From: Bacteroidia bacterium
GTDB lineage: Bacteria; Bacteroidota; Bacteroidia; CAILMK01; JBBDIG01
Length of the DNA: 63,270 nucleotides
NCBI GenBank assembly: GCA_040880525.1
Contig: JBBDIG010000058.1
Coordinates: forward strand, 1 to 63,270
Reading direction: 5' to 3'
The notes beneath the pieces were generated by a model. It saw only the letters and a list, made by a program, of their open reading frames with translations, searched no databases and was not told where the DNA came from. Of the stretch, positions 1 through 63,270 are shown one piece after another (within the stretch, counting starts at the first letter, position 1; each line of letters opens with the position of its first letter). The position numbers were made by a program, and so were the translations under genes.

Positions 1-907
1 TTTCCTGCCATCGCAGCTCCATCCGTCCCTCTGCCGGACGGTACACTGCGGTATATATTGTGCCGAACCCATCATTATACCGGGTATTGAAGAGCGGCTG
101 CTGTAGAAATTCGCCAGCCAGGCCCTCGGCATCCTGCCCTTGCCTGGAAAGGCTCTCTTTCAGATGTTTTTCACGAAGCAATGTTTGTGAGAATTGCGCA
201 TGTTCCGGCCAATCCACTTCACCCTGATGATTGGTTGAAACCTTTGCATCCGTCACTACCGGTTTTTTGTCTGGAGCCAGTTGTATCATTTTATACGCAC
301 CGGTTTTATCCAGCACCATCACGTTGTAGGCCATGTGAGAGGGCACTCGTTGCAACACCTCCGTGGCTTCTTGTACATCACTACAAAACTCCAGCACATA
401 GCGCAGGATAAAGGGAATCCCGAAGCCGTTGCCCACCACTTTACGTCCCCCAAATGTGAGTGATGCAACCAGTCCGTCATCGTTCATTCCGTCCACCACA
501 CCCCAAAGGCAGTCGCCAGTAGCAATAACCTGTTTGCCGCTCCATGCGCTGTGAAGAAGCGTTCCTTCGCTAAGGTGGGGATGGTAATCGTAATTGCGGA
601 CGAGCTGAGGCTGATTGAGCCATACAGCCTGTGAACAACCGGTAATATAGGCAGGCGGCCGGTAGCCCGTAAGAAACCGTGCGGCAAGTGCATCACCTCC
701 CGATAGCTCCAGCAATTGTTCATAAAGCCCAACCATCTCCGGCATATATTGCTGTAGTGCCGCCTGCGAAGTAGCCAGGTCAGGCTTATGATCTGCTCCT
801 TTTGACTGGAACCAGGCTTTATAGGCCGGCCAATGAGTATTAAACAGCCGCAGCCATTTCTTTCCGGGCTTGGTTTCTGATATGGATCTGAAATGAAGTT
901 CTAACAT
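1..907 (-). CDS. C45-family NTN hydrolase/acyltransferase (3' end outside window)
   Basis: The reading frame is open from an ATG at 907 to the window edge, giving 302 codons without the C-terminus. The product matches, nearly end to end, the complete 330-residue protein at 26597-27589: both share a basic N-terminal helix region, a G-C nucleophile junction (here TG90-C91-SQ), an RNYDY motif, GDCLWGVVDGMNDDGL, SLTFGGR and SHMAYNV. This is the C45 peptidase/acyl-CoA:6-APA acyltransferase family, whose members cleave themselves before a Cys that becomes the N-terminal nucleophile and then hydrolyse or transfer acyl groups on amides. The substrate is unknown. No signal peptide is visible, so it is probably cytoplasmic. 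No partner genes lie next to it inside the window, unlike its paralogue. The family call is firm; the activity is not. Confidence 0.85.
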   Translation of the reverse strand, partial: MLELHFRSISETKPGKKWLRLFNTHWPAYKAWFQSKGADHKPDLATSQAALQQYMPEMVGLYEQLLELSGGDALAARFLTGYRPPAYITGCSQAVWLNQPQLVRNYDYHPHLSEGTLLHSAWSGKQVIATGDCLWGVVDGMNDDGLVASLTFGGRKVVGNGFGIPFILRYVLEFCSDVQEATEVLQRVPSHMAYNVMVLDKTGAYKMIQLAPDKKPVVTDAKVSTNHQGEVDWPEHAQFSQTLLREKHLKESLSRQGQDAEGLAGEFLQQPLFNTRYNDGFGTIYTAVYRPAEGRMELRWQE

Positions 908-1109
908 AATAGGGTTATACAATGGGAGTGAAATCCAGGCTGCCTTTGATTTTTAGAAATTTCCGCTTGATGCCTGGGGTCAAGGAAACAAGGGATATAA
1001 TACAATTAAAACCGGGGAGAGTTTATTGAATAAGTACAAAAAATATCAGGGGTTAGGAAAACCATTTCCCATGGATTTTTTTAAACCCAAACATTCTGAA
1101 GCTGGTTGC

Positions 1110-2117
1110 TCACCTTTTTGATGCTGCCCTCCTGAGGCGGTCGTTTATTGCACGGCCCAAACCCTCTTCCGGAAGTTCTTCGGCATACATAATTTCGATT
1201 CCCTCCCTGTCCAGCAATCTGAGTGCAGCGAAAATATTTCTTGCTGCTTCGGCCAGGTTTCCTTTTGCCGACAATATTTGCTGATTGGCTTTCGGCACAC
1301 TTTCCCATTCTTTTCTAAAAGCAATTACACCCGTCTTCCCCGGCTCCTCCTGATTTACTTCTGCTCCTTCAGGCACCAGGATCACTTTCTTGCACGGTTT
1401 ATAATGGGAATCTAACTGGCCGGGCGCAGCAGGATTGGAGGAGGAATGCAGATTTACTTCCACGCTGCCAGCAATCTTTTCTATATCTTCAATTGAAATA
1501 CCCCCAACACGCAGCACCACAGGTTTTTCGTCTGTGAAACTGATAATGGTGGATTCAATGCCTACTTTGCAAGGGCCGCCATCCAGCACATAAGGAATTT
1601 TTCCGCCAAGCTGATCCAGAACATGCGCGACCGAGGTTGGGCTTACGTAGCCAAATAGATTGGCACTGGGCGCTGCCAATGGATAATCAAGCTTTCGCAG
1701 CAGTTCCAAGGTAAGCGGGTGGTTGGGTATGCGCACGGCCACTGTAGGCAATCCGCTGGTAACCAAATTCGGGATCACCTTTTTCTTTGGCAAAACAAAG
1801 GTGATGGGGCCGGGAGAAAACTTCTTTGCAAGCTTTAGCGCTACCTCCGGCACCTCAGTCACCCATTTCTTCATTTTCTCGATGGAATGGGTGTGGATGA
1901 TCAGCGGATCGAAGAATGGCCGCTCCTTAGCCTGAAAAACCTTGATTACCGCTTCCTGGTCCAGCGCATTTGCGGCAAGGCCATACACCGACTCCGTAGG
2001 AATTGCCACGATCTGCCCCCACTGTAGCAGTTCTGCTACCTTTTCTAGATCAGTTCCTATTTCCGTTTGCATCTCCTTTTTTAACAAATTGTGTTTAACT
2101 GAAATAACAGTTTTCAA
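1110..2117 (-). CDS. tsaC: L-threonylcarbamoyladenylate synthase (TsaC/Sua5 type)
   Basis: This enzyme makes threonylcarbamoyl-AMP from threonine, bicarbonate and ATP, the first step of t6A37 modification of ANN-decoding tRNAs. The YrdC domain spans about residues 17-200, with PTESVYGLAANA (40-51), KERPFFDPL (65-72) and SANLFG. The extra C-terminal part (about 220-335) is the Sua5 domain, so this is the long Sua5 architecture rather than the short E. coli TsaC. The start at 2117 overlaps the thiN stop in an ATGA junction, which points to translational coupling. Family alignments as remembered begin near Met16 (position 2072, MQTEIGT), which is an equally plausible start. It is transcribed after thiN. 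Confidence 0.93.
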   Translation of the reverse strand: MKTVISVKHNLLKKEMQTEIGTDLEKVAELLQWGQIVAIPTESVYGLAANALDQEAVIKVFQAKERPFFDPLIIHTHSIEKMKKWVTEVPEVALKLAKKFSPGPITFVLPKKKVIPNLVTSGLPTVAVRIPNHPLTLELLRKLDYPLAAPSANLFGYVSPTSVAHVLDQLGGKIPYVLDGGPCKVGIESTIISFTDEKPVVLRVGGISIEDIEKIAGSVEVNLHSSSNPAAPGQLDSHYKPCKKVILVPEGAEVNQEEPGKTGVIAFRKEWESVPKANQQILSAKGNLAEAARNIFAALRLLDREGIEIMYAEELPEEGLGRAINDRLRRAASKR

Positions 2118-2782
2118 CCATCTATGCCTACAATTTCCATCATTACTAAATCCCCGGTTTTATAACTAATCCTGACAAAACCATCCATTGCAGCCTCGTT
2201 ACTGGAGCCAATCCTGTCAGCCAGTTTTAGATTTTCATTATTTAATTCATATTTCAAACCCTGGGTTACAATACCTGATGCCTCGCCAATCGGAAACAGG
2301 GAAAGCACTTTTCCTTTCGGATACCATTTCTCAAAAGCATTGGGCAATGGATATATCCGTGCAAAATTATCCAGAATGGTGAGCGTAGCCTGGTGACGAT
2401 ACTTTACCAGATTTGTAATGTTGGCAAGCGTATGGTCCGGACGCCAGCCGGTAGCCCAGATTATTTTAATATCGGTAAATCCTTTTTCAATGCAATATTC
2501 AATGCCTTTCTCAAAGTCCGTTTTATTCTGATCCCAGCGTCTGACCACCTCCACGTTATCAGCTTTTGGCAACTCACCATCAGGTGCTATCGCGTCAAAA
2601 TCGCCCAACCAAACATCTGCATTCAAATTCAGGGCTTGGATGCTGGGGTAGGCGCCATCCAGCACCACCACATAAGGCGACCATGCATAAAGCTCGTCCA
2701 TCAGCGCCATATCGCAAGGCTCGCCATCGGCTATTATCAGCGCAAATTCCTGGTTGTCGCGCACAACATGATGTGATGACAT
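2114..2782 (-). CDS. thiN: Thiamine pyrophosphokinase
   Basis: It transfers pyrophosphate from ATP to thiamine to give thiamine diphosphate, the cofactor form, in the cytosol. The 222-residue protein carries the family signatures in order: an LDGAYPS stretch near residue 41, GDFDAI (60-65), DQNKTDFEKGIEY (about 84-96) and GWRPDHTLAN (about 116-125), followed by the all-beta thiamine-binding C-terminal half. It is the first gene of a two-gene unit with tsaC (4-base overlap) and is divergent from purQ, with 62 bases between the two starts. The ATG at 2782 is the natural start. Confidence 0.92.
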   Translation of the reverse strand: MSSHHVVRDNQEFALIIADGEPCDMALMDELYAWSPYVVVLDGAYPSIQALNLNADVWLGDFDAIAPDGELPKADNVEVVRRWDQNKTDFEKGIEYCIEKGFTDIKIIWATGWRPDHTLANITNLVKYRHQATLTILDNFARIYPLPNAFEKWYPKGKVLSLFPIGEASGIVTQGLKYELNNENLKLADRIGSSNEAAMDGFVRISYKTGDLVMMEIVGIDG

Positions 2783-2832
2783 ATCAGCTTTTCGTTTGCC
2801 GCAAGGTTAGCACCTTATTTCGATACATGGAA

Positions 2833-2840
2833 TACCTTTG
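2833..2840 (+). promoter_or_regulatory. Bacteroidetes -7 box upstream of purQ
   Basis: TACCTTTG matches the Bacteroidetes consensus TAnnTTTG and ends four bases before the purQ ATG. The leader would therefore be very short or absent. No -33 TTTG at the usual 17-23 base spacing was found; the nearest is at 2795-2798. Confidence 0.4.
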
Positions 2841-2844
2841 CCCC

Positions 2845-3537
2845 ATGAAATTTGGTGTAGTTATTTTCCCCGGCTCCAATTGCGACCATGATATTATTTA
2901 TGTGCTGCGCAATATTCTCGGACTTGAAGTAGCCGAGCTATGGCACAAAGACCATGATCTTCAGGGTTCAGAATTCATCATTCTGCCTGGCGGCTTTTCT
3001 TATGGCGATTATTTGCGGTGCGGTGCGGTAGCCCGGTTCTCTCCTATTATGGAAAATGTGATAGCGTATGCCAACAAGGGCGGCTACGTAATGGGGATAT
3101 GCAATGGCTTTCAGGTGCTGTGCGAGGCACACCTGCTGCCGGGCGTGCTGCTCCGAAACAAGGAACAGAAGTTTATTTGCAAAAATACCTGGATAGCGCC
3201 TGCCACTAAAAATTCACTGCTGACTCGGAATCTGGATCCCGAAAGGCCGCTAAACATTCCTATTGCCCACGCTGAGGGCCGATTCTTCGCCAAAGAAGAT
3301 TCGCTGAAGGAAATTGAAGATAACGACCAGGTGGTTTTCCGCTACTGCGATGCAGCCGGAACCATAAGCGAAAAGAGCAACAGCAATGGCTCGCTGAATA
3401 ACATTGCCGGGATTACCAACAAGGGCCGGAATATATTCGGCATGATGCCCCACCCGGAACGCGCGGCTGACGAAGCACTGGGAAATACGGACGGCAGGCT
3501 GATCTTCGAATCGTTGCTGAACCTGGTGAAGCAGTAA
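2845..3537 (+). CDS. purQ: Phosphoribosylformylglycinamidine synthase, glutaminase subunit PurQ
   Basis: It supplies ammonia from glutamine to PurL for converting FGAR to FGAM in purine synthesis. The 230-residue class I glutamine amidotransferase has FPGSNCDHD at the N-terminus, the oxyanion segment PGGFSYGDYLR, the nucleophile elbow GIC86NGFQ, and the H203-P-E205 pair of the triad. The frame is open far upstream (into thiN antisense), but homology begins exactly at ATG 2845, MKFGVVIFPGS, so that start is used. A free-standing PurQ implies the three-part PurLQS enzyme rather than the large fused PurL found in many other bacteria. PurL and PurS are not in the window. Confidence 0.95.
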   Translation: MKFGVVIFPGSNCDHDIIYVLRNILGLEVAELWHKDHDLQGSEFIILPGGFSYGDYLRCGAVARFSPIMENVIAYANKGGYVMGICNGFQVLCEAHLLPGVLLRNKEQKFICKNTWIAPATKNSLLTRNLDPERPLNIPIAHAEGRFFAKEDSLKEIEDNDQVVFRYCDAAGTISEKSNSNGSLNNIAGITNKGRNIFGMMPHPERAADEALGNTDGRLIFESLLNLVKQ

Positions 3538-3649
3538 AGGCCATCTCTTTGCTTGAACGGGAACTGCGGATTCCTTTTCACTTCATTTCTGTTCCAAAAA
3601 ATCTAATCAAAAGGTTTTGATCTTTGCAACCTGATTTAAAAACAGCACA

Positions 3650-4654
3650 ATGCAAAGCGTGAAACTCTTCTTTCTTCTTCTATGTGTGTGCTTCTGGGGA
3701 TGCCAGCCCGAAGCAAAGTACGTCTCCATTGCGGGGGAAACAATGGGCACTACGTATCACGTAACCTACCGCGATTCGCTCAATCGCGACCTGCAATCAG
3801 GCGTTGATTCGGTGCTGAAAGTCGTGAACCAGTCAATGTCCACCTACATTCCGACATCCCTTATCAGCCAGTTTAATCAAAGCAGCCGGGGAATTTTGAT
3901 GGACCAGCATTTCAAGACCGTTTTTGCGAAAGCACTTGAAGTGGCCGCAAATACAGGAGGCGCGTTTGATCCTACCGTTGCCCCACTGGTCAATGCCTGG
4001 GGATTTGGTTTTAAGAAACAAGACAATGTGGATTCTGCCATGATTGATTCACTGATGGCCTTTGTGGGGTATGAAAAGGTCCAGATAAAAGGTGACAGCG
4101 CTATCAAACTGCAACCGGAGGTAATGCTTGATTTTAGCGCCATTGCCAAAGGTTATGGCGTAGATGCCGTTGCCGCTTATTTGGAAAGCAACGGCATCAG
4201 CAATTTTATGGTGGAAATAGGAGGCGAAGTAATGGCGAGGGGACGCAACAGCCACGGACAATGGTGGACCATCAAAATTCTGAGACCGGCAGACAAGGCC
4301 GACCAAACCTCGGCTGGCGAAGCGGTGGCCAGTTTAGCAGACCAGGCATTGGCTACTTCCGGCAATTATCAGCAGTTTTATGAGAAAGACGGCAGGCGCT
4401 ATTCCCACACCATCAACCCTGAAACGGGCTGGTCTGTGGAGCACAATCTACTGAGTGCAAGTGTAATCGCACCCGACTGCATGACGGCTGATGCTTACGC
4501 AACGGCTTTCATGGTGATGGGAAAAGAAAAAGCACTGCAATACGCGGAACGGCAACAAGAAGTGCAGGTATTTTTGATTTTTGAGAATGAGGATAAAACA
4601 CTGGAAACTTTTCTTTCGGAGGATTTGAAGGATCAGTTCGATATGTTGGAGTAG
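3650..4654 (+). CDS. apbE: FAD:protein FMN transferase (ApbE), lipoprotein
   Basis: ApbE attaches FMN covalently to threonine residues of periplasm-facing flavoproteins such as NqrB and NqrC of the sodium-pumping NADH:quinone oxidoreductase, or RnfG/RnfD. A hydrophobic leader ends in a lipobox-like FWGC (Cys18), so the protein is probably anchored to a membrane by lipid. Family marks include GETMGTTYHV just after the anchor, DFSAIAKGYGVD, HTINPETGW and DCMTADAYATA near the metal site. At 334 residues it has normal length. It converges on nqrM across a palindrome-rich gap; in Vibrio the same pair ends the nqr operon. The nqrA-F genes are not in this window. Confidence 0.93.
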   Translation: MQSVKLFFLLLCVCFWGCQPEAKYVSIAGETMGTTYHVTYRDSLNRDLQSGVDSVLKVVNQSMSTYIPTSLISQFNQSSRGILMDQHFKTVFAKALEVAANTGGAFDPTVAPLVNAWGFGFKKQDNVDSAMIDSLMAFVGYEKVQIKGDSAIKLQPEVMLDFSAIAKGYGVDAVAAYLESNGISNFMVEIGGEVMARGRNSHGQWWTIKILRPADKADQTSAGEAVASLADQALATSGNYQQFYEKDGRRYSHTINPETGWSVEHNLLSASVIAPDCMTADAYATAFMVMGKEKALQYAERQQEVQVFLIFENEDKTLETFLSEDLKDQFDMLE

Positions 4655-4668
4655 CGGAAAGCATTGTC

Positions 4669-4704
4669 ATTCCGGAATTTCGTTTTTCACGAAATGTCCG
4701 GAAT
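4669..4704. repeat. Palindrome between convergent apbE and nqrM
   Basis: Inverted repeat with arms ATTCCGGAATTTCGT and ACGAAATGTCCGGAAT (one bulged base) around a five-base loop. It lies 15 bases after the apbE stop and could end transcription from that side, although no clean U-tract follows. Together with the hairpin at 4762-4781 it resembles dispersed palindromic repeats of the 'TTCCTGC-GAAGGCAGGAA' kind seen in many genomes. Confidence 0.5.
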
Positions 4705-4761
4705 CCCCAGCCAGCGTACTGAACCTTTACCCCAGCTTAGGGCACTCTCCCAGCGTAGGAG

Positions 4762-4781
4762 ATTCCTGCCTTCGCAGGAAT
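4762..4781. repeat. Hairpin ATTCCTGC-cttc-GCAGGAAT
   Basis: A perfect 8-base inverted repeat with a four-base loop, 39 bases beyond the nqrM stop. It can serve either strand as a weak terminator or RNA 3' end. It belongs to a very widespread class of short palindromic repeats. Confidence 0.5.
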
Positions 4782-4820
4782 GACATGGAAGTGAGGGAAT
4801 TGAAAAAAGAAAAATGAAAT

Positions 4821-5024
4821 TTAGGCCTTTGCCTGACGGGTAGTGGCGCAAACCTCTTCGTCACCGTGGCAAACCTGGCAATCAACTCCGCGGGCGCGAA
4901 GCATTGGGTTATTAGTGGCGCATGTACCGCGAAATTCACCGTCTTTCTTAACGATGATGCGAATGGCGATGAGCGCGAAGATAAGTGCCATTACAGCGGC
5001 TGAAATCAGGATGGTTACCCACAT
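4821..5024 (-). CDS. nqrM: Na+-NQR maturation factor NqrM (DUF539 family)
   Basis: This is a 67-residue protein with one N-terminal membrane helix (about residues 3-24) and a soluble tail holding four cysteines in the NqrM arrangement: GTC, DCQVC (two) and EVC. NqrM is known in Vibrio to be needed for assembly of the Na+-translocating NADH:quinone oxidoreductase, probably by delivering iron to the Cys4 centre between NqrD and NqrE. The frame is open 29 codons further upstream, but that segment has no family character and would overlap the promoter. The ATG at 5024 is chosen because the helix begins there and a good promoter lies just upstream. The apbE neighbour supports the assignment. Confidence 0.85.
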   Translation of the reverse strand: MWVTILISAAVMALIFALIAIRIIVKKDGEFRGTCATNNPMLRARGVDCQVCHGDEEVCATTRQAKA

Positions 5025-5040
5025 AATTCGGAACTTTGTG

Positions 5041-5072
5041 CAAAGATAGTTGCGGCCCTGCTGGGAACAAAG
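5041..5072 (-). promoter_or_regulatory. Bacteroidetes-type promoter of nqrM
   Basis: On the minus strand a TTTG (within CTTTG, 5068-5072) is followed after 19 bases by TATCTTTG (5041-5048). This fits the TTTG-N19-TAnnTTTG pattern read by the Bacteroidetes primary sigma factor. The -7 box ends 16 bases before the ATG at 5024. It is the best promoter match in the window and supports the short nqrM start. Confidence 0.65.
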
Positions 5073-5114
5073 TCTATTCCACGGGTGGCATTGTCCGCCA
5101 TTTAAAATCAATAA

Positions 5115-5924
5115 ATGAATTCTTCACCCCATTTACATTCTACCAAAGAAAAACTTGAAGCTTTCCAGCGCCTGCTGCAAACCATGGACGAGCTGCGGGA
5201 ACAGTGCCCCTGGGATAAAAAGCAGACCATGGAAACGCTCAGGCCACTCACTATTGAGGAAACTTTTGAACTGGCTGATTCCATTATGGGCGGAAACGCT
5301 GAGGAGATAAAAAAGGAGCTTGGAGACGTGCTACTGCATATTGTCTTCTATGCCCGCATTGCCTCGGAGGAAGGAAAGTATGATATAGCAGACGTTTGCC
5401 ATGCTTTGGTTGACAAGCTGGTAAAACGGCATCCCCATATTTATGGTGATGTGAAAGTCGAAACGGAGGAGCAGGTGAAAAGCAACTGGGAGCAGATAAA
5501 ACAGCAGGAGGGCCAGAAATCAGTGCTGGCAGGCGTGCCCCGCTCCCTCCCTTCTATGGTGAAAGCGATGCGGCTACAGGAAAAGGCGCAAGGCATCGGC
5601 TTCGACTGGCCTGACCGCAGTGGGGCGTATGCAAAAACCCTGGAGGAATTCCACGAACTGGAGGAGCAGGTACAAGCAGCCAATGACCCGCAGGCGCTGG
5701 AGGAAGAATTTGGGGACCTGATGTTCAGCCTCATCAATTACGCCCGCTTTCTCGGAATAAATCCTGACAACGCGCTGGAGCGTACCAACCGCAAGTTCCT
5801 CGACCGCTTCAACTACCTGGAAGAGCGCGCCACCAGCAATGGCGAAAAGCTACAGGAGATGACGCTGGAACAGATGGACGCCTATTGGGATGAGGCGAAG
5901 GAGAAGGGGATTGGGAAGGGCTAA
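5115..5924 (+). CDS. mazG: Nucleoside triphosphate pyrophosphohydrolase MazG
   Basis: It hydrolyses (d)NTPs to (d)NMP and PPi, cleaning the nucleotide pool. The 269-residue protein has the usual two tandem MazG domains. The first is near residues 25-100 with CPWDKKQTMETLRPLTIEET and the metal-binding EExxE...ELGD pattern (KKELGDVLLHIVF). The second is near 170-235 with EEFGDLMFSLINYAR. The C-terminus is DAYWDEAKEKGIGKG; a diverged copy of this tail occurs at 7974-8018. The gene is divergent from nqrM with 90 bases between the starts. Confidence 0.94.
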   Translation: MNSSPHLHSTKEKLEAFQRLLQTMDELREQCPWDKKQTMETLRPLTIEETFELADSIMGGNAEEIKKELGDVLLHIVFYARIASEEGKYDIADVCHALVDKLVKRHPHIYGDVKVETEEQVKSNWEQIKQQEGQKSVLAGVPRSLPSMVKAMRLQEKAQGIGFDWPDRSGAYAKTLEEFHELEEQVQAANDPQALEEEFGDLMFSLINYARFLGINPDNALERTNRKFLDRFNYLEERATSNGEKLQEMTLEQMDAYWDEAKEKGIGKG

Positions 5925-6160
5925 GGTCATGGACTGTATGCGATGAGTTACTCTAAACGTTTGTAGACAGTTTGAGATGGAATAAGGCCACAGCCCTTGA
6001 CAGACAAGGTAGATTAATTTGGAAATAAGTTGCCGAGAAGGTAGGAATACCAACCCAAAAAAATTCCAGTAATCTCCTCAGAAAAATTTTTAGAAACAGA
6101 GTGGATTATGAATTTCTTTAAATAGATTTGTCTTAATGAGTTAATCTAATTTTCTCGTAA

Positions 6161-7906
6161 GTGAAGCTTCTATTATATACTGCCTTGCTACTTTTGCCTG
6201 CCTTTTTATACGGCCAAGCTCACTTAGCCCCCACTGACACTTTTGCCATTGATTGTTTGAAGAAAAACACGCCTAATTATTACAACCACGCGTTTGACTT
6301 GGGAATTGGTGGCTTTGCCATTGAAGCAAATACGCTCTATCAAATTGCTGTTTCAGATACTTCAGAAGTAATCCTGAAGGGTACTCATATTTCTTTGAAT
6401 ACATTAGAGAGGAATGGTATCATTTTGAGCAGTTATAAAATCGGAAGCAAAGAAATGGCATGGCACATAGCAGGTTGGGCTGACACCATTAAAAAAGCAG
6501 ACATAAAAGTTTTTAATGGTTATATCTATGCTGCAATTGTTTTCCAGGGTCAAATCCAAATACTCGGTCAATCCATTGAATCATCGGAATTTACAACGGC
6601 ATTTTTGAAATTGTCCCAGGAGGGGGTTTTGCTGGACTTACAACCAGTCGGAAACTTAGTTTTTCATGATTTTAGAATGACATTAGAAGGCCCTGTTTTT
6701 TGTGGTGGATATGTGAGGAAAATGACACTGAATGGAAAGGAGTACGAGGGCACCAATGGAGGGAGCTTCTACAACAATAGTTTTGTTGCATCTTTCACCA
6801 ATGATCTGGATTTGCGTTGGATACAAATATTTTCTCATAATTATCAAGGTGTGCATTTTCCGGGATATGATTTAAACCATTCCATACGTTTTATAGGATC
6901 GCCTGTTTCCGGCCAAATTTATTTTATCGTTAATCTGAGTTCGGACAGTAGCGGTGTGTACCTGAATGATACATTATTAGTTGATCCTGAACATAATTAT
7001 GATATAAGATATGTGATTGGTTCTTTGAGTATTTCCAATGGTAACATAAATTGGTTTCACATTTTTTCAACCTTAAACAACTATGAAATTTCATATCTCT
7101 GGAATCCAAATAGGAATAGTGTAACTTTTATTGCTTCGAACGATTCGATATTATCTAATATGACTGGAGGGAAAAGATGGCCGGATGTGTATAACTCCGT
7201 TAAGTTTGATAATAATCCGCTCAGTATAAAGGAAGCTCCTTATGCAATAGTTGAAATAACTGCGGATAATCACATCAGGCAAATAGATGCCTCATCAATG
7301 ACTGAGCGTATCAACTTTCTCGGAATTTTGGATAATCAAAATTATATCGTAGCCTATAGTTCCTTAAACAAGGATACTCTTAATTCTCCAATAAAAAATT
7401 ACTTGCGAAGCCAAAATATGGAACTTGATGATTGGTATTTGTTAGAAATTGACCAAAATTTCAGGCCTGTAAGCATCATCTCTGAATTTCAAGGATGGTT
7501 TTGGAAATATAACCACACTTTTAGTGATCATTTTTTTGAACAGGAAAGCAATGGCTTCTATTTAAACTATAAGTATGGTATAGGCCAGAATCATATTAAT
7601 CCAGATATGATTATGATTTATCAAAGATCTCAAATCAGCGTCAATGAAAGGATTTTTATACCTAATGCTTTTTCTCCAAACAACGATGGAATTAATGACA
7701 TCTTTTACTGGTATTCTAACGGAGTACGGGACGAGCATATTAAAATATATAATCGGAATGGAATGAAGCTGTATGAAGGAACAGGCCCCTGGGATGGCTA
7801 TTACAAGGGAAATCCGGTGTCGGGAGTGTTATTATATTTCTATAGTGGTAAAAATTCCGCTGGAGAAAAGGTGGAAAGAAAAGGTACGATTTCCATAGCC
7901 GACTAA
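6161..7906 (+). CDS. Secreted protein with T9SS type B (CHU_C) sorting domain
   Basis: The 581-residue protein starts at a GTG and has a clear signal peptide (KLLLYTALLLLPAFLYGQA). The body (about 20-490) is beta-rich with no recognised catalytic motif and resembles a loose propeller-like fold. The last 85 residues form a gliding-motility-type C-terminal domain: FIPNAFSPNNDGINDIF, then IKIYNRNGMKLYEG, WDGYYKG and a terminal KGTISIAD. That domain routes proteins through the type IX system to the cell surface. The coding sequence is visibly more A+T-rich than mazG upstream and sits between mazG and a mazG-tail remnant, so it may be an insertion. The function is unknown. Confidence 0.82.
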   Translation: MKLLLYTALLLLPAFLYGQAHLAPTDTFAIDCLKKNTPNYYNHAFDLGIGGFAIEANTLYQIAVSDTSEVILKGTHISLNTLERNGIILSSYKIGSKEMAWHIAGWADTIKKADIKVFNGYIYAAIVFQGQIQILGQSIESSEFTTAFLKLSQEGVLLDLQPVGNLVFHDFRMTLEGPVFCGGYVRKMTLNGKEYEGTNGGSFYNNSFVASFTNDLDLRWIQIFSHNYQGVHFPGYDLNHSIRFIGSPVSGQIYFIVNLSSDSSGVYLNDTLLVDPEHNYDIRYVIGSLSISNGNINWFHIFSTLNNYEISYLWNPNRNSVTFIASNDSILSNMTGGKRWPDVYNSVKFDNNPLSIKEAPYAIVEITADNHIRQIDASSMTERINFLGILDNQNYIVAYSSLNKDTLNSPIKNYLRSQNMELDDWYLLEIDQNFRPVSIISEFQGWFWKYNHTFSDHFFEQESNGFYLNYKYGIGQNHINPDMIMIYQRSQISVNERIFIPNAFSPNNDGINDIFYWYSNGVRDEHIKIYNRNGMKLYEGTGPWDGYYKGNPVSGVLLYFYSGKNSAGEKVERKGTISIAD

Positions 7907-7973
7907 CCTTTTAATCCTTTCACGTAGAATTTCAATCCCCGTTTTTCGACTGCTGCCAATAGAAATTCTGGTT

Positions 7974-8018
7974 GCCTATTGGAACGAGGCAAAAGCGAAG
8001 TGTATTGGAAAGGGGTAG
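7974..8018 (+). pseudogene. Remnant resembling the MazG C-terminal tail
   Basis: Fifteen codons read AYWNEAKAKCIGKG and stop, against AYWDEAKEKGIGKG and stop at the end of mazG (5880-5924). By direct base comparison, 36 of 48 bases agree over the tail and the codon before it. No further MazG similarity is visible upstream in this frame. It looks like the decayed end of a second mazG-like gene or a duplicated junction. The short length limits confidence. Confidence 0.4.
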
Positions 8019-8089
8019 TCTGGCGACTGACGCATTACGTTTCGCTATCGGATCTTGTTATTCCTAAAAATACCGGTTTAGACTACAGG

Positions 8090-8123
8090 TTGAACTGTTC
8101 GGGAAGCAATATTGCTATATTTG
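8090..8123 (+). promoter_or_regulatory. Putative promoter of the DUF433 gene
   Basis: TATATTTG (8116-8123) fits TAnnTTTG and is preceded by TTG at 8090-8092 with a 23-base spacer, at the long end of the accepted range. The ATG follows 28 bases later at 8152. Confidence 0.4.
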
Positions 8124-8151
8124 GAGAAGAGAAGAATATAAGTTTACTGCT

Positions 8152-8373
8152 ATGAAATTATATAAAGACCTGGTAAAAATAAATCGTGCTAAGCGTTTCG
8201 GCAGACCATGTGTGAGAGACACCAGAATAACCGTTTACGATGTGCTGGCATGGCTCTCAAAAGGTATGACGAAAGAGGACATTATCGAGGATTTTCCTGA
8301 ACTGACAGCAGAGGATATTAACGCTTGTCTTGCCTATGCAGCGGACAGGGAGCACAATATCAGGGTTGCTTAG
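8152..8373 (+). CDS. DUF433 protein, antitoxin-like
   Basis: This is a complete 73-residue DUF433 domain with RFGRPCVRDTRITVYDVLAW, then SKGMTKEDIIEDFPELTAEDINACLAYAADRE. The family has a winged-helix-like fold and is commonly the antitoxin half of pairs with a DUF5615 PIN-like putative nuclease. Here the partner immediately downstream is broken (8386-8540), leaving an apparently intact orphan antitoxin. It may still bind its own promoter at 8090-8123. The family call is firm; a present-day role is uncertain. Confidence 0.88.
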   Translation: MKLYKDLVKINRAKRFGRPCVRDTRITVYDVLAWLSKGMTKEDIIEDFPELTAEDINACLAYAADREHNIRVA

Positions 8374-8385
8374 ATACGCCTGTTG

Positions 8386-8540
8386 ATGAAGCTTTTTACT
8401 TGATCAGAATATTACTTTTCGGACAGTTCGCTACCAGCAAGCCTGCACAGTGCCTGAAATCACTCATTTGAAATTTGTTGGGCTGCTGAATGCCGAAGAT
8501 TACTGAATCTTGATGCCATTCACGAGTTCCTTAGCTCCAG
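8386..8540 (+). pseudogene. Decayed DUF5615 (PIN-like) toxin partner
   Basis: An ATG at 8386 begins MKLFT and then stops. One frame over (from 8402) the sequence reads DQNITFRTVR, then after a shortened middle PEITHLKFVGLLNAEDY, then an in-frame TGA at 8514. FDQN(I/L)SFR near the N-terminus and THLKxxGLxNAxDYxIW are hallmarks of DUF5615 proteins, the usual toxin partner of DUF433. The remnant has a one-base frameshift after codon 5, an internal deletion of roughly 10 residues, a nonsense codon, and no C-terminal half. The 12-base gap to the DUF433 stop is the spacing expected of an intact pair. The exact right-hand limit is not defined. Confidence 0.7.
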
Positions 8541-8656
8541 GGAATTTGAGAATGTTGATGTAAATTGAGGAATGACAGTCTTGTGTATTATAAACATTTT
8601 ATTCCGTATCCCGTATAGGTAATTGTCGTAAATTGCTGGTTCTAATGACCAATAGA

Positions 8657-11600
8657 ATGAAGTATTCCTTCTCATTTATCATCTGCTGCTTCCTGCTTGC
8701 CCTGCCTGCATCGGCCCAGGATTTTTCTTGGGTGAAGTTTTTCCAGGGGCAACATATTCAACGCCCTATTTCCTTATCTGTAGATGCAGCAGGCAACCAA
8801 TATGCTTCATTCCAGTTTTTTCAACAGATCACCTTCGACAGCATCAATATTACAAGAACAGGTATTTACTATAGAGGGCTGATATTAAAACAGGATTCAG
8901 CGGGCAACGTACTATGGTATAAAGTTGCTGAGAATATTGGACACAGTAGCGGTACAAGCCCGGCTTTACTTCCATTAGGTTCAGCCTTTAACAGCAGCGG
9001 CAATTTTCTCTTTGTTTTTGCTTCAAATTATGATGTGATAATTGGTAATGATACAATTGCACATCCGGGAACTCCCGGAAGCTCATATGTAACCTTTCTT
9101 GCTGAATTCGATACATCAGGAAATTTACTGGAAGGGAGAGTGTTGGTCCAGGCTCAATTCAATATCAGTTGTGTTTATATCTGTGGTAGCGCCAGAAAAA
9201 TATTTTGTGATGATCAGGACAACCTATACATATCATTAAATTATAGTACCCCTGCTACAGTCTATGACACAAGTGGCACTCAAACAATCGGCACAACTTC
9301 AGGAGGCCCTTATCCTATGGTATTAAAGTTTTCAGGCTCAGGAAAAAAATATGAGTGGGCAAGGGTGTTTCCTTTTCTCAATTATTTTTCAATTACGGAT
9401 ATTGATGCTGATTTACATGGGAATGTATATGTTGGAAGTTATTGGTATAATAATTCATTTACCTTCGGTGGTTCTACCATATCACCCCCACATAGATCTA
9501 CAGGGGCTGTTTTTATACTTGACCAAAACGGAAATGACCAAAATTGGTTTCACATAACCTCATCCGAAAACCAAAGTGCTATCCATGATGTGGCAGTACA
9601 TGATAGTAATACAGTTTACATTTCTGGTGAAATCAAAGGAGATTCAGTACTTTTTGGAAATATCTGGAAAAAGACACCGGTTAATGGGGTTTATCGTTAT
9701 TTTGCCCGGTACAAAATAAACGGAGATCTTGTTTGGGTTAAAATTGAAGATACTACATACCATTCGTTTGGGATTCGTACACATAATCGCGAAGGGTCTA
9801 TCACTCAATATGAAGGTGAGTTTGTTTATCTGTCTTATTCTGCAAGGAATTACCCCATTGGGTATGACGGGCAGATATATTCACCTAGCTCATCACCATA
9901 CTCAGACGGTATGCAGTTAAAATTTGATAAACTTGGAAATATATTATGGGGTTTCAGAACTACTCGACAGCCATTTATTGCCATGGGTACAGACGATTTT
10001 TCAAATCTCTATTTTTCAGGAAGCTGGTTAAACGATACAATAACGTTTGGTAATTATTCTGCAGCTTCAACTCATAGTTATGACGGCTTCATCGGAAAAA
10101 CCTTCGATTACGGCATTTTTCGTGGAGAGGTAAGCAGCGGCCCCTATTGCGCAGGTGATACCATCGAAGTTCCCTATACCATTCACGGCAATTATGGAGA
10201 CAGCAACTATTTTGTGGCGGAGATAAGCGATGAATTTGGCAATTTTACGGGTGGCGAGCGCGAATTGGGGCGCATTAAAAGCAAAGACAGCGGAACGGTT
10301 GTGGGTGTTCTGCCCTTGTTCCAGGTAGCCAGCAGCGATAAATACCGCATCCGCATCCGCTCCACCATCCCGCAGGTGCAGAGTTTTTACCGCCTTGATA
10401 CGCTGCGGCTGTTGGTCTACTCTCGCGACAATGCTGATCCCGGAGGCACGGAGACCATTTGCCGGGGCGATACCTTTATGCTCAATACCTATGGCGGAAC
10501 CCAATGGGAATGGAGCCCCGCCTACCGGATGAATGATAGTACGCTGAGACAGCCCCTGATTTGGCCTGATTCCACTACCACATACCGTATTGTAATTTCT
10601 GATACCTCCGGTTGCGGGGAGGCAGATACCGCATTCAAAAGCATTTTGGTGCGAGATGATCCGAAGATTGAATCCGAATTCACAGATTCCAGTGTATGCA
10701 ACAACACACCGACATTGCTGAAGGTAAACCTGAGCCTGGGTGATACTGCTGGATATCATGTCCGCTGGTACAAACTCGGTGGCAGTTCGCCAGTGCTCGC
10801 TAGGAATTCCACCCCTACCGGCACCTTTGATACGCTCTCCGTAACTGCCCCTTCAGGCGATACTGCAGGAACCGTGTATATGGCCGTACTGAATGACAGT
10901 TGTTCGATGAACGAGGACACAGCCTACATCAGGGTAAGGACTTATGAGCCGCTGAAAATTGAGCTTCCGTTGCTGGATACCACGCTATGCAAAGGTGCAG
11001 CAGTGCAGATAATTCCCGCATTAACCGGAGGTAGAAATAGCACATATAAAGTAAACTGGCATAGCACAGCCACCTATATTCAGATTGACAGCCTGGTTTA
11101 CTCCGCGCCAAACGTGCAGCACGCAACGATCATCACCGCTACTTTTACTGATAACTGCATGATGGAAGATGATTCGGCACAAGTAGACATCCATCTTTTT
11201 GATTCCCTGCAAATACAACTGGGAACGGCTTCGGCTGCTTTTAATGATACGCTTCTCTGCCCCGGCCAAAGCCTGAATTTAATAAACCGCAACAGCCCTG
11301 GAAATAACGTCATGTTGCAGTATCAATGGTTTGCCGGTGATTCTCTGCTATCAACCGGTTCCGGTTTTCAGGTTCATGCAGATTCAATTTATCAGGCTTT
11401 TGCCACGAATAATGGCACTTTGTCGCAGTGGCTCAGGCTACACTATACCGATGCCTGCTTCTCCATTTCCGATTCGGTTCTGGTAACAATACCCGGCAAG
11501 GTTGAAATCACATCTGCAATCAGCGATACGATTGTTTGCCGCAATACACCTTTTTATTTCAAGGTAAATCTCAATGGTGGAGATTCTTCCGCTTACGCAG

Positions 11601-14482
11601 TGACATACTTTGAAATAGATGGACCAGATACCAACCTGCTGGCAACGCACAATCCCACAACTTATTCGGATTCCCTATCGCTTAACATTGCAGCCGGAGA
11701 TACTGGTGGAACGGTATTTCTCGCCCTACTTGATGATGGGTGCAACGAGCAACCGGATACAGTGAAAATCCGGGTACGCTCACATTTACCGTTGAGCCTG
11801 GGCTTGCCTTTTACTGATACCACGGTTTGCAGTGGTGCTGAATTGACCGTTCACCCCACAGGAAGCAATGGAAATGGCGATTATAATTACACATGGCACC
11901 TTTTGCCAAACAGCCCGGCCCAGGTTGGCGACAGCCTCAAAACAGGCCCGGTAACGCAGATGCTGCAATACAAGGTGGTGCTGGATGACCATTGCCAGGC
12001 CGAAAAAGATTCATCCACTTTTACCATCCGGGTATTCGAGCAAATTTCCGCTGAAATAGCAACCGGGGGCGTAAACCTCAGCGATACCATCTTTTGCCCC
12101 GGCAGGGAACTGATCTTTTTGAACAGTGCCGATACTTTTCCTGACAACACAGGAATTGATTACAAGTGGTTTGTAGAGGGTATTTTACTGAAAACCAATG
12201 ACACCGCTACTTTTAATGCCGATAATCTCTACGGTCAGTTTAACCCCTCAGGCACCGGCCCGCTCAGCTTGAACCTGAAACTACAGTTCGGGGATATTTG
12301 TACCACGGTCTACGATTCTGTTTTGATGCACATCCCGGCACCGCTGGAGGTTACCATAACTGGCGATACGCTGGTGTGTCCCGGAAAGCCTGTTGTTCTG
12401 AAAGCCACGGCCACCGGAGGTTTGCAGCAGGATTATATGTTCAACTGGTTCCATGAAAAGCAAGGGAACTGGACCGACATTAGCACCGACCCACAGCGGG
12501 TTTCTGATACGGTGACATTCTTTGCCTCGACCAATCCGCAAAGCAATGGGGAAGTACTGGCCGTGAGCCTGAAAGATGGCTGCAACACTGACACGGTGCT
12601 CACAATCCACAACTTAGAATATTTTTCGCCACTGGAACTGACGGTTCTACCGGATGACACACTGCTTTGCCACGGCACTTCTATTGACTTCATGACCAGC
12701 ACCAGTGGTGGTTCGGGCATGGATTACAAAGTGCAATGGTTTGATGAGTCAGGTACACTGCTGGATTCGGGCTTCACCTTAATGTTCGATGCCGAACACA
12801 GCGGGAACGATAAGCAGGTAGAAAGCAAAATGTATCAGGCCGTGCTAACTGACGGCTGTATGCCCCAGGCTGATACCGCTACCTTTACCTGGCGCGTAAA
12901 CCCACCGTTGATGGCCATGATTCAGAACCAGAGCAATACGCTGGGCGATACGGTGCTCTGCTATGGCGAATCGTTAACGCTGCAATCTGCCGGTATGGGC
13001 GGAATTGGAATGGCATATACCTACACCTGGAAACTGGATGGCCAGCCATACTCCGCCAGCCCTGACATCACACTCTTTTCTGACCTGCTGTACGATAGTC
13101 TCATACAGGCAGGGAAAAGTTCGGTAATAGTTACCCTCGAAATGAATGATGGCTGCACCGGTGAGAAGGATTCGGTAAATATCCTGATTGATATTCTGCC
13201 TCCGTTGGATATACAACTCACCACTCCCGATACCTTGTGTCACGGCAATGATTGGATTTTCGGGTCCGCATTTTCCGGTGGAGATACCTCCAACTACCTT
13301 TTCCAGTGGTATCTGAATGGCGCTCCGGTTTCGCAGGACAGTCTGTTTGATTTCAATTTTGATGATTTTCTGAGCAATGGCGGAAGCCCCGGTACACAAA
13401 CCCTGGAGGTAATTATAGAGGACAACTGCTCAACTCCCGCTGCCCTGGATAGTTTCCAATTCATAATTACTGAACCCCTGATGCTTGACATTACAGCAGA
13501 CAAACCTTGCGCTGATCCTGAAATTACGTTAAGCGCTAATGCATCCGGTGGAAAACCACACCAACACCTGATAAACTGGTTTGATGACAGTGGAAATGCC
13601 CGTGGAACCGGGAATACAATAAACCTAAGCCCAGACCGGACTTTGAATGTTTTTGCCGTGCTCACTGATAATTGCACGAACCCCGAAGCAAGAGACAGCA
13701 TTATAATTTACCCGTTGCCACAAATTTCAATAACGCAATCGGATACCGCAGGATGTGAGCCTTTGCAATTGGAAATTAATATTTCAAAAGAGAACACCAC
13801 GAATTACCGGTATTCGCTGAAACTTAATGGAACCCTCACAGATTCTTTTGTTACAGAGGAATACACGCTTATCCTAAACAATGGAAATTATTTATTTGAA
13901 TTAGAAGCTAAAGGCGATGGTGGTTGCGCTCGCAGTTATTTTCTAAATCCCATAGAAGTATATCCCTTGCCGGTTGCCAATTTTAGTTGGGATCCATCAA
14001 GGCCAACCTGGAATAATAAAACCGTCCGGTTCATTAATCAAAGTACGGAAGCTAATTCCTATACGTGGGAGATTTCCTCATTTGGCACCTATAATGAAAT
14101 TGAGCCAACCATCGCCATTTCGGATACCGGAACTCATTTGGTTAGGTTAATTGCGATGACCAATTTCGGTTGCAGCGATACATCGGAAAAATCGCTCACA
14201 ATATTCCCTACTTACAATTTGTATTTACCAAATGCTTTCAGCCCAAACAGTGATAACTTTAACGACCGATTCATTCCGCAAGGAACCGGCTTCCAAAGCT
14301 ATGACCTCAAAATCTTCAACCGCTGGGGCCAACTGCTATTTGAAGGAGATGAAACCCACCATTGGGACGGGACCTATCGCGGGGAACTGGTAATGGAGGG
14401 CGCCTATCCGTATATTCTCCAGGCGATAGATGATGAAGACAACCGCCACCTCCTAAAGGGAACGATTCAGGTGCTGCGGTAG
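8657..14482 (+). CDS. Giant secreted Ig-like repeat protein with T9SS type B (CHU_C) domain
   Basis: The 1,941-residue protein has a signal peptide (MKYSFSFIICCFLLALPASAQ). Residues about 25-480 resemble a beta-propeller of the kind that reports 'distance to source' phrases such as GNVLWYK and GDLVWVK. From about 590 to 1780 there are repeated Ig/PKD-like modules of roughly 85-105 residues, each opening with a Cys after an SDTxVC- or DTLLC-type start, having GG or GGxxxxY then W, and closing with CxxxxD. The C-terminus (about 1856-1941) is a CHU_C domain: LPNAFSPNSDNFNDRF, IFNRWGQLLFEG, HHWDGTYRG and KGTIQVLR. The frame also opens at TTG 8633 and ATG 8645, but 8657 gives a proper signal peptide. 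Probably a surface adhesin or matrix protein; ligand unknown. Confidence 0.88.
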   Translation: MKYSFSFIICCFLLALPASAQDFSWVKFFQGQHIQRPISLSVDAAGNQYASFQFFQQITFDSINITRTGIYYRGLILKQDSAGNVLWYKVAENIGHSSGTSPALLPLGSAFNSSGNFLFVFASNYDVIIGNDTIAHPGTPGSSYVTFLAEFDTSGNLLEGRVLVQAQFNISCVYICGSARKIFCDDQDNLYISLNYSTPATVYDTSGTQTIGTTSGGPYPMVLKFSGSGKKYEWARVFPFLNYFSITDIDADLHGNVYVGSYWYNNSFTFGGSTISPPHRSTGAVFILDQNGNDQNWFHITSSENQSAIHDVAVHDSNTVYISGEIKGDSVLFGNIWKKTPVNGVYRYFARYKINGDLVWVKIEDTTYHSFGIRTHNREGSITQYEGEFVYLSYSARNYPIGYDGQIYSPSSSPYSDGMQLKFDKLGNILWGFRTTRQPFIAMGTDDFSNLYFSGSWLNDTITFGNYSAASTHSYDGFIGKTFDYGIFRGEVSSGPYCAGDTIEVPYTIHGNYGDSNYFVAEISDEFGNFTGGERELGRIKSKDSGTVVGVLPLFQVASSDKYRIRIRSTIPQVQSFYRLDTLRLLVYSRDNADPGGTETICRGDTFMLNTYGGTQWEWSPAYRMNDSTLRQPLIWPDSTTTYRIVISDTSGCGEADTAFKSILVRDDPKIESEFTDSSVCNNTPTLLKVNLSLGDTAGYHVRWYKLGGSSPVLARNSTPTGTFDTLSVTAPSGDTAGTVYMAVLNDSCSMNEDTAYIRVRTYEPLKIELPLLDTTLCKGAAVQIIPALTGGRNSTYKVNWHSTATYIQIDSLVYSAPNVQHATIITATFTDNCMMEDDSAQVDIHLFDSLQIQLGTASAAFNDTLLCPGQSLNLINRNSPGNNVMLQYQWFAGDSLLSTGSGFQVHADSIYQAFATNNGTLSQWLRLHYTDACFSISDSVLVTIPGKVEITSAISDTIVCRNTPFYFKVNLNGGDSSAYAVTYFEIDGPDTNLLATHNPTTYSDSLSLNIAAGDTGGTVFLALLDDGCNEQPDTVKIRVRSHLPLSLGLPFTDTTVCSGAELTVHPTGSNGNGDYNYTWHLLPNSPAQVGDSLKTGPVTQMLQYKVVLDDHCQAEKDSSTFTIRVFEQISAEIATGGVNLSDTIFCPGRELIFLNSADTFPDNTGIDYKWFVEGILLKTNDTATFNADNLYGQFNPSGTGPLSLNLKLQFGDICTTVYDSVLMHIPAPLEVTITGDTLVCPGKPVVLKATATGGLQQDYMFNWFHEKQGNWTDISTDPQRVSDTVTFFASTNPQSNGEVLAVSLKDGCNTDTVLTIHNLEYFSPLELTVLPDDTLLCHGTSIDFMTSTSGGSGMDYKVQWFDESGTLLDSGFTLMFDAEHSGNDKQVESKMYQAVLTDGCMPQADTATFTWRVNPPLMAMIQNQSNTLGDTVLCYGESLTLQSAGMGGIGMAYTYTWKLDGQPYSASPDITLFSDLLYDSLIQAGKSSVIVTLEMNDGCTGEKDSVNILIDILPPLDIQLTTPDTLCHGNDWIFGSAFSGGDTSNYLFQWYLNGAPVSQDSLFDFNFDDFLSNGGSPGTQTLEVIIEDNCSTPAALDSFQFIITEPLMLDITADKPCADPEITLSANASGGKPHQHLINWFDDSGNARGTGNTINLSPDRTLNVFAVLTDNCTNPEARDSIIIYPLPQISITQSDTAGCEPLQLEINISKENTTNYRYSLKLNGTLTDSFVTEEYTLILNNGNYLFELEAKGDGGCARSYFLNPIEVYPLPVANFSWDPSRPTWNNKTVRFINQSTEANSYTWEISSFGTYNEIEPTIAISDTGTHLVRLIAMTNFGCSDTSEKSLTIFPTYNLYLPNAFSPNSDNFNDRFIPQGTGFQSYDLKIFNRWGQLLFEGDETHHWDGTYRGELVMEGAYPYILQAIDDEDNRHLLKGTIQVLR

Positions 14483-14921
14483 AAAGTAATCCAAAATATT
14501 CTTAATATTCACGTAGCACATTGAAGGAATTAATCTTTTAATTATTTTGATAAATATATACTACGAACAGGATAAAATTCTTAATAAATAAATAAGTCAA
14601 GATATGTATCTTATAAAAAAATGTCAAGAGTGAAAACCATAGGTAGCATCGCAGAAAACGAATTATGTCGTTGCCAATCCTCATAAGAACATTTAAGTAT
14701 TTCTGCTATTAATTTAAAATAACATTATAAAATTATAACAAAATCAACTTGCCGTTATTTTTTGTCCTTATACTCTCGCTCCCGGCTGCGGATAAACACC
14801 CTCCCTGCCATATATTGTTATTAGATTTGTGCCATGATAAAATCAGGCACGACATCTGACCAAATAGAAAGGTGATTCATGGAGCATAATTTTTTTGAAC
14901 TTAAACAATATATCGCCAGCA
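14483..14921. other. A+T-rich intergenic region with a -7 box
   Basis: There is no convincing gene here. The region is strongly A+T-rich. TAGATTTG at 14822-14829 fits TAnnTTTG and is the only promoter-like element seen, about 92 bases before the next gene. No -33 box or hairpin was found. Confidence 0.5.
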
Positions 14922-15503
14922 ATGCATGATATTGAGCCATACTTTAATTGGCGACACCTTTATACGGCTGAGGAGGACGAGCATTCTCCATTCTTCAGAA
15001 AGGAGTACAGCGAGATATATTTCTCCAATGCCGTTTATGATCACCTTATTCATCCGCAATGGGATGAGTTCGGTTCTGAGACGCTATACCTGAAACTGCT
15101 GTTTGTGAACTATGAGCAAGGTTACGCTATCATTGAGTTTATCGGGGAATGGAATGACTGCATTTCGTTTGATGTGCAACTGCTGAAGCGGGAGATCATT
15201 GATTTGCTGCTGGAAGAGGGCATTGATAAATTTATACTGCTAGGCGAAAACGTTCTCAACTTTCATTACAATGGTGATGACTATTACGAAGAATGGTTTC
15301 AGGACATTGAGGATGGTTGGATCGCTGCCATCAATTTCCAGCCGCATGTGCTTCAGGAGTTGCGGGAAAGCAACCTCGACTATTATTTTAATTTTGGTGG
15401 GGAACTGGACGAAATGCCGTGGCGCACTTTCAGCCCCTCCGTTTTTTTTCATAAGGTAGAGGCCATTCTGAACCGCAGGCTTGCCACCCGGAATCCCTCC
15501 TGA
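14922..15503 (+). CDS. Conserved Bacteroidetes protein of unknown function
   Basis: A 193-residue acidic, soluble protein that starts MHDIEPYFNWRHLYT. It is rich in aromatic and acidic residues (HPQWDEFGSETLYLK, EFIGEWNDC, LLEEGIDKF) and lacks a signal peptide or membrane helix. The pattern is that of a conserved hypothetical family I recall from Bacteroidota; no activity is known to me. An upstream in-frame TTG at 14895 exists, but the ATG at 14922 fits the family start. It lies head-to-tail with the next gene. Confidence 0.75.
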   Translation: MHDIEPYFNWRHLYTAEEDEHSPFFRKEYSEIYFSNAVYDHLIHPQWDEFGSETLYLKLLFVNYEQGYAIIEFIGEWNDCISFDVQLLKREIIDLLLEEGIDKFILLGENVLNFHYNGDDYYEEWFQDIEDGWIAAINFQPHVLQELRESNLDYYFNFGGELDEMPWRTFSPSVFFHKVEAILNRRLATRNPS

Positions 15504-15526
15504 AACAAGAATCCCATTTCTCCGTT

Positions 15527-15534
15527 TACTTTTG
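15527..15534 (+). promoter_or_regulatory. Bacteroidetes -7 box (TACTTTTG)
   Basis: TACTTTTG matches TAnnTTTG and lies 18 bases before the preferred TTG start at 15553. It gives the downstream gene its own short-leader promoter. No -33 TTTG is seen at normal spacing. Confidence 0.45.
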
Positions 15535-15552
15535 CCCAACCTAAATTCTAAC

Positions 15553-16644
15553 TTGCTTTTGCGACCTTTTATCCTGCTGACCATTGCCCTTGCCTGTTGC
15601 ACTCACCTGCACGCTCAGCATCTTGCCGCCTACGTGGATTACCGCGATCATTTTATCGCCTTTAATAAAGGAACCAAAATCTCTCTGGAGCACCTGCCCG
15701 TGCAGTCGTATCAGGTGGGAGGCAACAGCATCGGTTACCTCGACAATACAGGCCGCCTGAAAGTATACTACGATGGCGAAACCACCACGCTTGCCGAGGA
15801 TTTTGTAAGAGACTTTACCGTTACAGATGCCCTGCTTTTTTACCAGTTCCGGCAGCAATTCTATGTATTTGACAAAGGAGAGAAAAAACTACTTACCACG
15901 GACGGAAGAGACCCTGTGGCAACCGACAGTCTTATCACTTATTTTGACCGCAACATCTTCTCCTTCAGGGTATATTATAATGGCCGCGACCATGGACTTG
16001 ATGACCGGGCCGACCTGGCCGCAGTCAAGAATTTTGAGCCGGGCGGTAACCTCGTGGCTTTTGTGGATGCCAACTCTGCTTTTAAGGTTTTTTACCGTGG
16101 TCAGATCCATACGCTCTCGGCCTCATCCGGCCCGCAGGAATATTTTCCAGGAACGGATGTGGTGGCTTGGTTTGATGAATATGACCTGAGCTTCAAAGTA
16201 TTTTACAAAGGTGAAATAACGGTGCTGGACAACTATCGCCCACGGCAGGTTTGGGCCGGAAACGGACTGGTGGCCTACCTTACCGATAATGAAGAATTCA
16301 AGGTATTTGATAATGGCTCAATTAAAGACCTGAGCCCGCTACCACCAACATGGGTGGAGGTAACCGACCGCGTCCTGCTTTTTGCTGATCTTACTACTTT
16401 CAGAATGTATTACAACGGCCATAGGCTGGCGCTGGAAAATGCAGTACCGGCTAAAATCGCTGCCGACTACAGAAATGTGGCCTATGCTGGTGATGATGGT
16501 CGACTGCGCATTATTTACCGGGGCGAACGGAAGGATATGGGTTTTGCGCAATTCTCAGAATACCACGTATATGGAGATGTGGTAGTTTATCTCACCTCGC
16601 AACGAAAAGCCAGCTTTTACTATAATGGCCGTACTTACCAGTAA
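15553..16644 (+). CDS. Exported repeat protein of unknown function
   Basis: The 363-residue protein begins with a signal peptide (LLRPFILLTIALACCTHLHAQ). The rest consists of about seven loosely repeated blade-like units of 45-50 residues containing phrases such as VYYDGE, VFYRGQ, VFYKGE and MYYNGH, alternating with 'V(A/V)(Y/W)xD' strands. This suggests a beta-propeller. No catalytic residues or T9SS tail are visible. No ATG is suitably placed: the frame is open back to TTG 15481 inside the previous gene, and TTG 15553 just after the -7 box gives the best signal peptide. The start is therefore uncertain. Confidence 0.7.
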   Translation: MLLRPFILLTIALACCTHLHAQHLAAYVDYRDHFIAFNKGTKISLEHLPVQSYQVGGNSIGYLDNTGRLKVYYDGETTTLAEDFVRDFTVTDALLFYQFRQQFYVFDKGEKKLLTTDGRDPVATDSLITYFDRNIFSFRVYYNGRDHGLDDRADLAAVKNFEPGGNLVAFVDANSAFKVFYRGQIHTLSASSGPQEYFPGTDVVAWFDEYDLSFKVFYKGEITVLDNYRPRQVWAGNGLVAYLTDNEEFKVFDNGSIKDLSPLPPTWVEVTDRVLLFADLTTFRMYYNGHRLALENAVPAKIAADYRNVAYAGDDGRLRIIYRGERKDMGFAQFSEYHVYGDVVVYLTSQRKASFYYNGRTYQ

Positions 16645-16854
16645 TATTTTATTACCATTTAAAAGTTTGATCCTAAAACTCTGACAGTGGGAATTTCGGA
16701 TCCTTCATGATGTCTGTTTCTCGCCAGGTATTTTTTTAAAATGATCAGCCTTTCTAAAAAACCCGAATTTTTAAACCTAAGGAATTCAATTTTATTTCAT
16801 TAGTAACAGAGCAGTTATTGTTTAAAAATTTTAACATAAAACATATCGTCACAA

Positions 16855-18219
16855 ATGGCCTATAAATCAATCAACCCAGCAAATTTTAAAGAAATAAAAA
16901 GCTACGACCGGCTCACGGACGAGGCGCTGAAGGAGAAGATAAACAAAGCGCATGTTGCTTATGTAAGTTGGCGACACACCAGCTTCCATGAACGTAGCGT
17001 CTTGATGAGAAAGCTGGCGGCCTTGCTGCAGGAAAAATCAACGCACTATGCCAGGATCATGGTGGAGGAAATGGGAAAACCCATAAAGCAGGCGCGGGCA
17101 GAAGTGGATAAGTGCGCTTTGGTTTGTAAGTATTATGCTGACAATGCAGAAAAATTCCTGTCGCGGCAGGAGGTGGAATCCAATGCCAGCAAGAGCATGA
17201 TCCAATATGATCCGCTAGGTGTAATCTATGCCGTGATGCCCTGGAACTTTCCTTACTGGCAGGTATTCCGTTTTGCGGCTCCGGCATTAATGGCTGGCAA
17301 TACTGCGCTGCTGAAACATGCTGAGAATGTTCCCCAATGTGCCGGGGCCCTTGAGGAGATGTTTACAGCCGCAGGTTTTCCGGAAGGTGTTTTCCAGAAC
17401 CTCTATATTTCTCACGAACAGAGTGATACGGTCATTGCCAACAAGTACGTGCAGGGCGTAACCCTGACTGGCAGCAACAGAGCCGGAAGCCATATAGCAG
17501 CAAAAGCGGGTGAGCATATCAAGAAGCATGTGCTGGAATTGGGTGGCAGCGATGCCTTCATTGTGCTGGCAGATGCAGACATTGAGAAAGCTATTGCCAC
17601 GGGAGTAAACGCCCGCACAATGAATGCAGGCCAAAGCTGCATCGCGGCCAAGCGTTTCATTCTGCATAAAGACATTGCAGATAAGTTTCTGGATGGATTC
17701 AAAAGAAAAATGGAAGCGCTGAAAATAGGTGATCCCATGGATGAAAGCACTGAGATAGGTCCGATGGCCCGGAAAGATCTGATGGAAGAGCTGGAAAAGC
17801 AGGTGAATGAATCCGTACGGAAAGGGGCGAAGGTGCTGCTGGGCGGCAAACCTGCTGACCGGGAAGGTGCTTACTATTTGCCATCCATCCTCACGGATAT
17901 TCCGGAAGACAGCCCGGCCTATGAAGATGAGCTATTTGGACCGGTCGCCATCGTTTTTGTAGTGGCAGATGATGATGAGGCCATTCGCATTGCCAACGAT
18001 CATAAGTATGGCCTCGGTGGATCGCTCTGGACCCGCGATATAGAGAAAGCTTTGAAGATGAGCCATCGCCTCAATTCCGGCAGCGTTTTCATTAATGACA
18101 TGACCAAGTCTGACCCGAGGCTGCCTTTTGGGGGCATCAAAGAATCCGGCTATGGACGGGAACTTTCGCACGTAGGTATTCATGAGTTTGTGAATATCAA
18201 GACAGTATATGTGGCCTGA
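16855..18219 (+). CDS. gabD: Aldehyde dehydrogenase, succinate-semialdehyde dehydrogenase-like
   Basis: This 454-residue NAD(P)-dependent aldehyde dehydrogenase has the catalytic Glu228 in VLELGGSDAF and the nucleophile Cys262 in NAGQSCIAAKR, with PWNFPYWQVFR in the cofactor fold and a C-terminal PFGGIKESGYGRELS. It closely resembles the GabD/YneI-type enzymes that oxidise succinate semialdehyde to succinate. The gabT-like aminotransferase gene lies 1.4 kb downstream on the same strand, which fits a GABA shunt. The stop overlaps the folK ATG by one base, so the three genes up to 19340 are probably co-transcribed. Exact substrate is inferred. Confidence 0.87.
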   Translation: MAYKSINPANFKEIKSYDRLTDEALKEKINKAHVAYVSWRHTSFHERSVLMRKLAALLQEKSTHYARIMVEEMGKPIKQARAEVDKCALVCKYYADNAEKFLSRQEVESNASKSMIQYDPLGVIYAVMPWNFPYWQVFRFAAPALMAGNTALLKHAENVPQCAGALEEMFTAAGFPEGVFQNLYISHEQSDTVIANKYVQGVTLTGSNRAGSHIAAKAGEHIKKHVLELGGSDAFIVLADADIEKAIATGVNARTMNAGQSCIAAKRFILHKDIADKFLDGFKRKMEALKIGDPMDESTEIGPMARKDLMEELEKQVNESVRKGAKVLLGGKPADREGAYYLPSILTDIPEDSPAYEDELFGPVAIVFVVADDDEAIRIANDHKYGLGGSLWTRDIEKALKMSHRLNSGSVFINDMTKSDPRLPFGGIKESGYGRELSHVGIHEFVNIKTVYVA

Positions 18220-18704
18220 TGGGTAAAGCCACGCTCTTGCTCGGCACCAACTTAGGGGACCGGATGGCGAATATCAGGCAGGCGGAACAGCGCATTGCCA
18301 GGCAGGCAGGACAAATTGTTCTTCAATCTTCGGTGTACGAAACAGCCGCCTGGGGATACCGCAACCAGCCATCATTTCTCAACCAGGTGCTGGTGGTGGA
18401 AACGTCCTTGCCTCCGCAGGAACTGATGAAGGAATTGCTGCTGATCGAAAAGCAGATGGGCCGCAGCCGGACCACGCGCTGGCGGGAGCGCTCCATTGAT
18501 ATTGATATTCTGTTTTATGATGATCTTGTGCTGAACGAAGCGCACCTCGTTATCCCGCATCCTCATTTGCATGAGCGTAATTTCACCCTCGTTCCGCTTC
18601 GTGAAGTGATGCCCGGCTACCTCCATCCGGTGCTGAAAAAAACGGTAAGCCAGCTTGTTGACGAAAGCCGTGATAAATTAGCCGCTGAGATATATCAGCC
18701 TTAG
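18219..18704 (+). CDS. folK: 2-amino-4-hydroxy-6-hydroxymethyldihydropteridine pyrophosphokinase
   Basis: HPPK activates the pterin by pyrophosphate transfer from ATP in folate synthesis. The 161-residue protein has the N-terminal LLLGTNLGDRMANI, the ETAAWGYRNQPSFLNQV substrate loop, RERSIDIDILFYDD (the metal-binding Asp pair) and PHPHLHERNFTLVPL. It overlaps the preceding gene by one base and is followed after three bases by the deoxynucleoside kinase, an arrangement typical of translational coupling. Confidence 0.95.
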   Translation: MGKATLLLGTNLGDRMANIRQAEQRIARQAGQIVLQSSVYETAAWGYRNQPSFLNQVLVVETSLPPQELMKELLLIEKQMGRSRTTRWRERSIDIDILFYDDLVLNEAHLVIPHPHLHERNFTLVPLREVMPGYLHPVLKKTVSQLVDESRDKLAAEIYQP

Positions 18705-18707
18705 AGG

Positions 18708-19340
18708 ATGCAATACAGTTATATAGCCATTGAGGGATGCATAGGTGCAGGAAAAACGAGCCTTGCCACACGGCTTTCAGAGCAGAGGAAGGGGACCCTC
18801 ATCCTGGAGGAATTCTCGGAAAATACTTTTCTTGAGAAATTCTATCAGAACCGCGAGCGTTATGCCTTTCCGCTGGAAGTGAGCTTTCTGGTTGAGCGAT
18901 TCCGCCAATTACAGGTGATGTTGCCGGGAAAGGATTTGTTCGGCCAGATTCATTTCTCTGATTATCTCTTCGACAAGTCGCTGGTATTTGCACAGATCAA
19001 TCTATCAGGCGATCATTACCAGCTATTCAAAAAGCTTTTCGAGTCCTTGCATGGCCAGCTTCCCCGCCCTGATCTCATCATCTACCTTTACAATACCGTA
19101 GAAAACTTGCAGCAGAATATCCGCAAACGCGGCCGCCATTTCGAGACCGGCATACCTGATTCGTATCTGGAAGATCTGCAGCATAGTTATCTCAACTATC
19201 TCAAGAGCCTGCCCAACCACAAAGTGATCCTTGCTGACGTCACGGAAATAGATTTTGTGGCGGATGGCAAAAACTTCCACGCAATAGAAGGGTTACTCCA
19301 GCAGGATTTCTCCGAAGGAATAACCAGGATAAAGCTGTAA
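18708..19340 (+). CDS. Deoxynucleoside kinase
   Basis: It phosphorylates deoxynucleosides for nucleotide salvage. The 210-residue protein opens YIAIEGCIGAGKTSLA, with the P-loop at residues 10-18 (GxxGxGKTS). It continues with the FSDYLFDKSLVFA segment (substrate contact), RPDLIIYL, and a lid region RKRGRHFE. This is the dCK/dGK-like family of small bacterial kinases. Base specificity cannot be read from the sequence. It is the last gene of the 16855-19340 unit. Confidence 0.9.
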   Translation: MQYSYIAIEGCIGAGKTSLATRLSEQRKGTLILEEFSENTFLEKFYQNRERYAFPLEVSFLVERFRQLQVMLPGKDLFGQIHFSDYLFDKSLVFAQINLSGDHYQLFKKLFESLHGQLPRPDLIIYLYNTVENLQQNIRKRGRHFETGIPDSYLEDLQHSYLNYLKSLPNHKVILADVTEIDFVADGKNFHAIEGLLQQDFSEGITRIKL

Positions 19341-19447
19341 AATACGCAGCGTCAAGAGAAATCAGGCATTTGCCCTTCAGCGTCTGGTTCCTTCCAAAGC
19401 CATTTACGGATTTTTCAAACCATCGAATTTCCACCTGGGAATAAATT

Positions 19448-19455
19448 TAACTTTG
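19448..19455 (+). promoter_or_regulatory. Putative -7 box upstream of the aminotransferase-to-C45 gene run
   Basis: TAACTTTG fits TAnnTTTG. It is in the 250-base gap between the deoxynucleoside kinase and the gabT-like gene, leaving a leader of about 130 bases. It is the only promoter-like element seen for the six-gene run. A weak TTTC lies at 19428-19431 with a short spacer. Confidence 0.35.
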
Positions 19456-19590
19456 CGCAAGATCCCATAAACAGGCTTTTCCTTTAACGGTTTTGAGTTA
19501 AATGATTTTTAATAGTCCGCTAAAATATCATTTATCGTAAAGTCAATTTCGGGATCTAAATTTTATTCATATATTAATTTGATTAACAAC

Positions 19591-20898
19591 ATGTTAACAA
19601 AAACCAAAAGCGAAGAATTGCTTGAAAGAAGAAAGGCTGTTGTGGCCAATGGAGTAGGCGTGTTTAATACGGCTACTGCTGCATCAGCGAAGGGAGCGAT
19701 TATTATTGATAGTGACGGGCGTGAACTGATTGACTTTGCCGGGGGCATTGGCGTGGTGAATGCCGGCCATTCTCCTGACGCGGTGGTGGAAGCCATCTAT
19801 GAGCAGGCTAAGAAATTCATTCACACCAGTTTCAATGTAGTAACCTACGAACCCTACATAGCGCTCTGCGAAAAGCTTACACAACTGCTGCCACATGGCG
19901 ATCATACCAAAGCCATGCTGGTGAGTACCGGAGCCGAGGCGGTGGAGAATGCCATAAAAATTGCGCGACAGGCAACAGGCCGGCAGGCTATCATTTCCTT
20001 TACCGGAGCTTTTCATGGCCGCACCATGATGGCCATGACGCTTACTTCAAAAGTGGACTATAAGCTTGACTGCGGGCCTTTTGCACCTGAAGTTTACCGG
20101 CTGCCATTCCCAAACTATTACCGCTACGGAAACGGCCTGACGGAAGAAAAATTCGTGGATCAGGAGCTGAAGCGGATGCATGAATCCATGCGCAATATGG
20201 TAGACCCGAACAATGTGGCTGCCGTTATTATGGAAATTGTCCAGGGCGAAGGCGGCTTTAACATAGCTCCGGCCGGTTACCTGCATGGACTGCGGAAATT
20301 CTGCGATGAATATGGAATCATGCTCATTTTTGATGAAGTACAAACAGGTTTCTGCCGTACGGGCAAGTGGGCGTCTTATATGCACTTCGGGGTAATGCCT
20401 GATATTTCTACCTGGGCCAAATCACTGGGATCGGGGATGCCAATAGCCGCTGTACTGGGCAGGGCTGAGGTAATGGATGCTGCCAAACCAAGCACTATCG
20501 GAGGCACATACATCGGCAATCCCGTTTCATGTGCCGCAGCGCTCGCTACCCTGAAACTGATGGAAGACAACGACCTGAACCAGCGTGGAACCGAAGTGGG
20601 AGAAATTGTACGTGAACGATTTGAACCGATGCAACGCAAACATCCTGAAATTGGCGATGTGCGCGGTTTGGGTGCTATGATGGCGATGGAATTCGTGAAA
20701 GATGGCGATCCACGAAAGCCGGACCATGAGACCTGCTACAAGCTTCTGCTGGCATGTGCTGAACGAGGTCTGATCCTGATAAGTGCAGGAACGCATAAGA
20801 ATGTGATCCGGGTATTGAGTCCTTTGGTAATAACGGATGAACAACTCCATAAAGGACTCGATATAGTGGAAGAGGAACTGGATAAAATTTTAGGCTGA
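19591..20898 (+). CDS. gabT: Class III aminotransferase, 4-aminobutyrate aminotransferase-like
   Basis: The 435-residue PLP enzyme has the fold-I class III features: GGIGVVNAGHSPDAV, STGAEAVENAIKIAR (phosphate loop), FTGAFHGRT, IFDEVQTGFCRTGKW, and the Schiff-base Lys277 in TWAKSLGSGMPIAAV. Overall it looks like GabT, which moves the amino group of GABA (or a related omega-amine) to 2-oxoglutarate. An in-frame TTG exists at 19579; the ATG at 19591 is preferred. It opens a run of six closely spaced genes (57 bases to the next). With the aldehyde dehydrogenase at 16855 it can form a GABA-to-succinate route. Confidence 0.9.
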   Translation: MLTKTKSEELLERRKAVVANGVGVFNTATAASAKGAIIIDSDGRELIDFAGGIGVVNAGHSPDAVVEAIYEQAKKFIHTSFNVVTYEPYIALCEKLTQLLPHGDHTKAMLVSTGAEAVENAIKIARQATGRQAIISFTGAFHGRTMMAMTLTSKVDYKLDCGPFAPEVYRLPFPNYYRYGNGLTEEKFVDQELKRMHESMRNMVDPNNVAAVIMEIVQGEGGFNIAPAGYLHGLRKFCDEYGIMLIFDEVQTGFCRTGKWASYMHFGVMPDISTWAKSLGSGMPIAAVLGRAEVMDAAKPSTIGGTYIGNPVSCAAALATLKLMEDNDLNQRGTEVGEIVRERFEPMQRKHPEIGDVRGLGAMMAMEFVKDGDPRKPDHETCYKLLLACAERGLILISAGTHKNVIRVLSPLVITDEQLHKGLDIVEEELDKILG

Positions 20899-20955
20899 TG
20901 TCCTCTTTTAGTTTTATAATTATTTTATTTACCAAGAAATTTTATTAAAAAATAA

Positions 20956-21897
20956 ATGAAACCATTTTCCATTGCAGGAATTCAAATGCCCGTTTCAGCC
21001 AGCCATAGCAATGTGGCGCTGATGAAACATAATATTGAGGTTACCGTCTCAGTATATCCCTGGGTGCAAATGGTCTTGCTGAGCGAATTGTGCGCCTTCG
21101 GGCCGTTGCTATATCATGCTAAGCCTTTTCCTAATGAGGTGGAAGATGAATTCAGAGAGCTGGCCCGCAAAAACAAGATCTGGTTGATTCCGGGCAGCAT
21201 GTTCCAAAACCGCCATGAGAGGATCTACAATACGGCAACGGTCATCAATCCGGAAGGTGAAATAGTGGGCCGCTACGACAAAATGTTCCCTTTTTATCCT
21301 TATGAAGTGGGCGTAACCGGAGGCACTGAGTTTTTCTTTTTCGATGTGCCGGAGGTAGGCCGTTTCGGACTGACCATCTGCTATGACATGTGGTTCCCTG
21401 AAACCTCCCGGACGCTGGCGGTAAACGGCTGTGATGTGATCCTGCACCCCACACTCACCGGCACAATTGACCGCGATGTGGAACTGGCGCTGGTGCAGGC
21501 TACGGCAGCAACCAATCAATGTTATGTTTTCGATATTAATGGCCTGGGCGATGGAGGCACGGGCCGCTCCATCATTTGCGGACCGGATGGCCGGGTAATT
21601 TACCAGGCGGGCACAGGCCCGGAACAGATCCCCATAGAAATAGACATGGAGCGGGTGAAACGCAGCCGCGAGCACGGTCTGCTCCGCCTGGGCCAGCCGC
21701 TGAAGAGTTTCCGCGACCGCAAGATCCACTTTGATATTTATGAAAGGGGAAAGGAGTATCCGGAACTCCAAAAGCTGGGCGAACTGGAAAAACCTACCAG
21801 GCTGGCTCAAATCAAAAAGATAATGCAGGAACCTTCAGCTATGGATGAAAGCGGCACACGAATAATGCCCGAAGATCTGAGGAATAAAGGATTTTAA
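20956..21897 (+). CDS. Nitrilase-superfamily carbon-nitrogen hydrolase
   Basis: The 313-residue protein has the Glu-Lys-Cys triad of the superfamily: E44 in LLSELCAFG, K109 in GRYDKMFPFYPYE and C142 in LTICYDMWFPETSR. Members hydrolyse amides, nitriles or N-carbamoyl groups. The motif set does not match N-carbamoylputrescine amidase closely and is nearer to the aliphatic amidase/formamidase-like branches, so the substrate is left open. No signal peptide is present. It is 24 bases upstream of the VOC gene. A role in releasing ammonia or cleaving an amide intermediate of this operon is inference. Confidence 0.88.
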   Translation: MKPFSIAGIQMPVSASHSNVALMKHNIEVTVSVYPWVQMVLLSELCAFGPLLYHAKPFPNEVEDEFRELARKNKIWLIPGSMFQNRHERIYNTATVINPEGEIVGRYDKMFPFYPYEVGVTGGTEFFFFDVPEVGRFGLTICYDMWFPETSRTLAVNGCDVILHPTLTGTIDRDVELALVQATAATNQCYVFDINGLGDGGTGRSIICGPDGRVIYQAGTGPEQIPIEIDMERVKRSREHGLLRLGQPLKSFRDRKIHFDIYERGKEYPELQKLGELEKPTRLAQIKKIMQEPSAMDESGTRIMPEDLRNKGF

Positions 21898-21921
21898 TTT
21901 AATTAACCAGCCAATTGCCTG

Positions 21922-22362
21922 ATGAGCAAATACACACCTAAAAAACAATCGGTACCCCATAGCGCTCAACTCAGCGGTTCCGACAGCATACCTGAATATA
22001 AAGATTTCATTACATGGTTTGAAATTCCGGCCAATAACTTTGACCGGGCCTGCAAATTCTATAGTTTCATCTATCAGTTCAAAATGGAAACTTCAGAGAT
22101 GAACGGCCTTACAATGGCTTTTTTCCCTTCTTCCACAGGAATTGGAGGTGCGATAATTAGCGGGACAGGAAGTGTACCCGGAGACAAAGGCCCATTGATC
22201 TACCTTAATGCAGGAAAGGATATGGATGGCATGCTGCAAAGAATTAAAGAAGCCGGGGGCAGCGTGTTAATGGAGAAGACACTGATAAATGAAACGGCCG
22301 GGCATTTTGCCTTATTTGTAGATACAGAAGGCAATAAACTGGCGCTGCACGCAAAACCATAA
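21922..22362 (+). CDS. VOC (glyoxalase/bleomycin-resistance fold) protein
   Basis: A 146-residue single vicinal-oxygen-chelate unit: ITWFEIPANNFDRACKFYSFIYQFKME, then GLTMAFFP, GGAIISGTG, LIYLNAGKDMDGMLQRIKEAGG and HFALFVDTEGNKLALHA. The first 25 residues are polar and probably flexible. VOC proteins of this 'YCII/PhnB-like' branch are often metal-binding enzymes or binding proteins with no defined reaction. It is separated by only two bases from the decarboxylase gene, so its product probably serves the same pathway. Confidence 0.85.
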   Translation: MSKYTPKKQSVPHSAQLSGSDSIPEYKDFITWFEIPANNFDRACKFYSFIYQFKMETSEMNGLTMAFFPSSTGIGGAIISGTGSVPGDKGPLIYLNAGKDMDGMLQRIKEAGGSVLMEKTLINETAGHFALFVDTEGNKLALHAKP

Positions 22363-22364
22363 CT

Positions 22365-25091
22365 ATGACCAGGCGAATCAAAAACAAAGGGTTTAATCAG
22401 GAATATTTTAATGTAGCCCAATTGCGCTCAAGCACCTGGCAACAACTGAAAAAATCAGCGCTCAAGCTAAAGAACAGTGGGGGGAATGATGAACCTGACG
22501 CGGAACGGCAAGTGGAAAGCAGCCTCAAAACCCTGAAGATCCTGGAGCAGTACTGGGCTTTCCCCGGAATTGAAATAATCGAACGCCTCAACCACTTTTA
22601 CAAGAAAGCTGATTACAATGCCCTCTCTCGCGGGGTGAATGAAATATTGCGCAATCTGACCAGTGAGGTTTACAGGTACAGTTCAAAACCGATGATGACG
22701 GACCATGAAAGCCGTAACGATATAGAAAGTAAGGATCCGGAAGAAAATTTACAGCAAAAATATTTTGAGGTGCTGTTTGTGGATGATATTGACCGTGAAG
22801 GGCGTGAAAACCTCAAGCAGGAATTCAAAGACTTGCGGAGTCATAAAGAAGATTTCACTTTTGATACCGTAGTTACCTCCTCCTTCCAGGATGCCCTGAT
22901 CGCCCTCCTCTTCAACAGGAATATACAGGCTGTGGTAGTGCGTTATGGCATTCCATTCCGGTCAAAGAACTCACTCAGCCTGCTGAGGCCGTTTATCAAC
23001 AGCATTAAAGGATTGGATATAGATGAAGAGGTTCAATCAGATTACGGGCCCATATTAGGAAAGCTGGTAAAGAGATTCAGGCAGGAGCTTGACGTCTACT
23101 ACGTTACTGACACCCGGGTTCAGGATCTGCAGGATGATACGCTGCAAGGCTTTAACCGGATCTTTTATCGCACCGAAGATCTGCAGGAGATCCATCTCAG
23201 TATTCAGCAGGGAATTAAAGCACGTTATCACACCCCGTTCTTTTCCGCGCTGGTGGATTACAGCCAAAAGCCAACAGGCGTGTTCCATGCCATGCCGATC
23301 AGCCGTGGCAACTCGGTTTTCAAATCCCACTGGATCCGTGATTTTGGCGAATTCTATGGACGCAACCTTTTCCTGGCTGAGACCTCAGCGACTACCGGTG
23401 GCCTCGATTCTTTGCTGCAACCTACAGGGCCCCTCAAAAAGGCACAGGAGATGGCGTCAAATGCGTATGGCGCCAAGAATACTTTCTTCGTCACCAACGG
23501 TACCTCTACTGCCAATAAAATTGTGGTACAGGCGCTTGCACAACCTGAGGACCTGGTGCTGATTGACCGCGACTGCCATAAATCACATCACTATGCGCTG
23601 GTGCTCTCAGGTGCTTATCCTGTTTACCTTGACAGCTATCCGGTAAAAGAATATTCAATGTATGGCGCTGTTCCACTTGAACATATCAAGAACAAGCTCC
23701 TGGCACTGAAAAAAGCAGGACGACTGGAAAAGGTGCGCATGCTGTTGCTCACCAACTGCACTTTTGATGGGGTGGTATATAACACGCAAAAAGTGATGGA
23801 GGAGATACTGACCATCAAACCGGATATCATTTTTTTATGGGATGAAGCCTGGTTCGCTTTTGCCGCTTTTACCCCGGTTTACAAGCAACGCACGGCCATG
23901 TATGCTGCCCGCGTGCTCAGTGAGAAATACAAGAGCCAGGCATATCGAAAGGCCTACGAGAACGCAGATGACAAAAGCGGAATGCCTGATCCTGACAAAG
24001 TGTGTCTGCGGGTTTATGCCACGCAGTCTACGCATAAAACACTTTCATCGTTGCGGCAAGGCTCAATGATCCACATTTGGGATGAGGAGTTTAAACGGAA
24101 GACCGAAGACTCTTTCCTGGAGGCTTATAAAACCCATACCTCCACTTCGCCCAATTACCAGATCCTCGGTTCGCTGGACATTGGCCGTAGGCAAGTGCAG
24201 TTCGAGGGGTATGAAATGGTGGAGAAGAGCATTGAAACGGCCATGATCCTGCGATCAAAGATCAGTACGCATCCCAAGCTCAATAAATATTTCGAAGTGC
24301 TCACCGTGCAGGATCTGATCCCGGCACAGTTCCGCCATTCAAAAATCACCGAATATTTCAATCCCAAAACAGGGTGGTTTCGTATGGAAGAAGCCTGGAA
24401 AAACGATGAGTTCGTGCTGGATCCTACCAAAATAAATCTGCACATCGGCCGAACAGGCGTGGATGGCGATACTTTTAAAAATAAGTATCTCATGGATCAG
24501 TTTGGAATTCAGATCAATAAGACCTCGCGTAATACGGTGCTTTTTATGACGAATATTGGTACTACCCGGAGTTCGGTAGCTTACCTGCTCAGTGTGCTGC
24601 TAAAAATTTCCAGTCAGCTTGACGAAAGGTTCAAAGCTTTCTCAGGGGAGGAAAAACGTTTGGAAGAAAAGAAGATTCATTCATTGATTGAAGAATGCCC
24701 GCCACTTCCGGACTTCAGCCATTTTCATCATTCCTTCCAGGCGCTGCCGGGAGTTCCGGGAGGTAATTTACGCGAGGCCTACTTTTTATCGTATGATGAT
24801 GAAAACTGCCGCCATATAAAACTGCAGCATTGCCAGAAAGCGCTGAAAGAGGGCCGCGAAATTGTGGCTGCCTCCTTCGTTATTCCCTATCCTCCCGGTT
24901 TCCCCATCCTGGTGCCAGGGCAGGTATTGAGCACCGGTATCCTTGAATTCTTTATTAAACTTGATGTAAAAGAAATACATGGCTACAGGCCTGAAATGGG
25001 TTTAAGAATATTCTCTGACAAGGTGCTGAACAGAAAGAAAACCACCACAACCGCCATGATGTCTCCAGCCGCCAACATCAATAACAGTTAA
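22365..25091 (+). CDS. Orn/Lys/Arg decarboxylase family protein, extended N-terminus
   Basis: This 908-residue PLP enzyme belongs to the fold-I basic amino acid decarboxylases (CadA/AdiA/SpeC). Residues about 124-220 form the receiver-like wing domain (FEVLFVDDIDREGRENL). The catalytic domain has FFVTNGTSTANK, DRDCHKSHHYALVLSGAYPVYL, TNCTFDGVVYN, WDEAWFAFAAF and the PLP lysine K558 in TQSTHKTLSSLRQGSMIH. The C-terminal domain ends at about 890. It is some 150-200 residues longer than E. coli homologues; much of the excess is a helical N-terminal segment of about 120 residues. It would convert arginine, lysine or ornithine to agmatine, cadaverine or putrescine; which one is not decided. Neighbours at 2 and 24 bases show tight coupling. 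Confidence 0.88.
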   Translation: MTRRIKNKGFNQEYFNVAQLRSSTWQQLKKSALKLKNSGGNDEPDAERQVESSLKTLKILEQYWAFPGIEIIERLNHFYKKADYNALSRGVNEILRNLTSEVYRYSSKPMMTDHESRNDIESKDPEENLQQKYFEVLFVDDIDREGRENLKQEFKDLRSHKEDFTFDTVVTSSFQDALIALLFNRNIQAVVVRYGIPFRSKNSLSLLRPFINSIKGLDIDEEVQSDYGPILGKLVKRFRQELDVYYVTDTRVQDLQDDTLQGFNRIFYRTEDLQEIHLSIQQGIKARYHTPFFSALVDYSQKPTGVFHAMPISRGNSVFKSHWIRDFGEFYGRNLFLAETSATTGGLDSLLQPTGPLKKAQEMASNAYGAKNTFFVTNGTSTANKIVVQALAQPEDLVLIDRDCHKSHHYALVLSGAYPVYLDSYPVKEYSMYGAVPLEHIKNKLLALKKAGRLEKVRMLLLTNCTFDGVVYNTQKVMEEILTIKPDIIFLWDEAWFAFAAFTPVYKQRTAMYAARVLSEKYKSQAYRKAYENADDKSGMPDPDKVCLRVYATQSTHKTLSSLRQGSMIHIWDEEFKRKTEDSFLEAYKTHTSTSPNYQILGSLDIGRRQVQFEGYEMVEKSIETAMILRSKISTHPKLNKYFEVLTVQDLIPAQFRHSKITEYFNPKTGWFRMEEAWKNDEFVLDPTKINLHIGRTGVDGDTFKNKYLMDQFGIQINKTSRNTVLFMTNIGTTRSSVAYLLSVLLKISSQLDERFKAFSGEEKRLEEKKIHSLIEECPPLPDFSHFHHSFQALPGVPGGNLREAYFLSYDDENCRHIKLQHCQKALKEGREIVAASFVIPYPPGFPILVPGQVLSTGILEFFIKLDVKEIHGYRPEMGLRIFSDKVLNRKKTTTTAMMSPAANINNS

Positions 25092-25115
25092 TTATTCATT
25101 TCAAAATATTAACCC

Positions 25116-26594
25116 ATGACCAATAATACGCGTAACATCCCGACACTCAAAGGAATCTCAGACATCCGCAGGTTTTTTTATACCAATGAAATTCCGATTT
25201 ACTTCATCAGCGCTACCAACTTCAACCTGTTGGGAGCCGATGAATGGGTGAAAGGGTTTAAGTTCATCTGCTACATAGAGTGTTTTGATGGTAAGCATCC
25301 GAATGTTTTTTCACCCAAGGAAGAATTACCCCATGAGGAATTTCAAAGCATTGAAGACATTAACAATTACCTGCTGGAGCATAAAGAAGTAGTTGATTAT
25401 ATCCGCAAAAGGGGCGATAAAGGAAAAGCGCTTTTCCTCATGTTTAATGACCACACAGAAGAGCTGGCAAAAAGCCTGGGGCTGGAGGTGGCGTTTCCTT
25501 CAGCAGAAATGCGTACCCACATGGATAATAAGGTAAATACCAACCGCATCGCTGAAAAAGCAGGTGTGCCATGTGTACCAAATGTGCTTACCAAAGTAGA
25601 TAGCTACGAACACCTGGGCGAGGTGTCCAAACATCTGGGTACCGATCTCGTGATCCAGACACCGTTTGGTGACTCCGGCCATACTACTTTTTTTATCTCT
25701 GATGAGGAGGAATACAATAAGTATAAGGATGAAATAGAAAGCGAAAGTGAAGTAAAGGTGATGAAGCGGATAAGCTGCTTTGGTTCAGCCATTGAAGCCT
25801 GCGTAACGCAGCACGGAACCATAGTGGCCCCGCTGATGACGGAGCTGGTTGGTTTTAAAGAGCTGACACCCTATAAGGGCGGCTGGTGCGGCAACGAAAT
25901 TTTCCCACAGGCATTCAATGAAACGATCCGGACAAAAGCCCGCGAATACACGCAGTTGTTCGGCAATCAGCTTCGCAAGGAAGGCTACAAAGGCTATTTC
26001 GAACTGGACTTCCTGATTGAAGAAGGAACAGATGAAATATACCTGGGAGAGCTTAATCCGCGGGTAACCGGTGCCAGTTCCATTACCAACCATGCCGTGT
26101 TTGCACTGGCTGATGCACCGTTGTTTATCTTTCATTTGCTCGAATATATGAATCAGCCCTACGAGCTGGATGTAGACGCCATTAATACGCGCTGGTTCAG
26201 CGATATTAATATAGACTCCTGGGGCCAGCTTGTGATCAAGCATACGGAGGATACGGTGGAATATGTAACCCAGGCTCCGCGATCCGGGATTTACCGCATG
26301 GATGAAAACGGCTGCATCTACTTCGACCGGATGGATACCCACCGGAGAGCAGTGGAAAGTGAGCGGGAAGCCTTCTTCCTGCGCATTACCCGCGTGGGCG
26401 ATTATTTTTATGAAGGAGCAGACATAGGAATCCTGGTAATGCGCGGCCGCCTGATGACTGACGATTTCCAACTGCGCGACCGCGCCCAGAGCTGGATACA
26501 CGCGATTAAATCATTGTACAAATCCAAAATTCCCGGCAACGATCCTTATGTGCAGGAAAGGGTGGCTGAAATAGGCGGCTTCAAAATGATGTAG
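25116..26594 (+). CDS. Stand-alone ATP-grasp ligase (biotin-carboxylase-like fold)
   Basis: The 492-residue protein has an ATP-grasp core: a preATP domain to about residue 130, PSAEMRTHMDNKVNTNRIAEKAGVP, a glycine-rich ATP loop near 186 (PFGDSGHTTFFI), and the metal-binding pair E312/N314 in GELNPRVTGASS. There is no biotinyl domain and no carboxyltransferase gene nearby, so acetyl-CoA carboxylase function is unlikely. Stand-alone enzymes of this fold usually join a carboxylate to an amine through an acyl-phosphate. Given the decarboxylase upstream and the amide-cleaving C45 protein two bases downstream, ligation of an amino acid or omega-amino acid to a polyamine is a reasonable but unproven guess. 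Confidence 0.85.
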   Translation: MTNNTRNIPTLKGISDIRRFFYTNEIPIYFISATNFNLLGADEWVKGFKFICYIECFDGKHPNVFSPKEELPHEEFQSIEDINNYLLEHKEVVDYIRKRGDKGKALFLMFNDHTEELAKSLGLEVAFPSAEMRTHMDNKVNTNRIAEKAGVPCVPNVLTKVDSYEHLGEVSKHLGTDLVIQTPFGDSGHTTFFISDEEEYNKYKDEIESESEVKVMKRISCFGSAIEACVTQHGTIVAPLMTELVGFKELTPYKGGWCGNEIFPQAFNETIRTKAREYTQLFGNQLRKEGYKGYFELDFLIEEGTDEIYLGELNPRVTGASSITNHAVFALADAPLFIFHLLEYMNQPYELDVDAINTRWFSDINIDSWGQLVIKHTEDTVEYVTQAPRSGIYRMDENGCIYFDRMDTHRRAVESEREAFFLRITRVGDYFYEGADIGILVMRGRLMTDDFQLRDRAQSWIHAIKSLYKSKIPGNDPYVQERVAEIGGFKMM

Positions 26595-26596
26595 CC

Positions 26597-27589
26597 ATGC
26601 TCGTATCAATGAATTGCGTCCGGGAAGACCAGCCCGGAGAAAAATGGAAATCCCTTTTTGACAGATCATGGCCTTTTTATAAAAAATGGTACGCGCAGGA
26701 AGGGCTCTTGTCCCGGCCCGGCTATCTAACCTGTTATAACCAACTCAAAGAGCACATGCCTGAGTTGCTGCCGGTGTACGAACAACTTTGTTCCCTGGCC
26801 GGTGGCGGAGATATAGCTTCCCGCTACCTCAGCCTCTACAGCCCTCCGCCATTTATGAGCGGATGCACACAACTGGCCTGGACCAAACCGCCTTATGGGA
26901 TTATCCGCAACTATGACTATGATCCCCGGCTATTCGAGGGCGTAATGCTCAAAACCAATTGGTTGAAACATGTGATGGGCGTTTCTGACTGCAACTGGGG
27001 CCTGCTCGATGGGATTAACGAAGATGGCCTGGCTGTGTCGCTCACTTTTGGTGGCCGCAATGTCACCGGGAAAGGCTTTGGTATTCCGCTGGTGGTGCGC
27101 TATGCCCTGGAAACCTGCGCTACCGTCCCGGAGGCTCAACGGCTGTTTCTGCGTGTTCCTGTCCACATGGCCTATAATATTACTATGGTAGATACGCACG
27201 GTTCTTTTTCAACCCTCTTCCTCTCTCCCGACCGCAGGCCCCTTCTGTCCGATTCGTGGGTAGCTACCAACCATCAGGAAGTAGTGGAGTGGATGGAATA
27301 TGCCGCCCTTACAGGTACCCTGGAACGGAAAGAATTCCTGGAAGCCCTGCTGGTATTGCCCCATCTCGATAAAGAAGAAGTGATCCGCAGGTTTTTCAAT
27401 CTGCCTCTGTATCACAACCAGGCGAAGCAATCTTTTGTAACGCTTTACACTGCCGCCTATAACGTAGAAGAACGCAGCACGCGGATCCTCTGGCCAACCA
27501 AATATATCAGCCAGTCTCTCCACGCATTTAACGAGCACCGCGAAGTTGTGAACCTGAGAAAATATCAAACGAAGGAGTTTTTGAAGTGA
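26597..27589 (+). CDS. C45-family NTN hydrolase/acyltransferase
   Basis: This complete 330-residue protein has the autocleavage junction G89-C90 in FMSGCTQLAW, followed by RNYDYDPRLFEG, NWGLLDGINEDGLAVSLTFGG and HMAYNITMVD. C45 enzymes (acyl-CoA:6-APA acyltransferase; insect Tan, which hydrolyses beta-alanyl amines) activate by cutting before the Cys and act on amides of small amines. It begins two bases after the ATP-grasp stop and ends the gene run, with a strong terminator five bases past its stop. Its paralogue is at 1-907 on the other strand. Residues 1-88 would form the small alpha chain. The substrate is unknown. Confidence 0.88.
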   Translation: MLVSMNCVREDQPGEKWKSLFDRSWPFYKKWYAQEGLLSRPGYLTCYNQLKEHMPELLPVYEQLCSLAGGGDIASRYLSLYSPPPFMSGCTQLAWTKPPYGIIRNYDYDPRLFEGVMLKTNWLKHVMGVSDCNWGLLDGINEDGLAVSLTFGGRNVTGKGFGIPLVVRYALETCATVPEAQRLFLRVPVHMAYNITMVDTHGSFSTLFLSPDRRPLLSDSWVATNHQEVVEWMEYAALTGTLERKEFLEALLVLPHLDKEEVIRRFFNLPLYHNQAKQSFVTLYTAAYNVEERSTRILWPTKYISQSLHAFNEHREVVNLRKYQTKEFLK

Positions 27590-27593
27590 CCCC

Positions 27594-27628
27594 AACTTGA
27601 AGTCACAATTTGCGACTTCAAGTTTTTC
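27594..27628 (+). terminator. Intrinsic terminator closing the six-gene run
   Basis: Perfect 11-base inverted repeat AACTTGAAGTC / GACTTCAAGTT (27594-27604 and 27614-27624) with a nine-base loop, followed by a short T-run. It begins five bases after the C45 stop codon. Confidence 0.75.
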
Positions 27629-27674
27629 CATTTCAATTGCTCTCGCTTGGCGTCCCGCGAGCGTGAGCTATTCC

Positions 27675-27689
27675 GAGGCGTCTCGCCTC
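27675..27689. repeat. Small palindrome GAGGCG-tct-CGCCTC
   Basis: Six-base arms and a three-base loop in a G+C-rich patch (27640-27740) that stands out from the A+T-rich surroundings and contains phrases such as GCGTCCCGCGAGCGTGAGC. It resembles dispersed intergenic palindromic elements of Bacteroidota. Confidence 0.4.
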
Positions 27690-27774
27690 CGTTTATTACA
27701 ACCTGCATGACCGTGGGGCGGGATGGCCAGTAATAGCACACGTCAGGTGAAGAAGTTTAAAAAATATAACAAAT

Positions 27775-28073
27775 CTAATTCTTAATATTCTTTACAATCC
27801 TTTTAAAGAAATAGATTATTATGCCCCCTTGAGACAGCAAAACCCATAAAACACTTATATAGTATCCCCATTCTTCAACACTTTCTTATGCACCCTTTGA
27901 GATTTAGCTTTAATAAAAAAAGTAATAATTAGTGCAGCAATCAAAGCACTTGATATTATACTGCCTACACGCTATGATTCCGTTCCTGCCAGCGCTTTTA
28001 GAACAATGGAATGATAAAAAACCCCTATTACAATTAAATAGATGGCGATATAAAATTTCAGGTATTTTAGCAT
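27775..28073 (-). pseudogene. Broken small three-helix membrane protein gene
   Basis: From ATG 28073 the minus strand encodes MLKYLKFYIAIYLIVIGVFY...KALAGTES, then an in-frame TAG (27972-27974). The same frame continues with VGSIISSALIAALIITFFIKAKSQRVHKKVLK up to a TAA at 27855-27857. One frame over, sequence from about 27873 reads EWGYYISVLWVLLSQGG, IIIYFFKRIVKNIKN and stops at 27775. Three well-formed hydrophobic helices in succession, split by one nonsense codon and one frameshift, point to a decayed gene of about 100 codons. No family is recognised. A sequencing error at both sites is the alternative. Confidence 0.55.
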
Positions 28074-28153
28074 TTCTTTTTTAGATTTTAAAACTGTTGC
28101 ACATAATACTACTTTTACCTTGTATTTTAATTCAAAAAAGTTAATTTTCAATA

Positions 28154-28735
28154 ATGCCCAAACCTAAATATTCAATGCCGGCCATTTTGCTTTCCGGGGG
28201 GAAAAGCAGCCGTATGGGCGCTGATAAAAATTTGCTTGACTATGGAAAGGGAGCGCAATGGCAGGTAATGCACAGCCGGCTTTCCCGGCAGTTTGGTCAG
28301 GTTTGGATCTCATGCCGGCAGGATCAAACAAGAATTTTTGAAGGCATAGAAAATCTTATTATTGACCCGTGGGATGGTATTGGGCCAATGGCCGGAATAG
28401 CCGGTTCGATGCAACGACTGCGGACAGCTTCTGCATTTTTTGTGAGTTGTGACCTGCCCTTTTATGATGATGCACTGCCAGAAGCATTGATCACTGCGAA
28501 TGATGAACAGTTCATAGCCTGCTGCGCAAAAGCTCCGGGCGCTGGCCATCCTGAACCGCTCATCGCAGTGTGGAATGAAAACGCACTTCCTCATTTGCTC
28601 AGCGCGATTGAGACCAAAGAATATTCATTGCAAAAGGTGCTGAAAGCCAATCCTCATAAAACGGTGGAGGTGGCGCACCGGTTGATATTTAATGCAAATA
28701 CAAATGAAGAATATCTGAAAGCTAAAAAAATGTAA
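28154..28735 (+). CDS. mobA: Molybdenum cofactor guanylyltransferase-like protein
   Basis: The 193-residue protein starts with the nucleotidyltransferase signature AILLSGGKSSRMGADKNLLDYG and continues with IIDPWDGIGPMAGIAGSM and FFVSCDLPF (metal-binding DxP region). MobA couples GMP to molybdopterin to give the MGD form of the cofactor. There are no other moa/moe/mod genes and no molybdoenzyme in the window, so it stands alone here. The ATG lies in an A+T-rich leader; no promoter match was found. The family is clear, the precise nucleotide (GTP or CTP) less so. Confidence 0.85.
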   Translation: MPKPKYSMPAILLSGGKSSRMGADKNLLDYGKGAQWQVMHSRLSRQFGQVWISCRQDQTRIFEGIENLIIDPWDGIGPMAGIAGSMQRLRTASAFFVSCDLPFYDDALPEALITANDEQFIACCAKAPGAGHPEPLIAVWNENALPHLLSAIETKEYSLQKVLKANPHKTVEVAHRLIFNANTNEEYLKAKKM

Positions 28736-28776
28736 TGGCCTTTCTTTTTCGCGTAAACAGGCAGCCGGGAAGTCTT

Positions 28777-30213
28777 TCAGCTTTTAACCTTTTTCAGGCC
28801 CATGTCCTTTCCGGCTTTTAGCATATATTCAAAAGCAGCGTCATACTTATTTGGAATATCCCCGCTGAGGATGGCCTCACGTACCTGGTGTTTTATTTTG
28901 CCCACTTCAGGACCCGGTTTAATTCCGAAAGTTTCCATCACTATTTCACCGGTAATGGGCGGTTTCCAGTTGCGCATCTGGTCTTTTTTTTCCACCACCT
29001 CCAGTCTTTCCCATACTTTGTCGAAGCGGGCAAGATACCGCTCCACCTTCTCCTCGTTCTTTGAGGTAATGTCTGCACGGCAAAGCAGGAAGAGATCTTC
29101 AATATCGTCACCGGCTTCTACCAGGAGCCTGCGCAGGGCTGAGTCGCTGACTTCTTCCTGTGCCAGGGCTATGGGGCGCAGATGCAGTGCGACAATCTTC
29201 TGCACGTATTTCATTTTATCATTGAGCGGCAGTTTCAGCTTGCGAAATAGTTTGGGGATCATCCGCTCGCCAATTACTTCATGGCCGTGAAAAGTCCATC
29301 CTCCTTCTTCTTCAAACCGTTTGGAGGAGGGCTTGCCAATATCGTGGAGCAAAGCCGCCCAGCGCAGCCAGAGGTTATCGCTCATTCCGGCCAGGTTATC
29401 CAGCACCTGCAGGGTATGAAAGAAATTGTCCTTGTGTGAGTGGCCGTTGATGGTTTCCACGCCATGGAGTGCCACCAGTTCAGGAAAGATGAGATGCAGC
29501 AATCCCGTTTTCATCAGTAGCTTAAACCCCACGGAAGGATGGGAGGAAGCCATGATCTTGTTCAGTTCATCAGTAATCCGTTCCTGGGTAATGATACTGA
29601 TGCGCTCCCGGTGCTCAGCAATAGCGTTAAGCGTTTGAGGCTGAATACGAAACTGCAGTTGTGCGGCAAAACGGATGGCGCGCATCATCCGCAGCGGATC
29701 GTCAGAGAAGGTAGTTCCGGGCGCCAGCGGGGTTTTGATAATGCCTTTTTTCAGATCATCCCATCCCTTAAAAAGATCCACCAGATTTCCGTAGTCGTTT
29801 TTATTGACGCTGATTGCCAGGGTATTGATGGTGAAATCGCGCCTGCTCAGATCATCTTCCAGCGTTCCCTGCTGCACCTGTGGGTTGCGCGTGTGGCGCG
29901 AATAAGATTCTTTCCGGGCACCTACAAATTCCAGTTCCATCTCTTTCGTTTTAAGATGTGCGGTCTGGAAATTCTTGAAAACCGTGATTTTATCCGCGAA
30001 GCCCATGACCCTGGCCATGTGCTTTGCGAAAGCAATTCCATCGCCCACTACCACCAGGTCTGCATCCTTACTTCTTCTTCCGATCAGGACATCGCGCACA
30101 TAGCCGCCCACCAGGTATACTTCCACGCCCATTGTCCCGGCTTCCTCACCAATCAACCTGAATTCAGGTTTCTCAATGATGTGTTTTAAATATTTAAAAT
30201 CGGGAGCCGGCAA
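28777..30213 (-). CDS. cca: CCA tRNA nucleotidyltransferase with HD domain
   Basis: It adds or repairs the CCA 3' end of tRNAs. The 478-residue class II enzyme has the head domain motif VYLVGGYVRDVLIGRRSKDADLVV (metal-binding DxD), VGARKESY, LEDDLSRRDFTINTLA (basic neck), DPLRMMRAIRFAAQL and ERI. A C-terminal HD domain includes HSHKDNFFHTLQVLDN and RWAALLHDIGKP. No ATG lies near the homology start; translation probably begins at the TTG at 30213. The gene is 70 bases downstream of yidC on the same strand. Confidence 0.92.
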   Translation of the reverse strand: MPAPDFKYLKHIIEKPEFRLIGEEAGTMGVEVYLVGGYVRDVLIGRRSKDADLVVVGDGIAFAKHMARVMGFADKITVFKNFQTAHLKTKEMELEFVGARKESYSRHTRNPQVQQGTLEDDLSRRDFTINTLAISVNKNDYGNLVDLFKGWDDLKKGIIKTPLAPGTTFSDDPLRMMRAIRFAAQLQFRIQPQTLNAIAEHRERISIITQERITDELNKIMASSHPSVGFKLLMKTGLLHLIFPELVALHGVETINGHSHKDNFFHTLQVLDNLAGMSDNLWLRWAALLHDIGKPSSKRFEEEGGWTFHGHEVIGERMIPKLFRKLKLPLNDKMKYVQKIVALHLRPIALAQEEVSDSALRRLLVEAGDDIEDLFLLCRADITSKNEEKVERYLARFDKVWERLEVVEKKDQMRNWKPPITGEIVMETFGIKPGPEVGKIKHQVREAILSGDIPNKYDAAFEYMLKAGKDMGLKKVKS

Positions 30214-30283
30214 TTTGATATTTTCCTTTTTTTAAAGGGTTATTATTTTTAATTTAAAACAATAACTCAAAGGGCTGAAATCC

Positions 30284-32110
30284 TTATTTTTTTGCAGCCT
30301 GCTTTTTTTGCTGCTCTTTAGCCATTTGTTCTAACCGAGCCTGCCATTTGGATTTTGTAACCGGGCGTTTCTTTTTTTCTTCAATTTGAGCATGAAGCTT
30401 TTTCTCATCAATTACAAGCTGGAAAAGATAGAACTGGCCTATAGAAAAAAGATTGAAGAGCAGGTAGTAATAACTGAGGGCTGAAGCATAACTGTTGAGG
30501 AAAAATAGCATCATGAAAGGTGGGAGATACACCATCATTTTCATTTGAGCCGCCATTGGGCCATCACTTCCCATTGAAGGCTGCATTTGCCTGTTTATAA
30601 TTCCATAAAAGAAAGTGGCAATGGCCATGAGCAATGTGAAAAGGCTAATGTGGGAACCATAAAAAGGAATATCGAAGGGCAGGTCCATTATAGAATCGTA
30701 GGTAGAAAGATCTGAAGCCCACAAAAAGGGCTCTTGCCTTAATTCAATGGAAGAGGGGAAGAAGCTGTACATCGCGATGAGGATGGGCATCTGCAGGATA
30801 GCGGGCAGGCATCCGCCAAAAGGACTTACGCCTGCCTTCCGGTACAAGGTCATTTGTGCTGATTGTTGCTTGGCCATGTCCCCGCCAGTTTTCTTTTTAA
30901 TCTCGTCCAGTTCAGGTTTGAGCAACCGCATTTTTGCTGAAGAGAGGTAGCTCTTGTAGGTGAGCGGGGAGAGGACGAGCTTGATAATCAGCGTCAGGAT
31001 CAGGATAATAATTCCAAAACTGGCGATATAATCATTTAGGGCATTAAAGAGCGGAATTACCAGAAAACGGTTCACCTCGCGGAATACGGGCCAGCCGAGG
31101 AAAACCTGCTTGTGGAGGTCAATACTGGCATATTGCTTCAACGTTTCATAATGCACCGGCCCGAAGTACAGGGCCATGTTGTAATGCTCATTGCCGGAGT
31201 GAGACAGTGGCAGGTTCAGCACTGCATCCAGGGTTTTTACTGTGTCAGAGGTTTCATCCGTTTGGGTGGAAATCTTCCCGCCTGCAAAGTGATCTTCAGA
31301 GATCAGGGTTTGTGTAAAGAATTTTTGCTTAAAACCAATCCAGGTCAGTTTCTCCTGAAATTCTTCTGATTCATCGCTGGTTTCTGACAGATAATCAGCG
31401 CCCTCTTCGGCCAGTTTATAATGCACGCTGGTATGTATTCGCTCTTCCTTTGCTGTTCTTTCCTGGCGCAGGAGGTTTGCATGCCAGAGGATTTGCATGG
31501 ATTGCTGGCTGCGCGGAATAACATTATCAAAACCAATAAACTTTACATCGTAGCCAAGCATATAGCTGTTACCGTGGAGCGTGTATGTTTGCTCTATTCG
31601 CTGCCCTCCGCCCATATCAAGCCGCATGGTAAGGCTGGCAGAATCATTTCCGGTTACCCGGATGTCTGCATCTTCTGTATCAAAATAAAGGTCGGAGGTA
31701 TTTACCTGCTGATCATGAGTACGGAAGAGATAGCCGAATTGCCAGTCATTACGCCCGCTGAAAAGCACCAGCGGCATAGAATCGAAAGTACTATAGTTCT
31801 TCAACTGAACGAAGGAAGGCGTCCCCCCTTTGCGGGAAACCCTCATTATGAGGTGTTCATTTTCGAGCGTTACTTCCCCCTCTTCTCCTTCAGAAAATGC
31901 TGCAAAATCCCCCGGAAGGATGGGTTTGGTTTCCTCCTTTGCTTTTTCTATTTGCTGAGCTTCATCTTCCGCTTTCTGTGGCACCACTTGCTCCGTATCG
32001 GTTTCGCGTGGCGCCAGCGCATCCTGAGAAGGGTCAGGTGCATTTAGGTAGGAAAAGACTATAAGTATTACGAAAATCAGGACAATCCCGATTATGCTGT
32101 TTCTATCCAT
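30284..32110 (-). CDS. yidC: Membrane protein insertase YidC
   Basis: YidC inserts membrane proteins, with or without SecYEG. The 608-residue protein has an N-terminal helix (about 5-24), a low-complexity acidic linker, a large beta-rich periplasmic domain (about 60-340, with ENEHLIMRVSRKGG), and the conserved five-helix core from about 350 onward. The core includes LTLIIKLVLSPLTYKSYLSSAKM, YRKAGVSPFGGCLPAILQMPILIAMY and the final helix pair. The tail is strongly basic (EEKKKRPVTKSK...KKQAAKK), suited to ribosome binding. It is divergent from dinB. Confidence 0.96.
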   Translation of the reverse strand: MDRNSIIGIVLIFVILIVFSYLNAPDPSQDALAPRETDTEQVVPQKAEDEAQQIEKAKEETKPILPGDFAAFSEGEEGEVTLENEHLIMRVSRKGGTPSFVQLKNYSTFDSMPLVLFSGRNDWQFGYLFRTHDQQVNTSDLYFDTEDADIRVTGNDSASLTMRLDMGGGQRIEQTYTLHGNSYMLGYDVKFIGFDNVIPRSQQSMQILWHANLLRQERTAKEERIHTSVHYKLAEEGADYLSETSDESEEFQEKLTWIGFKQKFFTQTLISEDHFAGGKISTQTDETSDTVKTLDAVLNLPLSHSGNEHYNMALYFGPVHYETLKQYASIDLHKQVFLGWPVFREVNRFLVIPLFNALNDYIASFGIIILILTLIIKLVLSPLTYKSYLSSAKMRLLKPELDEIKKKTGGDMAKQQSAQMTLYRKAGVSPFGGCLPAILQMPILIAMYSFFPSSIELRQEPFLWASDLSTYDSIMDLPFDIPFYGSHISLFTLLMAIATFFYGIINRQMQPSMGSDGPMAAQMKMMVYLPPFMMLFFLNSYASALSYYYLLFNLFSIGQFYLFQLVIDEKKLHAQIEEKKKRPVTKSKWQARLEQMAKEQQKKQAAKK

Positions 32111-32130
32111 CGGTTCCGTTTTGGCGGGTG

Positions 32131-32138
32131 CAAAGGTA
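32131..32138 (-). promoter_or_regulatory. -7 box of yidC
   Basis: On the minus strand TACCTTTG fits TAnnTTTG, 20 bases before the yidC ATG. No -33 TTTG was found at the standard distance. Confidence 0.45.
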
Positions 32139-32149
32139 GAAATATTGGG

Positions 32150-32157
32150 TAGTTTTG
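32150..32157 (+). promoter_or_regulatory. -7 box of dinB
   Basis: TAGTTTTG fits TAnnTTTG, giving a leader of roughly 85-90 bases before the ATG at 32252. A TTTG at 32120-32123 precedes it with a 26-base spacer, longer than usual. It is back to back with the yidC box. Confidence 0.4.
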
Positions 32158-32251
32158 CCGTTTAATATCCCTTTCTGCATTTGGGTTGTTTTAAGCATCT
32201 CTGCTTATCTTTCCCCACCACAAAAAATAGTTACTCCCGAAAATCGAAAAC

Positions 32252-33478
32252 ATGGGATCAGCCTCAAATAATCGTACAATCGTCCACATGGACCTCGACT
32301 CATTCTTTGTGTCGGTGGAGCGGCTTATGGACAGCAGGCTCAATGGAAAGCCCGTACTCGTGGGTGGCACCGGCAGCCGGGGCGTGGTGGCCTCGTGCAG
32401 TTATGAGGCGCGGACATTCGGCATACACTCGGCCATGCCCATGCGCACCGCCCTGCAGCTTTGCCCGGACGCCATAGTGCTGAAAGGAGATTCGGGCCGC
32501 TACAGCAAGTATTCTGATATTATTACGGAAATCATTAAGCAGGAGGTGCCCCTCTTCGAGAAAACCTCCATTGATGAATTTTACCTGGACCTAAGTGGGA
32601 TGGACCGCTTCTTTGGCTGCTATAAATTGTCATCGGCCCTGCGAAAGAAGATCATAAAAGAAACGGGGCTGCCAATATCCTTTGGCCTGTCAATAAATAA
32701 AACGGTGGCAAAAGTGGCGACAGGCGAGGCCAAGCCGAATAATGAAATACAGGTGGAACGGGGCCTGGAAAAACCATTTCTCTCACCGTTGCCGGTAGGA
32801 AAAATCCCCATGATAGGAGAAAAGACCGCGTTGCTCCTGGGTCGCATGGGCGTGAAGAAAATACACACCTTGCAGGAAATGCCCGTAGAATTGATGGAAA
32901 AGGCGATGGGCAAGAATGGCGTGGCAATATGGAAAAAAGCCAATGCCATTGACAATGCCCCCGTAGAGCCATATCAGGAGCGGAAATCAATTTCGCTGGA
33001 GCGCACTTTTGAACACGATACCACGGACGTAACCAAGCTCCGCAACCTGCTGATAGCGATGGCCGAAAACCTGGCTTACCAGCTACGTCAGGGAAACAAG
33101 CTCACCGCCTGCGTTACGGTAAAACTCCGGTATTCCGACTTCAACACCTATACGTTACAAAAACGCATTCCCTACACTTCCTGCGATCATCATGTAATAG
33201 ATTATACAAAAGAGCTTTTTGAGAAACTTTACAACAAGCGCCTGCTGGTGCGGCTGGTGGGGCTAAAGTTCAGCCACCTGACAGGGGGAGGCTACCAGAT
33301 GCAGCTCTTTGAAGATAATCCCGAGCTTATAAACCTGTATCAGGCCATGGACAAAATGCGCAACCGCTTTGGCCTGAATGCGGTGAAACGTGCCGTAGGA
33401 ATGGACTCCCGCGGCCTGGGCCGTGCAAATCCCTTTAATGGAATGCCCCCGGTAATAATGGCGCACCGTAGGCAGTAG
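32252..33478 (+). CDS. dinB: DNA polymerase IV (Y family)
   Basis: An error-prone translesion polymerase. The 408-residue protein has the palm metal ligands in HMDLDSFFVSVERL and in TSIDEFYLDLSG (the D-E pair), YEARTFGIHSAMPM in the fingers, SFGLSINKTVAKVATGEAKPN, a helix-hairpin-helix thumb region around PMIGEKTALLLGRMG, and the little-finger domain ending near 345. The last 50 residues hold MQLFEDN, which resembles the QLxLF sliding-clamp-binding motif. Whether it is SOS-controlled cannot be seen; no LexA box was identified. Confidence 0.95.
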   Translation: MGSASNNRTIVHMDLDSFFVSVERLMDSRLNGKPVLVGGTGSRGVVASCSYEARTFGIHSAMPMRTALQLCPDAIVLKGDSGRYSKYSDIITEIIKQEVPLFEKTSIDEFYLDLSGMDRFFGCYKLSSALRKKIIKETGLPISFGLSINKTVAKVATGEAKPNNEIQVERGLEKPFLSPLPVGKIPMIGEKTALLLGRMGVKKIHTLQEMPVELMEKAMGKNGVAIWKKANAIDNAPVEPYQERKSISLERTFEHDTTDVTKLRNLLIAMAENLAYQLRQGNKLTACVTVKLRYSDFNTYTLQKRIPYTSCDHHVIDYTKELFEKLYNKRLLVRLVGLKFSHLTGGGYQMQLFEDNPELINLYQAMDKMRNRFGLNAVKRAVGMDSRGLGRANPFNGMPPVIMAHRRQ

Positions 33479-33858
33479 GAACGCCAGACTTCCACCTGCC
33501 GCCTGATCAAATAGATCAATAGATATGAAGAATCTTCCGCCTGGCTTTTTTTGCGATCCATACTTTTTGGTTTCCAACATTTTGATCAATAGCCCCCGGT
33601 TTCAACCGGGGGTATAAAAAATGCCCACCCACAACCGTTTCAACGGTTTAACTGCAACATCAGGCTACCGCCTGGCGAAGTCATCTGGGATGTTTAACCC
33701 TTCTCTCCCAACCCTCGAAGGGTTTCGGAACCCTTCGAGGGTTTTGCTCCGGGATTGGGTAGCGCTTGTACTGCTTTCTATAAAGAAGAACACAATCGTT
33801 TAACGGGGAGATTGTACTGCCAAACTGCTCCGGATGATGGAGAATAAACTACCAATCG
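33479..33858. repeat. Intergenic palindromic repeat cluster
   Basis: This gap contains a chain of inverted repeats: CCCCCGGTT-tc-AACCGGGGG at 33593-33612, AACCGTT-type palindrome near 33633-33648, ACCGCCTGG-type text near 33667-33677, and the perfect 15-base stem listed separately at 33710-33743. A related 'ACCGTTTCAACGG...CGCCTGGC' block recurs at 37086-37131. No gene is seen. The stems probably help end transcription from dinB and from the gene on the minus strand. Confidence 0.6.
33710..33743. terminator. Perfect 15-bp stem-loop
   Basis: AACCCTCGAAGGGTT (33710-33724), loop TCGG, AACCCTTCGAGGGTT (33729-33743), then TT. A very stable bidirectional hairpin between dinB and the convergent T9SS gene. 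It may be a terminator or a mobile palindromic repeat. Confidence 0.55.
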
Positions 33859-35559
33859 TTATAATTTCACAAATGCGATGTGATTCATATCACCCCGGTC
33901 ATTGATGAGCCGAAGGAAATATGTTCCTTTTGGAATATCAGAACATGAAATGATGCTATTCGCATGGGATAGGTTTTGATCCATTACTAAAGCTCCGGTA
34001 ATCGAAAAAACCTTGACCTGATAGCTTTCATTTGGCGATAGGCCTCTAACGTTCAGCCTATCCGTTGTGGGATTGGGATATACGTTATATACGTTAATAG
34101 TGGTTTTAGAAAAATGGGCTGTTGCATCATAATCCTGAATAGCAGTAAGCTCTCCCATTGTTAATTCCCACAAAAAGCCATCCTGATATCCATGGTTAAT
34201 TAAGGAATCCGTGCCGAAATGAGTAATATTGTTAAACTGCCCTCCTACTGCCACTCCACCGTCTTCCTTAGCTTCAATCGTGTTTACATCTATACTCGCA
34301 ACAATGAAGAAGTTGGTAAATGTTCTTTTGAAGCCAAGAATGTTATTGCTTTCATCCAATGCCAATACGAATGCGTCTTCGGCAAGGGTAGTTTCTTGTA
34401 TGCCGGATGTTTGTAACCTTTTAGCGAAATTACCACCCAGATAAATGGTGCCGTCAGAGCCTATATCGGCTCTGACAGGAATGAAATTAACCGAATCAGC
34501 AAAAGAACGTTTCCACACTACATCGTTGTTTTCGTCAAGAAAAACCATGTGCTGCTCGCCATAAAACTTATTATAAATATTAATAGTCGTCCCGGCAATG
34601 GTAATGTCATCCATAAATACTCCTGACAATAAAGTACCGCCAGAAGGGTGAGGAAGCACTTGCCCGAAATCACCGGCACGGCCCCACATCCCTCTGCCAC
34701 CAGTGGCCGTCCAGCCACTCACATATTCTCCGCTATTTACATTTACCGATGCAACTGTAGGATGCTCTGCATTGCCGGTTATATTAAGTCCGGTACCTGG
34801 TTGATTATTAATTAATAACTGATTTCCGGAAAAAGTCGCTGAAAAAGTGAGGTTGTTGTTTCGTACAAAAGCGGGGTTTAAGTATTTAATGGTATCACTG
34901 TTCAGGGTTGTGCGCCAAAGTTCATTGTTCATTTCGTCATACCTGAAAATTACCCCTGTACCAATACCTGATCCGGATGCCAGGGAATGGTTTTCCCATT
35001 TTAAGGAGTCGCCATTAAAATGGCCGGCCAGGTATAAATCGTCATCTTCCACAACTGCCCTTAAGAAAGCGTTTCCGCCATCCGATGAATAAAACTGATC
35101 CCAAACCAGATTTCCATTAGCATCAAAACGCAGCAATACGGTAGCTGCAAAAGAAGAGAAAGGGTTACTCCATGTCTTGCCTGCAAATTTCATTTGATTT
35201 CTGAGACCAGAGGTCAAATAAATATTGCTGTTGCTGCCGATTTGAAGAGACGTAAATAATGGAACTTCTTCAAACGGGATAACCTTACTCCACAGGAGCT
35301 GTTCTGATTTGCTTTCCTTAATTAAAGCGAGTGCATTCCATCCTGGTTCAGGATTTAAAATGGGTGTTGTCTGGTTACTTACATATAGCGTATCCTTAAA
35401 TCTCACAATCAAATATCGGTTTCCATCAGCGTCAGTGCTTATCATTTGCACATTCTCCTCTCCCCCTGTGGAAAAGTATTGAGTAACCTTTGCATTGGCT
35501 TGAAAAAAGCCTGCAATAAATAATGAGGAAACAATTAAAGAAAAAGTAAATATTCTCAT
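33859..35559 (-). CDS. Secreted beta-propeller-like protein with T9SS type A sorting domain
   Basis: The 566-residue protein has a signal peptide (MRIFTFSLIVSSLFIAGFFQANA). Its body has recurring 'xxGNLVWDQFY', 'NNELWRTTLN', 'NNDVVWKRSF' units spaced 60-90 residues apart, the pattern of SBBP-type beta-propeller reporters. The C-terminus (about 490-566) is a Por secretion-system tail: NVYPNPTTDRLNVRGL, VKVFSITGALVMDQ, IPKGTYFLRLIND and a final HIAFVKL. It should be exported by Sec, then moved to the surface by T9SS. No catalytic motif is seen. Confidence 0.85.
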   Translation of the reverse strand: MRIFTFSLIVSSLFIAGFFQANAKVTQYFSTGGEENVQMISTDADGNRYLIVRFKDTLYVSNQTTPILNPEPGWNALALIKESKSEQLLWSKVIPFEEVPLFTSLQIGSNSNIYLTSGLRNQMKFAGKTWSNPFSSFAATVLLRFDANGNLVWDQFYSSDGGNAFLRAVVEDDDLYLAGHFNGDSLKWENHSLASGSGIGTGVIFRYDEMNNELWRTTLNSDTIKYLNPAFVRNNNLTFSATFSGNQLLINNQPGTGLNITGNAEHPTVASVNVNSGEYVSGWTATGGRGMWGRAGDFGQVLPHPSGGTLLSGVFMDDITIAGTTINIYNKFYGEQHMVFLDENNDVVWKRSFADSVNFIPVRADIGSDGTIYLGGNFAKRLQTSGIQETTLAEDAFVLALDESNNILGFKRTFTNFFIVASIDVNTIEAKEDGGVAVGGQFNNITHFGTDSLINHGYQDGFLWELTMGELTAIQDYDATAHFSKTTINVYNVYPNPTTDRLNVRGLSPNESYQVKVFSITGALVMDQNLSHANSIISCSDIPKGTYFLRLINDRGDMNHIAFVKL

Positions 35560-35899
35560 GGTATTTAAAATTTATAGATTTGTCGAAGAGGAATAAATAA
35601 GTTATTTTACTTATAAAATAATAGCTTTTATTAATCCTCGGAAGTTTGTTATTGGTTTACAAAAGTTATCAGCATAACCCCCCTCCCCCCGCAAAAAGTT
35701 CAATTTTAGCAATATAGTTTATATGTTGTACTTAAATCAGGGTCACAAATGGTCTCCTGGTTTTACCGGCTGAGTGAGTGAGATACCAATTCTAAGGGGT
35801 AAGGGATAAAGCAGAACACCCATTTTCGGTGAAAACCATTTGAAGCTTTCAATTCATTTTTAATTTATATTTTTGATTATCCTTAAATGATATCAAACT
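35560..35899. other. Intergenic region between divergent genes
   Basis: A+T-rich apart from a C-run (35679-35696). It must hold the promoters of the T9SS gene at 35559 and the barrel gene at 35900, but no clear TAnnTTTG with a spaced TTTG was found. No gene or hairpin seen. Confidence 0.4.
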
Positions 35900-37075
35900 A
35901 TGAATTTCTTAACCTGCTTCTTTTGTGTATTGCTTTCCCTCGCGTCCTCTACCACCGCCATGGGCCAGGTGAGGGTTGGGGGCGAGGGGAGTCTGGTTTA
36001 CTTCAACGACCTTCCTGGACATGAGCCTCCTGCCATGGGATTGGGCATTCATGCACAATGGTATCCGCAGCGCAATCTCAGCCTGCAGCTTGGCAGCAAT
36101 TATGGCAGCAGCAGCTATACCCGCCATGTTCAATCCCATCCTGAAACCTTTGCATCCACTATTATTACGAAAAGTTCGGATACCCTCTTTGTGGATTATT
36201 CAACCGATCAATATGATCTTATGGTGAATAGCCGCACGATGGGGTTTTCTCTTCCATTTGAGATAGGATACCGGGTGTTGAAAACCCGCAATCAAAAATT
36301 TGGCGTACATGCCTTAGCCGGTATTTCAGCATTGTACTATAAATCCACGCATTATTATCATTTCGATGCCGCCCGCCATACTACCGGTGAGGTGAAGGAC
36401 GGTGAAACTACGCATCATCTGGAGCAAACGCTGCATTTGGGCGCAAGCCTGAACTACAATATCGAACGCTGGCAACTGTATATGGCGGGGCGGCTGGTGC
36501 TCACACAGGACGTCCTGAACTATATGCCCAGAACTGATCTGTCCTGGCCTTCCTACTACAAGGTGGGAGCCGGGGTACATTATACGCTGCTACCTGGAAA
36601 ATGGCAGCCAACAAGACCAGTGAAGGAACGAATTGAATCGTCACGGCTTCCGAAGTATCACGCAGTGGGCGGATACGTAGGATTGGGTACTGATCATGAG
36701 GTAGGGATTCTGATGTCGGGAATAAAATATTATCGCAGGAGCTACGCCACCTTTTCTGTAATTCCATACTTCAAGGCGGGTACAATATTAGGCCCGTCTG
36801 ATGAAGTCGGCTATAACCTTAGTACCGGTCTCGATGCAAATCTTCAGCTATTTAAATATGGTTTTTTGCGGGCAGGCGTTTATGGTGGCGGTGCCGTGGC
36901 TGATAATCGTTTCCAATCCATTTTTGGCTTTACTGGCGGTCCTGGATTGTCCGTTTGGCGATTAGAAGGTAATCTGGAAGCAGGCATGATCTTATACGAT
37001 GAAAATCCTTATCTGGCAATTGGCGCAGGTGTCAGTTATGTTTTTAGTAAAAACACAAACGTACAGCCGCAGTGA
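35900..37075 (+). CDS. Putative outer-membrane beta-barrel protein
   Basis: The 391-residue protein has a signal peptide ending near TTAMGQ. The rest shows alternating short amphipathic strands with aromatic girdle residues (GIHAQWYPQRNLSLQLGSNYG, ALAGISALYY, LYMAGRLVL, YKVGAGVHYT, AGVYGGGAV, LAIGAGVSYVFS), as in porin-like or OmpA-type barrels. The final strand ends GAGVSYVFSKNT with only six residues after it. Two barrel-like halves are suggested (about 25-240 and 255-390). No plug or TonB box is seen. The function is unknown. Confidence 0.7.
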   Translation: MNFLTCFFCVLLSLASSTTAMGQVRVGGEGSLVYFNDLPGHEPPAMGLGIHAQWYPQRNLSLQLGSNYGSSSYTRHVQSHPETFASTIITKSSDTLFVDYSTDQYDLMVNSRTMGFSLPFEIGYRVLKTRNQKFGVHALAGISALYYKSTHYYHFDAARHTTGEVKDGETTHHLEQTLHLGASLNYNIERWQLYMAGRLVLTQDVLNYMPRTDLSWPSYYKVGAGVHYTLLPGKWQPTRPVKERIESSRLPKYHAVGGYVGLGTDHEVGILMSGIKYYRRSYATFSVIPYFKAGTILGPSDEVGYNLSTGLDANLQLFKYGFLRAGVYGGGAVADNRFQSIFGFTGGPGLSVWRLEGNLEAGMILYDENPYLAIGAGVSYVFSKNTNVQPQ

Positions 37076-37192
37076 GGACCGACTACCGTTTCAACGGATT
37101 AGTTGTAGCGGCTGGGCTTTCGCCTGGCAAAATATGCAACCAATAAAATACGCTCATCAAAAAAGATGGCGTTACACTATTGCTATTAAATC

Positions 37193-38692
37193 TTAACGAC
37201 TTCGTTGCACCACTACTTTTTCCACGTGAATATTGTTCGCGCTGTTTATTTTTAATAAATAAACACCCCTCTCTAAAAACAATAAATCCAGTTCCGCAGA
37301 ATTTGAATTTACCGTTTTTTGCAATATCAGTTGACCCCGAGTATTGTATAATTCCACATGGCAAGGCCCATCATGTACAGGCAGGTTTTCGAGCGTCAAC
37401 CGTTCTGTTGCCGGGTTTGGGTATATTCTCAGTGGATTAGGTGCGGCTGGAGGATAATTTTCAGACAACCCGGTATGTCCATTGTGTTTACCATCAATCA
37501 CAGACCCTATCAGGGTTGTGTGAAATTTGGCGGCATGGCCGAAAATTATTGTCTCTGTGGTACCAAGATTCGTACTGAACGTAAAATAGTCATCAGTATC
37601 AGTAACCTGTCCAAAATGACAAGGTGGAGATGAAATAATGTAACCTTCCTTCTTATATTCAATAATTTGATTTTTAATCTGGCTGGTATCATAATACCAA
37701 TATGTTTTAGTAAGTAATAGCCAGTAAAAACTATCGTCTATAAACCAGTGATCAGGTGCCTGTAAAAGTGGCTCGTATGTATTTCTTTTATAAATAACTG
37801 AATCCATTTTAAATTCTTTATCATTATATATCCTTTTAAAAAATACCTTGATTGCCAATGAATCTTTGGTTACTTGCGTTATTGAATCCTTGTAATAGGT
37901 GAAGCTATGCTCATACTGAGTAGGATCTACTATATGACGTTCGTATCTCCAGAAAAGCAAGTCCCCCGGTTTCAATGTAATAAAATCAGAAAAATCCAAC
38001 GCTGTAAAACCCGCTTGTATGCTATCATTCTCAAAACCAACCAGATTCATGTATTCAACCTTGTCTGCAACAAGATTTGAATATGATATGAATTGGCTAA
38101 ATCCAAAACTTTTGCTGAGCTTAAAAGTAGCAGCATTCAGCGGGGAAGAAATGGGTTGATCATTCTCATTCAACACCTCTATTTCAAAAACCTTTACGCT
38201 GTCCGGAACTGACAAAATTGACTCAGGAAAGATGCCTTTGCAGGTAAATCTTATTTTCCTGATGAGACTGCCCCTATACCTGATCTCAGAAATCCAGGAG
38301 TCTCCTGAGTCTGACCAGGGTTTAAAGAGCATTGATACGTACTCATCGTGGAGGTGTAGCCAAAAAGTATCCTGCTGTACAATTATCGAATCCAAATAAT
38401 GATATTTGATATAACTAAAGGGGTGAAAAAATCTTATATCCAAAGAAAGCTTGGAGATTGTGTTACAATTCGATACCCCTGGAAATGGTAAATTCTGCCG
38501 GAACTTATAGGTAGTATTGCCGCTGTCACCAATCATGGTGTCTACATTTATTACATATAGGGCAATATCAGATTTATAATAGTCTGGAGTCTTATAATAA
38601 GAATACTGGTAGAGTGGAAAAGGGAACCAGTCGGCCTTTGAAGTAATTGCTGGTAGCAGCAGAATCAGAAAAAGCAGGTTTCGCAGTTTCAT
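37193..38692 (-). CDS. Secreted protein with T9SS type A sorting domain
   Basis: The 499-residue protein has a signal peptide (MKLRNLLFLILLLPAITSKA), a tyrosine- and aspartate-rich beta body without recognised domains, and a Por-type C-terminal domain from about residue 425: LRIYPNPATERLTLENL, CHVELYNTRGQLILQ, ERGVYLLKI and a basic end VEKVVVQRSR. It converges on the barrel gene. A and T are frequent in the coding strand compared with the housekeeping genes nearby. No function can be assigned beyond surface export. Confidence 0.82.
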   Translation of the reverse strand: MKLRNLLFLILLLPAITSKADWFPFPLYQYSYYKTPDYYKSDIALYVINVDTMIGDSGNTTYKFRQNLPFPGVSNCNTISKLSLDIRFFHPFSYIKYHYLDSIIVQQDTFWLHLHDEYVSMLFKPWSDSGDSWISEIRYRGSLIRKIRFTCKGIFPESILSVPDSVKVFEIEVLNENDQPISSPLNAATFKLSKSFGFSQFISYSNLVADKVEYMNLVGFENDSIQAGFTALDFSDFITLKPGDLLFWRYERHIVDPTQYEHSFTYYKDSITQVTKDSLAIKVFFKRIYNDKEFKMDSVIYKRNTYEPLLQAPDHWFIDDSFYWLLLTKTYWYYDTSQIKNQIIEYKKEGYIISSPPCHFGQVTDTDDYFTFSTNLGTTETIIFGHAAKFHTTLIGSVIDGKHNGHTGLSENYPPAAPNPLRIYPNPATERLTLENLPVHDGPCHVELYNTRGQLILQKTVNSNSAELDLLFLERGVYLLKINSANNIHVEKVVVQRSR

Positions 38693-38763
38693 GGCGTGGT
38701 CTTTTTTTTATCGCTGAAAGTTACTGCTTCTTTCAAAGAAACCTGCCTTGTGGGTTACTCCAC

Positions 38764-39240
38764 CTACCGTCTGTTCCTGTAGAAGCGATCCTCTTCAAAA
38801 TGGCGATGGCTGTAGAATTCTGTTGTCTGGGCAGGGGCTTGGGTGGTTCCAGGCTCGAAGTGGCGTCTAATCTCAAGCTCATAGTTACGGTTTATTTTTG
38901 CGCCCGGTTCACCATATCGGGGGGCGCGCAGCAGCAATTCCCGTGAAATTTCCGGTACCTCCACCTTATCCTCATCTTCATGGATTACCGCAAGCCCCAC
39001 CGGTATCAGCATGTTTTTCCCAAATGATTCTCCGGCATGTGCCTCATCAATTTTTACATCCAGATAGCGCACCTTCATTAATTTAGGATCTACGATTAGT
39101 TCCTCTATGTTTCCGAATTCATTTCCATTCTCATCTATAAGGGGCCAGTCACGCACATCCGGATCATTTTCCGCTACTTCATAATCAGTTAGCGTACGCA
39201 GGCGAAAAAGATTATGTTCGTGCAATTCTGAGTCTTTCAT
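38764..39240 (-). CDS. PRC-barrel domain protein
   Basis: The 158-residue acidic soluble protein has a PRC-barrel at about 20-105 (VRDWPLIDENGNEFGNIEELIVDPKLMKVRYLDVKI ... LIPVGLAVI, seen as separate strands), followed by a charged tail rich in Arg/Glu/His. PRC-barrels occur in photosynthetic reaction centre H subunits, RimM and many stress-linked proteins, usually as protein-binding modules. It is 29 bases downstream of a single-pass membrane protein gene on the same strand, so the two may work together. The job is unknown. Confidence 0.82.
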   Translation of the reverse strand: MKDSELHEHNLFRLRTLTDYEVAENDPDVRDWPLIDENGNEFGNIEELIVDPKLMKVRYLDVKIDEAHAGESFGKNMLIPVGLAVIHEDEDKVEVPEISRELLLRAPRYGEPGAKINRNYELEIRRHFEPGTTQAPAQTTEFYSHRHFEEDRFYRNRR

Positions 39241-39269
39241 AGTATTCTGAGTTTTTAATTTAATTCTTT

Positions 39270-39935
39270 TTACTGTTCATCTATTGACCGGGCCATTTGC
39301 TGCAATATTTCTGACGATGTCCGGAAATATCGTTTTACCAGTGTTCGCTGCTCCAGCGTCATTTTTCCCGGTTTAAATTCTGAGACGATTTGCTCCAGTT
39401 CTGTAACCTGACTTTCGAGAAATGAAAATTCGGTTTGTTGCAATTTCCGCAGCACATCATTGGCTTTTTTGAAAGCTGCTTGCAAAGTGTCAGCATGATT
39501 CAGCGATTCCCAATCCTGCTGAAGGCGATCTGACGCATCATTAATTTCCTGCATTTTCCTGATGGCTTCCACATCCTGCAGATCCGTAGATCGCATCACT
39601 GCATCAATAGCGTTGGCGAGATAACGAAGTCCTTTGCCCGTAAACTCATGATGAACGCCCATTTCACCATCACCCTCATCGTGACTTTCTGCCGGAACGG
39701 AGTCGTGAGCAAACGAGAAAAATGTACTTACGGGAAGCGGCACCAGTGGAAAAGAACTGGTATCAGCAACCATTGGTTCTTCAGTAATAGCAGCTACACC
39801 CTCATCCTCATTTCTGTCTTCGTCATGCATAGAAAACCAATAGATGGCAAGGGCTACAAAAATTAAGATAATGAGCACCACAAACCAGGGCCATATCGGT
39901 TTACGTTCTTTTTCCTGAATGCTGATCTCTGCCAT
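39270..39935 (-). CDS. Single-pass membrane protein, unknown function
   Basis: The 221-residue protein has a polar N-terminus, one membrane helix (about residues 15-35, WPWFVVLIILIFVALAIYW), an acidic linker (DEDRNEDEG), and a helical, Gln/Glu-rich C-terminal domain (about 105-221) that may form a coiled bundle (VEAIRKMQEI, LQQTEFSFLESQVTEL, LVKRYFRTSSEILQQMARS). No family is recognised. It is the first gene of a pair with the PRC-barrel gene. Confidence 0.7.
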   Translation of the reverse strand: MAEISIQEKERKPIWPWFVVLIILIFVALAIYWFSMHDEDRNEDEGVAAITEEPMVADTSSFPLVPLPVSTFFSFAHDSVPAESHDEGDGEMGVHHEFTGKGLRYLANAIDAVMRSTDLQDVEAIRKMQEINDASDRLQQDWESLNHADTLQAAFKKANDVLRKLQQTEFSFLESQVTELEQIVSEFKPGKMTLEQRTLVKRYFRTSSEILQQMARSIDEQ

Positions 39936-40017
39936 GAGTTCTGTTTTTTTATTTAATCTTTAAAAATGCGAACTATTCAGCTTATAAATAAGTATCATCA
40001 AATAATTGTTCTCAAAT

Positions 40018-40125
40018 ATGGAAAAACTTTTTGCTGAGTGGTTGAATGTAAATACATTCTTTTCACGGCCCGATTTTGAGGAAATATGGGCGATTACATT
40101 ACCGGGAGAAAAGCTTGGTTTTTAA
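40018..40125 (+). CDS. Possible micro-ORF (35 codons)
   Basis: ATG 40018 to TAA 40123 encodes a 35-residue acidic peptide beginning MEKLFAEWLN and ending PGEKLGF. It lies in the gap between two divergent genes, 53 bases before amn. It has gene-like composition but no recognised family, and could be an N-terminal scrap of a lost gene or chance. Confidence 0.2.
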   Translation: MEKLFAEWLNVNTFFSRPDFEEIWAITLPGEKLGF

Positions 40126-40178
40126 ACATATCCTTGGTTTACACTTTTAGTTTGCAGTTATTAAATTAAATATGACCT

Positions 40179-40949
40179 ATGGACACAAAAGAAGAGATTG
40201 TAAAAAACTGGCTGCCAAGATATACCGGGCAGGACCTTGACTCATTCGGCCAATACATTTTGCTCACAAACTTTACGCTATACGTTCGCAGGTTTGCAGA
40301 ATGGAACCAAACGGAAGTGATTGGACTGGATAAGCCTATCCAAAGTGCTACAGCGGGCGGAATTACCATCATGAATTTTGGAATGGGGAGCCCTACTGCC
40401 GCCACCATCATGGATCTGCTGTCTGCCATTAAACCCAAAGCCGTATTATTCCTGGGCAAATGTGGCGGATTAAAAAGCCGTAATAAAATTGGTGATATGC
40501 TGCTGCCCATTGCCGCCATCCGGGGCGAAGGAACTTCTAACGACTACTTCCCGCCAGAGGTGCCTGCGCTGCCTGCTTTTGCGCTCCAAAAAGCCACCTC
40601 CACCACCATCCGCGATTATGGCGTGGACTACTGGACCGGTACTGTATACACCACCAACCGCAGGGTGTGGGAGCACGATACCAAGTTTAAGAACTATCTT
40701 CGAAAGATCAGAGCCTACGCCATAGATATGGAAACCGCCACCATCTTCATCGTAGGATTCTTTAATAAAATTCCCACCGGTGCGCTGCTGCTGGTAAGCG
40801 ACCAGCCGATGGAACCGGAAGGTGTAAAAACTGCAAAAAGTGACCTGAAGGTGACGCAACTCTACGCGGAGCAGCACTTGAAAATCGGCATTGATTCGCT
40901 GAAGCAGTTGATAAATAATGGCGCCACCGTGAGGCATCTGCGTTTTTAG
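40179..40949 (+). CDS. amn: AMP nucleosidase (Bacteroidetes short form)
   Basis: It splits AMP into adenine and ribose 5-phosphate. The 256-residue enzyme belongs to the nucleoside phosphorylase/nucleosidase fold: NFGMGSPTAATIMDLL, VLFLGKCGGLKS, the catalytic-site AIDMETATIFIVGF (Met-Glu pair binding ribose) and LLLVSDQP with the purine-contacting Asp. It lacks the N-terminal domain of E. coli Amn, as usual for this phylum. A palindrome at 41079-41100 sits between it and the convergent gene. Confidence 0.9.
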   Translation: MDTKEEIVKNWLPRYTGQDLDSFGQYILLTNFTLYVRRFAEWNQTEVIGLDKPIQSATAGGITIMNFGMGSPTAATIMDLLSAIKPKAVLFLGKCGGLKSRNKIGDMLLPIAAIRGEGTSNDYFPPEVPALPAFALQKATSTTIRDYGVDYWTGTVYTTNRRVWEHDTKFKNYLRKIRAYAIDMETATIFIVGFFNKIPTGALLLVSDQPMEPEGVKTAKSDLKVTQLYAEQHLKIGIDSLKQLINNGATVRHLRF

Positions 40950-41078
40950 GAAATAAGGTGGCACTAATAAAACGAAGGACACTCAGCGCACCAGAATTTT
41001 TTGATTAAACGGAAATGCCAACTTCCACGCACTTCCAATTAAAAAAACAATTATCCTTTGTGGCTCAATGTCCTTCTC

Positions 41079-41100
41079 ATTCAGGATTTAAAACCTGAAT
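41079..41100. terminator. Palindrome between amn and the convergent exported-protein gene
   Basis: ATTCAGG-atttaaaa-CCTGAAT is a seven-base inverted repeat with an A+T loop, 130 bases after amn and 22 bases after the opposite gene's stop. It is a modest candidate for a shared terminator. Confidence 0.35.
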
Positions 41101-41121
41101 TTGTGGCCTGCCATTTAAAAC

Positions 41122-41982
41122 CTAAATTTCAATTTCTCTCTGCTTTACCAGGTTTCCGTCATTCCAGACGCGGGCATAGTATTTCCCTTTTTTGAGGTTG
41201 GTGGCTTCAAGGGTAAAGTCACAGCTATATTCACCAGGATTTGTGCCCCTTCCACTGAAGAAAAGCTGTACCAGATCGCCCCGCTCATTGTAAATGCCAA
41301 AGGTGAGGGCACCATTGGTACGCAGGTAAAATTCCATATTTCCTTCGATGCTTGCCACTTCGTCACTGAATACCGGACCTGAACAGGATTCAAATTCAGC
41401 GGAGGCATAATGCTTTACATACCAGGGCACCGGCTTTCCTGTAAGTGCTGAAAGATACTGGCGGGTGTTCAGCATGACATCCGCATCTTCATGGTGAATG
41501 CCGGAAAGATCATGGTTGTCTGAAACTACCCAAACAGCCTTCTGGCCGGTTTCATCGAACAATTGGTGAGCAGCGACAAATGTTGCGACTTCCTTCAGTT
41601 TATCCTCCGCTTCTGCATGCCAGTTCAGGTCCTGACCAAAGAAACCGCTTCGTTTGGCGTTAATGCACATTCCATAAGCGCTGGTTGCTAAAGTGCCATT
41701 TGGTGGCAGTTCCACTACCTTTCTCTGTACCAGCATCGCCTGTTGCACGCCCGCATCTCCGGATGTGAGGATAGTTCCGGGCTCAATCTCTATTTCCTGG
41801 GTGGCCGCCTGCAGGTTCATCAGGATCAGGTTGATGTTTTTGCCTTCATGCGCATTGGCTTTAAGCGTAACTGTACCGTTTTTCAGGGCATCGGTAAGTT
41901 TGGTGGCAGATAATTCAATAGTTACACACAGCAGGCAAATGACCAGGCCCGCATTTTTCAGAAAACTCATTGCTTTTTTCAT
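41122..41982 (-). CDS. Exported protein of unknown function
   Basis: The 286-residue protein has a signal peptide (KNAGLVICLLCVTIELSATKL). Residues about 35-115 form a beta domain that reads like a thick-strand adhesive or chaperone-like module (NLILMNLQAATQEIEIEPG, MLVQRKVVELPPNGT, YGMCINAKRSG). A helical middle follows (VATFVAAHQLF, TRQYLSALTG). The C-terminal 80 residues look like a short FlgD/Ig-type fold (MEFYLRTNGALTFGIYNERGD, LKKGKYYARVW), but without the usual T9SS sequence features. No enzymatic motif is seen. Confidence 0.65.
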   Translation of the reverse strand: MKKAMSFLKNAGLVICLLCVTIELSATKLTDALKNGTVTLKANAHEGKNINLILMNLQAATQEIEIEPGTILTSGDAGVQQAMLVQRKVVELPPNGTLATSAYGMCINAKRSGFFGQDLNWHAEAEDKLKEVATFVAAHQLFDETGQKAVWVVSDNHDLSGIHHEDADVMLNTRQYLSALTGKPVPWYVKHYASAEFESCSGPVFSDEVASIEGNMEFYLRTNGALTFGIYNERGDLVQLFFSGRGTNPGEYSCDFTLEATNLKKGKYYARVWNDGNLVKQREIEI

Positions 41983-42087
41983 AACTTTTTTTTAAGATTA
42001 AATGCAGCAAGCGATTCTTTTATTATAAATTTTGGATAACTAACTTGTAGCGCTGGCTTTTGCCCTGTAGCTCCGGGATTCCGCCCC

Positions 42088-42225
42088 GCGCAAAGAGAAT
42101 GAATGCTTGGCGTCTTAGCGACTTGGCGAGACAAATTATTTCACGCAAAGCCGCAGAGGCGCAAAGAGAATGAATGCTTAGCGTCTTGGCGAGACAAATT
42201 ATTTCAGGCAAAGCCGCAGAGGCGA
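42088..42225. repeat. Two-copy direct repeat of the 'GCGTCTTGGCGAG...CGCAAAGCCGCAGAGG' type
   Basis: Copy 1 begins at 42088 and copy 2 at 42159. The copies are almost the same except that copy 2 lacks about eight bases in the CGTCTTAGCGACTTGGCGAG segment. The text 'CGCAAAGCCGCAGAGGCGCAAAG' is a widespread environmental intergenic repeat. It gives the segment spurious open frames on both strands. Confidence 0.75.
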
Positions 42226-42330
42226 GAATTTTCAGAACTCCATTATTCTCTGGTGCGGGATTATCCGGCTAAAAGTCAGTTTTACATTTGGTAAATAAAG
42301 CGCTGAAAACGGGTGAAATTATTTTTCCTG

Positions 42331-42361
42331 TTTCCAAAATGTCAAATCACAATTATCTTTG
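42331..42361 (+). promoter_or_regulatory. Promoter of the universal stress protein gene
   Basis: TATCTTTG (42354-42361) fits TAnnTTTG, and TTTC (42331-42334), one mismatch from TTTG, lies 19 bases upstream. The ATG at 42387 follows 25 bases later, supporting that start. Confidence 0.5.
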
Positions 42362-42386
42362 GCCTCATAAACAGAAACGTGACACG

Positions 42387-43295
42387 ATGATCCAACTCAA
42401 ACGCTGGCTTGTAGCCCTTGACAGAACCGAACTTGATGAGACCCTGGTGAACTATGTGAACTTTATCAGTGGCTTGCTCAAACCCGAAAAAATCTATTTT
42501 CTTCACCTTCTTGAAAAGCCTGAAATTTCGGAGGATGCTGGTAATGAATTGCTGCCGGTGGATGAAGAAATTGAAACCACCATGCAAAAGGAGTATGCCC
42601 ATAGGTTTACCGATAAGGACATAGAATTGTCCTTTGAGGTGCGGGAAGGGAATCCTTTTACTGCTACGCTGAAATATTATAAGGACAAGAAAATTGATCT
42701 GGTGATGGTGGGCCGCAAGCACGAAACAAGGGGCAGCGGGATGTTGCCTCAGCGGCTGGCGCGCAAAGTACCCGGCTCTATTATTTTTATTCCGGATACC
42801 GCCAGGCCGCAACTCAACCACATCCTGGTGCCAACCGATTTCTCTGACAATTCATTAGAAGCGACTGAAGAAGCATTATTGCTTGCCCGCAATCTGAATC
42901 ATAATGTTGTCATTCATTTCCAGCACATTTATTCTGTGCCTACCGGATACTATTATGGCGGAAAATCTTATGAAGAATTCGCAGCAATTATGAAAGGCCA
43001 CGCAGAAAAGGACTATGCAAAATTCCTCAGCAAACTGGATACTGCCGGTGTGGATACACGGATCCATTATACCCTGATGGAAGACGAGAATAATAATGAG
43101 CTTATTAACCAGTTGGCTGAAGAAATACCGGCAGATATGATCGTGATGGGGGCCAGGGGAAAAACTGATGTGGCGGCCATGCTCCTCGGCTCCACCACCG
43201 AAAAGTTGCTGCGCATCAACCTGTCAGTACCTAAGCTTATCGTAAAAAAGAAAGGCGACCGCATGGGTTTGCTGGATGCAATTATGAATATTTAA
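42387..43295 (+). CDS. Tandem-domain universal stress protein
   Basis: The 302-residue protein contains two UspA folds in tandem: domain 1 about 1-140 (RWLVALDRTELDE ... VMVGRKHETRGSG) and domain 2 about 145-290 (HILVPTDFSDNSLEA ... MIVMGARGKTDVAAMLLGSTTEKLLR). The second domain keeps the G-2x-G-9x-G(S/T)-like ATP-binding motif; the first is weaker. UspA proteins support survival under starvation and other stress. The frame extends upstream to 42288, but ATG 42387 fits both the fold and the promoter. Confidence 0.9.
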   Translation: MIQLKRWLVALDRTELDETLVNYVNFISGLLKPEKIYFLHLLEKPEISEDAGNELLPVDEEIETTMQKEYAHRFTDKDIELSFEVREGNPFTATLKYYKDKKIDLVMVGRKHETRGSGMLPQRLARKVPGSIIFIPDTARPQLNHILVPTDFSDNSLEATEEALLLARNLNHNVVIHFQHIYSVPTGYYYGGKSYEEFAAIMKGHAEKDYAKFLSKLDTAGVDTRIHYTLMEDENNNELINQLAEEIPADMIVMGARGKTDVAAMLLGSTTEKLLRINLSVPKLIVKKKGDRMGLLDAIMNI

Positions 43296-43395
43296 GTTAC
43301 AGGTTTTTACGAAGGATTAAGCCAGCTTTTACCGGTTCCATTGGCGGGAGACATTTTTTGGCCCTGCCTGTTTTCACAGCCTTTATAAAATTATA

Positions 43396-43776
43396 ATGCT
43401 CAAGCACACCCGTCTTTACAGCATCCTTTTTTGTAAATGCCCGCGATGCCACCAGGGGAAAATGTTTAAGAACCCAAATCCTTATGCGCTGAATGACCTT
43501 TTCAAAATGCCGGAAAATTGCCCGGAATGCGGACAGAAATATGACCTGGAGCCTGGATTTTATTGGGGCGCAATGTACGTGAGTTATGGCCTGAACGTGG
43601 GCATTGTGCTTCCGCTGGCGGGGGTTGTTTATTACGTCTGGGACTTTTCCTTTTGGGCTATCCTGGTATCTCTTGTCGTTTTGCAGATCATAGTTACGCC
43701 TTACATCTTCCGCATTTCGCGGGCTATATGGCTCAACTTTTTTGTAGGGTATGATCCCTCAACCCGTAAGCGATGA
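43396..43776 (+). CDS. DUF983 membrane protein
   Basis: The 126-residue protein has a zinc-ribbon-like pair of CxxC motifs (KCPRCHQGKMF and CPECGQKYD), the family signature LEPGFYWGAMYVSYG, and two membrane helices (about 58-76 and 82-102). DUF983 proteins occur in Bacteroidota and Alphaproteobacteria, with no established biochemical role. Its stop overlaps the next ATG by four bases, making it the first gene of a three-gene unit that ends with a MutS-like ATPase. Confidence 0.88.
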   Translation: MLKHTRLYSILFCKCPRCHQGKMFKNPNPYALNDLFKMPENCPECGQKYDLEPGFYWGAMYVSYGLNVGIVLPLAGVVYYVWDFSFWAILVSLVVLQIIVTPYIFRISRAIWLNFFVGYDPSTRKR

Positions 43777-44594
43777 GTTGGGTGCTGATAATATTGACCG
43801 GTATCGTGCTGGCTGCTGTTGTTTTGGGCGGGCCGCTTATCGCAGTGATCACCATTTTTGACCGCTCCCGCACGAAGCTGCGAATTGTTCTCATCACGGG
43901 TATTTTGCTCATTCTCCTGGGTTTTGGGGTCGTCTATTCAGGCCTTGATGAACTGATCGTGAATTTCCTCTTTCCACTCGGAATTTTTAACCTTTTGGTG
44001 TGGGGATTTAAAAAGCACTATAAGCCGGTTCACCGTCATTTTAAATCAGTGAATGAAGAAGCGATAGAAGAAGGTGAACTCAGTGAACTGCGCCTGGAAC
44101 TGAATGAGAATAAGGCCTCAGCGGAGACATTAATGCCTGTTAAAAGCAAAGCCGAAAGGTTGCTCAATATTCCATTATGGTTAAGCTTTGGTATCGGGCT
44201 TGGCCTTATCCTGCTCTTTTTTGAATTTTTAAATAATGAATTAAATTTTGATAATATTACTGGTTGGATATTTACTCTGGTTCTCAATTATTTAATTATT
44301 ATTTCCGGGTTAGTATTTTTTGTATCTGTTTATATTAAAAAGAATTTATCCAAAATAGCCTTTCAGCATCTTATTTTAAATGTGGCACTAACTGCTCTTT
44401 TAATTACGCTGTTTCAAAAAAGCCTGTATTTTTTTGAGCACCTTGCCTGGGATAAAAAGGAGATTTTAGCCAAAACGCTGTTAACCGATTATATAATAAA
44501 CTTTGGTATTGGCGCTATTCTGGGCTATATTCTTCTGCCCGGTAAAAATTTGTTATTTAAAGATTTAACCAAAAGAAACAGAGAAAAACACTAG
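43773..44594 (+). CDS. Polytopic membrane protein, unknown function
   Basis: The 273-residue protein shows about seven hydrophobic helices: roughly residues 2-28, 34-52, 56-75, 136-154, 165-190, 197-213 and 240-257. A charged cytosolic segment separates the first three (about 78-130, rich in Glu/Lys). It overlaps the DUF983 gene by ATGA and is three bases from the MutS-like gene, so all three are co-translated. No family was recognised. The second half is A+T-rich. Confidence 0.75.
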   Translation: MSWVLIILTGIVLAAVVLGGPLIAVITIFDRSRTKLRIVLITGILLILLGFGVVYSGLDELIVNFLFPLGIFNLLVWGFKKHYKPVHRHFKSVNEEAIEEGELSELRLELNENKASAETLMPVKSKAERLLNIPLWLSFGIGLGLILLFFEFLNNELNFDNITGWIFTLVLNYLIIISGLVFFVSVYIKKNLSKIAFQHLILNVALTALLITLFQKSLYFFEHLAWDKKEILAKTLLTDYIINFGIGAILGYILLPGKNLLFKDLTKRNREKH

Positions 44595-44597
44595 CTG

Positions 44598-46415
44598 ATG
44601 GCCACTGATTTACCCAAAGAAGTATACGAGCAGAAACTGCTATCCGCCACCTCTTCTCTCGGAAAGGTAAAGAACCAACTGAACACGATCGTGGTCGCCA
44701 GGCTCATGGTTTTTATTATTGCGATTATTCTTATTGCGCTGACCTTCCGAATTTCCATTCTGATCAGCACATCAATATTTATTGTGGCATCCATTGCTTT
44801 TATATTTCTTGTAAAAAAACATTTAAAACTAAAGGAACAGGAAGCCGATCTGAAATTGCGTCTGCGCATCAACAAGGAGGAAATTGCGTATCTGGAAGGC
44901 GACCTTACCGCTTTTGCTGCGGGAGAGGAATTCAGCAGCCATGAACATTCCTATTCGCTCGATCTGGACATTTTTGGAGAAGGGTCACTTTTTCAAAGCA
45001 TAAACCGCACAGGAACCATGCGGGGAAAGGAACTCCTGGCATGGTGGCTCGCTAATCCGCTGCAAGAAATAGATGAAATAAAACTACGGCAGGAAGCTGT
45101 GCAGGAATTAGCGGCTAAAACTGACTGGCGGCAAAGCTTCAGAGTGCGGACGCTGCGTGAAAATGAAAAACCGGACTGGCAAAAGGAATTGCTGCATTGG
45201 GTAAATCATCCTGTGCAGGTTGTGGACAATGTATTTCTGAAAACAGCACTTTTCGCAATTCCGGTGCTTACTTTTATTTTAATGGGTTTGATGCTGGCAG
45301 GCTATGTATCTTTCTTCGTTTTTCTGGCCTATTTTATTCTTGTGCCCTTCGGTATCACCGGGTTTAGGGTGAAGCGTATTAATCGCATCCACAGCACTTT
45401 GTCAGGTAAGGTAAACCTGCTGCAGCAATATGGCCACCTGTTGTTCCTGATAGAAGGCGAGCATTGGAAAAGCGCACTGGCTACAAAAGAGCAGGAACAA
45501 CTCCGGGAGGCGGGCAGAACGGCAGGCGAACATATCCGGCAATTGGCCCGCCTTGCCTCATCTTTGGACAATCGGTTGAACATGATCGCAGCATTGGTGC
45601 TCAACGGTTTTCTGCTGTGGGACCTGCATTATGTTCGCGCTATCCGGAAATGGCAGGAGGCGCATGGCGGGCATGTGGAACATTGGATTTCGGCCATCGC
45701 GACTTTTGATGCACTCAGCAGCCTCGCGACTTTTGCTTTCAACCATCCCCGTTTTGCTTTGCCGGAGCTGGCTGCTACCGATGATTTTTTGATGGAAACG
45801 CTGGAATTGGGCCATCCGCTTTTGCATGAAAAAGAACGTGTGGATAACAACATCAGCTTCGGAAAAAATGAGCGGTTGTACTTGGTGACTGGCGCCAACA
45901 TGGCCGGCAAAAGCACCTTTCTCCGCACGGTGGGCGTAAATCTGGTGCTGGCCATGAACGGAACGCCTGTATGCGCCCGCAGTTTCAGGTTTGCGCCCAT
46001 CCGCCTGTTTACCGGGATGCGCACGCGCGATTCGTTGCAGAAGCATGAAAGTTATTTTTTTGCAGAGTTAAAGCGATTGCAGCAACTGATCCGGCAGTTG
46101 CGAACAGGAGCGAGGCTATTCATTATTCTTGATGAAATTCTGAAAGGAACCAACAGCCAGGACCAGCACCAGGGATCGGAAGCCCTGATCCGCCAACTGG
46201 TGAAACTGGACGCTTACGGCCTTATTGCTACCCACGACCTTGCGCTCGGCTCCCTGGCAGCAGAATTTCCGCATCTCGCAAATAAACGGTTCGAAGTTGA
46301 AATTCAAAATGATAAACTCAATTTTGATTACAAATTAAAAGATGGTATTTCCCAAAATTTAAATGCCACCTTTTTAATGCGACAAATGGGGATCAGTGAT
46401 TTAAGTGAGCAGTGA
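44598..46415 (+). CDS. Membrane-anchored MutS-family ATPase
   Basis: The 605-residue protein has a C-terminal MutS ATPase domain with Walker A G432ANMAGKST440, MRTRDSLQKHESYFFAELKRL, Walker B FIILDEILKGTNS (D512-E513), and LIATHDLALGSLA (the switch His). The mismatch-recognition and connector domains are absent. It carries four predicted membrane helices in two pairs: about 35-75 (MVFIIAIILIALTF, STSIFIVASIAFIFLV) and about 212-250. Homologues in Bacteroidota are labelled 'MutS-related' with no proven role in repair. The last codons, SEQ and stop, lie inside the heptamer array that starts at 46404. Confidence 0.85.
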   Translation: MATDLPKEVYEQKLLSATSSLGKVKNQLNTIVVARLMVFIIAIILIALTFRISILISTSIFIVASIAFIFLVKKHLKLKEQEADLKLRLRINKEEIAYLEGDLTAFAAGEEFSSHEHSYSLDLDIFGEGSLFQSINRTGTMRGKELLAWWLANPLQEIDEIKLRQEAVQELAAKTDWRQSFRVRTLRENEKPDWQKELLHWVNHPVQVVDNVFLKTALFAIPVLTFILMGLMLAGYVSFFVFLAYFILVPFGITGFRVKRINRIHSTLSGKVNLLQQYGHLLFLIEGEHWKSALATKEQEQLREAGRTAGEHIRQLARLASSLDNRLNMIAALVLNGFLLWDLHYVRAIRKWQEAHGGHVEHWISAIATFDALSSLATFAFNHPRFALPELAATDDFLMETLELGHPLLHEKERVDNNISFGKNERLYLVTGANMAGKSTFLRTVGVNLVLAMNGTPVCARSFRFAPIRLFTGMRTRDSLQKHESYFFAELKRLQQLIRQLRTGARLFIILDEILKGTNSQDQHQGSEALIRQLVKLDAYGLIATHDLALGSLAAEFPHLANKRFEVEIQNDKLNFDYKLKDGISQNLNATFLMRQMGISDLSEQ

Positions 46416-46495
46416 GCAGTTAATCAGTGAGTAGTGAGTAGTGAATAGTGAATAGTGAATAGTGAGCAGTGAGTAGTGAGTAGTGAATAGTGAAC
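46404..46495. repeat. Heptamer array AGTGARY, 13 units
   Basis: Thirteen head-to-tail units of AGTGAGT, AGTGAAT, AGTGAGC or AGTGAAC, with one octamer (AGTTAATC). The array begins within the last four codons of the MutS-like gene and runs 80 bases past it. Because seven is not a multiple of three, slippage would alter the gene's end. Confidence 0.9.
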
Positions 46496-46511
46496 AAGGC
46501 ACATGAAGCAA

Positions 46512-46560
46512 TGAACATTGAACGCGGAACACGGAACACGGAACATGGAACGTGAAACAC
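46512..46560. repeat. Second short tandem array, GAACACG-type
   Basis: About six degenerate units of 7-8 bases (TGAACAT, TGAACGCG, GAACACG twice, GAACATG, GAACGTG). It follows the first array after a 16-base gap and stops just before the end of the convergent gene at 46567. Confidence 0.8.
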
Positions 46561-46566
46561 TTCAAT

Positions 46567-47580
46567 TCACGCTTTATAAATTCCGAAGTAAATAAACAGA
46601 TGCACGAAGTTTAAGAGGCGGAATTTGTTATTCATATTTTTGCTTTCCTTCCAGGCAAAACGCGCGAAAGCACTCATTTTAGGTATCATATCCTGCACAT
46701 TGGATACCTGTTCGTTGTAGGTTTCTTTTTTCGATTCAAAAAAATTACGTAACAAATATTTGATGAGCGGATTGAGCAAATAAAACCATGCGAAAATAAT
46801 AAGCAAAGTACGCAGTAACTGGAAAATTGCAGCCTCCGCAGAAAAATAAATATACTCAAACAGCACGACAAATGCCGTTAATAAAATGAATACTAAAGTT
46901 ATCCCGTAATTCTTTTTTTTCTTTTTCCCTCCTGTTTTTAAAGGAATTGTAAATACAAACCGATTGCTGATGCTTTCCAGCTTCTCCTGCTCCCGCTGCA
47001 AAATTGTCGGAAGACTGCCGGCCAACAACCCGATGGCAATGCCGCCCAGCGCATAAGTGCCGGTATAAAGCACTACCAGCCAAAAAGAAACGGACACTTC
47101 TTCCGGTATTTTTACGAAGTGCATTTTTTCAGTAACCTGGATCATGAACTGGTCTATGGCTTTCCATATTGACATTCCGTAAAGCAGGGTGAGAATGATG
47201 ATCTTTTGAGCGGCAGAACTGACCATGCTGAAAAGAGCAGTAAAAACCGCAGCCACCCGGTAAGAAGGCAGGATGCCGAAAAAGAGCATTCCGAAACCGG
47301 CCTGCATACTCACAGCCAGATAGGCACCCGGTGGGGAATGCGGGCTGACGGAGAATTTAATGACGAGCACGAATAGGAGCGCGCGGCCCAGATCGCGCAT
47401 TTTTTGCTGTGAGTGCCACGCGATAAGGCTGATATAGATAACTGCAAGCCCGCCCACAATTAGTCCGGTGAAGGGTGTTTTCAGCGCATGGAAAAAACCT
47501 CCCAGGCCACATTCTGTTATGGCCCAGAGTACCGTGATCCTGTTTACGGCTTTGCTTGATTGCAGAGTTGAGTTTTCCAT
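46567..47580 (-). CDS. Polytopic membrane protein, unknown function
   Basis: The 337-residue protein has about seven helices. The most hydrophobic are near residues 36-56 (LIVGGLAVIYISLIAW), 65-85, 96-118, 125-146, 166-190, 228-250 and 258-280. A KKKKK stretch lies near 220. The first half resembles a substrate-binding-type membrane component (FFGILPSYRVAAVFTALFSM), but no family could be named. The frame opens upstream to 47643; ATG 47580 is chosen because a near-consensus CATATTTG lies about 16 bases before it. The gene is divergent from aat. Confidence 0.7.
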   Translation of the reverse strand: MENSTLQSSKAVNRITVLWAITECGLGGFFHALKTPFTGLIVGGLAVIYISLIAWHSQQKMRDLGRALLFVLVIKFSVSPHSPPGAYLAVSMQAGFGMLFFGILPSYRVAAVFTALFSMVSSAAQKIIILTLLYGMSIWKAIDQFMIQVTEKMHFVKIPEEVSVSFWLVVLYTGTYALGGIAIGLLAGSLPTILQREQEKLESISNRFVFTIPLKTGGKKKKKNYGITLVFILLTAFVVLFEYIYFSAEAAIFQLLRTLLIIFAWFYLLNPLIKYLLRNFFESKKETYNEQVSNVQDMIPKMSAFARFAWKESKNMNNKFRLLNFVHLFIYFGIYKA

Positions 47581-47747
47581 CTGGTTCTTTGGCAAATATG
47601 CAATTCTGAATGGTATTTTTAAAGGCATATATTCAGTAGCCAATTGGAAGGGTTATTAAAAATATGGAAATAAACAATGCTATTGATTGTTATCAATAAT
47701 TATAAAAAATAAGTGGTAGTAATTAAATAATTTGTAAAATAAAAAAT

Positions 47748-48440
47748 ATGCCTGTATTTGCCATAAGCAAAAATGAGTTGCGATTTCCGGATCCACGGCT
47801 GGCGGATGATGAGGGATTGCTGGCGGTGGGCGGAGATCTTTCTACGGAGCGGTTGCTCCTGGCTTATTCACACGGCATATTTCCCTGGTTTTCTGAAGGG
47901 CAGCCAGTGCTTTGGTGGAGTCCCGATCCGCGATTTGTGCTCTACCCGTCAAAGCTAAAAATCTCAAGAAGCCTGAAGCAGGTTTTGCGGCAGAAAAAAT
48001 TTACGGTAACGTTTGACCAGGATTTTTCTTCCGTGATAAAGCTATGTAAAAAGGCGGAGCGGCCAGGCCAGGACGGTACATGGATCACCAAAGAAATGCA
48101 GCAGGCTTACATCCGGCTTCATGAGGCTGGATTTGCGCATTCCGTGGAGGTGTGGTACGAAAAGGAATTGGCAGGTGGCCTTTATGGTGTGTCTCTGGGT
48201 GCCTGCTTTTCTGGCGAAAGCATGTTCCACCTGCAGCCGGATGCCTCGAAAGTCGCACTCTTTTATCTCGCTGAACAGTTGAAGCGATGGGATTTTCGAT
48301 TCATTGACTGCCAGGTTTATACTCCGCATCTTGAACGGATGGGTGCTGAAGAAATTCCCCGTAACAGCTTTCTCTATGAATTAAAGGCCGGAATTAATAT
48401 GCCCACCAAAAAAGACACGTGGAGCAAACTCTCTGAATAA
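47748..48440 (+). CDS. aat: Leucyl/phenylalanyl-tRNA-protein transferase
   Basis: It adds Leu or Phe to N-terminal Lys or Arg of proteins, marking them for ClpAP in the bacterial N-degron pathway. The 230-residue protein has the family pattern FPDPRLADDEGLLAVGGDLSTERLLLAYSHGIFPWFSEGQPVLWWSPDPRFVL (seen across residues 12-65), DGTWITKEMQQAYIRLHEAGFAHSVE, and a C-terminal GNAT-like fold with GVSLGACFSGESMFH and LAEQLKRWDF. Full length, no irregularity. Confidence 0.95.
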   Translation: MPVFAISKNELRFPDPRLADDEGLLAVGGDLSTERLLLAYSHGIFPWFSEGQPVLWWSPDPRFVLYPSKLKISRSLKQVLRQKKFTVTFDQDFSSVIKLCKKAERPGQDGTWITKEMQQAYIRLHEAGFAHSVEVWYEKELAGGLYGVSLGACFSGESMFHLQPDASKVALFYLAEQLKRWDFRFIDCQVYTPHLERMGAEEIPRNSFLYELKAGINMPTKKDTWSKLSE

Positions 48441-48693
48441 AAGGTCTGCATCGGGGAGCTTTCAAAATAAATCCAGATTTCTTAAAGGGAAGCCCCAAAA
48501 ATTTTAGTGGATACGGAATTAGTTATTTCATTCAAAACAAAGAGGATATAATCGAAATTACCCTGATTGAAATGTTTTATAAAAAATGGTTCTGCAATCT
48601 GATATTTCGAACTGCAAAGCGAGCTCCAACCGTATTAATATTTCGGGCATTTCTGCAAGATTCCGCTAAATTTTCGTTTTTTCGCAGGCCAGC

Positions 48694-48852
48694 ATGAAAG
48701 AAACTCATCAGGATCAAAATAATAGTAAACAGGAGTTAACTCCGACAGGTCTGCCGTTCGGTATGAGCTGGAATGGTTTCTATACCATCGTGGTGGTTTG
48801 GCTGGTCGTGCAGATCATTCTCTTCTACCTCATTACAATCCTGCTGGCATGA
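48694..48852 (+). CDS. Small membrane protein coupled to a sodium/solute symporter
   Basis: A 52-residue protein starting at ATG 48694: polar N-terminus (MKETHQDQNNSKQEL), then NGFYTIVVVWLVVQIILFYLITILLA, which is one long membrane helix at the C-terminus. Its TGA overlaps the symporter ATG (ATGA at 48849-48852), a hallmark of translational coupling. Several sodium/solute symporters have a tiny partner protein with one or two helices, and this is a good candidate for one. No named family was recognised. Confidence 0.75.
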   Translation: MKETHQDQNNSKQELTPTGLPFGMSWNGFYTIVVVWLVVQIILFYLITILLA

Positions 48853-50576
48853 CGGGACTGGACTGGGGGGTGATGCTATTTACGCTGCTGTTCATTGTGG
48901 CGTATGGAACCTGGAAAACATGGCGCAATCGCAATATTGGTGATTATTTGCTGGGCGATAAACATGACAGGTGGTGGACTATTGGACTTTCTGTTATGGC
49001 CACGCAGGCCAGCGCCATCACATTTCTTTCTACTCCGGGGCAGGCTTATAATGAAGGGATGGGTTTCGTTCAGTTCTATTTCGGGCTGCCGATCGCGATG
49101 ATCATAATTTCGGTGGTCTTTATTCCTCTTTATTACCGGCTCAAAGTTTATACTGCTTATGAGTTTCTGGAATCGCGTTTCAACCTGAGGATGCGGATGT
49201 TCACTGCGTTTCTGTTTCTGATGTCGCGGGGGCTGGCAGCCGGGATCACCATTTATGCCCCGGCCATTATACTTTCCCAGATATTAGGATGGAGCCTCAC
49301 CTTTACCAATATTTTTATTGGCGTTCTTGTGATCATATATACCGTAAGTGGTGGCACGCGGGCCGTGAGCCAAACCCATAAGCAGCAAATGGCGGTGATT
49401 TTCCTGGGAATGTTCATCGCCTTCGGATTCCTGGTTTACTACATCGGGCAGAGTGTGGGCCTGAGGGATGCTTTGCGTGTAGCTGGAAAGATGGGAAAGA
49501 TGGAGATTATCGAGCTGGAATTTAATGCTGAATCTCGATACAATATATGGAGTGGCCTTATCGGAGGGTTGTTTCTGCAGCTCAGTTATTTTGGCACAGA
49601 CCAGAGTCAGGTGCAGCGCTATCTCTCCGGAAGCTCCGTCCGCGAAAGCCGGCTGGGCCTGCTTTTTAATGGAATGGTGAAGATTCCCATGCAATTCTTC
49701 ATTCTGCTCACGGGCGTCCTCGTTTTTCTGTTTTACCAGTTTCACCAGCCTCCGGTGTTTTTCAACCAGGCTTCTTTGAACAAAGTTGAACAGCAGGATT
49801 CATTTCAGGTATTGCAACAGCAGTATGATGAAATTTTTGATGAAAAACAGAAGGAGATCGCAGTAATGGTTTCAGGTATGGAATCAGGAAATTCCGGGCA
49901 GGTTGACAGGGCCACGGCATCCGTCAACAGGCTTGAGGCAGAAGGCAACCAGATACGAAACGCTGTAGCGGGCCTGATTTCACGTACAGATCCAAATGAT
50001 AAAACGGTGAGCGATGGCAAGCCCAAAGACCATGATTATGTATTTATCTGGTGGGTCACTCATTTTCTCCCGGCTGGCCTTGTAGGGCTTTTGCTGGCCG
50101 TCATTTTCTCGGGAGCTATGTCCTCCACTTCTTCAGAGCTCACTTCACTTGCCTCCACTACCACAGTTGATTTCTATAAGCGCGCATTTGTGCAGAACGC
50201 TGGTGATCAGCACTATGTCTGGGCTTCCCGCAGTTTCACCTTGCTTTTTGGCATCCTGGCCATTGTGTTCGCCACGCTTGCTTCACTTTTCGAGAACCTG
50301 ATACAGGCCGTAAATATTCTTGGTTCTCTTTTTTATGGAACCATCCTCGGAATATTTCTGGTGGCCTTTTTCGTAAAGCGGGTGCAGGGAAATGCGGTTT
50401 TTATTGCAGCGCTTCTTACGCAAACCTGCATCATCGTCATATTTGTCCTGGGAAGAATGGAGATTATGGAACTGGGCTATCTGTGGTACAATTTGCTGGG
50501 GCCAGCGCTCGTCATCATTTTATCTATGATATTGCAGGAACTGCTGCCTGGTAAACCTCCAGCCACGGAATCATAA
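48849..50576 (+). CDS. Sodium/solute symporter (SSS family)
   Basis: The 575-residue protein has the SSS fold with about thirteen helices. GDYLLGDKHDRWWTIGLSVMATQASAITFLSTPG marks helix 1-2; GLSFAxxx-type text, YTVSGGTRAVSQTHKQQ, and GLLLAVIFSGAMSSTSSELTSLASTTTVDFY (sodium site helix) follow. A long charged insert of about 90 residues (about 305-400, NQASLNKVEQQDSFQ ... TVSDGKPKDHDYV) interrupts the membrane part and may be a soluble domain. The frame extends upstream to 48798, but ATG 48849 overlaps the small ORF and matches the family start. The solute is unknown. Confidence 0.88.
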   Translation: MTGLDWGVMLFTLLFIVAYGTWKTWRNRNIGDYLLGDKHDRWWTIGLSVMATQASAITFLSTPGQAYNEGMGFVQFYFGLPIAMIIISVVFIPLYYRLKVYTAYEFLESRFNLRMRMFTAFLFLMSRGLAAGITIYAPAIILSQILGWSLTFTNIFIGVLVIIYTVSGGTRAVSQTHKQQMAVIFLGMFIAFGFLVYYIGQSVGLRDALRVAGKMGKMEIIELEFNAESRYNIWSGLIGGLFLQLSYFGTDQSQVQRYLSGSSVRESRLGLLFNGMVKIPMQFFILLTGVLVFLFYQFHQPPVFFNQASLNKVEQQDSFQVLQQQYDEIFDEKQKEIAVMVSGMESGNSGQVDRATASVNRLEAEGNQIRNAVAGLISRTDPNDKTVSDGKPKDHDYVFIWWVTHFLPAGLVGLLLAVIFSGAMSSTSSELTSLASTTTVDFYKRAFVQNAGDQHYVWASRSFTLLFGILAIVFATLASLFENLIQAVNILGSLFYGTILGIFLVAFFVKRVQGNAVFIAALLTQTCIIVIFVLGRMEIMELGYLWYNLLGPALVIILSMILQELLPGKPPATES

Positions 50577-50609
50577 CCAATCCCGGCCGCGCAGTTTTCG
50601 CCCAAAAAA

Positions 50610-50641
50610 AAACCTCATCAGCAATAACTAATGAGGTTTTA
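50610..50641. terminator. Bidirectional terminator
   Basis: AAAACCTCAT (50610-50619), loop, ATGAGGTTTT (50632-50641), with A-run before and T-run after. It lies between the symporter gene and the convergent DUF4294 gene and fits an intrinsic terminator on both strands. Confidence 0.8.
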
Positions 50642-50665
50642 GATTTTAAAAAGAATTAACAAGGG

Positions 50666-51229
50666 TCAGGAATATCCGAGCATGAAAATGATCGTTTCGA
50701 TCTGCTGCTCTTCTTCTGCATTATAAGCGTCCTTCAGATTCATACCAAATACTTTAGCCAGGCCCTGCCAGAAGAAGGCAGTCAGGCCGCTTTTGTATTC
50801 TTTAATAAGATGATAGGAAGTATTTCCGGTTTCCCTGTCAATAAGCTTTATGAGGAGTTTTCCCTGTCTGACAGTCAGATTCTTCAATTGGTCTGTAAAC
50901 TCGTCCATCAGCTTCTTTTCCTCAGCTTTAAGATAAGCCTGGCGCTGCTTCTCTGTTGGCAGCGTCATCATGTGCTCATCCATATCTTTGATCTTCTGAG
51001 CGGCAAGCTTAGCGTAAGGCATTGTGATCTTAATATCCCGCATGAGGCGGTCATACTTTTTCATTTGACGCCTCGCCTTGCGGCCCATCGTCTCCCGAAC
51101 CTCCACAACTTTGAGTTGCTTCATGATGGTGGTGTCACCCTCTACTCCAATACGTGCTACCATAACCTCCTGAGAAGAAACGGGTTGAAAAGCAAAAACC
51201 GCTAAAAAAATCAACAGTATGTATCGCAT
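50666..51229 (-). CDS. DUF4294 exported protein
   Basis: The 187-residue protein has a signal peptide (MRYILLIFLAVFAFQPVSSQ) and then a DUF4294 domain: ITMPYAKLAAQKIKDMDEHM, QAYLKAEEKKLMDEF, LTVRQGKLLIKLIDRETGNTSYHLIKEYKSGLTAFFWQGLAKVFGMNLK. This is a Bacteroidota-only family of periplasmic proteins without known function. Complete length, convergent with the symporter. Confidence 0.85.
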   Translation of the reverse strand: MRYILLIFLAVFAFQPVSSQEVMVARIGVEGDTTIMKQLKVVEVRETMGRKARRQMKKYDRLMRDIKITMPYAKLAAQKIKDMDEHMMTLPTEKQRQAYLKAEEKKLMDEFTDQLKNLTVRQGKLLIKLIDRETGNTSYHLIKEYKSGLTAFFWQGLAKVFGMNLKDAYNAEEEQQIETIIFMLGYS

Positions 51230-51464
51230 GGTAGTAGCTTTAGTGGATTATCCAAAAAGTCAATTAATGTGCCAGCGGAAATTAAGAATATTATCCATAG
51301 TTCTTGTACATGGCGTAACGTAAGGATTTGAAGGGAATTGTTCTAAAAAAGCAGAGCGGCAGGTTATGTTCAATATTTTTTGAATGGATAGATGGGAAGG
51401 TATACACCTCAGCTGCTGCGGTTTCTTTATATCCTGATTCTTTAGCTCAAGTCGGAGTTCCGGT

Positions 51465-53123
51465 TCACCTTCCAAAATCAACGGTTAATCCTGCAAGAAG
51501 ATGAAACCCCCGGACGGGGTAGGGATGAAATAATTCGTATCTGTTTCCCAGGATATTCTTGAAATCAATAAACGCAGTGAAAACGGGAGAGAACCTGTAA
51601 TTAATTCCGGCATTGAGATCAATTAACCCGTTGAGCCTGGTGATCTCTTCGCTTGCCAGATTTTTGGCGTACCGTTTTCCAATCACAAATACATCTCCGG
51701 TGAAAATGATCTTGTTCTGCAGATTATAACGGGTAGTGAACGTTACCTCTGTTCCGGGCCGGTACCAGGGCCGGCTTTCAGAGCCTGCGCTGAAGTTGCG
51801 CAAATCAGCAAGCAGGCCAAGTTTCCATACATCGGTTATCTCATACATTACCTGGATATTTCCTTCCATAAGCGTGGTATTGATGCTGTCATAAACCACC
51901 GTGAACCGCTTCGGATTGAGGGAATCGTTCAGGTAGTAAGGAAGGTTTTCAATGGACTGATAACCCAGGCGTCCATAAAATGATAGCCGGCTGGTAAGCG
52001 AACCTTTCACTCCACCGAAAAGCTCCAGCAAACTGCTGGTGGGTTGCAACGAAATACCGGAGACTACAAAGGGATTTTCCCGTGCAAAACCGCGGAAAGT
52101 ATTCAGTTCCTTATCGCCACGCATTCCTGCAAAGGCGATGAAATGCTCATCAGCAAGCTTTATCTCAGCCTCTACGTCAGGAAAAAATCCGAATGCGCCA
52201 TTACCACCCGTATCTACCGGTGTAGCCGTATGAAAACCCAGGCGTACAAAATATTGCGGCTGACTGATATTATAAGAGGCTCCAGCTTTGAACATTGTCT
52301 GTGATCCGGTCTGTTCAAAACCAAATATGTTGTGCTCCACGGCACCATAAGCACTCACAAGATTCCCATTAAAATAATCAGAAGCCAGGGCTTTAAATAA
52401 TAAATTATTCTCGCTGGCATCGTACCGGTCTTTAAAAAAATAATAGCGGCCATTCAATTCATAGTGAATATTTTCAGAATCTGATTTTGAGTTATTAAAT
52501 CCGGTATTAAATTCAAAATTATTGAATACCTGTCGAAGTTCTTTCTTATCATAATCCAGGGTATCACCCTCTCCGATTCCATAAAAATGATTTTGATTAT
52601 TACTATAAATTAAATTCCCTGAGAGAATATGATTTTTGAAATTCTTCTTTCCATACAGTTCCAGCAGGTCTTCTCTGAAATTTGAAAAATCTACCGGGCC
52701 TTTGCCGCTGAAATGTTTCAGGTGTATAGCCAAAAGGTTTTCCTTTGAGCGCACGGTATTATAAAAGAATTCACCATAGATAGAACCGTAATTACCAAAA
52801 CCTAATTTAGCATAATTGCGATAAAGGAGCGGCTGGCGGTCGTGCCGCACCGGGACCGGGCGGATGGGAGTGGTAAATACCGGCATTTCCAGGAGCATTG
52901 GTTCTACGTTGTATGTTAGGGTAGGTTGGCTCACCTCTTCTTCCTCTTCAAGCACATTTACCTCAATCTTATTCACCTCGGGAAACTGCACCCTTAGCCT
53001 CCGCTCCACCGTGATCTGTTCGCTCAATGACGTATCCTGGGCATGGATTGCCACCGGCACAATTCCCGAAATTAAAACGCAAATCAGCGTTGTCAAATAT
53101 TTTTTACCTGCTAAAAATTTCAT
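51465..53123 (-). CDS. Outer-membrane beta-barrel protein (TonB-receptor-like barrel)
   Basis: The 552-residue protein has a signal peptide (MKFLAGKKYLTTLICVLISGIVPVAIHAQ), a proline-rich linker (MPVFTTPIRPVPVRHDRQPL) and then about 22 amphipathic strands rich in Tyr, Phe and Asn to an aromatic end, AGLTVDFGR. This looks like a TonB-dependent-receptor barrel without a visible plug. It is 10 bases downstream of the large TPR gene. TTG 53159 opens the frame, but the ATG at 53123 gives the signal peptide. The pair probably acts at the outer membrane; substrate unknown. Confidence 0.8.
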   Translation of the reverse strand: MKFLAGKKYLTTLICVLISGIVPVAIHAQDTSLSEQITVERRLRVQFPEVNKIEVNVLEEEEEVSQPTLTYNVEPMLLEMPVFTTPIRPVPVRHDRQPLLYRNYAKLGFGNYGSIYGEFFYNTVRSKENLLAIHLKHFSGKGPVDFSNFREDLLELYGKKNFKNHILSGNLIYSNNQNHFYGIGEGDTLDYDKKELRQVFNNFEFNTGFNNSKSDSENIHYELNGRYYFFKDRYDASENNLLFKALASDYFNGNLVSAYGAVEHNIFGFEQTGSQTMFKAGASYNISQPQYFVRLGFHTATPVDTGGNGAFGFFPDVEAEIKLADEHFIAFAGMRGDKELNTFRGFARENPFVVSGISLQPTSSLLELFGGVKGSLTSRLSFYGRLGYQSIENLPYYLNDSLNPKRFTVVYDSINTTLMEGNIQVMYEITDVWKLGLLADLRNFSAGSESRPWYRPGTEVTFTTRYNLQNKIIFTGDVFVIGKRYAKNLASEEITRLNGLIDLNAGINYRFSPVFTAFIDFKNILGNRYELFHPYPVRGFHLLAGLTVDFGR

Positions 53124-53133
53124 TCTGAAAATT

Positions 53134-56127
53134 CTATTTTCTTTTTTCACGTGCTTCAATGGCTGCTAATTTTTCACGGGCGGTTTTCTTAATTTCATCA
53201 CCCGGATAATTATTGATAATACTTTGCAATGTTGCTTTCGCCTGGAAATCATCACCAATCTTTACGAATACATCTGCCAGCAGAATAAATCCACGGGCCA
53301 GCCATATTTCATAGTTCGGGTAGTTTTCACGTAACTTCAGGATCATGTTCTGTGATAGTTCGTAATCTTCAGTGAGATAGGCAATGTAGGCTGATTTATA
53401 CATCGCCTCTGCGCCCATTTCGCCTTCATCTGCATTAAATACATCCTCGAAATTTCCGAGTGCCAGGTCCAGTTTATTTTGCTCCAGGTAAACATTTCCT
53501 AAATAAAACTTTGCTTCCCTTTTTAATTCATCACCCGCGTAGGAAAGCTCCAGCACGCGGTTCGCCACCTGCAGGGTATTGGGATAATCTGCGAGATAAT
53601 ATTGGCTGCGCATCTGCCCCGTAAGTGCCGTTATCGTATTGGCTTTATTCGATGCCACTTCCTCCAGCAGCCGGTAATTCTTCAAAGCCTGTTCATATTG
53701 CTGCATTTCAAACTGTAGCTCAGCCGCCTGCCTTGTAGCATTTTCAAGAAAATAATTCGGGCTTCGGTCTATTACGAACTGATAGTTGGCCAGCGCTCTT
53801 TCCTTCAGCCCCGACTGGCGAAGGCAATCTGCAAGATAGTACCGCGCATTTACGGCAAAATAGGGCTCATCGAATTTCTTCAAATATTCTTCGAATGCCG
53901 GTATGGCCTGATCACACTTTGCATTTCTCACCAGGCTGAAGGCAGCATTATAGCGCAAAGAATCTTCAGATGAAATGGTGATATTTGCTCCAACTTCCTT
54001 TAAATAAGCAATTAATTCCTCTGATTCTCCCCGTTCAGTATAAATCGTTTTTATTGAATTTAATGCCTCCATCCGTTCCGGTGAGTAAGGATAATTCGCA
54101 ACTATCTGCTTGAAGTATTTCATGGCTTCCTCATCCTTTTGGTCATTATAAAGGATCAACCCGATCTTTAGCAACGAAGTCCGGTAGAATGGACTTTTTG
54201 GATAATCACGATTCAAATTCCTGAATTCCTGCAGCGCCTGGTTAAAATTACCTTGATTAAATCTGGTATTGGCTATTTCAAAATATGCATCATCAATGTA
54301 AAGGGAATTTGTGTGGCTGTTGATCAGTTGGGTAAGCAATTGCACCTTTTCCTCTTCCTTATTCTGCAATCCCCGGATTATTGCTTTTTGATATAAAGCA
54401 TAATCTGCATCCTGTGTCTTTTTATTGATGATCTTGTCATAATTCGCAATGGCTCCGTCATAATTTCGTGCGGCAAAAAGGCAATCTGCCAGCCTTAGTT
54501 GCGCATCATAATAGCGCTCATTTGCCATCATTTCCGCTTCAAGCCCCAGGTAGCGTTCAAAATAGGGCAGCGCCTCTTCATATCGCCCAAGCTGAAATGT
54601 GCAATATCCCATATTATAATAGCCAATGGCCCGGTAAGGCGTTTCTTTAGAAGCCCCTATAAACAGGAAGTTTTTATATTCTTTAAATGCCTGTTCATAA
54701 TTATTTAATTTATAAAATGATTCTCCAAGCCAGAAGTAAGCAAGCGCCCTTACTCGCTCATCGAGCGTTTCCTGAAGCGACTTTTGAAAAAGTGCTTTTG
54801 CCTGTTCGTAGCGTCTGCTTTTAAATTGATCTAAACCATAATAATATGTGATTTTCTGATATGCCTCATTCATTTTTGCATTGCGCTGCGGAATTTCCTC
54901 AATGATGTTCAGCGCTTCCTTGTAGTTACGGGTACTGTAAAGAATATCACCGAGTACCGTTTTAGCTTCATCAGCGTAGCGGCTCCGGGGATAATCCTTA
55001 ATGAACTTCCTGAGCACATTAATGGCCTCGCGCTGAAAGTTATTGTCATAAGAAAGCTTGCCAAAATGAAAGGTAGCCGCCTCTATCACATCTTCATCAT
55101 ATTCCAAAGTGGAAGCGGCATAAAATGCATTCCGGGCTTTGAGTTTATTTCCGCTTTTGACGTAAGCATCCCCCAGATGGTAGGCAGCATTTTGCGCAAG
55201 AGAATCGCGCCTGACAATGATCGGCTCAAAGGCTTCAATTGATTTTTCGTAATCTCCCGTTTGCAGGTATGCGTATCCGAGTTCATACTGCTGTGTACGG
55301 TCCAGCAAAGCCGTATTGCCATAATTGTTGAACATTTCAGCCGCCATCGCATAATTTTCTTTGCGGAAGTAGGCCTCGCCCAGGTAGAGATAAATATCAT
55401 CACCGTTCCGGATCCGTTCGCGCTGCATGGCCTCCTCGCCATAACTAATGGCCTCGTCATAGCGCTCCAACTGGAGGTAGATCTGCAGAATGTAGGGCGG
55501 CACCACGCCTTCAAAACGCGGATCCGTATCAATGGCCCTGAAGCTGGCCAACGCATCTTCATAGTCGCCATCTTCATTCGCCATGATGCCATAATAATAA
55601 TGTGCTACTCCGCTGTATTGACTGTCAGAATTGCGCAGGCGGCCAAATATTTCCTTTGCCTTTTGATTTTCATTAAGCTTATAATAAGTATAGGCAAGCA
55701 TGAATTCGCTTTCATCCCTTTCTGCGGCTGAAAGGGCTGTGACATCCAATTTTTCAAGCCACGGAACGGCATCTCTGAACCGGTTCTGGCGGTAGTAAAA
55801 TTTCCCAAGCTGATAATAGACCAGCCGCGCTTTAGGATGCTCCGGATACTTTCGCAGAAAATTCAGCAGGAGCGTTTCGGCATCGCCCTGTTCAAGTTCC
55901 ATTGCACTGACGGCCGCATAATAGCTGGCATCGCCCTTCAGCGCATGGTTGTCGCTGACATCAATAAATCGCTGAAACTGCATTTGCGCAGCCGCATATT
56001 TTTGGCTCTGGAAAAGCTCGGTTCCCATTTTAAAGAGCGCCAGGGGTTCTGTATCCACCATGCTTCGCTGCGCAAACAGAGCACCTGGCAGCAGCAGGAG
56101 AAACAGAAGAAAGCGTATTTTGTACAT
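53134..56127 (-). CDS. Large tetratricopeptide repeat protein, exported
   Basis: The 997-residue protein has a signal peptide (MYKIRFLLFLLLLPGALFAQ) and then TPR-like helical hairpins along its whole length, about 24-26 units of 34-37 residues. Typical consensus is AxYxLGxxYxxxGxYxxAIxxFxxxL, for example 'AYAYLQTGDYEKSIEAFEPI' and 'AIANYDKIINKKTQ'. It resembles the periplasmic YbgF/BamD-type TPR proteins that scaffold outer-membrane complexes. It precedes an outer-membrane barrel gene, and the two are probably co-transcribed. Confidence 0.87.
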   Translation of the reverse strand: MYKIRFLLFLLLLPGALFAQRSMVDTEPLALFKMGTELFQSQKYAAAQMQFQRFIDVSDNHALKGDASYYAAVSAMELEQGDAETLLLNFLRKYPEHPKARLVYYQLGKFYYRQNRFRDAVPWLEKLDVTALSAAERDESEFMLAYTYYKLNENQKAKEIFGRLRNSDSQYSGVAHYYYGIMANEDGDYEDALASFRAIDTDPRFEGVVPPYILQIYLQLERYDEAISYGEEAMQRERIRNGDDIYLYLGEAYFRKENYAMAAEMFNNYGNTALLDRTQQYELGYAYLQTGDYEKSIEAFEPIIVRRDSLAQNAAYHLGDAYVKSGNKLKARNAFYAASTLEYDEDVIEAATFHFGKLSYDNNFQREAINVLRKFIKDYPRSRYADEAKTVLGDILYSTRNYKEALNIIEEIPQRNAKMNEAYQKITYYYGLDQFKSRRYEQAKALFQKSLQETLDERVRALAYFWLGESFYKLNNYEQAFKEYKNFLFIGASKETPYRAIGYYNMGYCTFQLGRYEEALPYFERYLGLEAEMMANERYYDAQLRLADCLFAARNYDGAIANYDKIINKKTQDADYALYQKAIIRGLQNKEEEKVQLLTQLINSHTNSLYIDDAYFEIANTRFNQGNFNQALQEFRNLNRDYPKSPFYRTSLLKIGLILYNDQKDEEAMKYFKQIVANYPYSPERMEALNSIKTIYTERGESEELIAYLKEVGANITISSEDSLRYNAAFSLVRNAKCDQAIPAFEEYLKKFDEPYFAVNARYYLADCLRQSGLKERALANYQFVIDRSPNYFLENATRQAAELQFEMQQYEQALKNYRLLEEVASNKANTITALTGQMRSQYYLADYPNTLQVANRVLELSYAGDELKREAKFYLGNVYLEQNKLDLALGNFEDVFNADEGEMGAEAMYKSAYIAYLTEDYELSQNMILKLRENYPNYEIWLARGFILLADVFVKIGDDFQAKATLQSIINNYPGDEIKKTAREKLAAIEAREKRK

Positions 56128-56408
56128 TTTGAAGATTCGTATTTTATCCTGAACGGGTTGTTTTCAGCGTCTATTTCAGAGTACAGCTAAAAAACATGGC
56201 AAGTTCTACAGAAAAACAGCCGCGATAAAGAATCGCACCGTACGTTTTATCAACAAAGTGTGAATATGTATGGTGGGGCTTCTTCCGGTTACTTTATTCT
56301 GCTTTCTAATTTTGATCCCGGATTATAGTAAATTTTTCAAAATTCACCGGTGCCGTTAGCACTTTTCATTAATGCCTCTTAGATTCGCCCAGAAATTTGA
56401 AAAGGGGG

Positions 56409-57176
56409 ATGAGCAAAAGCGATTATGTAACGGATCAGGCCCGGGAGATGTATAACGAGTACGGCTATGGTGAATTCAGCTATGGCGATAAACGGGAAAA
56501 GTATGAATCATTGCTCAGGCAAATGCTCACTGAAACGCCACAGGGAACCAAGGTTTACGATATTGGCTGCGCTACCGGTTATTGGTTCGGAATGTACATG
56601 CGCCACGGAATTCCGAAAGAAAATATTCATGGCATTGACCTGACGCCTCAAAACATCAGCCGCCTCCAGGAGCAGGGATTTAATGCTCAAACAGGCGATG
56701 TGCTGGCGCTGGATCTGCCGGATAATGTTTCCGGCCTAACGATCTGTAATGGGGTGATCCATCATACGCCCGATCCCTATAAGGCTTTTACCGAATTGGT
56801 TCGCATCACTAAACCGGGCGGGTATATTTACCTGAACGTATACAATGCCTGGAATCCTTATTTTTATGTGGTTCACCGCGCCACCTGGCCGCTGCGATAT
56901 GCGTACTGGAACTGGAGCAAAAAAACGCTGGACATCGTATATCCTGTAGCCAAGCTGTTTTTCCAGCCAATTTCCTATCTGGTGATGGGCCAGTTCATTG
57001 ATGATAAAACGGGCCGCACCATGTTCATGGACCAGGTGATGACGCCACGGGCCGCGCTATTTACAAAGAGCCGCATCACCAGCTATGCCCGCAAAAACAA
57101 CTGTGAAATAAAACAATGGGCCTACAACAGAATGATGATGATGATCTCCGCAAAAATCAAAGTGTTGGAAGCGTGA
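56409..57176 (+). CDS. Class I SAM-dependent methyltransferase
   Basis: The 255-residue protein has SAM motif I VYDIGCATGYWFGMYMR (about 45-61), the acidic loop in IHGIDLTPQN, and motif IV-like GLTICNGVIHHTPDPYKAFTELVRITKPGGYIYLN. The C-terminal half (about 155-225) carries hydrophobic stretches (YVVHRATWPLRYAYW, YPVAKLFFQPISYLVMGQF) and may touch a membrane or a lipid-like substrate. The frame starts further up at TTG 56397; ATG 56409 is preferred. Substrate unknown; no neighbour suggests one. Confidence 0.85.
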   Translation: MSKSDYVTDQAREMYNEYGYGEFSYGDKREKYESLLRQMLTETPQGTKVYDIGCATGYWFGMYMRHGIPKENIHGIDLTPQNISRLQEQGFNAQTGDVLALDLPDNVSGLTICNGVIHHTPDPYKAFTELVRITKPGGYIYLNVYNAWNPYFYVVHRATWPLRYAYWNWSKKTLDIVYPVAKLFFQPISYLVMGQFIDDKTGRTMFMDQVMTPRAALFTKSRITSYARKNNCEIKQWAYNRMMMMISAKIKVLEA

Positions 57177-57669
57177 GGATGAATTCCGTTTCGCTTAATT
57201 CTTATTTTCAGAATAAATATTAGACATTTTTTTCATTAAAATACCATTAGCACCTACAATACTTTTTATTGAACATTTTAAAACTAATAACATAATTTTT
57301 ACTGTAAAATGGATTTTTATAGAATTTTGATAAAGGGCTCATTAAGAGCTTATAGAAAATCAAAAGTATATTGTAATTACCTTTAAGTTTCAGAGCAGTG
57401 ATTTTTATTTATAAATTAAAATGAACCGGGATAACATGGGTTGCTGTATTCATCCATATCCTTGTATTTAGAGGTAGAAGTTTGAGTTGGTGCTGTCATG
57501 ATCAGTACATAACAGATATAAGGCAACAAAAACGAAAATCATCGCGGTGTTGATTACTTTGGGTCATTCACAGCTTGATTATTTATCAGCAGGTTGATTC
57601 CGGACTTCAGCGTAGTAAATGCTTTCGGGTTTCCTGTGTATTTTTGCATAAATAAAATAATACACAGTT
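57177..57669. other. A+T-rich intergenic region before the ELWxxDGT gene
   Basis: No gene, tRNA or hairpin is supported. TATTTTTG at 57639-57646 fits TAnnTTTG and lies 23 bases before the start of the giant gene; no -33 box was found at normal spacing. Confidence 0.5.
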
Positions 57670-60600
57670 ATGAGAATACGGATTTCTGTCTTGTGCGCGA
57701 TATTATTTTCGGTTACGGCATTTGCTCAAACCCCAGAATTCACCAAAGACATCAATACCCAATACCGAAGTTCTGCTCCAATGGACTTTTACGTTCATGG
57801 CAGCGAGATGTATTTCTCGGCCATTGTGGAAGGCACCGGCCGCGAACTCTGGAAGACGGATGGAACTCCGCAAGGCACCGAACTGGTGATGGACATCAGA
57901 AGTGGCAATGGCTTGGGCAGTGATCCGGCTAAATTTACCAGCGTGGGGAATACGCTGTTTTTCATCGCCAATAACGGCACCAACGGAATGGAACTCTGGA
58001 AAACCGATGGCACCCCGCAAGGTACCGGCTTGGTAAAAGACATCCGGACCGGAAGCTCCGGCAGCAGCATAGGTACCATGATTAACTTCAATGGCTGGTT
58101 GGTGTTTGACGCGCATGATGGCGTCACAGGCCGCGAACTTTGGTTAAGTGACGGAAGCGATACAGGCACTTACCAACTGAAGGATATCAATCCCGGTGTA
58201 TCACAATCCAATCCACACGGTTTTACGGTGCTTAACAACAAATTGCTTTTTGTGGCCAATGATGGCACCAACGAAAGCGAACTGTGGGTGACGGATGGAA
58301 CCGATACCGGGACTGTAATGGTAAAGGATATCCGGCCGGGAGGTTCTGGTCTGCCCAACTACCTGGTAAGCTACAATGGCTATGTATATTTTTCTGCTAA
58401 TGATGGTTCAAACGGCAGCGAACTCTGGCGGAGCGATGGTACGGATACCGGGACCGTAATGGTGAAGGACATCATTCCAGGTTCTTCAGGAAGCGGCCCT
58501 ACAAACCTTACTGTGAGTTACAATACCTTGTTCTTCAGCGCTTTCGGTGCGGGCACCGGCTTTGAGCTTTGGAAGAGTGACGGCACCGAAACGGGCACCT
58601 CATTGGTGAAAGACCTGGACCCAGGTAACGGAAACAGCTCTCCGCAGCAACTCATTGATGTAGCAGGCACCCTCTTTTTTACTGCAGACGTTGACCGTGG
58701 CCGCGAACTCTATTCCAGCGATGGCACCTCTTCTGGTACCGGGCTGGTGAGGGATATGTATTTTATGCAGACCGATGGGTTTATTGAAAACATGACCGCA
58801 GTTGATAGTACCCTGTTTTTCACCTCCCATTCATCGCCCAATTACCAGAATATTGAACTCTATAAAAGCGATGGCACCACTTCAGGTACCGTCAGAGTAA
58901 AGGATATTATTCCAGGAGCTACTGCCAGCCATCCCAGGAACCTCACCAGTTTTAATGGCCTGCTCTTTTTTAGCGTAAATGATGAAATTCATGGTGATGA
59001 ACTATGGACGAGCGATGGAACGGCAACCGGCACTAACATTTTTAAAGATGTTTATGAAGGCACAGCCAATAGTGGAATTACAAGTATGGCTGCTTATGCG
59101 GGCGGTGTGATGTTCAATGCAACAAATGGTACTGACGGTAATGAACTTTGGAAAAGCAATGGCGACTCTGCCGCTACGGTGATGGTGCGCGATCTTGCTT
59201 CAGGCAATGCTTCATCCACGCCAAAACAGCTTACCTCGGCAGGCGATGAGGTCTTCTTTGTGCCCAATACCACCACAACCAACTATGAACTGATGAAGAG
59301 CGATGGCACCTCGTCAGGCACCCAATCTATTTACATGACACAATACCTGGATTACGTAAACGACCTAACCTGGATGGACGGAACGATGTATTTCTCACGG
59401 TATCAGCTCAATTTCGACAGAGACATTTGGAGGTACACAACCAACGCTGGCAAAATCAAACAACTAAACCCGAATGGGCTGGGCGATAGAGTAGCGAACT
59501 TCACTCCGGTTAATGGCACCTTGTTTTTCACGGCTGATGATGGCAACAACAGCGGCAACGAGCTTTGGAAAACCAATGGAACATCCGGAACCACGGAATT
59601 GGTAAAAGATATCCGCCCCGGCTCGGCAGACGGGTATCCATCACACCTCACAGCACTCGACACTATGCTGTTCTTCAGTGCTTATGATGTTACCAATGGG
59701 TTCGAACTGTGGGTTTCTGACGGCACTACCAACAGAACCAAGATGGTGACGAATATACAATCAGGAGCCGCATCCTCATCACCTACAGGGATTACGGCCG
59801 GGAACGGGGTAGTGTATTTCACGGCAAATGACGGCACAAATGGACGCGAGCTCTGGATGAGTGATGGTACGTCATCAGGGACGATAATGGTAAAGGACAT
59901 TGAGGCGGGAGCAGGCGGCAGCGATCCTTCGCAGCTCACCTTTGCCGGAGACCTCCTGTATTTCGTGGTGGAGGATACCATCAATGGAGGCGAGCTGTGG
60001 AAATCGGACGGAACCGAAGCCGGAACCGAAATGGTGAAAGACATAACTCCTGGGAAAGAAGGCAGCAATATCTCCAAGCTATTGGCAGTACGAGATGAAC
60101 TTTACTTTTCAGCCAATGATGGCGTAAACGGACAGGAGCTTTGGAAAACCGATGGCACCACAAACGGAACAGTAATGATCCCTGAAATTTATCCCGGCCC
60201 CGGCAGCACGGAGCCTGACCTCCTCACACTGGCCAGCGATACCTTGTTTTACACCGCCAATCATCCTGAATACGGCAATGAGCTTTGGTACATCTACACC
60301 CAGTGCATGGCTGCAAATTTCACAACTACCACTGCTTGTGTAAATGGCAATGTACAATTTACCGATGCCTCCGACCCAATGGGAAAAACCATTGCAGAAT
60401 ACATCTGGGATTTCGGCACCGGAGATTCAGCTTCAGTGGCAGATCCTGCTTACAGCTTCACCACCGCAGGAACATATAACGTGAAGCTGATGATCAGAAG
60501 CACTGATGGCTGCATCCATGATGTAACCAAATCAATAGCAGTGCATGACCTGCCGAATGCCGATTTCACCATAGACAACGATACCCAATGCGTGAACGAT

Positions 60601-61335
60601 AACCAGTTCACCTTTACCAACACCAGCCAAAACCCCGGCCTCACCGTGGATTACGTGTGGCATTTCAGTGATGGCACCACCTCAACGCAGGCCAATCCTT
60701 CAAAGACTTTTGGGAGCGCCAATGCTTATGAAGTAAAGCTTATCGCTTCCGTATCGGGCGCCTGCAAAGATTCCCTCATCCAATCCGTGCAAGTTTTGCC
60801 TGCCCCCGTTACATCGGCCATTGCCGGTAAATCCACTACCACCACCGAGATTGACACCTTTAGCGTGACCAGCACACCGGGCTCCAGTTATCATTGGTCA
60901 GTTTCCGGAGCATTGCCCGTTTCCGGGGGCACTTCCAACGAAATCGTTGTGGAGTGGACGAAAACCTCAGGTACGGGCGTCATAAACGTGACAGAGATTG
61001 ACAAAAACGGCTGCGAAGGTGACAAGGTAACCAAAAACATAACGCTGCAAATTCCCACAGGAATAAATGAAGTTGCGGCCAATAGCAGTTTCACAATATT
61101 CCCGAATCCCGTAGATAATAAAATGATTTTGCGCCATACAACCCTGCCAAATGGAAACTACGAAATCAAAATCCATAACAACCTGGGCCAGGTGGTATAC
61201 TCTCACAATTGGCAGCAGCTGTCGAATGCTTTCGAGAAAGAACTGGAGGTGGGTGCTCTTGCTGCGGGCGTTTATCTGGTTGTAGTGGAGTCGGATGATG
61301 TGCGGTTGACGAATAGGGTGGTGATAAGGAGATAA
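57670..61335 (+). CDS. Giant secreted ELWxxDGT-repeat protein with PKD domains and T9SS type A tail
   Basis: The 1,221-residue protein has a signal peptide (MRIRISVLCAILFSVTAFAQ). Residues about 25-870 consist of 17 recognisable ELW(K/V/T/L)(S/T)DGT...GT units spaced about 48-50 residues, plus one degenerate unit (DIWRYTTNAG). Each is preceded by a strand 'LFFSANDGxNGxELW'. This is the hyalin-like ELWxxDGT family, probably long beta-propellers. Two PKD domains follow (about 880-1040, each with WxFGxG- or WHFSDG-type core). The C-terminus is a Por tail: FTIFPNPVDNKMILRH, IKIHNNLGQVVYSH and NRVVIRR. It is likely a surface protein for adhesion or substrate binding. Confidence 0.9.
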   Translation: MRIRISVLCAILFSVTAFAQTPEFTKDINTQYRSSAPMDFYVHGSEMYFSAIVEGTGRELWKTDGTPQGTELVMDIRSGNGLGSDPAKFTSVGNTLFFIANNGTNGMELWKTDGTPQGTGLVKDIRTGSSGSSIGTMINFNGWLVFDAHDGVTGRELWLSDGSDTGTYQLKDINPGVSQSNPHGFTVLNNKLLFVANDGTNESELWVTDGTDTGTVMVKDIRPGGSGLPNYLVSYNGYVYFSANDGSNGSELWRSDGTDTGTVMVKDIIPGSSGSGPTNLTVSYNTLFFSAFGAGTGFELWKSDGTETGTSLVKDLDPGNGNSSPQQLIDVAGTLFFTADVDRGRELYSSDGTSSGTGLVRDMYFMQTDGFIENMTAVDSTLFFTSHSSPNYQNIELYKSDGTTSGTVRVKDIIPGATASHPRNLTSFNGLLFFSVNDEIHGDELWTSDGTATGTNIFKDVYEGTANSGITSMAAYAGGVMFNATNGTDGNELWKSNGDSAATVMVRDLASGNASSTPKQLTSAGDEVFFVPNTTTTNYELMKSDGTSSGTQSIYMTQYLDYVNDLTWMDGTMYFSRYQLNFDRDIWRYTTNAGKIKQLNPNGLGDRVANFTPVNGTLFFTADDGNNSGNELWKTNGTSGTTELVKDIRPGSADGYPSHLTALDTMLFFSAYDVTNGFELWVSDGTTNRTKMVTNIQSGAASSSPTGITAGNGVVYFTANDGTNGRELWMSDGTSSGTIMVKDIEAGAGGSDPSQLTFAGDLLYFVVEDTINGGELWKSDGTEAGTEMVKDITPGKEGSNISKLLAVRDELYFSANDGVNGQELWKTDGTTNGTVMIPEIYPGPGSTEPDLLTLASDTLFYTANHPEYGNELWYIYTQCMAANFTTTTACVNGNVQFTDASDPMGKTIAEYIWDFGTGDSASVADPAYSFTTAGTYNVKLMIRSTDGCIHDVTKSIAVHDLPNADFTIDNDTQCVNDNQFTFTNTSQNPGLTVDYVWHFSDGTTSTQANPSKTFGSANAYEVKLIASVSGACKDSLIQSVQVLPAPVTSAIAGKSTTTTEIDTFSVTSTPGSSYHWSVSGALPVSGGTSNEIVVEWTKTSGTGVINVTEIDKNGCEGDKVTKNITLQIPTGINEVAANSSFTIFPNPVDNKMILRHTTLPNGNYEIKIHNNLGQVVYSHNWQQLSNAFEKELEVGALAAGVYLVVVESDDVRLTNRVVIRR

Positions 61336-61427
61336 TGGGATTGGGTAACCGGACATAGGCACGAGTGGATACTCGCGCCAGGTGGGGTAATTGCACCAGT
61401 AGGGGTGGCATAAATAAGATCAGCACT

Positions 61428-62051
61428 ATGAAAAACGCCTTCATTGCTTTTTTGGTGGTAATCATTCACTTCTTCCTGCAAATATTTATCTTGGGATTAG
61501 TTGACCGGGGAGGTTTAGGGGGCTTAAAAACATTAGGGCATTTTTATATTGCTGTTATCACCTCTACAATAGTGTTAATCTTAGTTCTGGTAGCACGGCA
61601 ATCAGAACTTTCGCAATCAATTGTATATGCTCTCAGTGCAGTATTTTCGGTAACTCTAATGGCTTTGATTACTGTATTGGTTTTAAGTTCGGAGTTTGGT
61701 CCATGGAGAATTATTCAATATGGTACTTTAGGTGGTGGCACGTCTAAGGATGTCGCTTTTCGTACCGAGATTATCATTTTGGTGGGGATATTTAATCTAT
61801 TCTTAACAGCAATGATAGGTGCCTATGACTTTAGGTTCAATCTTAAAAGTGATTTTGCTGGATTAGCGGTTGTAGTGGTTTATTGCTTTATTGTAACAGA
61901 TTTTGCTTTACAACCTAAAGCGGAATATTGTTACTGCGACTCAAATACAATTGAACCTCATACCTATAAAACGGGAGATAATAAAAAAATCTGTAATTAT
62001 AAGTATACATTTCTCTTTCTGAAAGTTGGCCAAGAGTGTAGAAAATTATAG
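61428..62051 (+). CDS. Small polytopic membrane protein, unknown function
   Basis: The 207-residue protein begins MKNAFIAFLVVIIHFFLQIFI and has about five membrane helices: 2-22, 32-54, 67-87, 109-129 and 142-160. A Cys-containing C-terminal tail (YCYCDSN ... CNYKYTF ... QECRKL) follows, probably outside or in the periplasm, and could bind a metal. The frame opens at 61365, but the ATG at 61428 begins the first helix. The gene is A+T-rich relative to its neighbours. No family recognised. Confidence 0.65.
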   Translation: MKNAFIAFLVVIIHFFLQIFILGLVDRGGLGGLKTLGHFYIAVITSTIVLILVLVARQSELSQSIVYALSAVFSVTLMALITVLVLSSEFGPWRIIQYGTLGGGTSKDVAFRTEIIILVGIFNLFLTAMIGAYDFRFNLKSDFAGLAVVVVYCFIVTDFALQPKAEYCYCDSNTIEPHTYKTGDNKKICNYKYTFLFLKVGQECRKL

Positions 62052-62199
62052 TAATTCCTTAACCCCCTAACCTGGACAAGCCAGAACCAAATAGGTAAAT
62101 ACAAGGGTTATGAAAAGATGGAACTTTTAACATCAGTCTATTCAGCAAAGATCAGCGGAATATTAAATTGCGAGTGACGACACCTCGCTGGTATATTAC

Positions 62200-63180
62200 G
62201 CCCCTTCAGGGCTGGGGATAGGTCTTGTTTTCTTATCCGATGGGCTGCACCCATCGTTACAATATGATGCCCCTTCGGGGCTTGATGAAAGCCCTGAAGC
62301 CCTGAAAGGGATGCATATCTAAAGATAGGGTATAGCCCTATCAAGTGGCAAAGCCACGAGACCAAGCCCTGAAAGGGCGAAATAGCTGAAGTGGTGTATT
62401 AGTGGCTGACGTCCGTGCTGAATATGATGGGTATGTATTTTTTACAAGCGACTGTCCCTTAGTTTTATATTCACGGCCCCTTCTGGTCTGGGGCCTGGTC
62501 TCGTTTCTGTTCCATGGCCCCATCGTTACCGTATGCTGCCCCTTTTTGCCTGTGTGTTTGTACAACTGTCCCATAGTTTTTATACTTACGCCCCTTACCG
62601 GGCTGGGGATAGGTCTCGTTTTCTTATCCGATGGGCTGCACCCATCGTTACGATATGATGCCCCTTCGGGGCTTGATGAAAATGAGTGAAAAGACCTGAA
62701 GCCCTGAAAGGGATGCATATCTAAAGATAGGGTATAGCCCTATCAAGATGCAAAACCACGAAACCAAGCCCTGAAAGGGCGAAATAGCTGAAGTGGTGTA
62801 TTAGTGGCTGACGTCCGTGCTGAATATGATGGGTATGTATTTTTTACAAGCGACTGTCCCTTAGTTTTATATTCACGGCCCCTTCTGGTCTGGGGCCTGG
62901 TCTCGTTTCTGTTCCATGGCCACCCATCGTTACCGTATGCTGCCCCTTTTTGCGTGTGTGTTTTGTACAACTGTCCCATAGTTTTTATACTTACGCCCCT
63001 TACCGGGCTGGTGCTAGCTCGCTTTCTTATCCGATGGGCTGCACCCATCGTTACAAAATGATGCCCCTTCGGGGCTTGATGAAAGCCCTGAAGCCCTGAA
63101 AGGGAAGCATATCTAAAGATAGGGTATAGCCCTATCAAGAGGCAAAACCACGAAAAATAAGCCCTGAAAGGGCGAAATAG
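62200..63180. repeat. About 2.5 copies of a 390-405 bp tandem repeat
   Basis: Unit boundaries read GCCCCTT(C/A)... at 62200, 62590 and 62995. Each unit holds a chain of palindromes: GATGGGCTGCACCCATC, GCCCCTTCGGGGC, TTTCAGGGCTTCAGGGCT-type text, GATAGGGTATAGCCCTATC, and AGCCCTGAAAGGGC. Units 1 and 2 are near-identical apart from small indels; unit 3 ends early. Open frames in the unit on both strands are probably fortuitous, since they repeat with it. It resembles intergenic palindromic repeats of Bacteroidota. Confidence 0.85.
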
Positions 63181-63254
63181 GTTAACTTTTTAGTCCCAAA
63201 CATATTTCTCGGGTGTGTAATCGGAACTCTGTCCGGGCAGCTTACAGGGCGGGG

Positions 63255-63270
63255 GCGCCCCCCCCCCCCC
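63255..63270. other. Poly-C run at the contig edge
   Basis: The sequence ends in GGGGGCG followed by a long C-run. A homopolymer at the very end of a window suggests an assembly or read-end artefact, so the last bases should not be trusted. Confidence 0.6.

Follow-up and report, generated by a model that had tools for sequence, protein, structure and literature searches.

A MutS-family ATPase with two predicted membrane hairpins represents a widespread bacterial clade

The 63,270-nucleotide stretch of a Bacteroidia genome analysed here (the window) encodes a 605-residue protein that is a MutS-family (ABC-class) ATPase missing the DNA-recognition, connector and clamp domains. Two pairs of predicted membrane helices are built into the same chain, and the protein belongs to a membrane MutS clade that is widespread in bacteria, uncharacterised and misnamed, and that constitutes neither a new fold nor a new enzyme class.

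Domain architecture and membrane hairpins

The gene is the last of three that lie on one strand in an operon-like packing, with an overlap of 4 nt between the first two open reading frames and a gap of 3 nt before the third. The span of the three (43396-46415) had been given correctly in a first-pass annotation of the window. The features are, by window position:

43396-43776, + strand: DUF983 protein with CPRC/CPEC zinc-ribbon-like motifs and membrane segments (Pfam DUF983, 2.1e-11)
43773-44594, + strand: orphan 273-residue protein with about seven hydrophobic segments (hydropathy)
44598-46415, + strand: membrane MutS-like ATPase of 605 residues, type A (Pfam, AF2 model, structural match)
44688-44816, + strand: predicted transmembrane hairpin 1, residues 31-73 (hydropathy 2.9/1.8; 121/121 family members; AF2 helices)
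44934-45212, + strand: N-terminal part of MutS domain III, residues 113-205 (Pfam, structural match from residue 113, invariant columns)
45228-45371, + strand: predicted transmembrane hairpin 2, residues 211-258, within domain III (hydropathy; 121/121; AF2 helices)
45372-45782, + strand: remainder of domain III with lever-like helices, residues 259-395, no clamp (AF2 helices including 341-382, conservation)
45783-46397, + strand: ATPase domain V, residues 396-600 (Pfam MutS_V; most conserved part of the family)
45891-45917, + strand: Walker A motif GANMAGKST, residues 432-440 (N434 and K438 invariant in 121 members)
46050-46052, + strand: S485, signature serine of the trans ATP site (profile-aligned with S668 of E. 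coli MutS; invariant)
46131-46136, + strand: Walker B D512-E513, followed by a GTNS D-loop and, further downstream, H546 (invariant in 121 members)

Pfam searches detected MutS_V (PF00488, 1.9e-27) at residues 429-586 and a partial MutS_III domain (PF05192, 4e-13, 50.5 bits against a cut-off of 34.1) at residues 128-260. Up to an E value of 1 no match was found to MutS_I (PF01624), MutS_II (PF05188) or ABC_tran (PF00005), nor was there any Pfam match to the MutS_IV clamp (PF05190) or to Smr, or any KOW/SMR match; in E. coli MutS, searched as a control, the same library recovered all five MutS domains. In a profile alignment to the E. coli protein the clamp region is likewise a gap, in a part of the alignment where local confidence is low. 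None of the NCBIfam models attains its cut-off, the top family match being MutS itself (NF003810, 152.7 bits with a cut-off of 480), accompanied by TIGR01070 (122.2 versus 641.7), KamC (NF052383, 80.5 versus 300) and MutS2 (TIGR01069, 71.9 versus 400). No variation is seen among the 121 aligned family members at the residues of the composite ATP site (N434, K438, S485, D512, E513 and H546), a finding that, together with the MutS_V match, bears out the earlier statement that the ATPase domain is intact. Outside the ATPase, a DLDIFG..SLFQ..NRT pattern is conserved in the N-terminal part of domain III, and W201, W352, W363, H117 and D122/D124 are among the most conserved residues, all of them outside the membrane segments and with W352 and W363 in the lever-like region.

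An AlphaFold model of the protein, predicted as a single chain from 26 homologues, has a mean pLDDT of 88.7 and a pTM of 0.88. Structural alignment with VIA-align matches its residues 113-605 to MutS domains III-V at Z scores of about 25-28, with about 390-415 residues aligned in most rows, an rmsd of mostly 3.1-4.5 Å and a matched range of about 268-791 on E. coli MutS. Residues 1-112 lie outside the aligned range of the top structural matches.

Where is the chain expected to enter the membrane? The assignment is based on hydropathy, flanking charge and the helices of the AF2 model. Hydropathy peaks at residues 30-48, 60-78, 206-224 and 231-249, and both hairpins reach a mean hydropathy of at least 1.5 in 121 of 121 family members, a value that control stretches of the same proteins reach in 0 of 121. 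In the model, hairpin 1 is flanked by the long helices 6-48 and 54-99, and hairpin 2 corresponds to helices 211-233 and 239-256. Lysine and arginine average 3-4 in the hairpin flanks (1.8 before hairpin 2) and 0.2-0.5 in the loops across the 121 members, and since positively charged flanks tend to stay inside, this distribution would make the ATPase and the two chain ends cytoplasmic. Hairpin 1 stands in place of MutS domains I and II. Hairpin 2 lies inside domain III, probably near the expected start of lever and clamp; the profile alignment puts it before the first lever, with the clamp missing, at a local confidence near zero in that stretch. The claim of the first-pass annotation that the recognition domains are replaced by two pairs of membrane helices therefore stands, as a prediction with regard to the helices, considering the missing MutS_I and MutS_II matches, the hydropathy of all 121 members, the positive-inside flanks and the modelled helices. 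In conservation the transmembrane segments rank near the bottom within the protein (1.2-1.6 bits, as compared to 1.9-2.6 bits for core and ATPase, in the 121-member alignment), and they contain 3-6% charged residues. A third, moderately hydrophobic stretch is found in the return-lever region of type A proteins at residues about 331-348 (about 45588-45641), attaining the transmembrane threshold in some type A and some type B members, and it may also touch the membrane.

Family, phylogeny and comparison with known MutS proteins

Matches to the 605-residue protein at E<=1e-30 are found in 93 of 296 sampled genomes of the phylum Bacteroidota, of which 88, the source genome not counted, make up the type A set. 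Type A proteins are characterised by a transmembrane hairpin on either side of the beginning of domain III, a MutS ATPase and a length of about 590-620 residues, as found in the protein of the window, and this form of about 600 residues with four transmembrane helices occurs in about 30% of the sampled Bacteroidota genomes. A scan of bacterial genomes confirmed at least 581 homologous stretches, the best 80 of which are nearly all labelled as Bacteroidota or one of its orders or families. A second form, type B, comprises 536-580 residues (about 550) with about three transmembrane segments, and is found in Bacteroidota and Bacillota, with examples on records of S. aureus (WP_000106330.1), S. 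epidermidis (plasmid pNuk650) and Ruminococcus. It resembles type A in a profile match (E 8e-63) that extends over TM2, hairpin 2, domain III and the ATPase, and both types share a C-terminal FDYKLK.G..KN.NA motif; it differs in having a single N-terminal hydrophobic segment instead of the first hairpin, in its occurrence in Bacillota and in forming a separate subclade. The third group consists of soluble 438-residue MutS-like proteins of Bacteroidota, which share domains III and V and the larger clade (100/98) with type A but do not have membrane helices. Since type A, type B and soluble proteins all occur naturally, what the membrane helices contribute can be tested directly.

In a maximum-likelihood tree of the ATPase region, a branch with 100/98 support splits type A, type B and the soluble group from MutS1 and MutS2. 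Each group occupies one side of a branch, type A being monophyletic at 99/98 (26 rows), and the union of types A and B reaches a support of only 92/80. The protein of the window falls outside the MutS2 clade (100/99). Its genome contains three MutS_V genes, the other two encoding a normal MutS1 and a normal MutS2, and eight further genomes carry MutS1, MutS2 and the membrane kind together.

With MutS1, that is bacterial MutS and MSH2-MSH6, the protein shares the fold of domains III and V and all residues of the composite ATP site, but it is devoid of the mismatch-recognition, connector and clamp domains and of the C-terminal tail, and two transmembrane hairpins are added. MutS2 proteins have a layout of core/lever, clamp, ATPase, KOW and SMR. 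Like them the 605-residue protein has a MutS ATPase and no domains I and II; unlike them it has neither clamp nor KOW/SMR match, carries membrane helices and belongs to a separate clade. KamC, the reactivase ATPase of lysine 5,6-aminomutase, is similar in having a MutS-type ATPase, put to use in a role that does not involve DNA, though the score to its model is far below the cut-off, as given above.

Members of the clade are named 'MutS family DNA mismatch repair protein' at NCBI. The anatomy of these proteins contradicts this label, and functional inferences drawn from it are likely to be wrong. No account of a membrane MutS was found in the literature searched; the classification of ABC ATPases by Krishnan et al. 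2020, cited in PMC9164220, reportedly deals with unusual recruitments of MutS and may include the clade.

Several further loci came to light in the survey. One genome (G099) contains seven MutS_V genes, among them two adjacent soluble forms of 438-441 residues and two type B membrane forms. The nukacin plasmid pNuk650 carries a type B protein of 538 residues, two genes from which a CAAX protease is encoded, and a MutS-annotated protein of 536 residues, close in size to type B, has been described on an epidermin plasmid of S. epidermidis (PMC8765612). Two staphylococcal records, one of phage PhiSepi-HH3 and one of an S. aureus 'plasmid unnamed2', have in common the housekeeping gene order rex, ABC-F, MutS-like gene, tsaD, rimI, tsaB, tsaE and ilvD, and seem to be stretches of chromosome deposited under phage and plasmid names.

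Possible function and neighbouring genes

What could a MutS motor do at the membrane? Our preferred, still tentative reading, with a probability of about 0.4, is that the protein acts as a dimer docked to the inner membrane, where its ATPase would drive the remodelling of a protein complex. The protein would reside in the inner membrane with its N- and C-termini and its ATPase in the cytoplasm and, judging from what is known of MutS, would form a dimer with composite ATP sites at the shared interface, in which the ATP cycle would move the core and lever helices. Less certainly, this motion might take apart or reshape a protein complex on the cytoplasmic side of the membrane, acting on its target as MutS2 does on stalled ribosomes instead of scanning DNA for mismatches. 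A protein complex as target is suggested by the loss of the DNA-contacting domains, by near-neutral cytoplasmic regions (net charges of -1.2, +0.6 and -0.4 per 100 residues in the core regions, versus +5.0 for the clamp of E. coli MutS) and by precedents for MutS motors acting on targets other than DNA: MutS2 splits ribosomes with its ABC ATPase (PMC10897456), and MutS-like proteins encoded near B12 enzymes have been proposed to act in the assembly of B12-enzyme complexes (PMC9164220). Docking to the membrane and a cytoplasmic partner are favoured over a substrate channel, because the transmembrane segments are weakly conserved and the key conserved residues are located outside the membrane.

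A more far-reaching version, which we consider doubtful, has the MutS motor working through the membrane, the motion of core and levers being passed directly to the four transmembrane helices of each subunit. Such an energised machine would be of a class distinct from ABC transporters, could extract or separate membrane proteins or move a substrate, and would span Bacteroidota and, as type B, Bacillota including staphylococci. If the protein is indeed a membrane motor, MutS ATPases, whose known targets include DNA and ribosomes, would reach the membrane as well, and would do so in about 30% of the Bacteroidota genomes sampled and in part of the Bacillota.

MutS ancestry and the intact MutS-type ATPase could also serve a DNA transaction at the inner membrane, in which the protein tethers or processes DNA in a mode unlike that of MutS, be it incoming DNA, chromosome-membrane contact or anti-recombination, and some type B copies are indeed found on staphylococcal plasmids. 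In MutS, domains I and IV contact the DNA, and levers and clamp encircle it. Since both of these domains are absent, the membrane helices in domain III lie close to the expected position of the DNA-encircling levers and clamp, and the cytoplasmic cores are near neutral and not positively charged as the E. coli clamp is, this explanation appears unlikely; nor does any DNA-repair gene recurrently adjoin the gene, topoisomerase or gyrB-type genes accounting for just 4 of 20 downstream genes. An ABC-transporter-like machine, with the MutS-type ATPase dimer driving its own eight membrane helices and moving a lipid, peptide or ion, would be in line with the ABC-class nature of MutS ATPases, with the invariant composite-site residues and with ATPase and hairpins sharing one chain in 121 of 121 members. 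We regard it as distinctly improbable, as the membrane segments are poorly conserved and hold few charged residues, each chain provides only four helices (about three in type B), and neither an ABC_tran match nor a conserved permease or binding-protein partner is found.

That the protein could be an ordinary mismatch-repair MutS paralogue merely anchored to the membrane is hardly credible, even though MutS is its top family match and the name given to clade members. The score is far under the cut-off, domains I, II and IV are missing, and the protein is placed outside both MutS1 and MutS2 in the tree, with an intact MutS1 in the same genome; the earlier remark that mismatch repair does not account for this motor thus holds, the genome having separate MutS1 and MutS2 proteins. 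A further reading is a dedicated lineage system made up of DUF983 protein, seven-helix protein and MutS motor; the two upstream genes had been taken for operon partners, and the conservation of the three-gene unit had been named as a check and its absence as a refutation. In favour of such a system are the tight packing on one strand and the co-occurrence of DUF983 with type A over the phylum sample (44 of 88 type A genomes versus 18 of 207 others). Within the class, however, the co-occurrence is not significant (43 of 58 versus 7 of 14, p = 0.11), and in 44 of 44 other genomes possessing both genes they are unlinked, being on separate contigs or no less than 74.8 kb from each other. Neither neighbour was found in 80 family neighbourhoods, most with flanks of up to 10 kb, or at 8 loci of near relatives. 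The seven-helix protein is an orphan without a match in Pfam, NCBIfam or PHROG; at E<=1e-5 none of 295 other genomes of the phylum has a homologue, and 40 relatives yield a single marginal match (6.5e-4) containing three stops. Furthermore, a close upstream gene is common in the family, but of many unrelated kinds: 54 of 77 loci have a same-strand gene within 150 nt upstream (median gap among same-strand upstream genes 35 nt), with YjbR (10), ThiF (7) and Zn_peptidase_2 (3) among these 54. The conserved unit was therefore rejected, and a dedicated system is very improbable. Of the description of the neighbours, the DUF983 assignment with its CPRC/CPEC motifs, the approximately seven hydrophobic segments and the tight packing are retained, and the conserved functional partnership is not; both genes are probably co-transcribed passengers.

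Any other conserved partner was rejected as well, the largest cluster of open reading frames near the gene being present at 11 of 80 loci and the upstream and downstream families being mixed (YdjM, for example, in 4 of 20 downstream genes). The MutS-like gene behaves as an independent unit, becoming part of whichever operon receives it. A defence system was dismissed too, PADLOC returning weak generic ATPase matches only.

Directly 5' of the DUF983 gene and on the same strand lies a double universal-stress-protein gene (42351-43295), and a Usp gene also immediately precedes the type A MutS gene at 2 of 54 loci. An RNA fold of the region 3' of the MutS-like gene revealed nothing. The DNA at this end is repetitive: a 7-bp AGTGAGT repeat of 12.7 copies (46404-46493) runs from the last codons of the gene into the intergenic region and is followed by a GAACACG array at 46513-46552. 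Comparable AGTGAGT runs are present on four further contigs of the genome (4, 17, 25 and 28).
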